From positions 1-39,224 of the IMG/VR virus record IMGVR_UViG_3300035199_000916: a stretch of 39,224 nt of DNA. One strand, given 5' to 3'. Every line of letters begins with the position of its first letter. Positions within the stretch are counted from its first letter, which is position 1. The translations under genes and the position numbers were made by a program. Shown here piece after piece: positions 1-39,224 of the stretch. This stretch comes from a virus. Under the pieces are notes generated by a model. It worked only from the letters and a program-made list of their open reading frames with translations. It had not been told where the DNA came from and did not search any database.

Positions 1-1132
1 TTACGGCCACCCCCGAAGCAAGCCTAGCAATTCTTTTTTGAAGAGCATCCCCACTCTGGAGAGAGTTCGCATCGTTTATTGCGGCTTTAAGGTTTTCTAT
101 TTTTTCATCGATTTGCTCGATGTTGGCGCTTCCTCCTACAATGGTGGTACGGTACCTCCCGCTCTCAACAAATTTTGCAGAGCCAAAGTGTTTCATCGCC
201 ACATCCTTAAGTTTAATACCACTTTCACGTGTAATAAAGGTGGCGCCGACCGATAGAGCCAGGTCTTCCAGCAAGTCGCGGCGCTCCTCGCCGTAGTCTG
301 GCGCTTTGATAGCGGCAACTTTAAGAGTACCGCGCATGGCATTCATGATCATGGCAGCCAAAGCTTGGCCTTCGATCTCTTCTGCAACTATGACGAGTGG
401 GCGCGCCTCGCGGGCAATCATTTCTAAAACAGGTAGGATTTGTTCTACCATCGTAATCTTGTGGTCCGTGATCAAAAAGAGCGGATCGTCGTGATGCATT
501 ATTGCACGCCGTTCATCGGTTACAAACGCAGCTGCGCAATAGCCAGCATCAAATTTAAAACCTTCGGTTATATCAAGGGAAGTTTCGAGAGAGCGCGACT
601 CTTCAATGGTAATGGAGCCGTCCTGCCCTACCCGATCTACAGCCATCGCAATGAGGCGGCCAATTGAAGAATCATTGTTGGCAGAAATGGTTGCAACATG
701 TTCGATATCTTCTAGCGATGTTACGGGAGTAGCCATGTTAACAAGATTCTTTACTACTTCTTTAGTTGCCAAATGGATTCCACGCTGAAGCTCGACGGGA
801 GAAACTCCCGATGCAATGAATCTTTGTGACTCTTGTAAAATGGCCCGGGCCAAAACTGTTGCTGTTGTGGTGCCATCACCAGCAATGTTGTTTGTCTCTA
901 CAGCGGCTTGCTTGATAACCTGGGCTGCAGCGTTTTCAAACGGATCTTCACAAGAAACAAAGGCGGCAACGGTCACACCGTCTTTTGTGATAAAAGGTGT
1001 TTTTCCTTTCTCTTGAAGAAGGACATTTCGCCCTCTCGGCCCAAGCGTTGAAGCAACGTTGTCTGCTAGCTTGTTGGCGCCGTTCATTATCTTTTGTTGC
1101 AATGTTTGGTTGTCGTCGTATTCGCGACCCAT
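1..1132 (-). CDS. groL: GroEL-type chaperonin, C-terminal part cut by window edge
   Basis: About 377 residues are visible; the ORF runs off the left edge. The translation aligns with bacterial GroEL from the N-terminus: TLGPRGRNV near residue 29, ITKDGVTVA near 48, the ATP-binding GDGTTTATVLA at 85-95, TISANND near 147, and RLASGVAV at the edge, matching the RVAKLAGGVAV segment that follows the apical domain. The catalytic Asp of the second equatorial half (D398 in E. coli) lies beyond the window. The ATG at 1132-1130 is preceded by GAGGTGA at good spacing and by a perfect sigma-70 promoter (1156-1184). GroEL folds proteins in an ATP-driven cage, here probably phage structural or replication proteins. 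Phage chaperonins are known in some large myoviruses. A GroES-like gene lies at 15477-15749. Identity is secure; completeness cannot be judged. Confidence 0.96.
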   Translation of the reverse strand, partial: MGREYDDNQTLQQKIMNGANKLADNVASTLGPRGRNVLLQEKGKTPFITKDGVTVAAFVSCEDPFENAAAQVIKQAAVETNNIAGDGTTTATVLARAILQESQRFIASGVSPVELQRGIHLATKEVVKNLVNMATPVTSLEDIEHVATISANNDSSIGRLIAMAVDRVGQDGSITIEESRSLETSLDITEGFKFDAGYCAAAFVTDERRAIMHHDDPLFLITDHKITMVEQILPVLEMIAREARPLVIVAEEIEGQALAAMIMNAMRGTLKVAAIKAPDYGEERRDLLEDLALSVGATFITRESGIKLKDVAMKHFGSAKFVESGRYRTTIVGGSANIEQIDEKIENLKAAINDANSLQSGDALQKRIARLASGVAV

Positions 1133-1155
1133 TGTCACCTCATGGTTGTGTATAT

Positions 1156-1184
1156 ATTATAATCGCATTCGAAAAGAATGTCAA
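1156..1184 (-). promoter_or_regulatory. Consensus sigma-70 promoter for groEL
   Basis: TTGACA, 17 bases, TATAAT: both boxes are perfect. The -35 box contains the TGA stop codon of the upstream 470-residue gene. A short inverted repeat (CATTC/GAATG) lies in the spacer. It gives the chaperonin its own strong promoter. Confidence 0.85.
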
Positions 1185-2593
1185 GTGGTTTCTTTTGCAT
1201 ACTTGGGATCAGCCACAAGAATGTCCACAATTTCCTCGCCTTTTTCCTGGCCTTTATTGTTGGCCGCCATGGCTCGGTTTCGCTTGGACTCAGAATAATA
1301 ACGGCCAATATTTTCGGACAGTTCTTTGGTAGTATCTAAGAGTTTTCTCAACGAGTCTCCTAAGATTTCCGAATAAATTTCAACTAACTCACTTATATTT
1401 TTTTGTGAAAGATCCAACTCGCCGTAGGCCTGCAAATTTATAGTACTGGCCAGGGTATCCATTTGTTTTCGAGAAATTCCCCACTGACTTTTAGTGTCTT
1501 CTTTGTTGCCTTCCATTAGTAAATCCTCTTCGAGCATCATTCTCTTTTCCCGCTGGTGAAAACTTTCAGAGTATTGCTGCGTCATGCCTCTAATTTTTCG
1601 TAGAGGCGCCTTTTCGGCTGCAGCTTGTCGTTGCTGTTCAAGCTCCTCGGGGGACGGTGGTTCGACATCTTCTTCATCAGGCAGCGCTAATATTTGACCT
1701 GCGACGGCCCCATGTAGCATCCCCGCTGCGGTATATCCCGGCAATTGCACTATAAGTTCCGCCAGCGGGCCTAGACCGGCGGGGGTGCCATCCCAATTTG
1801 CAATCTCTCGCCTAAGCGCCTTAAGATCCACGCCAGCAAGAAGGCCTTGATTTTTAGATCCTATCATCATGTCTATCAAATTACTGCGAGAAATTTCAAA
1901 ATCAAAAATTATCAGATTCTCTACTTTTCCGCCAATTATGTTTTTATATGCAATCAAATACGCAATCTTCTCTTCGCCGCGGACGAATAAGTAATCAACA
2001 AGATTGGTAAAGCTCCCCTTGATGGTGGTGGTAGGGCTTAGAAGCTTTAAGCTAACGGGGGCGCCCGCTTTGGAAGAATCATCTAGCTTGGATCCGCTAA
2101 AAGCGACAAAATCTTCAATAGGCAACGTTCCCCGCACACGGCCGGCGACTTGGTGGCCGCCCGTAAGAGCTGCCATAAATGCTTCAAAAACAAACCCAGC
2201 CGAACTTTCGTTATAATCATTAAGGGTAGCCTGCAGCGCTTCTGTGATCATCATCATGTTCAAAATGACATTGGGTGATCTCTTGCGCTTGGCCGACTCC
2301 GGTGTTAAAAATTTATTTAAATCCCCAATGCGCGCGCTGATGCTGTTTCCCCCTCGAATAACTGAAAATATTCTATTAATTTCACGGCGGTCCATGTTGT
2401 TTGGATCCCCCCAAGCTTCCGTGGGCACTAATTTTGGAAAAGCTATTGTATAGCTAAAACGCTCTTCTTCGTTTAGCAGCCCGTCTATCGGCCATAACAT
2501 TACTTCTTCAATCATCTCCGTTAGTGTTTTAGAGGTAACTGTTTTCTCTTTCTTTATATATTCTTCTCTCAATATGTTTCTTAAGTCTGACAT
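1181..2593 (-). CDS. Phage protein of unknown function, possible PD-(D/E)XK-like core
   Basis: A 470-residue protein with no family I can name firmly. The N-terminus reads MSDLRNILREEYIKKE and is basic and helical. Around residues 133-200 there is a pattern that can be read as a degenerate PD-(D/E)XK nuclease core: E137 in a helix (FEAF), D161 in EDFVAF, then SLK at 181-183 where an ExK would be expected, followed by a GS..NL segment. The last 150 residues are charged, Gln/Glu/Lys-rich and probably helical. The ATG follows a GAGGT that overlaps the stop codon of the ClpP-like gene, so translation is probably coupled. It could equally be a virion or assembly protein; neighbours (acidic protein, ClpP, membrane protein) allow that. 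The nuclease reading is inference only. Confidence 0.7.
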   Translation of the reverse strand: MSDLRNILREEYIKKEKTVTSKTLTEMIEEVMLWPIDGLLNEEERFSYTIAFPKLVPTEAWGDPNNMDRREINRIFSVIRGGNSISARIGDLNKFLTPESAKRKRSPNVILNMMMITEALQATLNDYNESSAGFVFEAFMAALTGGHQVAGRVRGTLPIEDFVAFSGSKLDDSSKAGAPVSLKLLSPTTTIKGSFTNLVDYLFVRGEEKIAYLIAYKNIIGGKVENLIIFDFEISRSNLIDMMIGSKNQGLLAGVDLKALRREIANWDGTPAGLGPLAELIVQLPGYTAAGMLHGAVAGQILALPDEEDVEPPSPEELEQQRQAAAEKAPLRKIRGMTQQYSESFHQREKRMMLEEDLLMEGNKEDTKSQWGISRKQMDTLASTINLQAYGELDLSQKNISELVEIYSEILGDSLRKLLDTTKELSENIGRYYSESKRNRAMAANNKGQEKGEEIVDILVADPKYAKETT

Positions 2594-2602
2594 GTTAAAA
2601 CC

Positions 2603-3265
2603 TCAAATAATTATATCAGCTATACCTAATTCTACAGCTTCTTCTGCAGATAAATAGACATTAACCTTCCGTTCCAGCATGTTTTTAATATCCTTTTTTG
2701 TCATGCTAGTTTCTTCTATTAAACAAGCACTGTACATTTTTTGTTGTTGCTGGACGGCCTCCATTTCATTAAGGAGGTTGTGAAGCGATCCGTGACTGCC
2801 AGCAGCTACTGAGTGCAGCATCACACGACAATTTTTACCAATCTGCCTCTTTCCTTTGGTGCCGGCGGCTAAGAGGAGGACCCCTGCTGACATTACCTTC
2901 CCCATTCCAATAGTGCGGACTTCGGTTTCTTTTCTAATCTGTCGAATGACGTCATAGAGAGCAAACATGTCGTCTGCGTTTCCTCCGTAGGTCGAAATAT
3001 AGAAATCTATAGGCTTTCTTTTTTCCGGAGGTAGCTCGCGATTTACCTCATTTAAATAAAGGAATGCGTGAACTATCTCAGCTACTTTTTCTTCTATAAC
3101 TTCTGCGAATAGTCCAACTATGCGCATCTCGTCGGGAGCGGATGGTAGTGACTCACCCGGAAGGAATTCCTCTAACGTGGTAGGATCTATGAGAACGATC
3201 TTTTTCTCTTTTTTCTTTTCTTCCGTAGTAAGGCTTTCTATTATTTCTTTTATTTTCTTAATCAC
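2603..3265 (-). CDS. ClpP-like serine protease paralogue A, atypical triad
   Basis: A 220-residue member of the ClpP (S14) family. STYGGNADDMFALYDVI near 91-107 is the ClpP handle region, the nucleophile Ser126 lies in GKVMSAG, and His151 lies in VMLHSVAAG. The C-terminal LSAEEAVELGIAD matches ClpP well, but the position of the catalytic Asp just before it (DRF or DNF in bacterial ClpP) is Asn202 here (NVY). The first ~45 residues are Lys/Glu-rich and not typical. The GTG start has GGGAG at 7 bases. The gene overlaps the upstream membrane-protein gene by 8 bases. No ClpX/ClpA ATPase is in the window, so it may use the host ATPase, act alone, or pair with the second ClpP-like protein at 7882-8487. 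In other phages ClpP-type proteases also mature capsids; nothing here proves that role. Confidence 0.88.
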   Translation of the reverse strand: MIKKIKEIIESLTTEEKKKEKKIVLIDPTTLEEFLPGESLPSAPDEMRIVGLFAEVIEEKVAEIVHAFLYLNEVNRELPPEKRKPIDFYISTYGGNADDMFALYDVIRQIRKETEVRTIGMGKVMSAGVLLLAAGTKGKRQIGKNCRVMLHSVAAGSHGSLHNLLNEMEAVQQQQKMYSACLIEETSMTKKDIKNMLERKVNVYLSAEEAVELGIADIII

Positions 3266-3665
3266 GCGATCTCTCCCAAAAGACCAGTGCGGCCTCTTTG
3301 TGCTTAGCTAAGTGCTGCATGGCTGGGTTCCATTCTTCAAATTCGATCATTGTTCGAAAAAATGGTGGATGGAGTTCGCGAAAAACATCAATGCTGCGTG
3401 TCTTGAAGGTGGTGATATCGTCATCAAAGCGGTCCCTAAAAGAATTAATTTGGGTGCGGGGAGCACTCTCCTCCAACATTCTCTTCCGTGTAGTTTGGTG
3501 GGAATAGGTTAAATATTCTAACGCTTTTGCCATAGCAGACAAATAAATAACTGCGGAGCATTTAACAAGCATTAGAGATAATCTCGTCGCTCTAAGAAAA
3601 TAAAATGTCTTATGAGTTACATACCCAAAGACAAATATCAACAAATAAATCCACCACTCCCCCAT
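3258..3665 (-). CDS. Small membrane protein upstream of ClpP-like gene
   Basis: About 135 residues from the ATG at 3665. An in-frame TTG at 3692 would add nine residues, but it lacks a well-placed Shine-Dalgarno site, while GGGGGT precedes the ATG. The N-terminus (WWIYLLIFVFGYVTH) is a clear transmembrane segment, followed by a second moderately hydrophobic stretch and a charged C-terminal half (HQTTRKRMLEES onward). I do not recognise a family. It is the first gene after a perfect promoter (3712-3740) and its end overlaps the ClpP-like gene by 8 bases, so the two are probably coupled. An anchoring or adaptor role for the protease at the inner membrane is only inferred from that arrangement. 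Confidence 0.72.
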   Translation of the reverse strand: MGEWWIYLLIFVFGYVTHKTFYFLRATRLSLMLVKCSAVIYLSAMAKALEYLTYSHQTTRKRMLEESAPRTQINSFRDRFDDDITTFKTRSIDVFRELHPPFFRTMIEFEEWNPAMQHLAKHKEAALVFWERSRD

Positions 3666-3711
3666 GTAACCCCCAAAAGAAAAGGCCACCAACTTGCGCA
3701 GCAGCCTTTAC

Positions 3712-3740
3712 ATTATAACCTCTTGTAAAACAAATGTCAA
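3712..3740 (-). promoter_or_regulatory. Consensus sigma-70 promoter for membrane protein/ClpP/470-residue operon
   Basis: TTGACA, 17 bases, TATAAT, both perfect, just upstream of the membrane-protein start and just beyond the stop codon of the acidic protein gene. The spacer ends in GGT next to the -10 box. Confidence 0.85.
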
Positions 3741-3741
3741 A

Positions 3742-4371
3742 TTATTTCTTACTAGTAAGCCGAGTCAAGATTCTTTCAGCAAGCTGGTTGGCCAGCTCTT
3801 CTTTTTGCTGTTCGCGGCCTAGACGCGCCACAACGCGGCGAGCTACTTCGTTCACAATCGCATCACTATTCTCATATACGTTGCGCATGCCGGGGAGTTC
3901 TTCTTCTTCTTCTCCGCCCATTTCTAGCTCCTCTTCGCCACCCATTTCTAGCTCCTCTTCGCCGCCTAGTTCCTCTTCACCGCCCATTTCCAGTTCTTCC
4001 TCGCCGCCTAGCTCCTCTTCGCCGCCGGCTACTTCACCTTCAACAGACACAGGAACACCAGTTACATCGGCGATTGTATCAGCTAGGGCCTGCACAAGCT
4101 CTTCAACGCTAGCTTCGCCGGTATCAGCCATGTCGCCGCCGGCCTCGTCTTCAACGTCAACCTCGGCATCCATCTCTAGTTCTTCTTCGCCGCCGCCCAA
4201 ATCGTCCATTGGGACCTCTTCCTCGGCGCCCATTTCTAGTTCCTCTTCTTCTTCTTGCTCGTAAATGCCAGGTGCTACTTCCTCAAGGCGCCCACGACCG
4301 AGTGCTGGCAGATTTGCCAATTTCATAAACTGGCGAATTTCGCCCTCTGTTAAAAGTGTCTTACGAGCCAT
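3742..4371 (-). CDS. Glu-rich acidic repeat protein, probable virion or assembly protein
   Basis: A 209-residue, very acidic protein. Residues 1-22 form a distinct basic module (RKTLLTEGEIRQFMKLANL). The middle is built of GGEEELEM-type repeats, one copy near 59-67 and six tandem copies at 116-159. Residues 165-209 form a basic, helical tail (VARRVVARLGREQQKEELA). The ATG follows AAGGAG at 7-8 bases. An acidic centre between conserved basic ends resembles phage prohead-core or scaffold-associated proteins, but I cannot assign it to a T4 gene. The repeats are probably variable in copy number. Function is inferred from composition only. Confidence 0.75.
   Translation of the reverse strand: MARKTLLTEGEIRQFMKLANLPALGRGRLEEVAPGIYEQEEEEELEMGAEEEVPMDDLGGGEEELEMDAEVDVEDEAGGDMADTGEASVEELVQALADTIADVTGVPVSVEGEVAGGEEELGGEEELEMGGEEELGGEEELEMGGEEELEMGGEEEEELPGMRNVYENSDAIVNEVARRVVARLGREQQKEELANQLAERILTRLTSKK
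3892..4026 (-). repeat. In-frame tandem repeats coding GGEEEL(EM)
   Basis: Six tandem units of about 18-27 bases encode GGEEEL or GGEEELEM within the acidic protein. Units are nearly identical in DNA as well as in protein, which suggests recent expansion by slippage or recombination. Confidence 0.85.
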
Positions 4372-4444
4372 TATAATATCTCCTTGAATAAACTCAAATA
4401 TAAATAGTTGCTATTTTTGCAATTTGCCTTAAAAATTATATACC

Positions 4445-4699
4445 CTACTCTAGCAACAGAGAGTTTCGCTTCATCTTTTTAAGGGCTTGAGTTTCTATTT
4501 GCTTAATTCGTGCAAAAGATACTCCAATTCTCTCTCCTACTTCACGCAAGGTAAGGGGACCCCCACTATTATAAATCGATATCAAACAACAGTTATATTC
4601 TTGTGGGTAGTTAATCCATTGTCGGCAATTTACTTGATCACAACGTTTGTTGTCGAGAAGGCACCTGCGGGAGCAATTCTTTAGGCCGTCTTTTATCAT
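4445..4699 (-). CDS. Small sigma region-4-like protein with Cys-rich N-terminus
   Basis: An 84-residue protein. Residues 49-78 (LTLREVGERIGVSFARIKQIE then ALKKMKR) form a helix-turn-helix very like sigma-70 region 4.2, which reads the -35 box. Regions 2 and 3 are absent. The N-terminal half carries Cys9, Cys13, Cys20, Cys25 and Cys37/38 with CRQWINYPQEYNC, a likely metal site. Similar short Cys-plus-region-4 proteins occur in bacteria, so the family is known, but its role is not. It ends the nucleotide operon and overlaps the preceding gene by 4 bases (ATGA). It could bind RNA polymerase and redirect transcription, or be a simple DNA-binding repressor. Confidence 0.8.
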   Translation of the reverse strand: MIKDGLKNCSRRCLLDNKRCDQVNCRQWINYPQEYNCCLISIYNSGGPLTLREVGERIGVSFARIKQIETQALKKMKRNSLLLE

Positions 4700-5022
4700 A
4701 ATTCCGGAAACTCCTGCTCTAAGAGATCAAAAATATTTTCTATCTCTCCGTCATTAAGGGCTAGCGAGCGGACATTGTCTTTTCCTTGGTGGCGTAATCT
4801 TTTGGATTTGGCTTTTCTTTTGAGCGACTGTTGCTTACATTCGTCGATATATTCCTGAATCCTCTCGTCATCCTCTATATAGCCACTAATAATGTGACGA
4901 AAAAATTCAGATTGGCGCATGCCATCATAATTTAGTTTAACAAGCAATTTGGCGTGGCGATGATCGTTTTCAGTAAAAACGATTTTTTTGGTTAACTTTC
5001 CATAGTCCACATCATGTACCAT
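4696..5022 (-). CDS. Probable ribbon-helix-helix-type DNA-binding protein
   Basis: A 108-residue basic protein. Residues ~12-48 (KKIVFTENDHRHAKLLVKLNYDGMRQSEFFRHIISGYIEDD) look like a beta strand followed by two helices, as in ribbon-helix-helix proteins; a KRKAKSKRLRHQGK stretch follows. An ATG at 5028 is possible, but the ATG at 5022 is better placed after AAGGAA and overlaps the IMP dehydrogenase stop codon as TAATG, a classic coupling arrangement. It sits between IMP dehydrogenase and the sigma-like gene, with 4-base overlap to the latter. The fold is inferred from pattern; target DNA is unknown. Confidence 0.72.
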   Translation of the reverse strand: MVHDVDYGKLTKKIVFTENDHRHAKLLVKLNYDGMRQSEFFRHIISGYIEDDERIQEYIDECKQQSLKRKAKSKRLRHQGKDNVRSLALNDGEIENIFDLLEQEFPEL

Positions 5023-6053
5023 TACCATTTCCTTCCAACTATGTGCGTGTGGCTTTCCGATAAACCCGAGGAAGTTTGTTTTACAAATTTTGCTGTTGCA
5101 TGCAGCGCAGCCAAATCTCTGGCACCTGAATATGAAAAGCCTGACCTCATGCCGCGCTCCAAATCATTAAGAATATACTTTACGCCGCCGCGGTATGGAA
5201 CACTGGTGGAAACACCTTCAAAGGAAGCGTATTTTCCATGCCAACTAATTTGTGCTTCCTTGCTGGCCATTCCTCTATAAATCTTCCGGCGGGAGCCATC
5301 CTTTTCCTCTATCACCTTACCCGGGGTTTCGTTGGTTCCGGCTAACAGTGAACCACACATTACTGCGTCGGCGCCGGCGGCAAGGGCTTTAACAATATCT
5401 CCGGAGTTTTTAATACCTCCATCTGCGATAATGCTTATCTTGCGGTCTGTTTTTGCACAGTCTAAAATTGTTTGGAGGCCGGGCAGTCCATGTCCTGTTT
5501 GAATGCGTGTAGAACAAATGGAGCCACCTCCAATATTACAACGCGCCGAATCTGCTCCCCAGTCTGCCAAATCGTTGATTCCTTCGAGCGTGGCCACGTT
5601 GCCGGCCATAATGTGCAAGCGGGAACCAAATGCGGCACGCAAATTAGCTAAGGCTTCTTTCATTAAAACATGATGGCCATGAGCCACATCTACACACAAA
5701 AAAGTAACTCCGGCCTTGAGCAGGGCTTCAGCCCTCTCTAGGTAGTCTCCGGAAGTGCCAATAGCCGCACCCAGCAACGGGTTATGTTGTGTCGATAAAT
5801 CGTTTGCCATGTGAACCATCCGACATTGTTTCTCAACAGAGGTATACCGGTGAATGACGGACGTGGCGCCATATTTTGCCATAACTACCGCCATTGGTGT
5901 TTCAGTAATGGTGTCCATTGGAGAAGCTATAATTGGCAACTCCAGAATCAACCCATTTCCCAAATCCGTTGAAATATCAATTTCGGAACGAGACTTGATT
6001 TCGGAATATTGAGGCATAAGGAGAACGTCATCGTACGATAAGGTATGGTGCAT
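5022..6053 (-). CDS. guaB: IMP dehydrogenase-like protein without CBS domains
   Basis: A 343-residue TIM-barrel enzyme. SYDDVLLMPQYSEI at 6-19 and PMDTITE near 45 are typical of the IMPDH/GMP reductase family. The active-site loop is GGGSICSTR with Cys180, DGG lies at 211-213 and YRGMAS at 259-264. PYRGGVK near 286 and ESHTH near the C-terminus match IMPDH rather than GMP reductase, and EG precedes PYRG as in IMPDH. The CBS (Bateman) regulatory domains are missing. In the flap, the usual Arg-Tyr pair reads Lys-Tyr (GKYAS), which might affect hydrolysis and leaves GMP reductase as an alternative. IMPDH makes XMP from IMP and commits purines to GTP/dGTP. It fits the operon's other nucleotide genes. 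Confidence 0.88.
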   Translation of the reverse strand: MHHTLSYDDVLLMPQYSEIKSRSEIDISTDLGNGLILELPIIASPMDTITETPMAVVMAKYGATSVIHRYTSVEKQCRMVHMANDLSTQHNPLLGAAIGTSGDYLERAEALLKAGVTFLCVDVAHGHHVLMKEALANLRAAFGSRLHIMAGNVATLEGINDLADWGADSARCNIGGGSICSTRIQTGHGLPGLQTILDCAKTDRKISIIADGGIKNSGDIVKALAAGADAVMCGSLLAGTNETPGKVIEEKDGSRRKIYRGMASKEAQISWHGKYASFEGVSTSVPYRGGVKYILNDLERGMRSGFSYSGARDLAALHATAKFVKQTSSGLSESHTHIVGRKW

Positions 6054-6055
6054 TT

Positions 6056-6421
6056 TTATTTCTCCTTGTCTATGAAATCTTTAATGTCTTTTACGCGATA
6101 CCATGTTTTTTCGTTGGGCGCCTCGGGGTCGCCTAGTACTCTTATCTTAGGCGATCTTCCTCCTGTTTTGACCAACGAAATGGTGGGCACTCCGTAAAAT
6201 TGCAATTGTTTTTCTACTTGAGGATAATCGCCTATGTTAAATGCAAAAAAATGGAGGCCCGCATAATCGGGATTCTCAGCTAGCTCTTCATAATATTCTT
6301 TAAGGTTGTGACAAAGGGGGCACTCATTACTGTAAAATTTAATTACGCATGTGACCTCTTCTTTTAGTTGGCCACCTAATATTTTCTTTAAAGCTACGCG
6401 GGATAATCTATCGACCGGCAT
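6056..6421 (-). CDS. Thioredoxin-like protein with CPLC active site
   Basis: A 121-residue thioredoxin-fold protein. The redox motif is Cys34-Pro-Leu-Cys37 after the strand VIKFYS, and the cis-proline segment is YGVPTISLV with Pro79. The N-terminal 20 residues replace the usual first helix, and the C-terminus ends in a helix (VKDIKDFIDK). CPLC is not the CGPC of standard thioredoxin, so it may be a glutaredoxin-like or phage-specific reductant. A reductant could serve the ribonucleotide reductase at 15981-17948, whose C-terminal Cys pair needs reduction. The start overlaps the zinc-protein gene by 14 bases and has an exceptionally long Shine-Dalgarno match. Confidence 0.88.
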   Translation of the reverse strand: MPVDRLSRVALKKILGGQLKEEVTCVIKFYSNECPLCHNLKEYYEELAENPDYAGLHFFAFNIGDYPQVEKQLQFYGVPTISLVKTGGRSPKIRVLGDPEAPNEKTWYRVKDIKDFIDKEK

Positions 6422-6653
6422 CGATCACCTCCTGAGTTTTTTCTATACATTCTGGGCAAAATAGTCTCACTACTTCCTGCTTTACTAAAACATTCCAAGA
6501 TTGTACCATCTCTTTGTCTTTTTTGTCAAACTTTTTTTGACAAGCGCTACACTGCTCGGGCATCTGATTAAATTGAAAAATTTTATCGGCAATATTTTCG
6601 GTGGTTTCCTTGCCCATTTTCTTTTCTAAATCCCGGCGTAGCTTGCGATTCAT
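6408..6653 (-). CDS. Small four-cysteine zinc-ribbon-like protein
   Basis: An 81-residue protein starting MNRKLRRDLEKKMG. Two CxxC pairs, Cys35/Cys38 and Cys66/Cys69, are separated by a beta-rich linker (EMVQSWNVLVKQEVVRLF) and should bind one zinc ion. Similar small proteins occur in marine T4-like phages as conserved hypotheticals, as far as I recall. It overlaps the methyltransferase gene by 4 bases (ATGA) and the thioredoxin-like gene by 14 bases. Function is unknown. Confidence 0.82.
   Translation of the reverse strand: MNRKLRRDLEKKMGKETTENIADKIFQFNQMPEQCSACQKKFDKKDKEMVQSWNVLVKQEVVRLFCPECIEKTQEVIDAGR
6423..6433 (-). promoter_or_regulatory. Unusually long Shine-Dalgarno site for thioredoxin-like gene
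   Basis: AGGAGGTGATC is an 11-base match to the complement of the conserved 16S rRNA 3' end, with its GGAGG core 6 bases before the ATG at 6421. It lies inside the end of the zinc-protein coding sequence. Confidence 0.75.
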
Positions 6654-7123
6654 CGATTCATTGCCCCAAATATTTGTTGGTTGTTGTTCCCCTCAAATAC
6701 TACCACTGCTGATGGAAATGGTGCACTATTGTCGCTATCACTAAATTTTAATCGGCCTTTTATAAAATATACTTCGTCTGCTTTCATAATATATTGGTGC
6801 CAATACTTTGTGTCGGTGCGCGCGGGAATAAGCATCACCACTTTGGTACCCTCCTTGCGCGATTCTTCGTAACCCTTCTTAATCCATTTATCAATTCCGC
6901 GGCCGTACGGAGGGTTAACAAAAGCCGTAAAACCTTCCCAATTTTTGAGGAGCCCATCTTCAGCTTCTGTAAAAAAATTAACGCATTTTGTATTGTTACT
7001 GTCGGCGCAAGGATCTAAGTCAAAGGGCCCAAATCTCCAATTTAGTTTGTCAAAAAAATCTTGGGGAGTCTCCCATTCGCCTTTTTGAGATGAAAACATT
7101 ACTACTTGTGTGCTAGCGTTCAT
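6650..7123 (-). CDS. Phage DNA N6-adenine methyltransferase
   Basis: A 157-residue protein of the phage N-6-adenine-methyltransferase (Dam-like) family. WETPQDFFDKLNWRFGPFDLDPCAD at the N-terminus is the family's hallmark start, and NPPYGR at 70-75 is the catalytic (D/N)PPY motif. AVVVFEG near the C-terminus is a typical closing strand. It transfers methyl groups from S-adenosylmethionine to adenine N6 in DNA, possibly protecting phage DNA from host restriction or marking it. No recognition site can be read from the sequence and no cognate restriction gene is present. AGGAAG sits 5 bases before the ATG. It overlaps the dUTPase gene by 11 bases. Confidence 0.9.
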   Translation of the reverse strand: MNASTQVVMFSSQKGEWETPQDFFDKLNWRFGPFDLDPCADSNNTKCVNFFTEAEDGLLKNWEGFTAFVNPPYGRGIDKWIKKGYEESRKEGTKVVMLIPARTDTKYWHQYIMKADEVYFIKGRLKFSDSDNSAPFPSAVVVFEGNNNQQIFGAMNR

Positions 7124-7574
7124 CGGTACTTCCTAACGCTCCATCGGCTCTATTGCTGATTGACAGGGGGTAGTTATATAAACTATCCTCGGTTGTCTCT
7201 GCTGGACGAAAATGTACAACTGGTGTCATGACCAACTGTGCGATTTTATCGCCTGGCTTAAGAGTTTGGCTTTCGACCCCCACATTATGAAGATTAACAA
7301 ATACCTCGCCTTCATAACCAGAATCAATTACACATGCTCCGACAAGAAGCTGGCGCGTTGCAGCCACGCTGGAGCGATTTTTTACCTCCAGCATATATCC
7401 GTGCGGAATAGCAAACTTCAACCCCGTTGGAATAATACGGCTGCTCCTTGTCGCAATGTACATCTTATTGTGGGGACTCACCGGTGAATAAAATACATCG
7501 AGGCCAGCATCTGATGGGTTAGCGCGGGAGGGCGTGAAAGCCGACTCCCGCACCTTTGCATACTCAACTATCAT
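7113..7574 (-). CDS. dut: dUTPase (trimeric dUTP diphosphatase)
   Basis: A 153-residue trimeric dUTPase with all five motifs: I DAGLDVF, II NRSSVA, III GACVIDSGYEGEV, IV GDKIAQLV and V RADGALGSTDER. Motif V departs from the usual RGxGGFGSTG in having RADGALGST. It hydrolyses dUTP to dUMP and diphosphate, keeping uracil out of DNA and feeding dTMP synthesis, together with the dCMP deaminase at 20337-20780. The start chosen is the ATG at 7574, preceded by GGAG; a longer reading from 7622 would overlap most of the upstream gene's end. It overlaps the upstream gene by 11 bases. Confidence 0.95.
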   Translation of the reverse strand: MIVEYAKVRESAFTPSRANPSDAGLDVFYSPVSPHNKMYIATRSSRIIPTGLKFAIPHGYMLEVKNRSSVAATRQLLVGACVIDSGYEGEVFVNLHNVGVESQTLKPGDKIAQLVMTPVVHFRPAETTEDSLYNYPLSISNRADGALGSTDER

Positions 7575-7821
7575 CACCGTCTCCGCCCGAAATAAGGGTA
7601 AAATTCTCGACAACTTCATCAATGTTGTACTTTTGTTTGTAAAGACGATATGCCTTTACAGCTGCTCGGATCTCGTCCGTGTTGAGCCATCCGTTCTCGC
7701 GGAACTCTGAGCGTAGTTCGCGCTTTTGCTCCTGATAAGGTTCGATGCACTCTTCAATAGCGGATAGGGAGCGAATATACTCCTTAACGTATTGCTTTTT
7801 CTCTTCGTATGTTGTGGCCAT
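7564..7821 (-). CDS. Small charged protein of unknown function
   Basis: An 85-residue, mostly helical, charged protein starting MATTYEEKKQYVKEYIRSL and ending in GGDGDDS. The ATG at 7821 has an excellent AGGAGGG site 5 bases upstream; an upstream in-frame start at 7854 lies in the promoter region and is rejected. No motif is recognised. It is the first gene of the operon that runs through dUTPase to the sigma-like gene, and its acidic C-terminus overlaps the dUTPase start. Confidence 0.75.
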   Translation of the reverse strand: MATTYEEKKQYVKEYIRSLSAIEECIEPYQEQKRELRSEFRENGWLNTDEIRAAVKAYRLYKQKYNIDEVVENFTLISGGDGDDS

Positions 7822-7844
7822 TAAGCCCTCCTGTTTACTTATAA

Positions 7845-7873
7845 AATATAACATTAGAACTCATTAAAGTCAA
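7845..7873 (-). promoter_or_regulatory. Sigma-70 promoter of the nucleotide operon
   Basis: TTGACT, 17 bases, TATATT, with TGT directly before the -10 box (extended -10). It lies between the stop codon of the ClpP-like gene and the first operon gene and should drive the overlapping genes from 7821 down to 4445. Confidence 0.8.
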
Positions 7874-7881
7874 GTGTTTTC

Positions 7882-8487
7882 TTACTTAAACTTGAAATTA
7901 ACTTTGGTTTCGATTTTCATTTCTGGGATGTGCAAGTGATTGGCAACGTTGTGTTTCTTTGCTTCGTCAGCGTCTAAAAACCAATCCGCATGGCCCTTCT
8001 CGTGAATCATGTCAAGAAAATAATCTTTATGGTGGCCACAATTCTCTGCCATCATTTGATATACTTTCTGATTTAATCTCTCGGTCTCTTCTGCGCCTGC
8101 CTTTATCTCTTCTATCTTGCCCCAATTCATCGAACTAACATCGTGAATCATAACTGTGGCATCGGGATCCATATAGCGGCGCCCTTCCGCACCAAAGCTA
8201 AATAAGATAGCACCGCAAGACATGGCTTTTCCTTGCACGATAGTAGCTATAGGAACCTTTGAATGTCTAATATCTGATATCATTGACATTAAACTATACA
8301 CTTGTCCACCATAGCTATCAATGATAACGGGTACTACGGGTTGGCCTGTGTTTTGTGCTTTCATCATTAGAGTGGTGAACTCTTTGGCTGCTGGCTCATC
8401 AAATTTGCGCACCCGAATAATAGTTGGCAGATCATCGATTAAGTTGGGCTCTTTTAAAAGTGGACTAAAATATTTTATTACATTCAT
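7882..8487 (-). CDS. ClpP-like serine protease paralogue B, intact triad
   Basis: A 201-residue ClpP-family protein. IIDSYGGQVYSL at 56-66 is the handle-strand region, Ser90 lies in GKAMSCG, His115 in VMIHDVSS, and Asp168 in HADWFLDADEA, so the Ser-His-Asp triad looks complete. It differs much from paralogue A (2603-3265), which is not a recent copy. The C-terminus ends in a basic strand (KIETKVNFKFK). It starts 3 bases after the DNA polymerase III alpha stop codon, without a strong Shine-Dalgarno site, so translation is probably coupled. It may form mixed rings with paralogue A or with host Clp proteins; this is inference. Confidence 0.9.
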   Translation of the reverse strand: MNVIKYFSPLLKEPNLIDDLPTIIRVRKFDEPAAKEFTTLMMKAQNTGQPVVPVIIDSYGGQVYSLMSMISDIRHSKVPIATIVQGKAMSCGAILFSFGAEGRRYMDPDATVMIHDVSSMNWGKIEEIKAGAEETERLNQKVYQMMAENCGHHKDYFLDMIHEKGHADWFLDADEAKKHNVANHLHIPEMKIETKVNFKFK

Positions 8488-8490
8488 GAA

Positions 8491-11400
8491 TTACCCTAAC
8501 TGTCTAAATGTTCTGCCGATGGCATAGGTACTAAATCCCCAATTAGGATCATACTTCAAATTAGCCATATATGGTCGGTTCAGGTGTATCCGATCTTTTT
8601 CTGGTTTCACTCCCCAGCATCTAATTCTCGTTAGTTCGTTGTTGGAATCAATCACCTCAACAATCCAGTAAAGCTTACCATTCTTAGTTTTTCTCGGAAC
8701 AATCTTGCGTGGAATAAACCAGCACAGCTGGAGACTAGGATCAAACTCAGAGATAGGGGGCACAAACTTTTCTTGAAGCTTTACAATGGTCTCTGGGCTA
8801 ATAACTAAGTTCATCGGAAAAATGCCAGTCAGGTCGGTCTTGAACTGGATGATCTCTTCTTCGGTAAAGTCTCCTTCGGGCCTGTAGAGTTCTAAATTTT
8901 CGTTAAACTTCTTTAGGCTTTTGGGGCGCTCAACAACGCAAGCGGACCAGAAATGCTTACGCCCAGTAAACCTATCGTCCACTATATTATCAAGGGCTCC
9001 CCCTCGACATAGCGCATCGAGTGCTTTCTTGTTCAGCTTGCTGTATGACACCCCTTCACGAAACAACAGATCCTCTGCGTTCATGAATGGGCGATTATCC
9101 AACACTTGCTCGATGGCTGCCATTCCAAGTCCTTTGATAGACGTGAGTGGTTGAATGAGGGTCTTTCCATCCTCGCTGATTTCCCAGACGGTGCCCGATT
9201 CATTAATATCCAGAGGTGCAATATCAAAACCATACTGCTTCGCAATATTGATTGCCTTCTCCTTGCGCGTTTCAGGCTCCTTATCCAGAAATGCTGCCAT
9301 CCATTCTGCAGGGTAGTAATTCCACAACCATGCACACTGAAAAGAAATGATGCTGTAGGAGACTGCGTGCGACTTATTAAAGCCGTACCCCGAGAAGAAT
9401 TCAAACTTATCCCACACTGACTGTGCCTCGGAGCGCGCAATACCCTTCTGACTACATCCTGCAATGAACTTATCATGCAGCTTGGCCTTGACACTCCCCT
9501 TACCAGTGCCCTTCTTGGTCAGCACCTTGCGGAGCATGTTGCCTTCATCGAGCGTAAGGCCCCCCAGCTTGTGGGCGAGGAGGGCGATCTGTTCTTGAAA
9601 GATAAGGAAGCCAAAGGTCTCTTCTGTGATCTCACGCGATTCATCTGTCAAGTATTTGATATAGTGAGGGCTCTCCTTGGCCTCTACATATTCATCATGC
9701 ACGTTGGCTGACAAAGGGCCTGGTCGATAGATAGAGGTGATGGCCGATACATCAATAATGTTGTGAGGCCTTACACGCGTACAGAATTTCTGGGCCCCTT
9801 GTTCTGTAAATTGGAAGATGCCGGCCCACTTGCCTGCATGAAAGATGTTCTCATATACTTCTTGGTTCTCCAAATCAATTACGTCTGGATGAAGGTGGGT
9901 ATTGTAATACTCTCGTACCTCTGCGAATGTTGGTTCTTTGATATCGTGGTGCCGACGGAGGATGTGCTCGATGCATCCCTCCATCATCTTCAATGTCGAA
10001 AGCCCCAGCAGATCGAACTTAATGAACCCCATGGGCTCCAGATGGCGAACGTTCTGTCCTTCTGCCCAAGGGGCCTGCCGGACGCCTCCTGAATTAATAA
10101 GGGGCATGTTCTTATCGAGATTCTCTGCAATTACAACTCCGCCAGCATGGCGCGAGCATGAACGAACCTGACCCACGAGGCCCTCCACGTGTGTCTTCAC
10201 TGCTGGATGCTGTGCGAGATACTTCTGAAGTGACGGAGAGAATTCCATGACTTCTTCCCAGGTGGGCGCATAGACCCCCGCCTTGATGCCGTGCTTCTTT
10301 TTCGCTTCCGGTAGTGCTTCCCGCATCATGATAGAGGTGACTGTGTTGACCTCCGTAAAGGGAATGTTGTAAAGCTTTGAAATATCTTTGATGAGGGACT
10401 TAAGTTGCAGAGTGTTCCAATTTGAAATGGGGGCGACACAATCTTCTCCCCACATTTCTACCAGCTTTTCTTTAAGAGTCATGCTGTCCGACACATCATA
10501 GTCGATATCGGGATAATCTGTGGCGTCTGATCGCAGAAAGCGAGAGAACAAGAGGCCATGGCGGATCGGATCCACTTGAGTAACACCCAACGCATACGCA
10601 ACCAAGGAGCCCGCAGCGGAGCCGCGGCCAGGGCCTGGAAGCATCATGTCGGTTGCCACATCAACGATGGATTTCATCGTCAGAAAATATTTGGAGAACC
10701 CTCGATCATCAATAACTCCTAGCTCCCGTCGTAACCGATCCGTATATTCTTTGTTGGTGTGTAGCCCACGCTCTTTCAAGCCTTCAAGTGCGTACTGCAC
10801 AAGCGCCTGTGTTGCTGTATAGCCTGCTGGGACAACAAACTCTGGCAAGCGTACAGTGTTATCGGGTAAAAACGTTTCAACTCGCTCATGAGCAATTCGA
10901 TGTGTCTCTTCAATGCTCTCCAAAATGACTGCATCATCATATTCAAAACCACACGACTTTGCATATTGCTTGTAGCTAGCCCACATCTGGTCGCCATTCT
11001 TTGGATACAATTCATATCCGATCTCTTCAACGCCTGCGGGAAGTTGCGACTCTTCTTCGGCCCACGATGGGCGCCCTTTGCCAAGCCACCCAAGGCGCTT
11101 ATAAAGTTCGCGGTCCTTCCAAGCATCAGGGTTGGGATAATGACTATCAGCTGTCGTAATCAGCTTGACTCCAAACTCTTGTGCGACCTGAATGATATGT
11201 TGATTTAGTTCATGTTGCTCTTTGATGTTGTTCCACTGAATCTCGGCGTACCATCGATCTCCGAAGATATCTACCATACGTTCTGTAGTGGCGCGCATTG
11301 CCTCCAGGACGGCTCCGGGCCCTTCCTCCCGGTTCTCCCAGTAGTTGCCAGCGTAAACGCCTCCTAGGCATGCTGACGCCGCGATAATGCCCTCGTTGTA

Positions 11401-11919
11401 CTTCTCTAGGAGCGCATAGTCAATGCGCGGATACCGATAGAAATTCTCAGCTTTATAGCTCTCCGACACCAGCTTGAACAGATTATTTAGGCCCGTCTGA
11501 TTCTGTGCTATCAGAATGAGGTGTCGGCGCCGGCGGAGAATATCTTGCGTCTTTTTGCTATTGCCCTCGTCTTCCACGGTGGCGCCTGATTGTTCATCCT
11601 TTTTGATGGAGCGCGCGCGCTTCTTATCTTCCATGCCTTTATCATATGCCTCTTTCCATTCGGCGATGGACGGTGTGAAGTAGGCCTCACAACCAAAGAT
11701 GGGTTTAAAGTCCTTTCCTTCTGCTTTCATCTTCTTGGCATGTAGCACCTGATATGCGAGGCCATTCATATTGCCGTGATCTGTTAGGGCCAGGGCACTA
11801 CAACCATTCTCATATGCGAAGTCCATGTGTGCCTGCGGATATCCGATGGCATCAAAAATTGAACCTGCCACGCTATGTGCATGCAAGCCAACAAATTTAA
11901 TTTTGGGTTGATTTCTCAC
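8491..11919 (-). CDS. dnaE: DNA polymerase III alpha subunit (C-family replicative polymerase)
   Basis: A 1142-residue bacterial-type DnaE. Residues 1-270 form a PHP domain with all nine usual metal positions present: His13, His15, Asp23, His48, Glu78, His133, Cys184, Asp258 and His260. The palm has PGRGSAAGS at 430-438 and YPDIDYD with Asp473 and Asp475, the catalytic pair; HAGGVVIA follows, and a C-terminal OB-like region ends the protein. It is near the length of bacterial DnaE. The GTG at 11919 has AAGGAG 5 bases upstream; a longer TTG reading from 11970 is less likely. The gene overlaps the membrane-protein gene by 23 bases. Phages more often carry A- or B-family polymerases, so a full DnaE is notable. 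No clamp or clamp loader is in the window. Confidence 0.95.
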   Translation of the reverse strand: MRNQPKIKFVGLHAHSVAGSIFDAIGYPQAHMDFAYENGCSALALTDHGNMNGLAYQVLHAKKMKAEGKDFKPIFGCEAYFTPSIAEWKEAYDKGMEDKKRARSIKKDEQSGATVEDEGNSKKTQDILRRRRHLILIAQNQTGLNNLFKLVSESYKAENFYRYPRIDYALLEKYNEGIIAASACLGGVYAGNYWENREEGPGAVLEAMRATTERMVDIFGDRWYAEIQWNNIKEQHELNQHIIQVAQEFGVKLITTADSHYPNPDAWKDRELYKRLGWLGKGRPSWAEEESQLPAGVEEIGYELYPKNGDQMWASYKQYAKSCGFEYDDAVILESIEETHRIAHERVETFLPDNTVRLPEFVVPAGYTATQALVQYALEGLKERGLHTNKEYTDRLRRELGVIDDRGFSKYFLTMKSIVDVATDMMLPGPGRGSAAGSLVAYALGVTQVDPIRHGLLFSRFLRSDATDYPDIDYDVSDSMTLKEKLVEMWGEDCVAPISNWNTLQLKSLIKDISKLYNIPFTEVNTVTSIMMREALPEAKKKHGIKAGVYAPTWEEVMEFSPSLQKYLAQHPAVKTHVEGLVGQVRSCSRHAGGVVIAENLDKNMPLINSGGVRQAPWAEGQNVRHLEPMGFIKFDLLGLSTLKMMEGCIEHILRRHHDIKEPTFAEVREYYNTHLHPDVIDLENQEVYENIFHAGKWAGIFQFTEQGAQKFCTRVRPHNIIDVSAITSIYRPGPLSANVHDEYVEAKESPHYIKYLTDESREITEETFGFLIFQEQIALLAHKLGGLTLDEGNMLRKVLTKKGTGKGSVKAKLHDKFIAGCSQKGIARSEAQSVWDKFEFFSGYGFNKSHAVSYSIISFQCAWLWNYYPAEWMAAFLDKEPETRKEKAINIAKQYGFDIAPLDINESGTVWEISEDGKTLIQPLTSIKGLGMAAIEQVLDNRPFMNAEDLLFREGVSYSKLNKKALDALCRGGALDNIVDDRFTGRKHFWSACVVERPKSLKKFNENLELYRPEGDFTEEEIIQFKTDLTGIFPMNLVISPETIVKLQEKFVPPISEFDPSLQLCWFIPRKIVPRKTKNGKLYWIVEVIDSNNELTRIRCWGVKPEKDRIHLNRPYMANLKYDPNWGFSTYAIGRTFRQLG

Positions 11920-12208
11920 TGTTTCTCCTTGAAAGTTTGATCCAAATTCCCCACAAAACAGGGACTGCAACTGGGTGAAGACACAGAAGCCAGCTTACCG
12001 GTGCTCCTGTCAAAAACCATAGGTTAACATTCTTTCCGAGCCATATAAACATGAGCGGAAAAAGGACATCCTCGATGATTTCCCATCCTATAATGATAAT
12101 TACGAGAGCGAACCCGTGTTCCTTTAAAGTATCCAGCAAGCGCCCTGGATGGAAATGATGCAATTTATGTTTAAGCCGGTGAACGATCCACCTAAATGCC
12201 CTCTTCAT
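11897..12208 (-). CDS. Small membrane protein upstream of DNA polymerase III alpha
   Basis: A 103-residue protein with a basic, His-rich N-terminus (KRAFRWIVHRLKHKLHHFHPGR) and two transmembrane segments, FALVIIIIGWEIIEDVLFPLMFIW and about 72-93 (SWLLCLHPVAVPVLWGIW). The charged E-x-x-E-D pair in the first segment and the C-terminal basic tail suggest an inner-membrane protein with both ends inside. Start overlaps the upstream gene by 4 bases (ATGA). It lies just downstream of a promoter and shares the transcript of the polymerase. No known family can be named; a holin role is conceivable but not supported. Confidence 0.75.
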   Translation of the reverse strand: MKRAFRWIVHRLKHKLHHFHPGRLLDTLKEHGFALVIIIIGWEIIEDVLFPLMFIWLGKNVNLWFLTGAPVSWLLCLHPVAVPVLWGIWIKLSRRNSEKSTQN

Positions 12209-13092
12209 TTTTCATCCTCAATATAAGGTATTTTAACGTGTTCGTGGGCTTTTGTCAAGGGATCTATAGGTTTTTCTATAGAAAACTCAGAGGCTAAAAA
12301 ATCTGCGTAGCCGTTCCATGTTGATATGTCATAGTGCCAATTAAGATTGATCGTCGTCGCTTCGCTCTCGCTCACCTGTTCGAATACCGTCTGGAAATCG
12401 AAGTGGCGGGCGCTCCATCTCTGGTTCAGGGGCCTCTTCTGGCTCGGGTATTGGGTATTGGGTGAAGGGGGTAAATATTCCCTTGTTGTTTGCTTGTTTA
12501 CCGAACGTCTGCATTGTTTAAAATCGTCTCCTGTGAATGTGAATGCTATTGGTTTGTTGTTTTTGACAGTTTCGCCGTCATAGCTTAAAAAAAAGTTGTG
12601 GGTTTTATGAGAAATGAGGTGCCGGTGGGCCCTCACACTATAAATGTCATACACTGACATGGGAAAAGAAACATAATATTTGTCCGGTGTTATCCATTGC
12701 GAAATTTTAAATGCCACCTTCCAAGCTGAATATGCTCCATATAATACTGACCATCCATAGGAATCACGACGGTCGCGATCTTTTGGATGGATGGGTACAT
12801 AATAAATAGGTATTTCTTTGCGTTCTTCCGAATTAAACTGGCGAGGACGAGAATAATATACCGGGTCATATGTCCATTCCCCTACCACACTTCTCACAAC
12901 TGGCGCCAAGTCTTTATTTGCCACAATCCAAATTGTATTACAGCCTGCCATGGCGCATTCAAATACAGATTTCTGAATTGCATTGAAGCCGGGACAAAGC
13001 GGAAGAAGTATCTCCGGGGTTGGCATCTCAAAATCAGTCTTAAGATTTGCTACCGGAATGATACCTGCTAAATGAATCTTTGGCCGGCTCAC
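12205..13092 (-). CDS. Putative nucleotidyltransferase-like protein
   Basis: A 295-residue protein. The N-terminus (KIHLAGIIPVANLKTDF...LPLCPGFNAIQKSVFECAMAGC) looks like the first Rossmann-like segment of sugar-nucleotide transferases, including a spot where a partly degenerate nucleotide loop is expected. IWIVANKDLAPVV and KYYVSFPMSVYDIY follow as later strands; the latter occupies the place of the metal-binding Asp segment. The C-terminal 80 residues are low in recognisable motifs. The GTG start overlaps the preceding gene by 4 bases (GTGA). Assignment to the NTP-transferase fold is inference from pattern; no substrate can be proposed. Confidence 0.65.
   Translation of the reverse strand: MSRPKIHLAGIIPVANLKTDFEMPTPEILLPLCPGFNAIQKSVFECAMAGCNTIWIVANKDLAPVVRSVVGEWTYDPVYYSRPRQFNSEERKEIPIYYVPIHPKDRDRRDSYGWSVLYGAYSAWKVAFKISQWITPDKYYVSFPMSVYDIYSVRAHRHLISHKTHNFFLSYDGETVKNNKPIAFTFTGDDFKQCRRSVNKQTTREYLPPSPNTQYPSQKRPLNQRWSARHFDFQTVFEQVSESEATTINLNWHYDISTWNGYADFLASEFSIEKPIDPLTKAHEHVKIPYIEDEK
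12230..12258 (-). promoter_or_regulatory. Sigma-70 promoter inside gene end, for membrane protein and DNA polymerase III alpha
   Basis: TTGACA, 17 bases, TAAAAT; the spacer ends in CGT. It lies in the last codons of the nucleotidyltransferase-like gene, 22 bases before the membrane-protein start, and should drive the polymerase and ClpP paralogue B. Confidence 0.65.
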
Positions 13093-13970
13093 CAGTACCT
13101 CAAAAATCTATCGTAGGCCATACAAGCTGCTGGTAAATCTTTGAGGAGATCTTCTTCGCCAATTTTCGCAATCGATATATTGCCGGCTTGTGGTGTATTC
13201 TCATTTTGTTTCCTGTTTGTTTCGCGATAAATGCTAGTTGTTCTAAATTTGTAGTGTTTTGGGTTTCCTGCTGTTGTGTATCCATGTGCAAATAATCCTT
13301 TCATTCCTCTTGATTCCATTTCGTGAACAACTTTAAACCTTGCCATTGTTTCGGAGAAATCAAAATCTGATAACTGTTTTTTATTTAAGATTGAGACAGC
13401 ACAAGCATCTTTAACAGGAGTATTTCCATCAATACGGTCGGAAGAATAAAACCATATCTCCCTAACAAAATCATCCGATGTTTTAATGTAGTCAATTTGA
13501 TGTTTGCCGCCTTTATTGAACGCAATATAATCATAACATATGTATCTATCCTCGTCAAGTCCTTTTTGGGTCGTAAAACCACTGCTTTTCGCATCTCCAA
13601 AATATACGCACTCATTAAACTTAAATTCCATTATCTTAGAATATTCGTTGGAGCACACGATTCTCTCACCATCGTATCTTATACTGTGACACAAGTTGGA
13701 GAGGGGAGCATTACCATCAAGAGACAACAAGAAAAGCAATCTTTCCCAGAGAAGCTCTTTAGTAATGCCGACATTCTTTTCGCCCCCAAACGTCGTTAAA
13801 CTTTTTGCAGCTCCAGGAATTTTAAGACAAGATAAGTCCAGCGCTGGTTCTAAATAATCAAACCGGAAGGGCTTTCGCTCCTCGGCAAAAAAAATGGGAT
13901 ATTTGTTACTGAATGCATACAAAACTGCCGATAATGAACTACCAATTACTATTTTGTTGTACTCAATCAA
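13089..13970 (-). CDS. Unknown protein with possible dinucleotide-binding N-terminus
   Basis: A 293-residue protein. The start (EYNKIVIGSSLSAVLYAFSN then YPIFFAEE) has a strand, a Gly/Ser-rich loop, a helix and a second strand ending in Glu, as in FAD- or NAD-binding Rossmann folds, but the loop reads GSSLSA instead of GxGxxG. The remainder gives no motif. The TTG start at 13970 is preceded by AAGGAAG and overlaps the metalloprotease stop region by 8 bases. It is coupled to the nucleotidyltransferase-like gene by a 4-base overlap, so the two probably act together. The cofactor idea is inference. Confidence 0.65.
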   Translation of the reverse strand: MIEYNKIVIGSSLSAVLYAFSNKYPIFFAEERKPFRFDYLEPALDLSCLKIPGAAKSLTTFGGEKNVGITKELLWERLLFLLSLDGNAPLSNLCHSIRYDGERIVCSNEYSKIMEFKFNECVYFGDAKSSGFTTQKGLDEDRYICYDYIAFNKGGKHQIDYIKTSDDFVREIWFYSSDRIDGNTPVKDACAVSILNKKQLSDFDFSETMARFKVVHEMESRGMKGLFAHGYTTAGNPKHYKFRTTSIYRETNRKQNENTPQAGNISIAKIGEEDLLKDLPAACMAYDRFLRYW

Positions 13971-14502
13971 CCGACTTCCTTAGCCCAGAGGCATCAAAGC
14001 CGCCAAGATACCAGTTGGGGTGCATTATATGATATTTCTGACTGTAATGCATCCATCCCAATGCGTGTCCTAATTCGTGTTCTACGACTCTCTGCTTACG
14101 CACTTCTTTGGGGTATATAAAAATTTTCGCCTTTGCAATATTCAATGTTCCCGTCACCGTATAAATTCTTGTGGCGGCTATGTGTTTGGGATCAATATTG
14201 CCTTCAGGTAGTGTCATTATAATTTCGCCATACTTAGGTTCCATGCAGTTTATATTATAATCCATCATCATTCCATCAAATTCATATCCTAACATCTCCC
14301 AATATTTAACCGCCTTCTGTACTCTAAGAATCGAAAGTTTTGTGCTGTTGCAAATCCTTATCGTGGGGTTTGCTTTCCATGTCGCTTTCTGCGTCGGGGA
14401 GCCTACCGCAAATGTTTCAATAACAGATATGTTTTTAACGGTGTATAACGACTCTTCTTGAGGAACAAAACAACTTAACAATATAGCCAAGAGCAAACCC
14501 AT
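13963..14502 (-). CDS. Matrixin-like zinc metalloprotease, probable lipoprotein
   Basis: A 179-residue protein. VVEHELGHALGWMH holds the extended zinc motif HExxHxxGxxH (His142, Glu143, His146, His152), and IMHP with Met160 is the Met-turn, together marking a metzincin of the matrixin type. The N-terminus MGLLLAILLSC is a short hydrophobic segment ending in Cys11, which reads as a lipobox (LLSC), although the usual basic n-region is absent. Thus the enzyme may be exported and lipid-anchored. It follows the amidase endolysin by 24 bases, which suggests a part in lysis or envelope attack; a role in preventing superinfection is possible. An in-frame stop immediately upstream fixes the start region. 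No strong Shine-Dalgarno site is seen. Confidence 0.85.
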   Translation of the reverse strand: MGLLLAILLSCFVPQEESLYTVKNISVIETFAVGSPTQKATWKANPTIRICNSTKLSILRVQKAVKYWEMLGYEFDGMMMDYNINCMEPKYGEIIMTLPEGNIDPKHIAATRIYTVTGTLNIAKAKIFIYPKEVRKQRVVEHELGHALGWMHYSQKYHIMHPNWYLGGFDASGLRKSVD

Positions 14503-14526
14503 GTATTAATTAGGGAAAATCTAAAA

Positions 14527-15459
14527 TTAGCCATTCTTTATCTGGTCGAGTATATCTATATCGTATTTTACCTCGTCAACCAAAGTCTTGAGATCCAAGC
14601 CGGCACAATCAATCTTGGACTTGCTCACATGGTAATGACTAACAAAGCCTGAAAACTTACCATATGCAACATCTTGTTCGTATTTTGTGGATGTTTTATC
14701 AAATTGATTAACGGGAGCTTCATATGGGATCCCCGTGGCTTTGTGGATGGCCTTCCAAAGAGCTTTGGCGGCCTCCATCTGGACTGGATAAAACCCCAGG
14801 AAGGGATCCAATTTTTTACCGTGCACCCAGGCATCTTCTATAATTGGGCGCTCTCCAAATCCATTTTTTACATATCGCTCTTGGTATTTTGTGTAATATG
14901 CGTTTGAAATCTCCACACCAATGGAAGGTCTATTGGTGCGCGAAGACCCGGCGTGCCAAGCTGCATGCTGAATATCTAGAGTTTGGTAAATGGTGCCGTC
15001 GTTATCAATGAGGAAGTGAACCGAGGCTCCGCGCTTATTAAGCACGTTCTGGCAGGATGTGGCGCTTAGACACACATCCCAGTGGTTAACAAAATAACGA
15101 ATTTTGCGTTTTGGGCGGCCGGAATAATCATAATAGTTCCCGCGCTTTGTTTCTAAACCACCTGGCTCAGACCACAACACAAACTTATCCCATTCAATAG
15201 GATGAAGCCCTCCATTAAACACGACATAATTCGAGTAATGAGGATCACTTGGTTTGTGTTCGTCGATTTCTGCTTGGCGTTCAGTCCATAAACGCCGAAA
15301 AGTCATTGGACCACAAAGGCCGTCGCCGGCTAGGCCGCGGGCTTTCTGCCACTTTTTGATGGCTCTTACGAGTTTGTCATCAAAATATTTTTCACCAAAC
15401 CAACTTGGCGCCCAGCCAAGTTTCTTGGCCGATGCTTCGTTGTAAAAATGTTTGTCCAT
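14527..15459 (-). CDS. Endolysin: N-acetylmuramoyl-L-alanine amidase with peptidoglycan-binding domain
   Basis: A 310-residue lysin. Residues 1-58 resemble a PG_binding_1 domain (DDKLVRAIKKWQKARGL then DGLCGPMTFRRL). From ~118 on an Amidase_2 domain follows: VNHWD with His126, HAAWHAG at 165-171, GVEISN at 181-186, and SHYHVSKSKIDC with His275/His277 and Asp284/Cys285, giving the zinc ligands. It cleaves the bond between N-acetylmuramic acid and L-alanine. No signal peptide is seen, so release would need a holin, not identified. Two extra segments, around 60-115 and 190-260, lengthen it relative to T7 lysozyme. The metalloprotease lies directly downstream. Confidence 0.9.
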   Translation of the reverse strand: MDKHFYNEASAKKLGWAPSWFGEKYFDDKLVRAIKKWQKARGLAGDGLCGPMTFRRLWTERQAEIDEHKPSDPHYSNYVVFNGGLHPIEWDKFVLWSEPGGLETKRGNYYDYSGRPKRKIRYFVNHWDVCLSATSCQNVLNKRGASVHFLIDNDGTIYQTLDIQHAAWHAGSSRTNRPSIGVEISNAYYTKYQERYVKNGFGERPIIEDAWVHGKKLDPFLGFYPVQMEAAKALWKAIHKATGIPYEAPVNQFDKTSTKYEQDVAYGKFSGFVSHYHVSKSKIDCAGLDLKTLVDEVKYDIDILDQIKNG

Positions 15460-15476
15460 ACATTGTGCGCCCCCAA

Positions 15477-15749
15477 TTACTCAATCATTCCCACGACATA
15501 ATTATCTAAAATAACGTTATAAATAGTTCCGCCAATACTTATTTCCTCGATCATAGAGCGGTCGACTACTAACTTGGCATGCCGAGCTACTTCAAACCGA
15601 ACATCTGATGAGGCGGCGACTGCAGATACTTCAATGAACCTTTCTTCTTCCGGCTTATAGTCTTCTGGGAGCACGATTACTGACTCGCCAGAGACATTCT
15701 GGGCATGCGGCAGATCAATTAAAATATAACGGTTTACTGGATTAAACAT
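15477..15749 (-). CDS. GroES-like co-chaperonin candidate
   Basis: A 90-residue, beta-rich protein. NPVNRYILIDLP opens like the first strand of GroES/cpn10 (PLHDRVIVK), followed by a flexible stretch at ~14-34 where the mobile loop should be, then IEVSAVAASSDVRF and KLVVDRSMIEEISIGGTIYNVILDNYVVGMI, which fits the late barrel strands including the closing VI..NY.VG.I. Sequence identity to GroES is low, as for T4 gp31. The presence of GroEL at 1-1132 makes the role plausible. The ATG at 15749 is preferred over a TTG at 15755 because GAGAGG sits 6 bases before it. It overlaps the zinc-motif gene by 8 bases. Confidence 0.6.
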   Translation of the reverse strand: MFNPVNRYILIDLPHAQNVSGESVIVLPEDYKPEEERFIEVSAVAASSDVRFEVARHAKLVVDRSMIEEISIGGTIYNVILDNYVVGMIE

Positions 15750-15972
15750 TTCCAACCTCTCTTTGGAGGATCTTCCGGTGGGTTTTATATTGTTGATCGG
15801 ATAAAAAGATGTCTTCGCGGCGATGGCAATTTTTGCATTTCATCTGCAGGTGTACGTTTGAGCCGCTTGTGGCTCTGCCCTCACCCACTGGTTGATAATA
15901 ACACTCCTTATGGTCTAGCGCATGACACCGACGCCTTAAAGTTTTTTCTTCTATTAAGTGATTAAAGTTCAT
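15742..15972 (-). CDS. Small zinc-motif protein
   Basis: A 76-residue basic protein with Cys/His clusters CHALDHKECY near residue 16 and CKNCHRRE near 46, enough for one zinc site, followed by a helical, basic C-terminus. The ATG at 15972 has AGGAG 5 bases upstream, better than a longer reading from 15993 that overlaps the ribonucleotide reductase end. It lies between ribonucleotide reductase and the GroES-like gene. Function unknown. Confidence 0.75.
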   Translation of the reverse strand: MNFNHLIEEKTLRRRCHALDHKECYYQPVGEGRATSGSNVHLQMKCKNCHRREDIFLSDQQYKTHRKILQREVGNV

Positions 15973-15980
15973 GTCTTCTC

Positions 15981-17948
15981 CTAAATTGTGCACGTGTCGT
16001 TAGTACAAAATTTGCTTCCATTGCCCCCTTCATCATCTTCAAACCGGTGGATTGGGGTAATCTTCGCACTAAGGGCTTCATATTTCTTCTTGGTTATTGC
16101 CTCATAGGGAGCCTGCTCGTATCCTGTTTCTTCATATCTTAAAAAAGAAACAGCCTTTAAGCGCGTCTCATAAAGCTCAAGCGCAGTTTTAATCTGAGAT
16201 GCTTCTTCTGGCTTAAACGTGATTGTAACAGAGACTGAGTTGTCGGCCCAATAATATTGATATTGAGCCGCAGTTTCAAGTTGCTCCCAAAGTGAAATAT
16301 CTTGTTTCCCCTTCATAAAATAGGGCTCACGCACAGGAAAATCAACAACAACAGTGTTGGGAGAATATTTATCATCTTCCACGTTATAGCCGGCTTTAAT
16401 TATTGTGTCAACTAGTTTTGAAGTTTTTGAAAATCTAATTCGACGAATATAATATTCATTTTCTGGGTGGTGGATTCCCGGCGTTGAACCATTTAAGAGC
16501 GACACCGTCCCAGAGGGTTTGATCGAAGTCATTCGAATAGACTTGGGAATGCATAACCAATTAGAATATTCTTCATCCAATTGCTTTACATAAGCATAGG
16601 CTTTGTCACACATTTCGTACATGGCGCGACGACCAAATTTATTAAAAGCCTGCACAACTCCGGATTGCGAGAGGCCGATGCGACGATTTTTAAGCATCTT
16701 GGCATTTGTTTCTGGCCAATGTGTATTGGAGAGGGTGATGGTCTTACCATAGAGATAAGCAATTTTTAAGGTACGAAGATAATCATCCAAGTCATCATGT
16801 TTTGCGGGGTAAGTTTCAACTAAGCAACATAATTCTGCGTCTTCTAGTTGCTGCTCTACACACGGATTAAATCCTGCAACATTCACATCGTCATAACGTG
16901 GGCCATCCTTAAAGCGACCCCGTGTTCGAGCATTGTCGAGCCAAATATATCCCGGCTCGCCGTTCTTCTGGCTTTGCTCTGCGTGCCATGTATAGTCCAT
17001 CCCCACTTGTGCGTTGAAAGAATTGTTAGAACCCCAGCGGTGGTGGTACAGTTTTTCTTGATCGTTTTTCATTTCTAGATAATGAGTGTCGTTATAACGG
17101 CCCATTGCTAGCGCAGCCGAGCGCCGAACATTCCCGGCCACCACACATCGTCCAATTAAATTTTCAGTATCCACAATGTCAACCGAGCTAATTGGTTCTC
17201 CAATTCTTGGAGAGTAAAGTTCTCTTAAATTTTTGTGAAGTTCGACGAGAGGCTGTGGACCGCTGGAGGTGCCTCCAAATCCCTTGATTAAGGCGCCGGC
17301 TGGTCTAATTGCTGAATAATCAAACTTGGGAACCTTGGCCCCAAAATAAAAACCATCCAGCATAGTGTGTACAGAGTTAACCCATCCGTCCCGAGAGTCA
17401 TCAATCACCAGGGTATCGTTCGTATATTCTGGCTCCTGAATTGTGACCGTAGACGCGCCTTCGGTATCAAACCCCACGCCGACACCCACCATCAAGGCAT
17501 CCATCATCCAGGCAAAAAGATAGCCACCCTTTGTGCCCAGGTCGCGGGTGGATCTAAAAGCACAATTAAACAGGCCGGCTGCGGTTTTTTCTTCTACGAA
17601 TTTGGTTCCCATCATCCAAAGGCCGCGGCCGGGAGGAGACCATTTAAGATTAAACAATCGATCATACGCCTCTTTGGCGGTCTTTTGAGCCTTTCCGTCA
17701 TTCCATTCTAAGCCTAGTTGGAAGACGTGTTGTTTCTGCATATTAAACATCCCTTCTACAACGCGGCGGCACGTTTGCCACCATTCTTCGGTGCCCGTGG
17801 CATCCGGGTCAAATTCGTTTAGCCGGCGGGAATAGGTACGCTTAAATGTAATATACCCTAACGGCCCCCAGGGTACTTCTGCGTTCTTGTATGGCTCTAC
17901 GAAGGTATCTGATAATCTAAATCTGCGAATATTTTCAATTGTTCTCAT
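15981..17948 (-). CDS. nrdJ: Class II (adenosylcobalamin-dependent) ribonucleotide reductase
   Basis: A 655-residue monomeric-type ribonucleoside-triphosphate reductase like that of Lactobacillus leichmannii. Cys129 in LFNCAFRS is the first redox cysteine, NPCVE with Cys363 and Glu365 forms the radical site, Cys374/Cys375 supply the second redox cysteine, and the C-terminal CTNDTC pair passes electrons. IKPSGTVSLL near 480 is the conserved substrate-binding loop. It reduces ribonucleotides to deoxyribonucleotides using adenosylcobalamin and needs no oxygen and no small subunit, so the phage depends on host B12. The thioredoxin-like protein (6056-6421) could be a reductant. It starts 7 bases after the helicase stop, with AAAGGA 11 bases before the ATG. 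Confidence 0.95.
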   Translation of the reverse strand: MRTIENIRRFRLSDTFVEPYKNAEVPWGPLGYITFKRTYSRRLNEFDPDATGTEEWWQTCRRVVEGMFNMQKQHVFQLGLEWNDGKAQKTAKEAYDRLFNLKWSPPGRGLWMMGTKFVEEKTAAGLFNCAFRSTRDLGTKGGYLFAWMMDALMVGVGVGFDTEGASTVTIQEPEYTNDTLVIDDSRDGWVNSVHTMLDGFYFGAKVPKFDYSAIRPAGALIKGFGGTSSGPQPLVELHKNLRELYSPRIGEPISSVDIVDTENLIGRCVVAGNVRRSAALAMGRYNDTHYLEMKNDQEKLYHHRWGSNNSFNAQVGMDYTWHAEQSQKNGEPGYIWLDNARTRGRFKDGPRYDDVNVAGFNPCVEQQLEDAELCCLVETYPAKHDDLDDYLRTLKIAYLYGKTITLSNTHWPETNAKMLKNRRIGLSQSGVVQAFNKFGRRAMYEMCDKAYAYVKQLDEEYSNWLCIPKSIRMTSIKPSGTVSLLNGSTPGIHHPENEYYIRRIRFSKTSKLVDTIIKAGYNVEDDKYSPNTVVVDFPVREPYFMKGKQDISLWEQLETAAQYQYYWADNSVSVTITFKPEEASQIKTALELYETRLKAVSFLRYEETGYEQAPYEAITKKKYEALSAKITPIHRFEDDEGGNGSKFCTNDTCTI

Positions 17949-17954
17949 TCTGTT

Positions 17955-19325
17955 TTATTTCCTTTTTCTAAATTTTTCGTATTTGTTATGCAATAAATCT
18001 TTTTGCATGCTGGCACTTAAAGCCACAGGGTTAAGAGGGTTCACTCCGTTTGTAGCGGAGTTTGCGGACATCACTTTGATTTTAGCGCTGGAGGGATCCA
18101 TAAACAGGTCGAATATCATGCCGTCGGGACCATTTCTATTTTTAGCAATAAACATTTTTCCTTGATTATTTTGCTTATCTTCGGGTGTGCGAGAAACAGA
18201 GAATATAAAGTCTGCAACAAAACACTTGTTGAACGCTTCTGAAATCTGCTCCATTGTAATCACTTCGGCGTTTAATCCTGAACGATTCGTCTGCGAAGCT
18301 GTCCAAACTGGGCAGGCAAACTCGGTGGATATGGCTCGTAGTTCTTCATAGATAGATTCTAGTTCGTTTCTTTTTTCTTTTCTTACAGTAACTGGTCTTA
18401 AAAGATCGGCATAGTCCACAATGATCATCCCGGGCTTGATACCTCTCTTTATCAATCTAGTAAGGTGAGATTTAATAGTATTTGTCGTCGCAGATTTGGT
18501 AGGATATTCTTTAATAATAAGCTTCCCTTCCATATCTTTAATCTCTTCGTACACTTCTTCTTTGAAGTTAATAATATCAGAAAGCGGATAGCCTGTTAAA
18601 CAACTATCGTATCTATTTGCAATAATTGTATCTTGAAGTTCCAGGGTGTAGTGGACAACCACCTTTCCCTCTTTTAGTCCTTGGGCGCCAAGGTGCACCA
18701 AGCAGAAAGTCTTGCCGGCGCCGGTGGGAGCAATCACAACTCCAAGTTCGCTTTTACCCAAGCCGCCGCCACAGATAGCATCAATCTCTTTCCAGCCAGT
18801 GGTGATGGGTAACCGGTGGCGTGGAACAAATCGCTGTTCAAAATCGGCTATATAATCATAGCCAAAGTTATTATCAGAGCCAAGTTTAAGTGAGTCGTTA
18901 ATTGTCTGGGAGATTTCATCAAAGGAGCATGTTTGCAACAAGCTAACTGACTTGAGCATCGCCTCTTTCAAATTTTGCTTGCGGCAAAAATCAAGTGATT
19001 GCTCTTTAATATATCTTATATCAGCTGCCTCGGTGCTTGTAATTTTGGCAAAATAATCACGCACTTGCTTCTGTACGACTTTGTCTTCGTTGTCAAGTTC
19101 CGTGCGCAGCATTGTTATAACAGCTTGGGCGGAAGGGTGAGTAGCGTATTTGTCACGATAGCTCACAATCTTCTCTGTAAATACGCGCAGGTATTCCAAT
19201 TCTAAGAAATGTATATGAAGTACTTCGGTAATTTGATCGGCAAAAGGGCGATCTTCATATATAATCTGAACAAGGCCTTCTTGGAAGGCCTTCCCATAAC
19301 GACTAAAACTCTCTTTTTCGTTCAA
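17955..19325 (-). CDS. Replicative DNA helicase (DnaB/gp41-like)
   Basis: A 456-residue RecA-fold helicase. The N-terminal ~150 residues are helical as in DnaB-type proteins. The ATPase has TTGWKEIDAICGGGL, then the Walker A loop APTGAGKT at 199-206 and Walker B MIIVDYADLL with Asp304, followed by TASQTNRSGL, where the Gln sensor lies. It would unwind DNA 5'-3' at the fork as a hexamer. It resembles T4 gp41 in size. The start is read as TTG at 19325, since the nearby ATG is out of frame; GGCGGG precedes it. No separate primase gene or primase domain is visible, so priming is unexplained within the window. Confidence 0.92.
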   Translation of the reverse strand: MNEKESFSRYGKAFQEGLVQIIYEDRPFADQITEVLHIHFLELEYLRVFTEKIVSYRDKYATHPSAQAVITMLRTELDNEDKVVQKQVRDYFAKITSTEAADIRYIKEQSLDFCRKQNLKEAMLKSVSLLQTCSFDEISQTINDSLKLGSDNNFGYDYIADFEQRFVPRHRLPITTGWKEIDAICGGGLGKSELGVVIAPTGAGKTFCLVHLGAQGLKEGKVVVHYTLELQDTIIANRYDSCLTGYPLSDIINFKEEVYEEIKDMEGKLIIKEYPTKSATTNTIKSHLTRLIKRGIKPGMIIVDYADLLRPVTVRKEKRNELESIYEELRAISTEFACPVWTASQTNRSGLNAEVITMEQISEAFNKCFVADFIFSVSRTPEDKQNNQGKMFIAKNRNGPDGMIFDLFMDPSSAKIKVMSANSATNGVNPLNPVALSASMQKDLLHNKYEKFRKRK

Positions 19326-19350
19326 TTTTCATCCCGCCTTCGCATTACTA

Positions 19351-19378
19351 AATATAACAGAATCTGCCTGAAAGTCAA
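19351..19378 (-). promoter_or_regulatory. Sigma-70 promoter for helicase/ribonucleotide reductase operon
   Basis: TTGACT, 16 bases, TATATT, with CTGT directly before the -10 box. A CAGA-T-TCTG inverted repeat abuts the -10 box. It lies in the 58-base gap between the exonuclease and helicase genes. Confidence 0.75.
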
Positions 19379-19383
19379 GCAAT

Positions 19384-20340
19384 TTAACACTCAGAATTGA
19401 TTTTATTTAAATGCAATTCAAGGTCCTTCCAATTCAATTCCCCAAAACCATCATCGCGCATTTTCTTTATGATTTCTATCTTGTTGAAACTACAGTTAAA
19501 ATTCTCAATAGCGTTTCGAATAAAGTCTTTTGATTGGGGAGAAAGCATGGGAGAATATAACTGCATCATTTTGTAATTATGAGAAATAATTTTTTCTCCT
19601 TCGATAATATTGGTATGAAACTTTAGCTTTTTGTCTGCTTTTTCGCAGTATCCAACCACATCATCAATGGTGTAATCCTTGTCGGCTGCCAGAAATCCTA
19701 GGCGCCTCTGGATGCTTTTAAATCCTACTGATTTAATACCTGGCAAATTATCTGACGCATCCCCAACCAGGGATCTTGCGAGAGCCATATTACGAGGATG
19801 CACTCCTAGCTCCTCTACAATACGCTTTTTATTATAAACAACATCACTGGTAGGGCGATACACTACTGTTTCATCATCACAAAGTTGATAAAAATCCTTG
19901 TCGTTGGAAACAATTACCTTCTGCCATCCATCATAATGCGCCATTTGTGTAAGATAAGAGACAACATCGTCGGCTTCTACTTCTGGGATCATCACTTGGA
20001 TGATGGGCATCTCATTAAAATATTCAATGGCGCGGGTTTGCTGCCAAATCCGATTTTGCATCTCCTCATTTTCGTTGAGAGCTTTTACATCTCTATTCAA
20101 ACGAATCGGCTTTCGGCCGGCCTTATAATTCTTATCAAGAGAGCGGCGCTTCTGTGAGCCGTTGGGGCCATCCCAAACAATCACCACTTCGTTGGGCTTC
20201 GTCATGCGTACAAGCTTTTGAAGAATCTTAAGAGAGCCCTTGAAGCCTCCGATGGGTTCTCCATTCGTGGACAATGATGGATCCACAATATAGGCTCTCA
20301 AAAACATATTGAGAGCATCGATAATTAATACTCTTTTCAT
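19384..20340 (-). CDS. 5'-3' exonuclease / flap endonuclease (Pol I N-domain and RNase H type)
   Basis: A 318-residue FEN-family nuclease. Metal ligands are clear: Asp8 in LIIDALNMFLRAY, Asp57 in VIVWDGP, EVEADD at 120-125, VSNDKD with Asp147/Asp149, and GDASDNLPGI with Asp194/Asp197, followed by the helix-hairpin-helix GIKSVGFKSI. It would remove RNA primers and 5' flaps from lagging-strand fragments. The compact A-family polymerase (24975-26162) lacks such a domain, so together they provide the two activities of bacterial Pol I as separate proteins. It overlaps the dCMP deaminase by 4 bases (ATGA). Confidence 0.93.
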   Translation of the reverse strand: MKRVLIIDALNMFLRAYIVDPSLSTNGEPIGGFKGSLKILQKLVRMTKPNEVVIVWDGPNGSQKRRSLDKNYKAGRKPIRLNRDVKALNENEEMQNRIWQQTRAIEYFNEMPIIQVMIPEVEADDVVSYLTQMAHYDGWQKVIVSNDKDFYQLCDDETVVYRPTSDVVYNKKRIVEELGVHPRNMALARSLVGDASDNLPGIKSVGFKSIQRRLGFLAADKDYTIDDVVGYCEKADKKLKFHTNIIEGEKIISHNYKMMQLYSPMLSPQSKDFIRNAIENFNCSFNKIEIIKKMRDDGFGELNWKDLELHLNKINSEC

Positions 20341-20780
20341 AATTTATAACTTCCTGCTATTTTATTATTAATTGTATAGACAACGCGCTTAACTCCCACG
20401 TGCTTAAGCGCCTGGTGGCACATAGAGCATGGTTTGGAGAGCTTGTAGTCTCCCTCGCGGCCCACCCTCGCCACATACAAGGTAGCCCCGTCAGTAATGT
20501 GTCGATCCATCCCTATGATGGCGCCGAGTTCTGCATGCAGGGTTGTCTTACCTGCGTGCTCTTTCTGGAAGCGGGAACCAAAAGCACAATAATTGTCCTT
20601 GTTAAAGGAGGTGTTGCGTATGGATCCTTTGACCAGTATCGCGCCATGGCGATAATCCGGAAACTCGGACTGATGTGCCACTCTGCGGGCTAGCTCCATA
20701 TAACGCCGCGTCTTTCCCGAGTAGTGGTGGAACCTTTCAGCACCATAATCCGATTCATACTCTCTTGCAAATGTCGACAC
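20337..20780 (-). CDS. dCMP deaminase-like zinc enzyme
   Basis: A 147-residue cytidine/deoxycytidylate deaminase-family protein. HAE at 82-84 holds the zinc His and the catalytic Glu, and PCSMC at 117-121 gives the two zinc cysteines (118, 121). VKRVVYTINN closes the fold. It probably turns dCMP into dUMP, the thymidylate precursor, complementing dUTPase. The second, allosteric zinc site of T4 dCMP deaminase is not obvious. The start is GTG at 20780, preceded by AGGAGGG at 4 bases; that site lies in a stem described separately. It overlaps the exonuclease gene by 4 bases. Confidence 0.88.
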   Translation of the reverse strand: MSTFAREYESDYGAERFHHYSGKTRRYMELARRVAHQSEFPDYRHGAILVKGSIRNTSFNKDNYCAFGSRFQKEHAGKTTLHAELGAIIGMDRHITDGATLYVARVGREGDYKLSKPCSMCHQALKHVGVKRVVYTINNKIAGSYKL

Positions 20781-20782
20781 AA

Positions 20783-20830
20783 AGCCCTCCTACAAGCTTA
20801 TACCTAAGTATAACGTATTGCGGGAGGGCT
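20783..20830 (-). promoter_or_regulatory. Inverted repeat that would hide the dCMP deaminase ribosome-binding site
   Basis: AGCCCTCC and GGAGGGCT form a perfect 8-bp stem whose arms lie at 20783-20790 and 20823-20830, with a nested 6-bp stem (TTATAC/GTATAA, CTAA loop on the plus strand) at 20798-20813. The downstream arm in the RNA is the Shine-Dalgarno site. The other arm lies upstream of the -10 box, so only read-through RNA from recA can form the stem. Confidence 0.7.
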
Positions 20831-20835
20831 GTCAA
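20807..20835 (-). promoter_or_regulatory. Sigma-70 promoter for dCMP deaminase and exonuclease
   Basis: TTGACA, 17 bases, TATACT, with CGT before the -10 box. Placed between the RecA-like stop codon and the deaminase GTG start. Confidence 0.82.
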
Positions 20836-20841
20836 GCGTTT

Positions 20842-21969
20842 TTATTGAGGATCTGAGTAAAATTGATCGGCTGAACCTTCGCGTTTATCAAACTTCTGGA
20901 CTACTTCTTCATCCATCAGCGTTATAACTTTCGCTCGGAACTCTTCATCTGTGCTCAGCAGTTCGGCCCACTTAGATGGTTGAAATTTCTTTTCGTAGCC
21001 ATCTGGCATCGCAAGTGTATACCATGCGCCGGCGCTCTTCATATGCTCGGATCCCTTCACAGCATCAAACCACGACTCTTCATCACGGATACCAATATCT
21101 TCTGTTCCCCATAAAATGCGGAAAGCACAAGTTCTACCTTGCGTCCCAAAGCGCGACTTCTCCAGCTTTACCTTAACCTCTGAACCAATGCGAAAGCCCT
21201 TATCATCCTCGATGAAGGAGGCTTTGGCTTTGCGACCGGTAAGCCAGATTCGCAGGGAATAAGAATAGTGCATCGCCTTTCCGCCGGGTGTCATATAGGG
21301 CGTCGTCATCGCAATAATACGTGCATTAGGGCCGCTGGGGATATTTGTCTTAAGCTGGTTGAGAACCACGAAAGTGGCTTGCTTATCCGCAATAGGGATA
21401 ATTAGCTTTGACATTCCCTTGGCGAGAATGCGGGCCTTCACAGCCATGGTAGACTGAGGATTGAAGTCCCCTTCCACATCAGATACAGATGGAGTGAGAG
21501 CTAGAGAATCCCAGATAAATAGTAACTGTTCATCGGTCGCTCCCAGCAATTCCTCGACTGTCTCTAATACAAATTCCACAGAGGATGCCTGAACATACAT
21601 TAATCGCTCTAGGTTGCATCCTGTGCGCTCCAAGAAGCTTGGGTCGATGGCAGACTCGGAATCAAAGTAAACGACCATCTTGCCCTGTTTCTGGGCGTTT
21701 GCGGCTATCTGTGCAGCCATGTATGATTTGCCAGTACTTTCCAGGCCTGCAAGTTCGGTCACCTTGCCGACAGGGATCCCGGTGACCTTTCCTTTGCTAA
21801 TGATGGAATCCAACCAGCGCGAGCCGGTTGGGATCCATTCCTTTACTTCGGTTGGGTTATCGCCAGTCAAATCATGAGCAACGTTGCGGCCGGCTTTCTT
21901 ATTAACAAGGCTCATTAAGTCTTGCATTGAAACACGGCCAGCTTTGGCTTCTTTCGTTTTTCTTGCCAT
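20842..21969 (-). CDS. RecA/UvsX-like recombinase
   Basis: A 375-residue strand-exchange protein. Walker A reads GLESTGKS at 75-82 (GPESSGKT in RecA), followed by VVYFDSESAIDP, the segment with the catalytic Glu region, and Walker B LLFIWDSLAL. VVLNQLKTN corresponds to the ATP-sensing Gln and the start of loop L2; PYMTPGGKAM follows it. Length and loops fit phage UvsX-type proteins more than bacterial RecA. It would drive recombination-dependent replication and repair with the gp32-like protein at 23286-24050. The ATG at 21969 has AAGGAG at 5 bases; a longer reading to 22071 overlaps the upstream gene and is rejected. Confidence 0.93.
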   Translation of the reverse strand: MARKTKEAKAGRVSMQDLMSLVNKKAGRNVAHDLTGDNPTEVKEWIPTGSRWLDSIISKGKVTGIPVGKVTELAGLESTGKSYMAAQIAANAQKQGKMVVYFDSESAIDPSFLERTGCNLERLMYVQASSVEFVLETVEELLGATDEQLLFIWDSLALTPSVSDVEGDFNPQSTMAVKARILAKGMSKLIIPIADKQATFVVLNQLKTNIPSGPNARIIAMTTPYMTPGGKAMHYSYSLRIWLTGRKAKASFIEDDKGFRIGSEVKVKLEKSRFGTQGRTCAFRILWGTEDIGIRDEESWFDAVKGSEHMKSAGAWYTLAMPDGYEKKFQPSKWAELLSTDEEFRAKVITLMDEEVVQKFDKREGSADQFYSDPQ

Positions 21970-21982
21970 TCTTTCTCCTTGC

Positions 21983-23131
21983 TTATGCCGGGGGATACAG
22001 CGATTCATCGCGTGCAAACTGCATGAGGGTTGTCTTTGTGATCTCAATTTCGTTGGGTTCCCACTTAACATATTTATATGAAGTGGTGCGGCCGCGATTC
22101 TTATGCTTGAAGACCTCGTTCCACTTGGTCATCAAAGCAGCTGCGCCGTATGTGGCATAGTTGTTGGATGAATCAAAGTGAAGGGCCGGTGACCAATTGG
22201 TGATATCTTTAAGTTCCGGAGAACTCTGACAAACCAGCTTCATAAATTCTCTGAGTCGCTTAGCACCTTCTTGTCCGTTGGGGATGCGATTTTTGCTCAC
22301 GTGAATAAAAGCAGTAATCGCCTCCAATACCGAGACAGGGATTTCATCGATTCCTACAAAAGTTGCCTTGATAAGATCAACCGCTGCAGAAACGTTAGGA
22401 GCGGATTTCTCACCCCATGGTACCCCCTTGTGATCTCCACCAGCAATGCGAATTACGCGCTGCAGTGTGGGGATCCCTTCGATAAGGGGTGTTTGGCCGC
22501 TCTTGTTAAGATAATCCAGACTAAATCCGCTCGAATTTGCAATACTCCATGTATCACAGGCCGTCTTGTGGCGCTTGTGCTTCTTGTCCAGTAGCTGCTG
22601 CAAGAACTTATCATATGAAGAAATGGCCGCGTTATACTTATCTTGTGCATTGAATAGGCGACGGCTGTCTTCAACGCTTTTAACTACACGGACCGAGGCT
22701 GGTACCATGAAAACGTCGTTCAAATACGACGCTGTTCCACGGCCGCCGCCATCGCGGATGATATATACCTCTTCATCGATGATATAATCTATATCCAGGG
22801 GCTGAAATTGCATAGGATCGAACTTCTTTGCAATTCCCAAAATCTTGCTCCGGCGTGCTCGCTCAGTGAGGGCATTCCGTTGTCCCCAATCCTCGCGAAT
22901 CTCCGCTTTGCGAATGTCAAACAACACAGGGTGATAGTCCTCATGATAAATATCATCAAACGATGACACTTCCATGGGGCCCTTTTTCGCTCTCCACTCG
23001 TTAAATTCCTCCAAAATGGATGGATTGTCTTTGATGTTTTGTTCGATAGTATATCGAATTCTCTTCTTGGCAGTTGCCTGCCGATATTGTGACGTCACTC
23101 GGGACGTATATTGGGGTGTAAGTTTAGCCAT
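21983..23131 (-). CDS. Protein with ParB/sulfiredoxin-like domain
   Basis: A 382-residue protein. Residues ~100-150 (KKFDPMQFQPLDIDYII, then VYIIRDGGGRGTA at 122-134, then VPASVRVV) fit the ParB N-terminal fold, in which DGxHR binds nucleotide; here it is DGGGRGTA. Residues 155-180 continue with FNAQDKYNAAISSYDKF, typical of phage ParB-like proteins. The rest is mixed alpha/beta without motif. Position directly upstream of recA, 13 bases apart, on one transcript suggests a role in replication or recombination. It has AAAGGAG at good spacing and its own promoter. It is not a full partition ParB: no partner ParA is present. Confidence 0.68.
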   Translation of the reverse strand: MAKLTPQYTSRVTSQYRQATAKKRIRYTIEQNIKDNPSILEEFNEWRAKKGPMEVSSFDDIYHEDYHPVLFDIRKAEIREDWGQRNALTERARRSKILGIAKKFDPMQFQPLDIDYIIDEEVYIIRDGGGRGTASYLNDVFMVPASVRVVKSVEDSRRLFNAQDKYNAAISSYDKFLQQLLDKKHKRHKTACDTWSIANSSGFSLDYLNKSGQTPLIEGIPTLQRVIRIAGGDHKGVPWGEKSAPNVSAAVDLIKATFVGIDEIPVSVLEAITAFIHVSKNRIPNGQEGAKRLREFMKLVCQSSPELKDITNWSPALHFDSSNNYATYGAAALMTKWNEVFKHKNRGRTTSYKYVKWEPNEIEITKTTLMQFARDESLYPPA

Positions 23132-23191
23132 TTTTTCTCCTTTTTAAATTATATAAATTGGCTTTGTACGAAGCTATATCGTACTTTTACT

Positions 23192-23220
23192 AATATAACA
23201 GATCTACGTCTGTTTATCAA
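23192..23220 (-). promoter_or_regulatory. Sigma-70 promoter for ParB-like protein and RecA
   Basis: TTGATA, 17 bases, TATATT, with TGT before the -10 box. An AACAGA/TCTGTT inverted repeat with a 6-base centre fills the spacer and may be an operator. Confidence 0.7.
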
Positions 23221-23231
23221 CAAACTGTTTG

Positions 23232-23267
23232 AAAAATGCGGCACCCTATTTTTCGGGCCGGAGTGCC
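23232..23267 (-). terminator. Candidate terminator after the ssDNA-binding protein gene
   Basis: On the minus strand GGCAC and GTGCC pair across an 18-base loop that can also form an inner CCC/GGG pairing, followed by GCA and five Ts. It lies after the gp32-like stop codon and before the next promoter, as expected for insulating a highly expressed gene. The stem is imperfect. Confidence 0.45.
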
Positions 23268-23285
23268 AGCGGCTGTCCGCAAGCC

Positions 23286-24050
23286 TTACTTGGTGGCCAT
23301 CAGGTCATCAAACGCTCGGTCCACATCGCTTTTGCTATTATTATATTTTGTGGTTTCCTTCGAACGTGATTCTGCACTTCCATCGCCAGCAAGCTGCTCA
23401 TCAAGAATGGCATCGATTTGCTCTGGAGTCTGACGCTCGAATAGAGAGTCGAAGTCCGGAATGCCATCAAGGAGGGCAGGGATGGCCTCCGTATCTTCCA
23501 ATAACGAGGAAGTGTTTCGACGCATCTTGAGGCTTGTCTGCGGGTACGCGCCCGGGGTGGTGGGCTTTGTGTAGGTTAGTGCGATATCTGTCCCCTCTAG
23601 AGGATCTGTAATATCGCCGTAGTCTGGGTCTAAAATATATCCCAGAAGATTTTCATAAGCGCGCTTTCCATAGCCATACATCTTTACGCCTTCATCTTCT
23701 CGGCCCCTTATAATTACGGGAGAGAAGAAGCGTGCACGCACGAAAAGCGACTTGGCGAGCTTCTTGCTTTCTTCATCGTTGTTTCCGGTGCCTTCCTTCC
23801 ATAACGCAGAGGCAAACTCGCAAATGGGGCAGTCTTCGCCATAATTGCGCTTTGGGCAAACAATGCCTCCCTTATGATCTCCCACATTATAGTGGAAAAA
23901 CATTTCCTTTAGCGGATCTCCATCGGGAGATGGGACAATTCGAATGTCTTGATCGCCTTCGTCGGGTCTAAACCAAGCTGATTTCTCCCTGTCTCCCTCG
24001 CCTCTAAGTTGGGCAAGCTTCTTTTTCATTAGTTCCATATTAATTGACAT
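23286..24050 (-). CDS. gp32-like single-stranded DNA-binding protein
   Basis: A 254-residue homologue of T4 gp32. A zinc site is formed by His53 (FFHYN), Cys65 (VCPKRNY), Cys74 and Cys77 (DCPIC), spaced as in gp32. The N-terminal KKKLAQL basic stretch fits the cooperative self-binding domain and the last 60 residues are acidic (DFDSLFERQTPEQIDAI and a terminal FDDLMATK), the usual partner-binding tail. It coats ssDNA at the fork and helps UvsX and helicase loading. The ATG at 24050 has AAAGGAG at 7 bases; a longer reading from 24089 lies in the leader. It is flanked by its own promoter and a terminator-like stem. Confidence 0.9.
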   Translation of the reverse strand: MSINMELMKKKLAQLRGEGDREKSAWFRPDEGDQDIRIVPSPDGDPLKEMFFHYNVGDHKGGIVCPKRNYGEDCPICEFASALWKEGTGNNDEESKKLAKSLFVRARFFSPVIIRGREDEGVKMYGYGKRAYENLLGYILDPDYGDITDPLEGTDIALTYTKPTTPGAYPQTSLKMRRNTSSLLEDTEAIPALLDGIPDFDSLFERQTPEQIDAILDEQLAGDGSAESRSKETTKYNNSKSDVDRAFDDLMATK

Positions 24051-24082
24051 GTTGTGTCTCCTTTTGTTGTTTATGGTAAAGT

Positions 24083-24103
24083 ATATCAAGCGTTCCTTGA
24101 TAT
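24083..24103 (-). promoter_or_regulatory. Leader hairpin of the ssDNA-binding protein mRNA
   Basis: ATATCAAG, a 5-base loop and CTTGATAT form a perfect 8-bp stem just after the -10 box. RNA from this promoter would start inside the 5' arm and keep about 4-5 bp; read-through RNA would keep all. It could stabilise the 5' end or bind the product, as T4 gp32 does at its own leader. Confidence 0.55.
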
Positions 24104-24105
24104 CT

Positions 24106-24134
24106 AATATAACACTCTCAATCTACCTTGTCAA
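24106..24134 (-). promoter_or_regulatory. Sigma-70 promoter for the ssDNA-binding protein
   Basis: TTGACA, 17 bases, TATATT with TGT before the -10 box. The -35 box lies in the last codons of the FtsZ/tubulin-like gene. A second, weaker pair (TTGACG, 17 bases, TATTAT) lies at 24319-24347. Confidence 0.82.
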
Positions 24135-24978
24135 GAGCATCGTGTTGTTGTATTGCGTTAGTGTGGGCAACGCAGAACCCAAAGTCTCTTCCATGTTCTA
24201 TCTCGTATATTGCATACGAAACATTTCGAAAAGCATTTCTTGGCTTTTCCTTTAAGATGTCCACCACTCTTTTATGAAGGGAGCCATCTTTTTCTAATTT
24301 TTCTTTATTTATACAAAGATAATAACACACCTGGCGGCTGGCGTCAAGGTCAAAAAACCATTTTTCTTCAATTTTTTGGACATCGAGAAGACCGATGGTG
24401 CGGATTCGATTATATTCGGCTGGCTTTGCCATAACTCCAATCTCTGGTTCATTATGGTCAAAATAATTCAAGTAATGAATTGTGGAAACAATTGAAGAAT
24501 TTAAATGATCATAATATTTTTTAACAGGAACGTTTCCAATAGCTGTTTCTAAGTTCTTGTTGGAAATCAACGTCATTGAATTAAAAACACCAGAACGGGC
24601 ATATTCCTGCAAAATCCCAAACGTTGCTTTTTCCAAGAGGAGGGGGATTCCCGTCAGGAGAGTGGTATCTGGCTGCACATAAAGGAGATCGATCTTTTTA
24701 TCTTTTATTTGTTCCAATATTCCCAAGGTATAATTTGAACTAAATGAAGATCCGACCACAACCACCTGCACGTCATCGTCGATTTTAGAAAAATACTTCT
24801 TTAGATTCGGAATGTTTTTTTCGTATTCTTCAGGTGCGTCAAACTTTTTTAACTTTCTCTTGCGGCCAGCACTTTTCGCAACTTTGTCATTTAGGAGGTA
24901 TACATTATATTGAGGGAACTCGTTGAACTTTTTTGCAATCGCAGATCCTCCATTCCCAATACCTATAATAGAAATCAT
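24118..24978 (-). CDS. Divergent FtsZ/tubulin-like protein (tentative)
   Basis: A 286-residue protein. It begins ISIIGIGNGGSAIAKKFNEF, then YNVYLLND: a nucleotide-type Gly loop, helix and strand in the order seen in FtsZ (IKVIGVGGGGNNAV...). VQVVVVGSSFSSNYTLGILEQIK occupies the position of the FtsZ signature GGGTGTG but lacks its glycines. LLYVQPDTTLLTGIPLLLEKATFGILQEYARSG and MTLISNKNLE then follow as the FtsZ strand-helix-strand leading to IPND. A plain NAD-binding Rossmann protein is the alternative, as the Gly loop alone would fit. It overlaps the A-family polymerase gene by 4 bases (ATGA). Function unknown; GTP use is doubtful because of the changed loop. Confidence 0.5.
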   Translation of the reverse strand: MISIIGIGNGGSAIAKKFNEFPQYNVYLLNDKVAKSAGRKRKLKKFDAPEEYEKNIPNLKKYFSKIDDDVQVVVVGSSFSSNYTLGILEQIKDKKIDLLYVQPDTTLLTGIPLLLEKATFGILQEYARSGVFNSMTLISNKNLETAIGNVPVKKYYDHLNSSIVSTIHYLNYFDHNEPEIGVMAKPAEYNRIRTIGLLDVQKIEEKWFFDLDASRQVCYYLCINKEKLEKDGSLHKRVVDILKEKPRNAFRNVSYAIYEIEHGRDFGFCVAHTNAIQQHDALDKVD

Positions 24979-26162
24979 AATGAAAAGTCTTCCAAATCGT
25001 AATAGTTTCTTCCAGCTTTCAAATTAACCATAAAAGTATCAAGCTTGTTTCTTGCAAATTCTTCTTTAATGTTCATCAATATATCTCGATCTTCAAGATC
25101 AAAGTCAATAACCAATTCATCGTGAACAATATGCGAAACAAACGACTTTCTGCCCTCAAGCATCCGATCAATCACAATCGCCCTCTCGATTACTAAATCT
25201 GCGGTTGTACTTTGAATTAAGTAATTAAACGCCTTCCAGTCGCTCACTTTGATATGGCGGCCGAATATAGTATTAATATAACCACCTTGATAGTAGGTGT
25301 CAAGCACTTTTTTGCGATCATAATAAGTTGTCTTGATCTGATCCGCATCCGGATTATAAAGCCATGCAAAAAACGTCGTTTTGGCTTCCTCTCTTTCCAT
25401 CGCGTAATCGTCAAAAATATTATGAATATTCCACTGATGAATATCCTCCTCTGGTTGGGGTTGTCCCGAAAGACCGAGAAACGTGCGTATTTCGGCGCCA
25501 TTATAATCTAACGATATAAACCAATCATTAGATGGCTTAATAAGTCGTCGCAATTCTTTTCGCATAGTCAATATAGGAAAGGAAGAAGGGTGGGTAGCGA
25601 GGCGCCCTGTAACTGTCCCAAATAGATTATAATCAATATAGGGGGTGCCCTTGAGGATTTTTTGCGCTGCAGTACGGAGGCCGGTAGAAACAAACAAGCT
25701 CCGCACCCCCTCGTTGTTTAGGTTAAGATTTCTGTGTTTTATTTTAAAGAGCAGCTTCTGGGCCTCAGCCATATAATCATAGTTGGGCGGCCTCTTATAG
25801 GTTTCAAAAACATGCTTCGTAATCTGATTTTTAATTTCGCAAAACTTAATCAAAAAATCATGCGGCACAAGGTCAAAAAAGCAATGATTTCGCAAATCAA
25901 TTTTTGCAATTTCAAAGGATTTCATGTAGGCGCGCATTGTGCGCTGCGCTTGGTCCCACGAATCGCTCAGATGTTCGGGACACACCTCCTCCATAGACTT
26001 TCCTCCGCCATAGATCCATGCGTATTCAACATCCTTATGCTTTAAGGCGCCAGAATACTTCCATGTTCTGCTCAGATCATCAGGAATGTCATCAAAATGA
26101 AGTTTTCCGTCAACATATACGCCCACGCAATGTTGTTTTTCGTCTAACGTCTGGAAAATCAT
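24975..26162 (-). CDS. Compact A-family DNA polymerase without exonuclease domains
   Basis: A 395-residue protein containing only the polymerase part. TVTGRLATHPSSFPILTM at 183-200 matches the TATGRLSS segment. Motif A is LDYNGAEIR with Asp219. The O-helix reads R257, K261, F265, Y269 in the exact R-x3-K-x3-F-x3-Y spacing, with Phe at the Pol I 762 position. GYINTIFGRHIKV matches GYVETLDGRR, and motif C is HDE at 347-349. The first ~100 residues are unlike a 3'-5' exonuclease, so proofreading and 5' nuclease are absent here; a 5' nuclease is encoded separately (19384-20340). It probably fills gaps or processes fragments beside the DnaE polymerase. GGAG lies 5 bases before the ATG, behind a perfect promoter. 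Confidence 0.9.
   Translation of the reverse strand: MIFQTLDEKQHCVGVYVDGKLHFDDIPDDLSRTWKYSGALKHKDVEYAWIYGGGKSMEEVCPEHLSDSWDQAQRTMRAYMKSFEIAKIDLRNHCFFDLVPHDFLIKFCEIKNQITKHVFETYKRPPNYDYMAEAQKLLFKIKHRNLNLNNEGVRSLFVSTGLRTAAQKILKGTPYIDYNLFGTVTGRLATHPSSFPILTMRKELRRLIKPSNDWFISLDYNGAEIRTFLGLSGQPQPEEDIHQWNIHNIFDDYAMEREEAKTTFFAWLYNPDADQIKTTYYDRKKVLDTYYQGGYINTIFGRHIKVSDWKAFNYLIQSTTADLVIERAIVIDRMLEGRKSFVSHIVHDELVIDFDLEDRDILMNIKEEFARNKLDTFMVNLKAGRNYYDLEDFSL
25275..25303 (-). promoter_or_regulatory. Intragenic promoter candidate ahead of the FtsZ/tubulin-like gene
   Basis: TTGACA, 17 bases, TATATT inside the polymerase gene, about 300 bases before the FtsZ/tubulin-like start. Box quality equals the intergenic promoters, but coding constraint makes chance more likely. 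Confidence 0.45.
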
Positions 26163-26164
26163 CC

Positions 26165-27373
26165 CTACTCCAGCGATTCAGTACTCATTATAGCACGGTG
26201 GGTGCGGTCTGTCAAGGAACCTTCATAACTATATGTTTTATTTAGTATGCGCGCAAACACCGTCAATGCCGTGGGGATGTCGGCTGCTTTCGCTAAGCTT
26301 ATGCAGTCCTTTATAATACGCTCTTGCTCAAGGGTGGAAAAATCGGCTTCCTCTTCACGAAATCTAATTTTAAAATATGCTTCCATAAAAAACTCTTCAC
26401 TATACATTTCCAGGAATTCCTTGCGTTGATATTGGCGAGGGCGCACAATTCTAGATATATTTTGGCCACTTGAACATTGTTCTCTCACGGTATATGCTTC
26501 AGTTTTAAGTTTATTATAGGCGCCTAACAAGCTTGTTTTAAATCTCTCATAATATGTTATACCTGCTGGAGTATATAATTGCATTAGAATAAAGTCAGTT
26601 CCAGCGTACCCATAGCGTGCCGCATATTCCATCATTACGGGAGATCCTAGGTCTGCTACGAGCCGCCATGGCTTGTGTTGATCAACCAAAAAGCCGTAAG
26701 AGCGGCATGCATTAAGAAAAAAGGCCCAATTTTTATTATTGAAAAAATGTGTCATTTTTACGTCATCATCCGCAGCATCCAAATCGGCTATTTCTATAAC
26801 AAGGCCCGTCACCGACATTGGGCATAGCCGACTCTTTAAAAATGCAGGATAAGTATACGGAGTTTGGTGAACAGTAACATCTAGATCCGACATGAAACGA
26901 GCAAAAAACTCATCAAAATTGGCATAGTAGATGTTTTCGTCTGTGTAAAACCGTCTCATTATGTCGTCGAAAGAGGCCATGCTCTCGGTATATTGGCGCA
27001 ATGGGCTTTGATATGCTTGGTGGGCCATGATGGTCGATAAATATTGTTCGTTGTTTGAAATCTTGCCGCCTAGGGCATTCTTTTGAAATTGCATCACCAA
27101 ATCATTAAAAGCGTCCGCTACAAAGGAAACAGCCTGGAAGACTGCTTTGGGATCCACGGTGGCCTTAATTCTCTTCATGAATGTGGTGTGTGATTGTGGC
27201 AAATGAATAGGTACGTGGTATCGATCAATACGGCCATAGAGTGCTTTTTCAGCAAAACTAAAATCTACTAAATTCTTATACGCCTCATTTCGTGAATGGA
27301 GGCTATACACCAGTCTTTTATAATATAAATTACGGGCGCCTTCTTCATTGCTGCTCGCATAATAATCAGACAT
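26165..27373 (-). CDS. Conserved phage protein, probably virion structural
   Basis: A 402-residue soluble protein with no enzymatic motif. It is rich in aromatic residues (FFARFMSDLD, WAFFLNACRSYGFLVDQHKPW). KSRLCPMSVTGLVIEIADLDAADDD near 190 and PWRLVADLGSPVMMEYAARYG near 255 look like conserved blocks I associate with T4-like marine phage proteins from the structural region. AAGGAT precedes the ATG. It lies last in the tail gene run, 24 bases after the hub-like protein gene, so a baseplate or tail-tip role is likely but inferred from position only. Confidence 0.7.
   Translation of the reverse strand: MSDYYASSNEEGARNLYYKRLVYSLHSRNEAYKNLVDFSFAEKALYGRIDRYHVPIHLPQSHTTFMKRIKATVDPKAVFQAVSFVADAFNDLVMQFQKNALGGKISNNEQYLSTIMAHQAYQSPLRQYTESMASFDDIMRRFYTDENIYYANFDEFFARFMSDLDVTVHQTPYTYPAFLKSRLCPMSVTGLVIEIADLDAADDDVKMTHFFNNKNWAFFLNACRSYGFLVDQHKPWRLVADLGSPVMMEYAARYGYAGTDFILMQLYTPAGITYYERFKTSLLGAYNKLKTEAYTVREQCSSGQNISRIVRPRQYQRKEFLEMYSEEFFMEAYFKIRFREEEADFSTLEQERIIKDCISLAKAADIPTALTVFARILNKTYSYEGSLTDRTHRAIMSTESLE
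26187..26215 (-). promoter_or_regulatory. Consensus sigma-70 promoter for the A-family polymerase
   Basis: TTGACA, 17 bases, TATAAT, both perfect, in the last codons of the upstream probable structural gene. It is the rightmost consensus promoter in the window and marks the border between tail genes and replication genes. Confidence 0.83.
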
Positions 27374-27397
27374 GAGATCTATCCTTAAACATTATTT

Positions 27398-30300
27398 TTA
27401 GGTGCCACATTTTCGGGCGCTTGGTGTAGAAGTAAGTGTTCCGCGTGATGGGGGTGCCCCTAGCGCAGCAACCCACTTGGCTGTCAAAACCGTTTCACTC
27501 TTGCCGGCCCCCAATGAATTTTCAGCTGTAATAATCATGTAATACCCCCCTACGCCATATCTGGTCAGAGATCCTGCGTCGATGGTGTTTCCGTAGGCAT
27601 CTACAAACGGTGTGCCCTCGCCATTAGTATTGGGGGAAAACCCTCGCGGGTCTATATAAATATAAGTACCAGGGACGATGTTAGGCGATCCATAACAAGT
27701 AACCGTGGCATCATATACTACCCGTAGTTGTGATAGCCCATCATATCCTTCTTGTTCATATCTAACTTCTGGAAGGCCTGGTGAGTTTGTTTTTGTGAGT
27801 GATATGTTTTTAACTATTCCACGATCTTTGCCGAGGATAAAATGGAATATGCCATTAGGGTGATCTTCTTTCTGGCTTCCATTCATATAATTGCTAGGCT
27901 GCGTACGGCCAGCATAAAACACAACATAATTAAATTCCTCACTCACGGAGCGCTTAGCGATACTGGTACCTCGCTCTCCCATCACATTTAATAAGGGAAG
28001 CGGATGTTTTTTGGAGGGAAGGTTGCTGAGTGTGATGACGGGGGGTGGAGTCTTGGTGTCCAAAAGCACAGAGGAGAGTTCATCCCGGCTAGCCTTGTCC
28101 TTTTTCACATGCGTAGTGAGAACAGATGAGAACAAGCGTGTTTTTTGTTTGATATTGGTCTTATAACAGGTGTCAGCATTGAGAAAGTTTCTAACCAAAT
28201 TATTTAAGAGATCTTTCAAAAAAGTGGTAAGACTATAAGATACTCTATTCAGTGCCAACACCCTGTCTGTAAGCCATTCCATAAAATAAGCAACCGAAAT
28301 AGGGAGGGAGCCCAAACTTACCACGTGCATCTGTGATGGATTTGTAACATCGCGCACTTCCAAAGGACCCAATACTATCCGAAAACGCTTATAATTTTGA
28401 TAAAAACCTTTAAGAGAGGCTTTTTCATCAGCCAAAGCGGCGCCGGCGGGCACCACGGCACCTATGCGTTCCGTAAAACTCTCATCTAGCAACTCTAAAA
28501 CTACATCTATTAAATCAGACAAGAAAAAGAAATTAATATACTCTTTAAGATCGGTGTCCTCAACTCGGTTGTTTGTTAAACTCGACGAACTTGTACGCCC
28601 TCGTTGAAAACGCCTTTGAAGTCTTTTAAACATGTCTTTGTTTGCTTGGTCCTGGGGAGAAGAACTCAAAGTGAGAGGATCTCCATATTGTTTCATAGGT
28701 ATAAAGGGCCCCTCGTTATTAAACTTGTTAATGTCTTCAAACTTAATTGGCAAGAATAGCACCTTTGCGCGATCTAACAACGTTTGTATTAAAATTTTTA
28801 AACTTTCTTCTTTGTCCCTATCGATTTCATCTTTTTGGGTTTTTCGTAAGGCCTCGACGCCCTTGGCGCCACCCGATGTACAGTCGGCTTCTGCAAACGC
28901 AAGATCAAGTTTTCTTACATGCATACGCCTAGCAATTTCAGGGTCGCTGAAAATATTAAAGTGTTGGCTGTCAAAAAATTCGTCCGCGTAGGCTAGATAA
29001 TTGATTGTGAAAGTGACACGACCCATGTCATCTATGTCAAATTCATGAACGGTGGGTGTTAAATTGAGAGTCACAAACGAATCATCAATAGCCTTAAGAA
29101 GATCCGCGGAGAATCCGTGAGTTCCGGGGGGCTTTGCCCAGCCTACCACGGCTTTAAGTCTAAAATTTAATTTTTCGAGATTGTCTTTAATTACTTCGGA
29201 AACAGAACTAAGGTTCTCATATTTCTCTCTAAGTCTATTTCCGGTTTTTAAAGCTAAATCAGCATAGCGATACTTTATGTGTTCTTGCTTAAGCTCGGTG
29301 CCTGCTCTGTAGGTTTTTACTCCGGGGCGCGCTTTTATTAGTTCATCAAACGAACTTGCAAAAATAACCAATTTCGCTTTGATTGATTTTTTAACCGCAA
29401 ACGGGTCGCTTCCATGATATGTAAAATCAAAATCTCTTATACCGACGCCAAAACCACGTTTGGTTTTCGTCCTTAAAAGGTCTTGTAGATCCGCGCCCGA
29501 CGGCGTGGCATCAAACTTAAATTCAACTTCAGACTCTATGCCATTCTCGTCTGTAACGATCTTAAAGAGTCTTATCATGGGAGATAGTTGCGACAAATGG
29601 TGGTTTCGTATATCAAAAAGCTCTCCATAGGTTGGGGATTGAGTTAGCTTGTTCATAAAGCCCCATGGCTTATCGACGATTTGGATACACGCGTTTGCTT
29701 TCTTCTGTGTGCTAGTGCCGACATATTGGCGCTTAATGTCGATAGAGTGATAAGGTACTCTTTTCCTTAACCCAGAGCCCGCCGTTACGCTTTCGTCGTG
29801 CTTCCATTTTGCTAAAGTGGGCAAATGCGATAAAAGAAAACATTGTTCTTTGAAAGTTCTTTTTACCGGATCTCCCAGAAATACTACTTGGGTTAAAACA
29901 GTCCCTATCCCGCCGGCCGCAACTTGAGCCTGCCAGTGCCGCAGCGCGTCAAGCTGTTGCTGATATCCAGCTCGGCCCGGGCCGGCGGGGAGGGGAGCGA
30001 TGATCTGCTGAAGGTCCGCAATATCTTCGGCCAGCAATCTATTAAACTCGGCAATCAGTTCGTCCATTAGCATAATACACTGGTTAGCAGGATCAACACT
30101 GCTCGTAAGCGGCAACGGCGGGCGGCCTAGGCGGCTTTGTTCAGCCTGTTCGGCCTGGGTGGTATTCCACGTTGCATTGTAGGTATAATTGGTCATGTGC
30201 GTGCTCTGTGGCCTCGTTACGAGCCATATTGTTTCCAGAGAATCGGCTAGCTCTGTGAGATCTTCATAAAGTAGCTTCTTTGCATCGCCGGAGCGGTTGA

Positions 30301-31009
30301 TATCTGCGGCTTTGTCATGCTGGATATAATTGCGAATATCGTCAGCAGCCTTATAGGCGTCTCGATACGTGCCGTGCTCCCTGCTGGATATATACACGCC
30401 CTGCTGGCCGTGGGGCCCCACTCCAGGGACGCTAAACTGCGCGGACGTAGTCTCAAATCGGCGGCGGGCGTGGGCGACGGCCGGCCCGAAGGCGCCCCAA
30501 TTTCCAGTTCTTCTTGTGTCGGCAGCGAGGGCATCGTAGTCGCTATACGAGATGGACGTGTCGGGAAAGTCTCCGCCTAAACTTGAGCCCTTAAATGGAA
30601 CCCAGGTGTGTGGAAGATCTTGCGCGTTCGAGACCGACACCGCCGCAAAGCCGCCGGCCTGGGGTGCCGTCGACATATGATCAGACCATGCACCTGGCGC
30701 GCCGGGGGGGGGCAGAGTAGCAGGGCGGAACTCGTTGCCGGGTTGCGTAAGCTGAGCGAGATGATTCAGTGCATCAAATAAATTTCGCGATTGGGGGCCG
30801 GTGGGCTGGCCGGCCAAGGCCGCGTAAGAGCTGGCTTGGCGCATGATCTCGTCGACGTTGTTTCGGGCATCGGAATAAAGCAGCATGCTTTTGCCCACAC
30901 ACGTCGCATAATCCTCAAATGCCTGCTCAGGCGTCCTGTTGCCATAGCGCGAGCCTAGGGCGGTGGCCCACCAAGCTTTGAGTTTTGTACTCTGGTTCAT
31001 TGCCGACAT
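27398..31009 (-). CDS. Large baseplate hub-like structural protein
   Basis: A 1203-residue protein, the largest here. The first 350 residues are Gln/Ala-rich and partly repetitive in composition. The middle (VEFKFDATPSGADLQDLL, KRGFGVGIRDFDFTYHGSDPFAVKK, LNLTPTVHEFDIDDMGRVTF) is beta-rich. The last 120 residues (VVYDATVTCYGSPNIVPGTY then LTRYGVGGYYMIITAEN and ETVLTAKWV) resemble the barrel domain of gp27/VgrG-type baseplate hubs. It lies between the gp53-like gene, 1 base away, and another probable structural gene. The hub assignment is moderate; a wedge protein is possible. No lysozyme or peptidase motif is seen. Confidence 0.62.
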   Translation of the reverse strand: MSAMNQSTKLKAWWATALGSRYGNRTPEQAFEDYATCVGKSMLLYSDARNNVDEIMRQASSYAALAGQPTGPQSRNLFDALNHLAQLTQPGNEFRPATLPPPGAPGAWSDHMSTAPQAGGFAAVSVSNAQDLPHTWVPFKGSSLGGDFPDTSISYSDYDALAADTRRTGNWGAFGPAVAHARRRFETTSAQFSVPGVGPHGQQGVYISSREHGTYRDAYKAADDIRNYIQHDKAADINRSGDAKKLLYEDLTELADSLETIWLVTRPQSTHMTNYTYNATWNTTQAEQAEQSRLGRPPLPLTSSVDPANQCIMLMDELIAEFNRLLAEDIADLQQIIAPLPAGPGRAGYQQQLDALRHWQAQVAAGGIGTVLTQVVFLGDPVKRTFKEQCFLLSHLPTLAKWKHDESVTAGSGLRKRVPYHSIDIKRQYVGTSTQKKANACIQIVDKPWGFMNKLTQSPTYGELFDIRNHHLSQLSPMIRLFKIVTDENGIESEVEFKFDATPSGADLQDLLRTKTKRGFGVGIRDFDFTYHGSDPFAVKKSIKAKLVIFASSFDELIKARPGVKTYRAGTELKQEHIKYRYADLALKTGNRLREKYENLSSVSEVIKDNLEKLNFRLKAVVGWAKPPGTHGFSADLLKAIDDSFVTLNLTPTVHEFDIDDMGRVTFTINYLAYADEFFDSQHFNIFSDPEIARRMHVRKLDLAFAEADCTSGGAKGVEALRKTQKDEIDRDKEESLKILIQTLLDRAKVLFLPIKFEDINKFNNEGPFIPMKQYGDPLTLSSSPQDQANKDMFKRLQRRFQRGRTSSSSLTNNRVEDTDLKEYINFFFLSDLIDVVLELLDESFTERIGAVVPAGAALADEKASLKGFYQNYKRFRIVLGPLEVRDVTNPSQMHVVSLGSLPISVAYFMEWLTDRVLALNRVSYSLTTFLKDLLNNLVRNFLNADTCYKTNIKQKTRLFSSVLTTHVKKDKASRDELSSVLLDTKTPPPVITLSNLPSKKHPLPLLNVMGERGTSIAKRSVSEEFNYVVFYAGRTQPSNYMNGSQKEDHPNGIFHFILGKDRGIVKNISLTKTNSPGLPEVRYEQEGYDGLSQLRVVYDATVTCYGSPNIVPGTYIYIDPRGFSPNTNGEGTPFVDAYGNTIDAGSLTRYGVGGYYMIITAENSLGAGKSETVLTAKWVAALGAPPSRGTLTSTPSARKCGT

Positions 31010-31010
31010 A

Positions 31011-31349
31011 CTACATTCCCAATACTAATAAAGCGTCTTCTAAGTTTAATGGAATGTCTATGAGCTTACCTAAAGGAATATCGGCCTCAGTGGGATATCC
31101 ATTATACCAAGCAATCACCCACCAAACAGCTGGTCTTCCGTAATATTGATGAGCTAATTTATAATAGCGATCTCCTACTGACCATATATGGCCCGCAACC
31201 TCAAGATTGGCGCGCTGCTCAACAGTTGGATGCACAAGTATAGGTGTCTCATATTGCTGAATATTTTTAATGTTATTCCGCTCTTTTCTTAAAAAACTAT
31301 AAAATTCAGTGTTGTTGTTAAGAATATCATCGTGATTATATCGAGACAT
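31011..31349 (-). CDS. LysM/gp53-like baseplate wedge protein
   Basis: A 112-residue protein. Residues ~55-105 (HIWSVGDRYYKLAHQYYG then AVWWVIAWYNG and IPLGKLIDIPL) form a LysM-like module in the version used by contractile-tail baseplates; T4 gp53 carries one. The N-terminal ~45 residues (SRYNHDDILNNNTEFYSFLRKERNN) are polar and give a flexible arm. It would join wedges or bind peptidoglycan-like surfaces at the baseplate. It sits directly before the hub-like gene, as in other contractile systems. Confidence 0.75.
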   Translation of the reverse strand: MSRYNHDDILNNNTEFYSFLRKERNNIKNIQQYETPILVHPTVEQRANLEVAGHIWSVGDRYYKLAHQYYGRPAVWWVIAWYNGYPTEADIPLGKLIDIPLNLEDALLVLGM

Positions 31350-31369
31350 GTGTGTTTTCCTGCCTTAAA

Positions 31370-32518
31370 TTATTTATTAATAAAGTCAATTAGAGACTCT
31401 TGTTGTTTCGACGTGGACTGGCCCTTGAGATTGCCGCCTCCCTGCTCGTACAGAGACTTTGTGCCGCGAACGGCGCTTTGAAAATATGCTAGATCTGCCG
31501 CGATGGCCTCTCTTCGATTCTGGCTATAAGGATCGTTGCCTTTGATATATTTTTTGCTTGTCGGATCAAGCTGTGCGCTCAGTTGTCCTATCTCTTTCAT
31601 ATCTCCCTTTAATCGGCTGCCGCGCCATATACCCTTCATGTAGCGTGCTTTTGCGCGATCTATATCTTGTTGATTTGTCTTGGTGCCCAGCCTAGATGCG
31701 TTGGCTATCCTTTCTTTTTCTAGCGCTACGGAGGCGGCGGACATTCCACTGATGTCGACGCCGTACGGAAAGGATGATTGTGCGGCATTGAATTTGGTTC
31801 CTTTCCATCCGAGAGTTTTTTCGTGAATTACAGTAAAGTCTAGCTGCAATTCGATCATCTTAGGAAGAATCACGTTCGCATCCCCCTCCTCTTTAGCTAG
31901 GACCCCAATCCCAGGATTATCTAGATTGTGAGCCACACTTAAGCTTGTGATAACCCCCAACAACCCTTTGTCCGCATCGGCAGTTGAGGTATAGGCTGTA
32001 TAAAGCGCTTTCGCTTGTTGGGCGGCCGGCTGTTGGCTTGAGCCCCCCGAAGTGGTATCGGCCACCGTCCGAGCCAAATTCATTACCTTCATGCGTATTA
32101 GGGGGTTTTGGGCGAGCGTTTGAGCGCCGCCCTCTCCCACATTTTCATAATTGGGATATAGAAATTGAATTAAGTGCTGTACTCTTCCAAGATTTTCAAA
32201 CGCTTCGCTATGTGTTGCGGCCGGGACCTTGAGGCCTAACGAAATACGACGACTTGTTTGCTTAAAATGCTGAATTGGGTCTGTTCTACCAAATACCACT
32301 TCTGAAGTCCAGTCGCTTGCATACGATTCATTAAAACCTATGATAAAGGCTTTGAAAAATACCTTGGTCTGCGATGGCACGTGCATGAAGGATACCACCA
32401 TGTCGCCACTATTAGCTAGGGCATCACTTCCATCTATATATGTGCCTCCCACCCCATTGGGAGTGCCTCCGTATTTAAAAGCGTCAAAATATCCGTCGGG
32501 AACACCGTTGTCTGCCAT
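31370..32518 (-). CDS. Tail tube initiator / baseplate-tube junction protein (gp48/gp54-like)
   Basis: A 382-residue protein. VFFKAFIIGFNESYASDW then VFGRTDPIQHFKQTSRRISLGLKVPAATHSEAFENLGRVQHLIQFLYPNYENV is a block typical of contractile-phage proteins at the tube-baseplate joint, which share the tube fold. The C-terminal 150 residues are helical and charged with many short insertions (KTNQQDIDRAKARYMKG). It lies between tape measure and LysM protein, the expected place. AAGGAA precedes the ATG by about 10 bases. The gp48 or gp54 identity cannot be separated here. Confidence 0.65.
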   Translation of the reverse strand: MADNGVPDGYFDAFKYGGTPNGVGGTYIDGSDALANSGDMVVSFMHVPSQTKVFFKAFIIGFNESYASDWTSEVVFGRTDPIQHFKQTSRRISLGLKVPAATHSEAFENLGRVQHLIQFLYPNYENVGEGGAQTLAQNPLIRMKVMNLARTVADTTSGGSSQQPAAQQAKALYTAYTSTADADKGLLGVITSLSVAHNLDNPGIGVLAKEEGDANVILPKMIELQLDFTVIHEKTLGWKGTKFNAAQSSFPYGVDISGMSAASVALEKERIANASRLGTKTNQQDIDRAKARYMKGIWRGSRLKGDMKEIGQLSAQLDPTSKKYIKGNDPYSQNRREAIAADLAYFQSAVRGTKSLYEQGGGNLKGQSTSKQQESLIDFINK

Positions 32519-32571
32519 TGTCTTGTTTTCCTTATGTTCTCTTATAATTATGTTATATCACAAAATTATGC

Positions 32572-35178
32572 TCATCCGCGTGCAGATTCTGACGCTTTGT
32601 TACCAACCACTTGCAAAATTTTCTTATCTACTACTTTATTGTCGAGCTTCATGTTCACCGTCAATTCATAGGGTCTCTCGTTGGTTGCGCCGCCGGCGGG
32701 GGCGGCGGCTGCAGCCATCCGGCCGGGGGCGGCGGCTTTTCCTACTACGCTAGCAACGGTAATTGCTGACATGGTTGAGGTTAATGCAATGGCTTTTTTT
32801 ATCGGCAGACTTTCAATCTCAGCATTAATCTTTCTTATCTGCTCTGCGACCTTGGAGAACTCTGAAGCTTGAACGCTGGCTATTGAGCCAAAGAAGGTAG
32901 AAAATTTCTCCAGTCTGCTTATGGGGAACATTATCATTGCGATTGCCAGCAAACCCAGCGTATATGCCATTCCTCCGACAGCTGCTGCAGCCAAGGCCAG
33001 CGCGGGTGCCAGGAAGGAGAGTCCTCCAAAAAAGGCGAGGAGGCCGGCTGTCTTCTTAAGATCGATAGAGTCAAACAAGCCGGCAAATGCACCCACAAGT
33101 ACCGACAGGCCAAAAGCGGCCATGGCAACTGCGGCGCCGATGGCGAGAATTGCGCCGGCGAGGGCCCACAATACTGGTGCGCCGGGGATACCAACGGTTA
33201 TAAGGCCAGCTAACGCAGGAATCATAAAATAGAATGCTGCCGCGACCATGCCGATAGCTATAGCGGCTAAGATACCCTCCGCCCCCATGCCCTTAAAGGC
33301 CTTGACCAAAAAGCTAAGGCCATATGCAGCCATACCGATTGCGGCGCCGATGGCAACGATCACAACAGACAATACCAGCAATCCCGGGGCGGCGCTGCCT
33401 GCGGCCGTGCCGATGCTAGTAATTCCACCTGCTGCGACGGGGGCTGTGGCGCCAGTTCGAGCAAGGACCGCAGACAATGTGGTGAATTTTGCAGCTAGGG
33501 CAGCGACCCAGCCGGCGAGCATCTTGAAGCCCAGAGCAAACTGTATAATTTTAAAGGCACCGAACGCAAGTGCTACCTTCCCCCAATTCTCAAGGAGAAG
33601 CACAAACAGAGACGCTAAAAGCTCTACAAAATCAATCAGGCCACCTATGGCATCTTTGTTCTGTTCAAAATCTTTGGCCATTTGTTTCAGAGATTCTATG
33701 AGCGGCTTAAACACCGGAATCAAGCTCATCATGATAGCCTTAAACTCTTCCTGAACGCTCTGTACTTCTTTGGCGCGGTCGGCCATTTCTGTATATTCGG
33801 CAGTTGTCTTTTGTGTGGCGCCTTCAAGCCGGCTCATATCACCGGACAGCGTAAGAGCCAAATCACTCACATCGCCCAGACCAAGAGCGTCCGTATAGAA
33901 CTTTCTCTGGTAGTAGGACATGTTGTCAAAGGTTAGGCCTGTATCGAGAATCGAGTCCCGAATCATTTCGAAACGCTCAACTGGGTCAGTTGCCATCATT
34001 AAGTCCATCGCGTTGACAAAGTTGCCACCCAGAGCAGCGTTGAGCTTACCGGCTTGTTCGGCAGCACCTTCGAAGGTATCAAATTTATCGGTAATTGCTA
34101 AAATCTTTCTTATCTCTAAGCCTGTGGTCTTCGAAGCAATTGCCAGATCTTTAAATGCACGTACGCCATCATGGCCCAATTTGGCAATGCCCTTGCCGGC
34201 ACTAGCAAAATCGGTCGCCATTTGCTTGGGGGTGATCCCAATTGTGCGCGCCAAACTTTCGAGTTCAATTGCAGTTTGACCAGCGGCATCAGCGCTTAAG
34301 CCAAATGCCTTAGTGGACACTTGAAGTCCCTTAGCGAAGTCCTCTGCCCCCACACCCAGCTTCTTCAGCAACGAGCCAGTATTGGCTAAGTGCTTTCGTT
34401 GGTCTATGGTGGCAAAGGTAAAATCAGTGAAATTGTTATAAAGTGAGGCTGTTACCTCTCCAAGTTCCTTGGCAGTTACACCATATCTTGAAAGTTCCTG
34501 CGTGCTGTCGAAAATTGCTTCTGAAAATTGTCGGCTGGCGCCAGTTGTCTTCATCAGATCGGCTGCAGCTTGGTCGACCTGCAGCGTAAAACTGAACATG
34601 GTGTCCATCAAGCCGAGGAGAACACCTCCTAGAAGCTTTGCGGCGCCTTGCGGGCTATCGAGTGCTTTCCAGAGCTTACCGAGACCCTTTATATATCCCA
34701 TAACCGAGACGGATCCGGTACCATATACTTGAGTTAATTTATTTACGCTGCCTACGAGCGCCTCTGCAGCCTGCTTAGATTCTCGCACCTTTTTGGCCCA
34801 CTTTTCTTGCTTTTCTGCGTCTTCTTCAAGGGCTGTTTTGTGCTCTTCGAGCGTAACAATCTGCGCTTTCATCCCCTCGGTAAGACCACCGGAAGCGTGG
34901 GCCTCCGCCAAAATCATGTCAATTCTTTTTTGAGTTATTTGGATTTCTATTCTTGTTTGGGCCGCTTTGTCTTCGGCGCTCTTAAACAGCTTGCCTTCAA
35001 TCTCTTTCTTTTTCTCTAGGGCTTCAATTTCTTTTTCCAGAACCTGCACGCGCGATGCAGCTAGCGCAGGATCGGCGGCAGTTCCCGCCGCCTGCGTTTT
35101 TGCTGTAGCACTGCCCTCGGCGATGCCCTTTTTAATAGCATCAACTATGGCTTTTATATCGCTAGGATCGATGGCCAC
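32572..35178 (-). CDS. Tail tape measure protein
   Basis: An 868-residue protein with the tape-measure pattern. Residues 40-140 are coiled coil (VLEKEIEALEKKKEIEGKLF), 150-500 are helical with repeated Ala/Gly-rich segments (DFASAGKGIAKLGHDGVRAFKDLA), and 535-760 hold several hydrophobic stretches (LLVLSVVIVAIGAAIGMAAYG and similar), as in proteins that enter the host membrane. At about 1.5 angstroms per residue a tail near 130 nm is suggested, by general rule. The GTG start has GAGGG at 6 bases. It follows the gp51-position gene by 56 bases without a consensus promoter. Confidence 0.88.
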   Translation of the reverse strand: MAIDPSDIKAIVDAIKKGIAEGSATAKTQAAGTAADPALAASRVQVLEKEIEALEKKKEIEGKLFKSAEDKAAQTRIEIQITQKRIDMILAEAHASGGLTEGMKAQIVTLEEHKTALEEDAEKQEKWAKKVRESKQAAEALVGSVNKLTQVYGTGSVSVMGYIKGLGKLWKALDSPQGAAKLLGGVLLGLMDTMFSFTLQVDQAAADLMKTTGASRQFSEAIFDSTQELSRYGVTAKELGEVTASLYNNFTDFTFATIDQRKHLANTGSLLKKLGVGAEDFAKGLQVSTKAFGLSADAAGQTAIELESLARTIGITPKQMATDFASAGKGIAKLGHDGVRAFKDLAIASKTTGLEIRKILAITDKFDTFEGAAEQAGKLNAALGGNFVNAMDLMMATDPVERFEMIRDSILDTGLTFDNMSYYQRKFYTDALGLGDVSDLALTLSGDMSRLEGATQKTTAEYTEMADRAKEVQSVQEEFKAIMMSLIPVFKPLIESLKQMAKDFEQNKDAIGGLIDFVELLASLFVLLLENWGKVALAFGAFKIIQFALGFKMLAGWVAALAAKFTTLSAVLARTGATAPVAAGGITSIGTAAGSAAPGLLVLSVVIVAIGAAIGMAAYGLSFLVKAFKGMGAEGILAAIAIGMVAAAFYFMIPALAGLITVGIPGAPVLWALAGAILAIGAAVAMAAFGLSVLVGAFAGLFDSIDLKKTAGLLAFFGGLSFLAPALALAAAAVGGMAYTLGLLAIAMIMFPISRLEKFSTFFGSIASVQASEFSKVAEQIRKINAEIESLPIKKAIALTSTMSAITVASVVGKAAAPGRMAAAAAPAGGATNERPYELTVNMKLDNKVVDKKILQVVGNKASESARG

Positions 35179-35234
35179 GGGAAACCCTCTTTTCTACAGA
35201 ATAATTAGTTTCTTACCAAAAAAGACAAGCTTTG

Positions 35235-35477
35235 TTAGGCCTGGTTATATTTCTTTGAAAACTGGGGAGGCGTGGCGGGCTGATTGTGTGCGCTTAAAAC
35301 TTGCGCATTGCCGCCGCCTTTAGAGGCGTTTTCTATAGCTTCGTTTTCCGTTTCAATCTGTTTAACAAGTCTTTCCACGAACCAAGTTCTTAAACCGATA
35401 GGTAAATTGTAAGCCTCTATGAACGACCAGCCGCCGGCATATTTCATGAAGAAAAATTGCTCATATACGCTCTGCAT
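35235..35477 (-). CDS. Small tail/baseplate assembly protein in gp51 position
   Basis: An 80-residue protein. MKYAGGWSFIEAYNLPIGLRTWFVERLVKQIETENEA resembles short proteins that follow the gp26-like gene in T4-like phages; the Trp and LP..LR.W..ER residues are the most conserved feature I recall. The C-terminus is polar and probably disordered. It begins 4 bases after the gp26-like stop, so translation is likely coupled. It may be a tail assembly chaperone; this rests on position. Confidence 0.6.
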   Translation of the reverse strand: MQSVYEQFFFMKYAGGWSFIEAYNLPIGLRTWFVERLVKQIETENEAIENASKGGGNAQVLSAHNQPATPPQFSKKYNQA

Positions 35478-35481
35478 ATAC

Positions 35482-36342
35482 TCATCGGTCAGGCCAAAAA
35501 AAGTCCGCGGTCAGCGGGACCTCCATTTCCTGCTCATAATCACACTCTGAGCACCCAAAATGCTGTGTGAGATCAAGGTTGGGAGACGCAACTTGATAGG
35601 CTTTTCGTAAATGTCGAGAATCCTGAGATGGAATGTTTTCCACTACGTACTTTATGGCTTCGGAGGTTGAGTTTCCATTAACCGAAACAATGATATTGGA
35701 CAAATATCGTGTAACATTGCGTTCATGTTGATTTTTGTTCTTTTTGTCATGCTCTACGCCGGCTACATATCTTCTTTCATCTCTTCCCACTAATAACTTA
35801 AAGTGAATGTTTAATTTTGTCTTGGGAAGCTCTGTGGAAAAGGTACCGTCTGGGTGGGCTTCTATACCGTAATCTTCGGCGTGTTCTCCATTATAGATAC
35901 TGGCGCTATTGAGGTCAAATGCATAGTCTTGTGTCGTGCCACAACTAGGGCATCCCACCTTGGTAGAATACTCGCTCCCATAAGCAGATACCCGGGTGGC
36001 CACAATGATGGCGTTTCTGTCCCCAACCAATAGTGAATCGGGATCGATTGCTTTGTTAACGATCAAATTTCTGATCACCTTCTCTAGTGCGGTGCCTTTC
36101 TTCAAAAGCGTCCGAGAAGTAAGGATATCTTCTTCTTTGGCGGTCATCTGACGAATCTCAATACATTCTTCAGCATGCAAAGGGTGGCTCGGGGGATAAA
36201 ATCTACCTTGGGACGGCAAATCCACATATTCGGTCGGAACTACAAAGGAAAAATCACTATTTCCAGAGTCTTCCTGCATCACGTGGGGGGGCGCTTCTGC
36301 GTTAGTTTGCGTAGCCCCTACGCGGTTTTTATTTCGTGACAA
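35482..36342 (-). CDS. T4 gp26-like baseplate hub assembly protein
   Basis: A 286-residue protein of the T4 baseplate (gp26) family. DLPSQGRFYPPSHPLHAEECIEIRQMTAKEEDILTSRTLLKKGTALEKVIRNLIV is the family's N-terminal block, followed by SLLVGDRNAIIVATRVSAYGSEY. Two zinc pairs, CPSC near 131 and CSEC near 262, close on VPLTADFFWPDR at the C-terminus. It helps build the baseplate hub. The start is TTG at 36342, supported by AGAGGTG a few bases upstream. The N-terminal 25 residues are polar. Confidence 0.85.
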   Translation of the reverse strand: MSRNKNRVGATQTNAEAPPHVMQEDSGNSDFSFVVPTEYVDLPSQGRFYPPSHPLHAEECIEIRQMTAKEEDILTSRTLLKKGTALEKVIRNLIVNKAIDPDSLLVGDRNAIIVATRVSAYGSEYSTKVGCPSCGTTQDYAFDLNSASIYNGEHAEDYGIEAHPDGTFSTELPKTKLNIHFKLLVGRDERRYVAGVEHDKKNKNQHERNVTRYLSNIIVSVNGNSTSEAIKYVVENIPSQDSRHLRKAYQVASPNLDLTQHFGCSECDYEQEMEVPLTADFFWPDR

Positions 36343-36373
36343 TATACACCTCTATTTAATTTTATTGTTCGTT

Positions 36374-36991
36374 TTATGCTGCGCCGGCACCATCGTTGGT
36401 AGCGAAGAAGCTATTGCCGGTGCCGATTGCTGCAGCGGAAGCGTTAGTGGTCTCAACCTTAGCCCAGTCATATTTCAGAGTAATAGAAACCTCAACCAAT
36501 TCATCATCACCGTATGCCAAATCACCATATTTCACTTCCGTAATAAAGGGGTTGTGAAGGGTCCATGTCTCAAGAGTCTCTCCGGCCGCATCAATTTGGT
36601 CGATAGTAATCCCACCAAGCGCCTGGGTGGCCGTAGCCTTCGACATCGTGCCCATGGAAGTAGCGCTATCGGCATTTAGAGGTGGTTGGTAACCCCCTCC
36701 CTGAATAATAGCCGACAGTGTGGCAGTCATGTCAGGATCAACCGGATCCACAAGCGTCATAGTAACATCCTGCCAAGTGACAGCGCCTGGATAATAGAAC
36801 TTATGGTTGAGATAAGTGTGCTCGGTGGATTCAATGGTAAATGATGGCTTAGATACGGTCTTAGCATACCACATAATACCCCCATTTCCAGAATTGTCGA
36901 TTCCCGTAAAGGTTACTTTAAATCTAAACTTTCTTTTAGGATCCTTAAGAGCAGTACCTGCTTGTCCAAAATTTTCTGACCAAAATGCCAT
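36374..36991 (-). CDS. Tail tube protein (gp19-like)
   Basis: A 205-residue tube protein. KFRFKVTFTGID opens the first strand, HKFYYPGAVTWQDVTMTLVDP and ETWTLHNPFITEVKYGDLAYGDDELVEVSITLKYDWAKVE are the tube-family blocks, and a flexible Ala/Gly tail follows. It stacks as hexameric rings inside the sheath. The ATG at 36991 follows AAGGAG at about 10 bases. It lies directly downstream of the sheath gene, as in T4 and relatives, with 61 bases between. Confidence 0.92.
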   Translation of the reverse strand: MAFWSENFGQAGTALKDPKRKFRFKVTFTGIDNSGNGGIMWYAKTVSKPSFTIESTEHTYLNHKFYYPGAVTWQDVTMTLVDPVDPDMTATLSAIIQGGGYQPPLNADSATSMGTMSKATATQALGGITIDQIDAAGETLETWTLHNPFITEVKYGDLAYGDDELVEVSITLKYDWAKVETTNASAAAIGTGNSFFATNDGAGAA

Positions 36992-37052
36992 TTGTTAGTT
37001 ACTCCTTTTATATTTTTAATTAGTCCGCGGCAGCAAAAGCCTCCGCTTTATT

Positions 37053-39224
37053 TTAATCGTCGAAAGACGCTCCGGTTGATGCAATCACAAAGTCAATCGC
37101 GATGAATTCGATGGCCCTAGCGGGCTTAACCATAATCTTGGCATACATGATGTTTTGATCAATTAGACTTTCTGTGGTTGTTGTCTCGTCAAGGATGAGC
37201 TTGTAGGCACTGATGCCGTACTGAGATTTCACATTCTCCAAGAAGGGCTCGACAAGTGCCTTAAATCTTGCCCATGTGGCCGGCACATTCTGTTCGAAGA
37301 GAATCTGAGTAGACAAGATAGAAATCTGCTTCTTTAAGTAGATTACCATTCTTCTCACATTGATTCTGTCTAGAGCAGTCTGGCTGGCTTGCAGCGTTTT
37401 TTGTCCGAAGACGACGATTCCAGTAGATGGGAAGGAAGCAATCGGGTTAATGTTGTTTTCATAGAGGCGATCTCGATCAGTCGATGTTAAGCGCTCAGTC
37501 ACTCCTACGATGGGAATACCTGCGGCGCCGTCTGTAAGGCCGCCGCGGTTGAAGCCGGCCGGCGCAAACCACACAGCAGATTTCTTCTCTGAGCTAGCCA
37601 ATACGCCAGCCATGGCGACTGAAGGCGGACACCATACTAGCTGGCCCGTATTGTCATCTCTGACTTGAACCCAGGGATAGAAGGTGGCGCCGTAGCTTGA
37701 ATTAAGCTTTCGGTCAGACAGGCTGTCGCCGGCTTGAATGGGAGTGGTCGCACTACGACTAGCGTCTGTAGTCCTTGTAGAATACTGGCCTTCTTGCCAT
37801 GGAAGATATACATTCTGCAAATCAATAAGCGCCAGTGTGTCCGCACGATTTTCACACGTGCTGATCATAGCGGTTGTTAATTTGTCTAAAGTTAGACCGG
37901 GACAAACAAGCAAGTTCATATCTACTGCTTCTGCGGAGGCCACTGTATCAATCGCTCTCTTCCATGTATGATAGATGGAGTTGGTACTCTCTTCTGAAGT
38001 CGAGGACATTCCGCCATTCCAAACGGGATCCGGAAGGCGAATATTAAAGCCATCGAAAGCGTTGCAGAAAGGTGCCGTGAAACTATCGTAGCCGGCATTC
38101 AAGAGATCTTTATATGTCTGGCCTGACTGTGCAGTTTTGCTGGTTTCCGCCGTGCGGGAACCAGAACGATAGAAATAGTCACCCGTAGAACTTGAGACGA
38201 TATTGTCCATTGTAAAAACATAGGAGAATGCATCTTGGCCTGTCTCGGAGCCAGCGACGGCATCAGCCGGCACCTGGGGTGTCCAAAGTCTGTGCACAAA
38301 CGCCACACTCTTATCTGTAATAGTGCTTGAGGCGGTTGTAGTCGTTTGCATGCCGAAGCTTGCTTGTGTTCTGTCGGTTAGGCCGCCATCAGAAGCCGAC
38401 AATCTTAAGCGTACGCTTGGGAAGTTGAGCGATGCGGTGAGGCCTGCGAGACCAGACGAGAGAGCAGCGGTGGTCGGCCAAATCCCGTTGGTACCCAGAT
38501 GGACATAAAAGCTGGTTAGCGTAGTTCCTGCGTCGGAGCCGGTGGTTATAGTCATGTTGGTGACATTTGTGAACTTTGGAGGCCCATAATAGCCAAAGGG
38601 CAAAAGCGTCTTTCTGTCGAGACCGCTTTTTAAAGCTGATGATTCATTTACATATACGAATTTAGACCGATTTGGATATTTACCTAGCAATTTTAGCTGA
38701 GCCGTTGTGCCGCTAGTGTCCCATGATTGATACTGGGTTCCAATTTTCCGACCTACATAATTAGTAGAGTTACAATCGAGCGAGCAGTTGTCAAAGCGCT
38801 CCATAACCTGTTGATTGTTGTCCGTATCGTGCAAATTGCGAATGACAACCGAGAAGGTTCCAAAATCAGTGGCAGCAGAGGTGGATGCACGAATGTTCTC
38901 GATTGAAACTTTGCAATTGCGGTTCAACCACTCGCCATGGCCGCGGCCAATTAAGCGAAAGAGCTTTTTGGTGCTACTCACCGGATTAAAATCAGCTGCC
39001 GTACCCTGGTCTTGTCCGATGAACCAGCCGGCTTCGGCTTCTCGCGAAGCTTGTCCAAGCATGTTGGCTGGGCTATAGTTATTTGTAGTATCCAGCTGGA
39101 CACCGGCGATTACTCCAACCAGGGTTCCTGTGGTAAGCTGCTTGTCTCGCATTTCTTGGTCGAAAGTCTCACCTAACCACCAATCCAGCTCCTCCTCTGT
39201 GTTCACAAAATTGCCTCCGACGCG
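37053..39224 (-). CDS. Tail sheath protein (gp18-like), N-terminus cut by window edge
   Basis: At least 723 residues are visible; the reading frame stays open to the right edge, so a GTG at 39206 is not the true start. KKLFRLIGRGHGEWLNRNCKVSIENIRA and FGTFSVVIRNLHDTDN then VMERFDNCSL match the sheath family core, and the end (LILDETTTTESLIDQNIMYAKIMVKPARAIEFIAIDFVI) is the conserved sheath C-terminus that links subunits. The protein contracts around the tube to drive injection. The missing part probably includes the first dozens of residues (the SPGV-type start). Confidence 0.92.
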   Translation of the reverse strand, partial: RVGGNFVNTEEELDWWLGETFDQEMRDKQLTTGTLVGVIAGVQLDTTNNYSPANMLGQASREAEAGWFIGQDQGTAADFNPVSSTKKLFRLIGRGHGEWLNRNCKVSIENIRASTSAATDFGTFSVVIRNLHDTDNNQQVMERFDNCSLDCNSTNYVGRKIGTQYQSWDTSGTTAQLKLLGKYPNRSKFVYVNESSALKSGLDRKTLLPFGYYGPPKFTNVTNMTITTGSDAGTTLTSFYVHLGTNGIWPTTAALSSGLAGLTASLNFPSVRLRLSASDGGLTDRTQASFGMQTTTTASSTITDKSVAFVHRLWTPQVPADAVAGSETGQDAFSYVFTMDNIVSSSTGDYFYRSGSRTAETSKTAQSGQTYKDLLNAGYDSFTAPFCNAFDGFNIRLPDPVWNGGMSSTSEESTNSIYHTWKRAIDTVASAEAVDMNLLVCPGLTLDKLTTAMISTCENRADTLALIDLQNVYLPWQEGQYSTRTTDASRSATTPIQAGDSLSDRKLNSSYGATFYPWVQVRDDNTGQLVWCPPSVAMAGVLASSEKKSAVWFAPAGFNRGGLTDGAAGIPIVGVTERLTSTDRDRLYENNINPIASFPSTGIVVFGQKTLQASQTALDRINVRRMVIYLKKQISILSTQILFEQNVPATWARFKALVEPFLENVKSQYGISAYKLILDETTTTESLIDQNIMYAKIMVKPARAIEFIAIDFVIASTGASFDD

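Follow-up and report, generated by a model that had tools for sequence, protein, structure and literature searches.

The question raised by this locus is why the ribosome-binding site of a phage gene should be complementary to part of the promoter in front of it. In the window (the whole 39,224-nt stretch of viral DNA that was analysed), genes for a recombinase, a deaminase and an exonuclease follow one another on the minus strand (Table 1). A sequence-only reading had claimed that a stem covers the ribosome site of the deaminase gene in RNA that reads through from recA and leaves it free in RNA that starts at the gene's own promoter. Computation shows that the hairpin exists, that it is conserved and its arms covary, that it sits inside a promoter immediately behind a gene on the same strand, and that it recurs ahead of further phage genes. 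These results point to a cis-regulatory element in which the origin of the RNA governs its translation, by sequestration of the Shine-Dalgarno (SD) sequence, and we consider this interpretation very probable.

The promoter and hairpin of the deaminase operon

The recA stop codon (TAA, 20844-20842, minus strand) is separated from the GTG start codon of the deaminase gene by 61 nt, which read AAACGC TTGACA GCCCTCCCGCAATACGT TATACT TAGGTATAAGCTTGTAGGAGGGCTTT on the minus strand, with TTGACA beginning at 20835. The promoter that had been placed at 20807-20835 is well formed, with a TTGACA box, a spacer of 17 nt and a TATACT box, and it scores 11 out of 12. The SD sequence GGAGG lies 5 nt from the GTG. 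The stop codon of the deaminase gene and the start codon of the exonuclease gene overlap as ATGA.

The inverted repeat spanning 20783-20830 is perfect over 8 bp, and its letters match exactly. As the sequence-only reading had it, one arm sits on the SD sequence and the other is upstream of the -10 box. The latter can be located more precisely between the -35 and -10 boxes, since its first base closes the -35 box and its other 7 nt open the spacer. The 6-bp stem nested within the repeat is also there and spans the -10 box. RNA folding extends the hairpin past the 8-bp arms, by the pairing of GCAA with TTGT and of the -35 box with TGTCGA over the start codon. The fold has a minimum free energy of -29.4 kcal/mol (z = -3.4), and 1 of 200 shuffled sequences folded equally well. 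The start region of the deaminase gene has the strongest fold of the 34 gene starts in the window, at -27.5 kcal/mol, followed by one at -22.2. A scan of the window with Rfam covariance models at gathering thresholds gave 0 matches. The observation of the hairpin is confirmed and is far above chance expectation.

Table 1. Genes, promoter boxes and hairpin parts at the deaminase locus of the window
Feature	Position	Strand	Remarks
recA/UvsX-like recombinase gene	20842..21969	-	Pfam RecA 7.7e-35; PHROG UvsX-like 7.5e-61
-35 box TTGACA	20830..20835	-	Also predicted to pair, in read-through RNA, with TGTCGA over the start codon
Arm 1 (anti-SD), AGCCCTCC	20823..20830	-	In the -35/-10 spacer; covaries with arm 2 in relatives
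Stem extension GCAA	20818..20821	-	Pairs with TTGT, 20795-20792
Nested stem, 5' side, TTATAC	20808..20813	-	Pairs with GTATAA
-10 box TATACT	20807..20812	-	17-nt spacer; box kept in relatives
Predicted transcription start region	20799..20801	-	About 7 nt past the -10 box; from promoter geometry
Nested stem, 3' side, GTATAA	20798..20803	-	Pairs with TTATAC
Arm 2, GGAGGGCT	20783..20790	-	Contains the SD sequence GGAGG, 20790-20786
dCMP/cytidine-deaminase-like gene	20337..20780	-	147 aa, GTG start; Pfam PF00383 4.7e-12; PHROG dCMP deaminase 7.6e-22
5'-3' exonuclease gene	19384..20340	-	Pfam 5_3_exonuc_N 4.6e-30

Conservation and covariation of the arms

The hairpin is widely conserved in relatives of this phage. 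A deaminase search yielded 34 viral contigs, and the number rose to 80 (57-87% protein identity) when the search was based on an alignment; all of the relatives compared are metagenomic contigs. Among cultured phages, a near-identity DNA search gave no match, and protein searches gave only distant relatives with less than 60% identity and no close one. A deaminase profile search of bacterial genomes found no relatives. The same hairpin, with the SD sequence in its 3' arm, is found in 44 of the 51 distinct elements of the relatives. The order of the parts is nearly constant and consists of TTGAC[A/T/C], a CT-rich arm in the spacer, a TATA box, a GGAGG-type SD sequence and the start codon. The spacer is 17 nt or sometimes 18 nt long. 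Examples of the paired arms are CCTCCCGATCGGTTA/TAACCGATCGGGAGG in L143, AGCCCTTCTTTCG/CGAAGGAAGGGCT in L116, CCCCCTCAA/TTGAGGGGG in L147, and CCTCCCAAAC/GTTTGGGAGG in L140.

Compensatory changes were checked in these relatives, and the arms covary across clades: a stem position flanking the SD sequence can show as many as four Watson-Crick pair types. In the nine arm-bearing clades, mean energies of the duplexes between arms of one clade lie between -17 and -29 kcal/mol, and by the same duplex energies arms swapped between clades pair more weakly, with few exceptions. A MAFFT alignment of the elements mis-registered the arms between clades and was set aside, and pairs were therefore counted in a table anchored on the structure, which comprises 51 elements (43 from deaminase loci and 8 more distant). 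At the stem positions flanking the SD sequence this table contains 80 G.U and 14 A.C pairs, and when the fit uses Watson-Crick pairs alone, a stricter procedure, the numbers are 27 and 5; the sequences share ancestry, so these are not counts of independent events. Such an excess of G.U is in the direction that pairing in the sense RNA would produce, and it is only mild evidence for it because the G-rich SD arm and the fitting partly favour G.U and the sequences are related.

Some relatives show that the hairpin is not indispensable, because L112-L114 keep a good SD sequence after the strong arm pairing has gone; the predicted cost of opening it is about 3 kcal/mol. Arm 1 is missing from L119, L122 and L141, and the protein tree groups all three with L116 and L118, which have strong hairpins. 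In this subclade the hairpin is gone where the SD sequence is absent or weak. The leaders of L119 and L122 are about 9 nt long. The deaminase gene of L141 has TATAAT, the 7 nt ATAGTAT and then ATG, and both the SD sequence and the anti-SD arm are absent. Its own RNA is apparently leaderless, and a read-through RNA would present an internal ATG that has no SD sequence. Judging from this one contig, the leaderless layout may be an alternative route to the same outcome.

Predicted accessibility of the ribosome-binding site

Folding predictions agree with the claim that the SD sequence is hidden in read-through RNA and exposed in RNA from the gene's own promoter. Three RNAs were folded for each of 47 elements: the read-through RNA, an RNA starting 7 nt after the -10 box, and a long RNA with the spacer reversed. 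The predicted cost of opening the SD sequence averages 12.7 kcal/mol in the read-through RNA (16.3 in the window) and 3.3 kcal/mol in the promoter-started RNA (4.2 in the window). With the reversed spacer the mean is 6.3 kcal/mol; the value for the window is high, 13.3, because that particular reversal still pairs. For one relative, L106, the prediction does not go the expected way (4.0 vs 7.0). By the folds and the opening costs, the SD sequence and/or start codon is predicted to be paired in the long RNA. In every relative measured, arm 1 stops 19-23 nt short of the predicted start, so the RNA from the gene's own promoter, with a predicted leader of 13-22 nt, cannot contain it. Given the predicted start, the promoter would thus produce an RNA that lacks the 5' arm.

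The proposed mechanism is as follows. A sigma-70-type promoter placed directly after the recA stop codon would encode an anti-SD arm in the spacer between its -35 and -10 boxes, and the SD sequence of the deaminase/exonuclease operon would be the arm that matches it. RNA reading through from recA would contain both arms, form the hairpin over the SD sequence and start codon, and be poorly translated. RNA started at the promoter would have its 5' end about 20 nt past arm 1, and with its SD sequence therefore open it would be translated. The protein output of the operon would then track its own promoter alone, insulated from whatever is transcribed from the gene before it. In this scheme we infer where the RNA starts, that read-through RNA exists, how strongly it is repressed, and a purpose in timing or insulation.

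Genes on either side of the element

The element lies close behind another gene in nearly all cases. In the window the gap between the recA stop codon and the -35 box is 6 nt. No terminator-like site was found on the minus strand from the element to 24344, and read-through from recA is therefore expected. An upstream gene could be assigned in 55 representatives, and in 50 of these a co-directional stop codon and the -35 box are -4 to 23 nt apart. The upstream gene is recA in 24 and a gene for a small His/Trp-rich protein in 17, with other genes elsewhere. The small His/Trp-rich protein, to which no function was assigned, replaces recA directly before the element in L120, L121, L123, L134, L148, L149, L157, L168 and L187.

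The gene that follows also varies. After recA and the element comes a gene for the deaminase, UvdE (L164, L190, L198), the exonuclease (L042, L049, L070), or a Pyr_excise-type protein (L073, where arm pairing is comparatively weak). The exonuclease gene is directly after the element in L061 as well. UvdE (UV endonuclease) genes are found behind the same promoter and anti-SD element in L164, L187, L190, L192, L198, L206, L218 and L220. The three contigs with UvdE directly after recA suggest that the slot behind recA may hold interchangeable DNA-repair cassettes.

Recurrence of the element was examined with a gene-blind pattern of fixed geometry, TTGACW-N4-CCTCC-N7/8-TATAAT-N6..24-GGAGG. It matches 72 viral contigs, while control patterns in which CCTCC is replaced by CCACC or GGAGG match 3 and 4. 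The 72 matches precede about 20 gene families, including deaminases (27) and UvdE (8) as well as dNMP kinase, Pyr_excise, HicA toxin, metallophosphoesterase, a macro-domain-like protein and several unknowns. Most of them pair well past the five specified bases, and the innermost flanking position is 74% complementary. Of the 262 strong promoters present in the fetched loci, most of those with a comparable pairing between spacer and leader belong to the promoter/anti-SD element. A similar element, at 1802-1857 of L214 (IMG/VR record 2888218590, 42 kb), precedes a HicA-like toxin gene.

In bacterial genomes the same pattern gave 90 matches. Their flanking complementarity is near background, so few of them look like real hairpins. 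Candidates that do are L240, L261/L262/L305 (Megasphaera), L277/L287, L278 and L291/L300, where the match between promoter spacer and SD region is close and about 9-15 bp long.

Other features of the window

The leader of a gp32-like single-stranded DNA-binding protein (SSB) gene, at 24134-24051 on the minus strand, has a TTGACA/TATATT promoter followed by the hairpin AGATATCAAG-GAACG-CTTGATAT. Its stem changes in step in relatives (L021, L112, L143, L029) around a nearly constant GGAA loop, and the hairpin is possibly an autogenous RNA operator of the phage SSB. From its sequence alone, the window also seems to encode, at 1-1138, 2603-3265, 5022-6053, 7882-8487 and 15981-17948, a set of proteins that comprises a GroEL-like, two ClpP-like, an IMP-dehydrogenase-like and a ribonucleotide-reductase-like one.

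Alternative explanations

A GC-rich hairpin between two genes could be mainly an intrinsic terminator or attenuator, which would stop polymerase coming from recA before the start codon, the SD sequence being part of the stem by economy. A T-run does follow arm 2 in several clades (TTTTTTTT in L140, TTTTTGTT in L123, TTTTTGTG in L121), with positive scores by a d'Aubenton-Carafa-type formula. However, the tail in the window is just TTTGTGTC, with a borderline score of 2.5, many relatives have negative scores (L002, L008, L021, L149), and the loops and spans exceed those of typical terminators. While the tail is weak or absent in the window's clade and others, burial of the SD sequence is nearly universal among clades, and this constant feature makes termination an unlikely main function. 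Termination may add to the effect on the SD sequence in some clades with T-rich tails. Chance complementarity between a strong SD sequence and an unrelated CT-rich spacer has also to be considered, since an 8-bp match that includes GGAGG is not very rare by itself (p about 0.009 when the spacer of the window is shuffled). Conservation of the hairpin in relatives removes this explanation: covariation in dozens of them, together with the 72 pattern matches against 3-4 for the controls, leaves chance extremely improbable.

Two further explanations involve a regulator that binds the repeat. The dyad has its center close to the -10 box, where operators classically lie, and a dimeric repressor might bind the DNA there; the similar layout before the bacterial BioY-like genes of L291 and L300 might be such a repressor operator instead. 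In the phage elements, however, neither a conserved half-site nor a fixed spacing was found. The half-sites differ between clades while their complementarity is kept, and the separation of the arms varies from 24 to 35 nt without fixed phase, which is a poor fit to a protein-bound dyad. One arm is nearly always the SD sequence, apparent G.U pairs outnumber A.C pairs, and the layout occurs before many unrelated genes on unrelated contigs, all of which makes an operator very unlikely. The hairpin could also be a leader that responds to a ligand or protein, so that a signal such as a phage protein opens it in the long RNA and the read-through RNA is regulated rather than silent. The length and conservation of the hairpin would suit such a leader, and the T4 SSB and polymerase mRNAs are autoregulated through RNA operators (PMC3014915). 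On the other hand, the loop and nested-stem sequences vary between clades, no conserved unpaired motif was seen, and the element serves many unrelated genes; we regard a responsive leader as highly improbable.

Relation to known systems and significance

Sequestration that depends on the promoter of origin has a precedent in phage T4, as the sequence-only reading noted. Translation of the T4 genes e, soc, 49 and I-TevI, and also of segB and Aeh1 mobE, is gated by hairpins: the read-through RNA buries the SD sequence or start codon, and translation proceeds on RNA that starts at a promoter within the hairpin and lacks the 5' arm (PMC3014915, PMC2988022). The element described here resembles these genes in that the SD sequence is predicted to be buried in read-through RNA and the 5' arm to be absent from the gene's own RNA. 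The T4 promoters, however, are gp55-dependent late promoters (TATAAATA), while the promoter here is TTGACA-17-TATACT and those of the relatives have TTGAC[A/T/C] and TATA boxes. Because of this difference in promoter type the element does not belong to the T4 late-promoter set. The T4 genes are late or homing genes, while those found here have nucleotide and DNA-repair functions. In contrast to T4, arm 1 lies between the -35 and -10 boxes, and the element recurs across many clades and gene families.

Other systems share parts of this logic. In IS10 and IS50, fold-back inhibition of read-through transposase mRNA gives protection from external promoters. The promoter there is likewise of the sigma-70 type, and the ribosome site is covered by folding of the read-through RNA but left free in RNA made by the element itself. 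These systems differ in that they control a transposase and take the arm from the terminal region of the element, while here the arm is in the promoter spacer of phage operons. The downstream genes are a dCMP deaminase and a 5'-3' exonuclease, not a transposase in an insertion sequence. With the long undecoded transcript isoforms (LUTI) of yeast, transcription from an upstream promoter gives a longer RNA that is not decoded, and the proximal promoter gives a shorter one that is. LUTI is eukaryotic and works through upstream open reading frames and chromatin, with no SD pairing, so it is an analogy only. A literature search, mostly outside subscription papers, for a version in a sigma-70 spacer or for gating of read-through in phages found only the T4 and Aeh1 cases. 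The promoter-of-origin logic is known from T4 e and I-TevI, and the element is most likely a new and widespread variant of it. New are the arm inside a sigma-70-type spacer, support at the level of covariation, the use for DNA metabolism genes of early type, and the broad spread of the element over viral contigs.

The element may serve temporal gating, with the output of the operon tied to the activity of the deaminase promoter alone. Alternatively, it may insulate against variable upstream transcription where the product is a nuclease or mutator with the potential for harm, an option that fits its appearance as a cassette behind different genes. On balance we lean towards a widespread and undescribed class of phage cassette, in which a sigma-70-type promoter with an anti-SD arm in its spacer would permit translation only from that promoter and act as a portable insulator of accessory genes (deaminase, UvdE, Pyr_excise, dNMP kinase, HicA) behind recA and other genes.

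The compact gene order of phages forces promoters directly behind other genes, which makes read-through unavoidable. If the proposed mechanism is correct, the element would be a protein-free answer to read-through in about 55 nt, and it would extend a textbook mechanism of T4 from late promoters to ordinary bacterial promoters. Because the element is recognizable by sequence (72 matches vs 3-4), promoter-of-origin control becomes testable genome-wide. The results also suggest that the element could serve in synthetic constructs as a portable part that shields genes from read-through.
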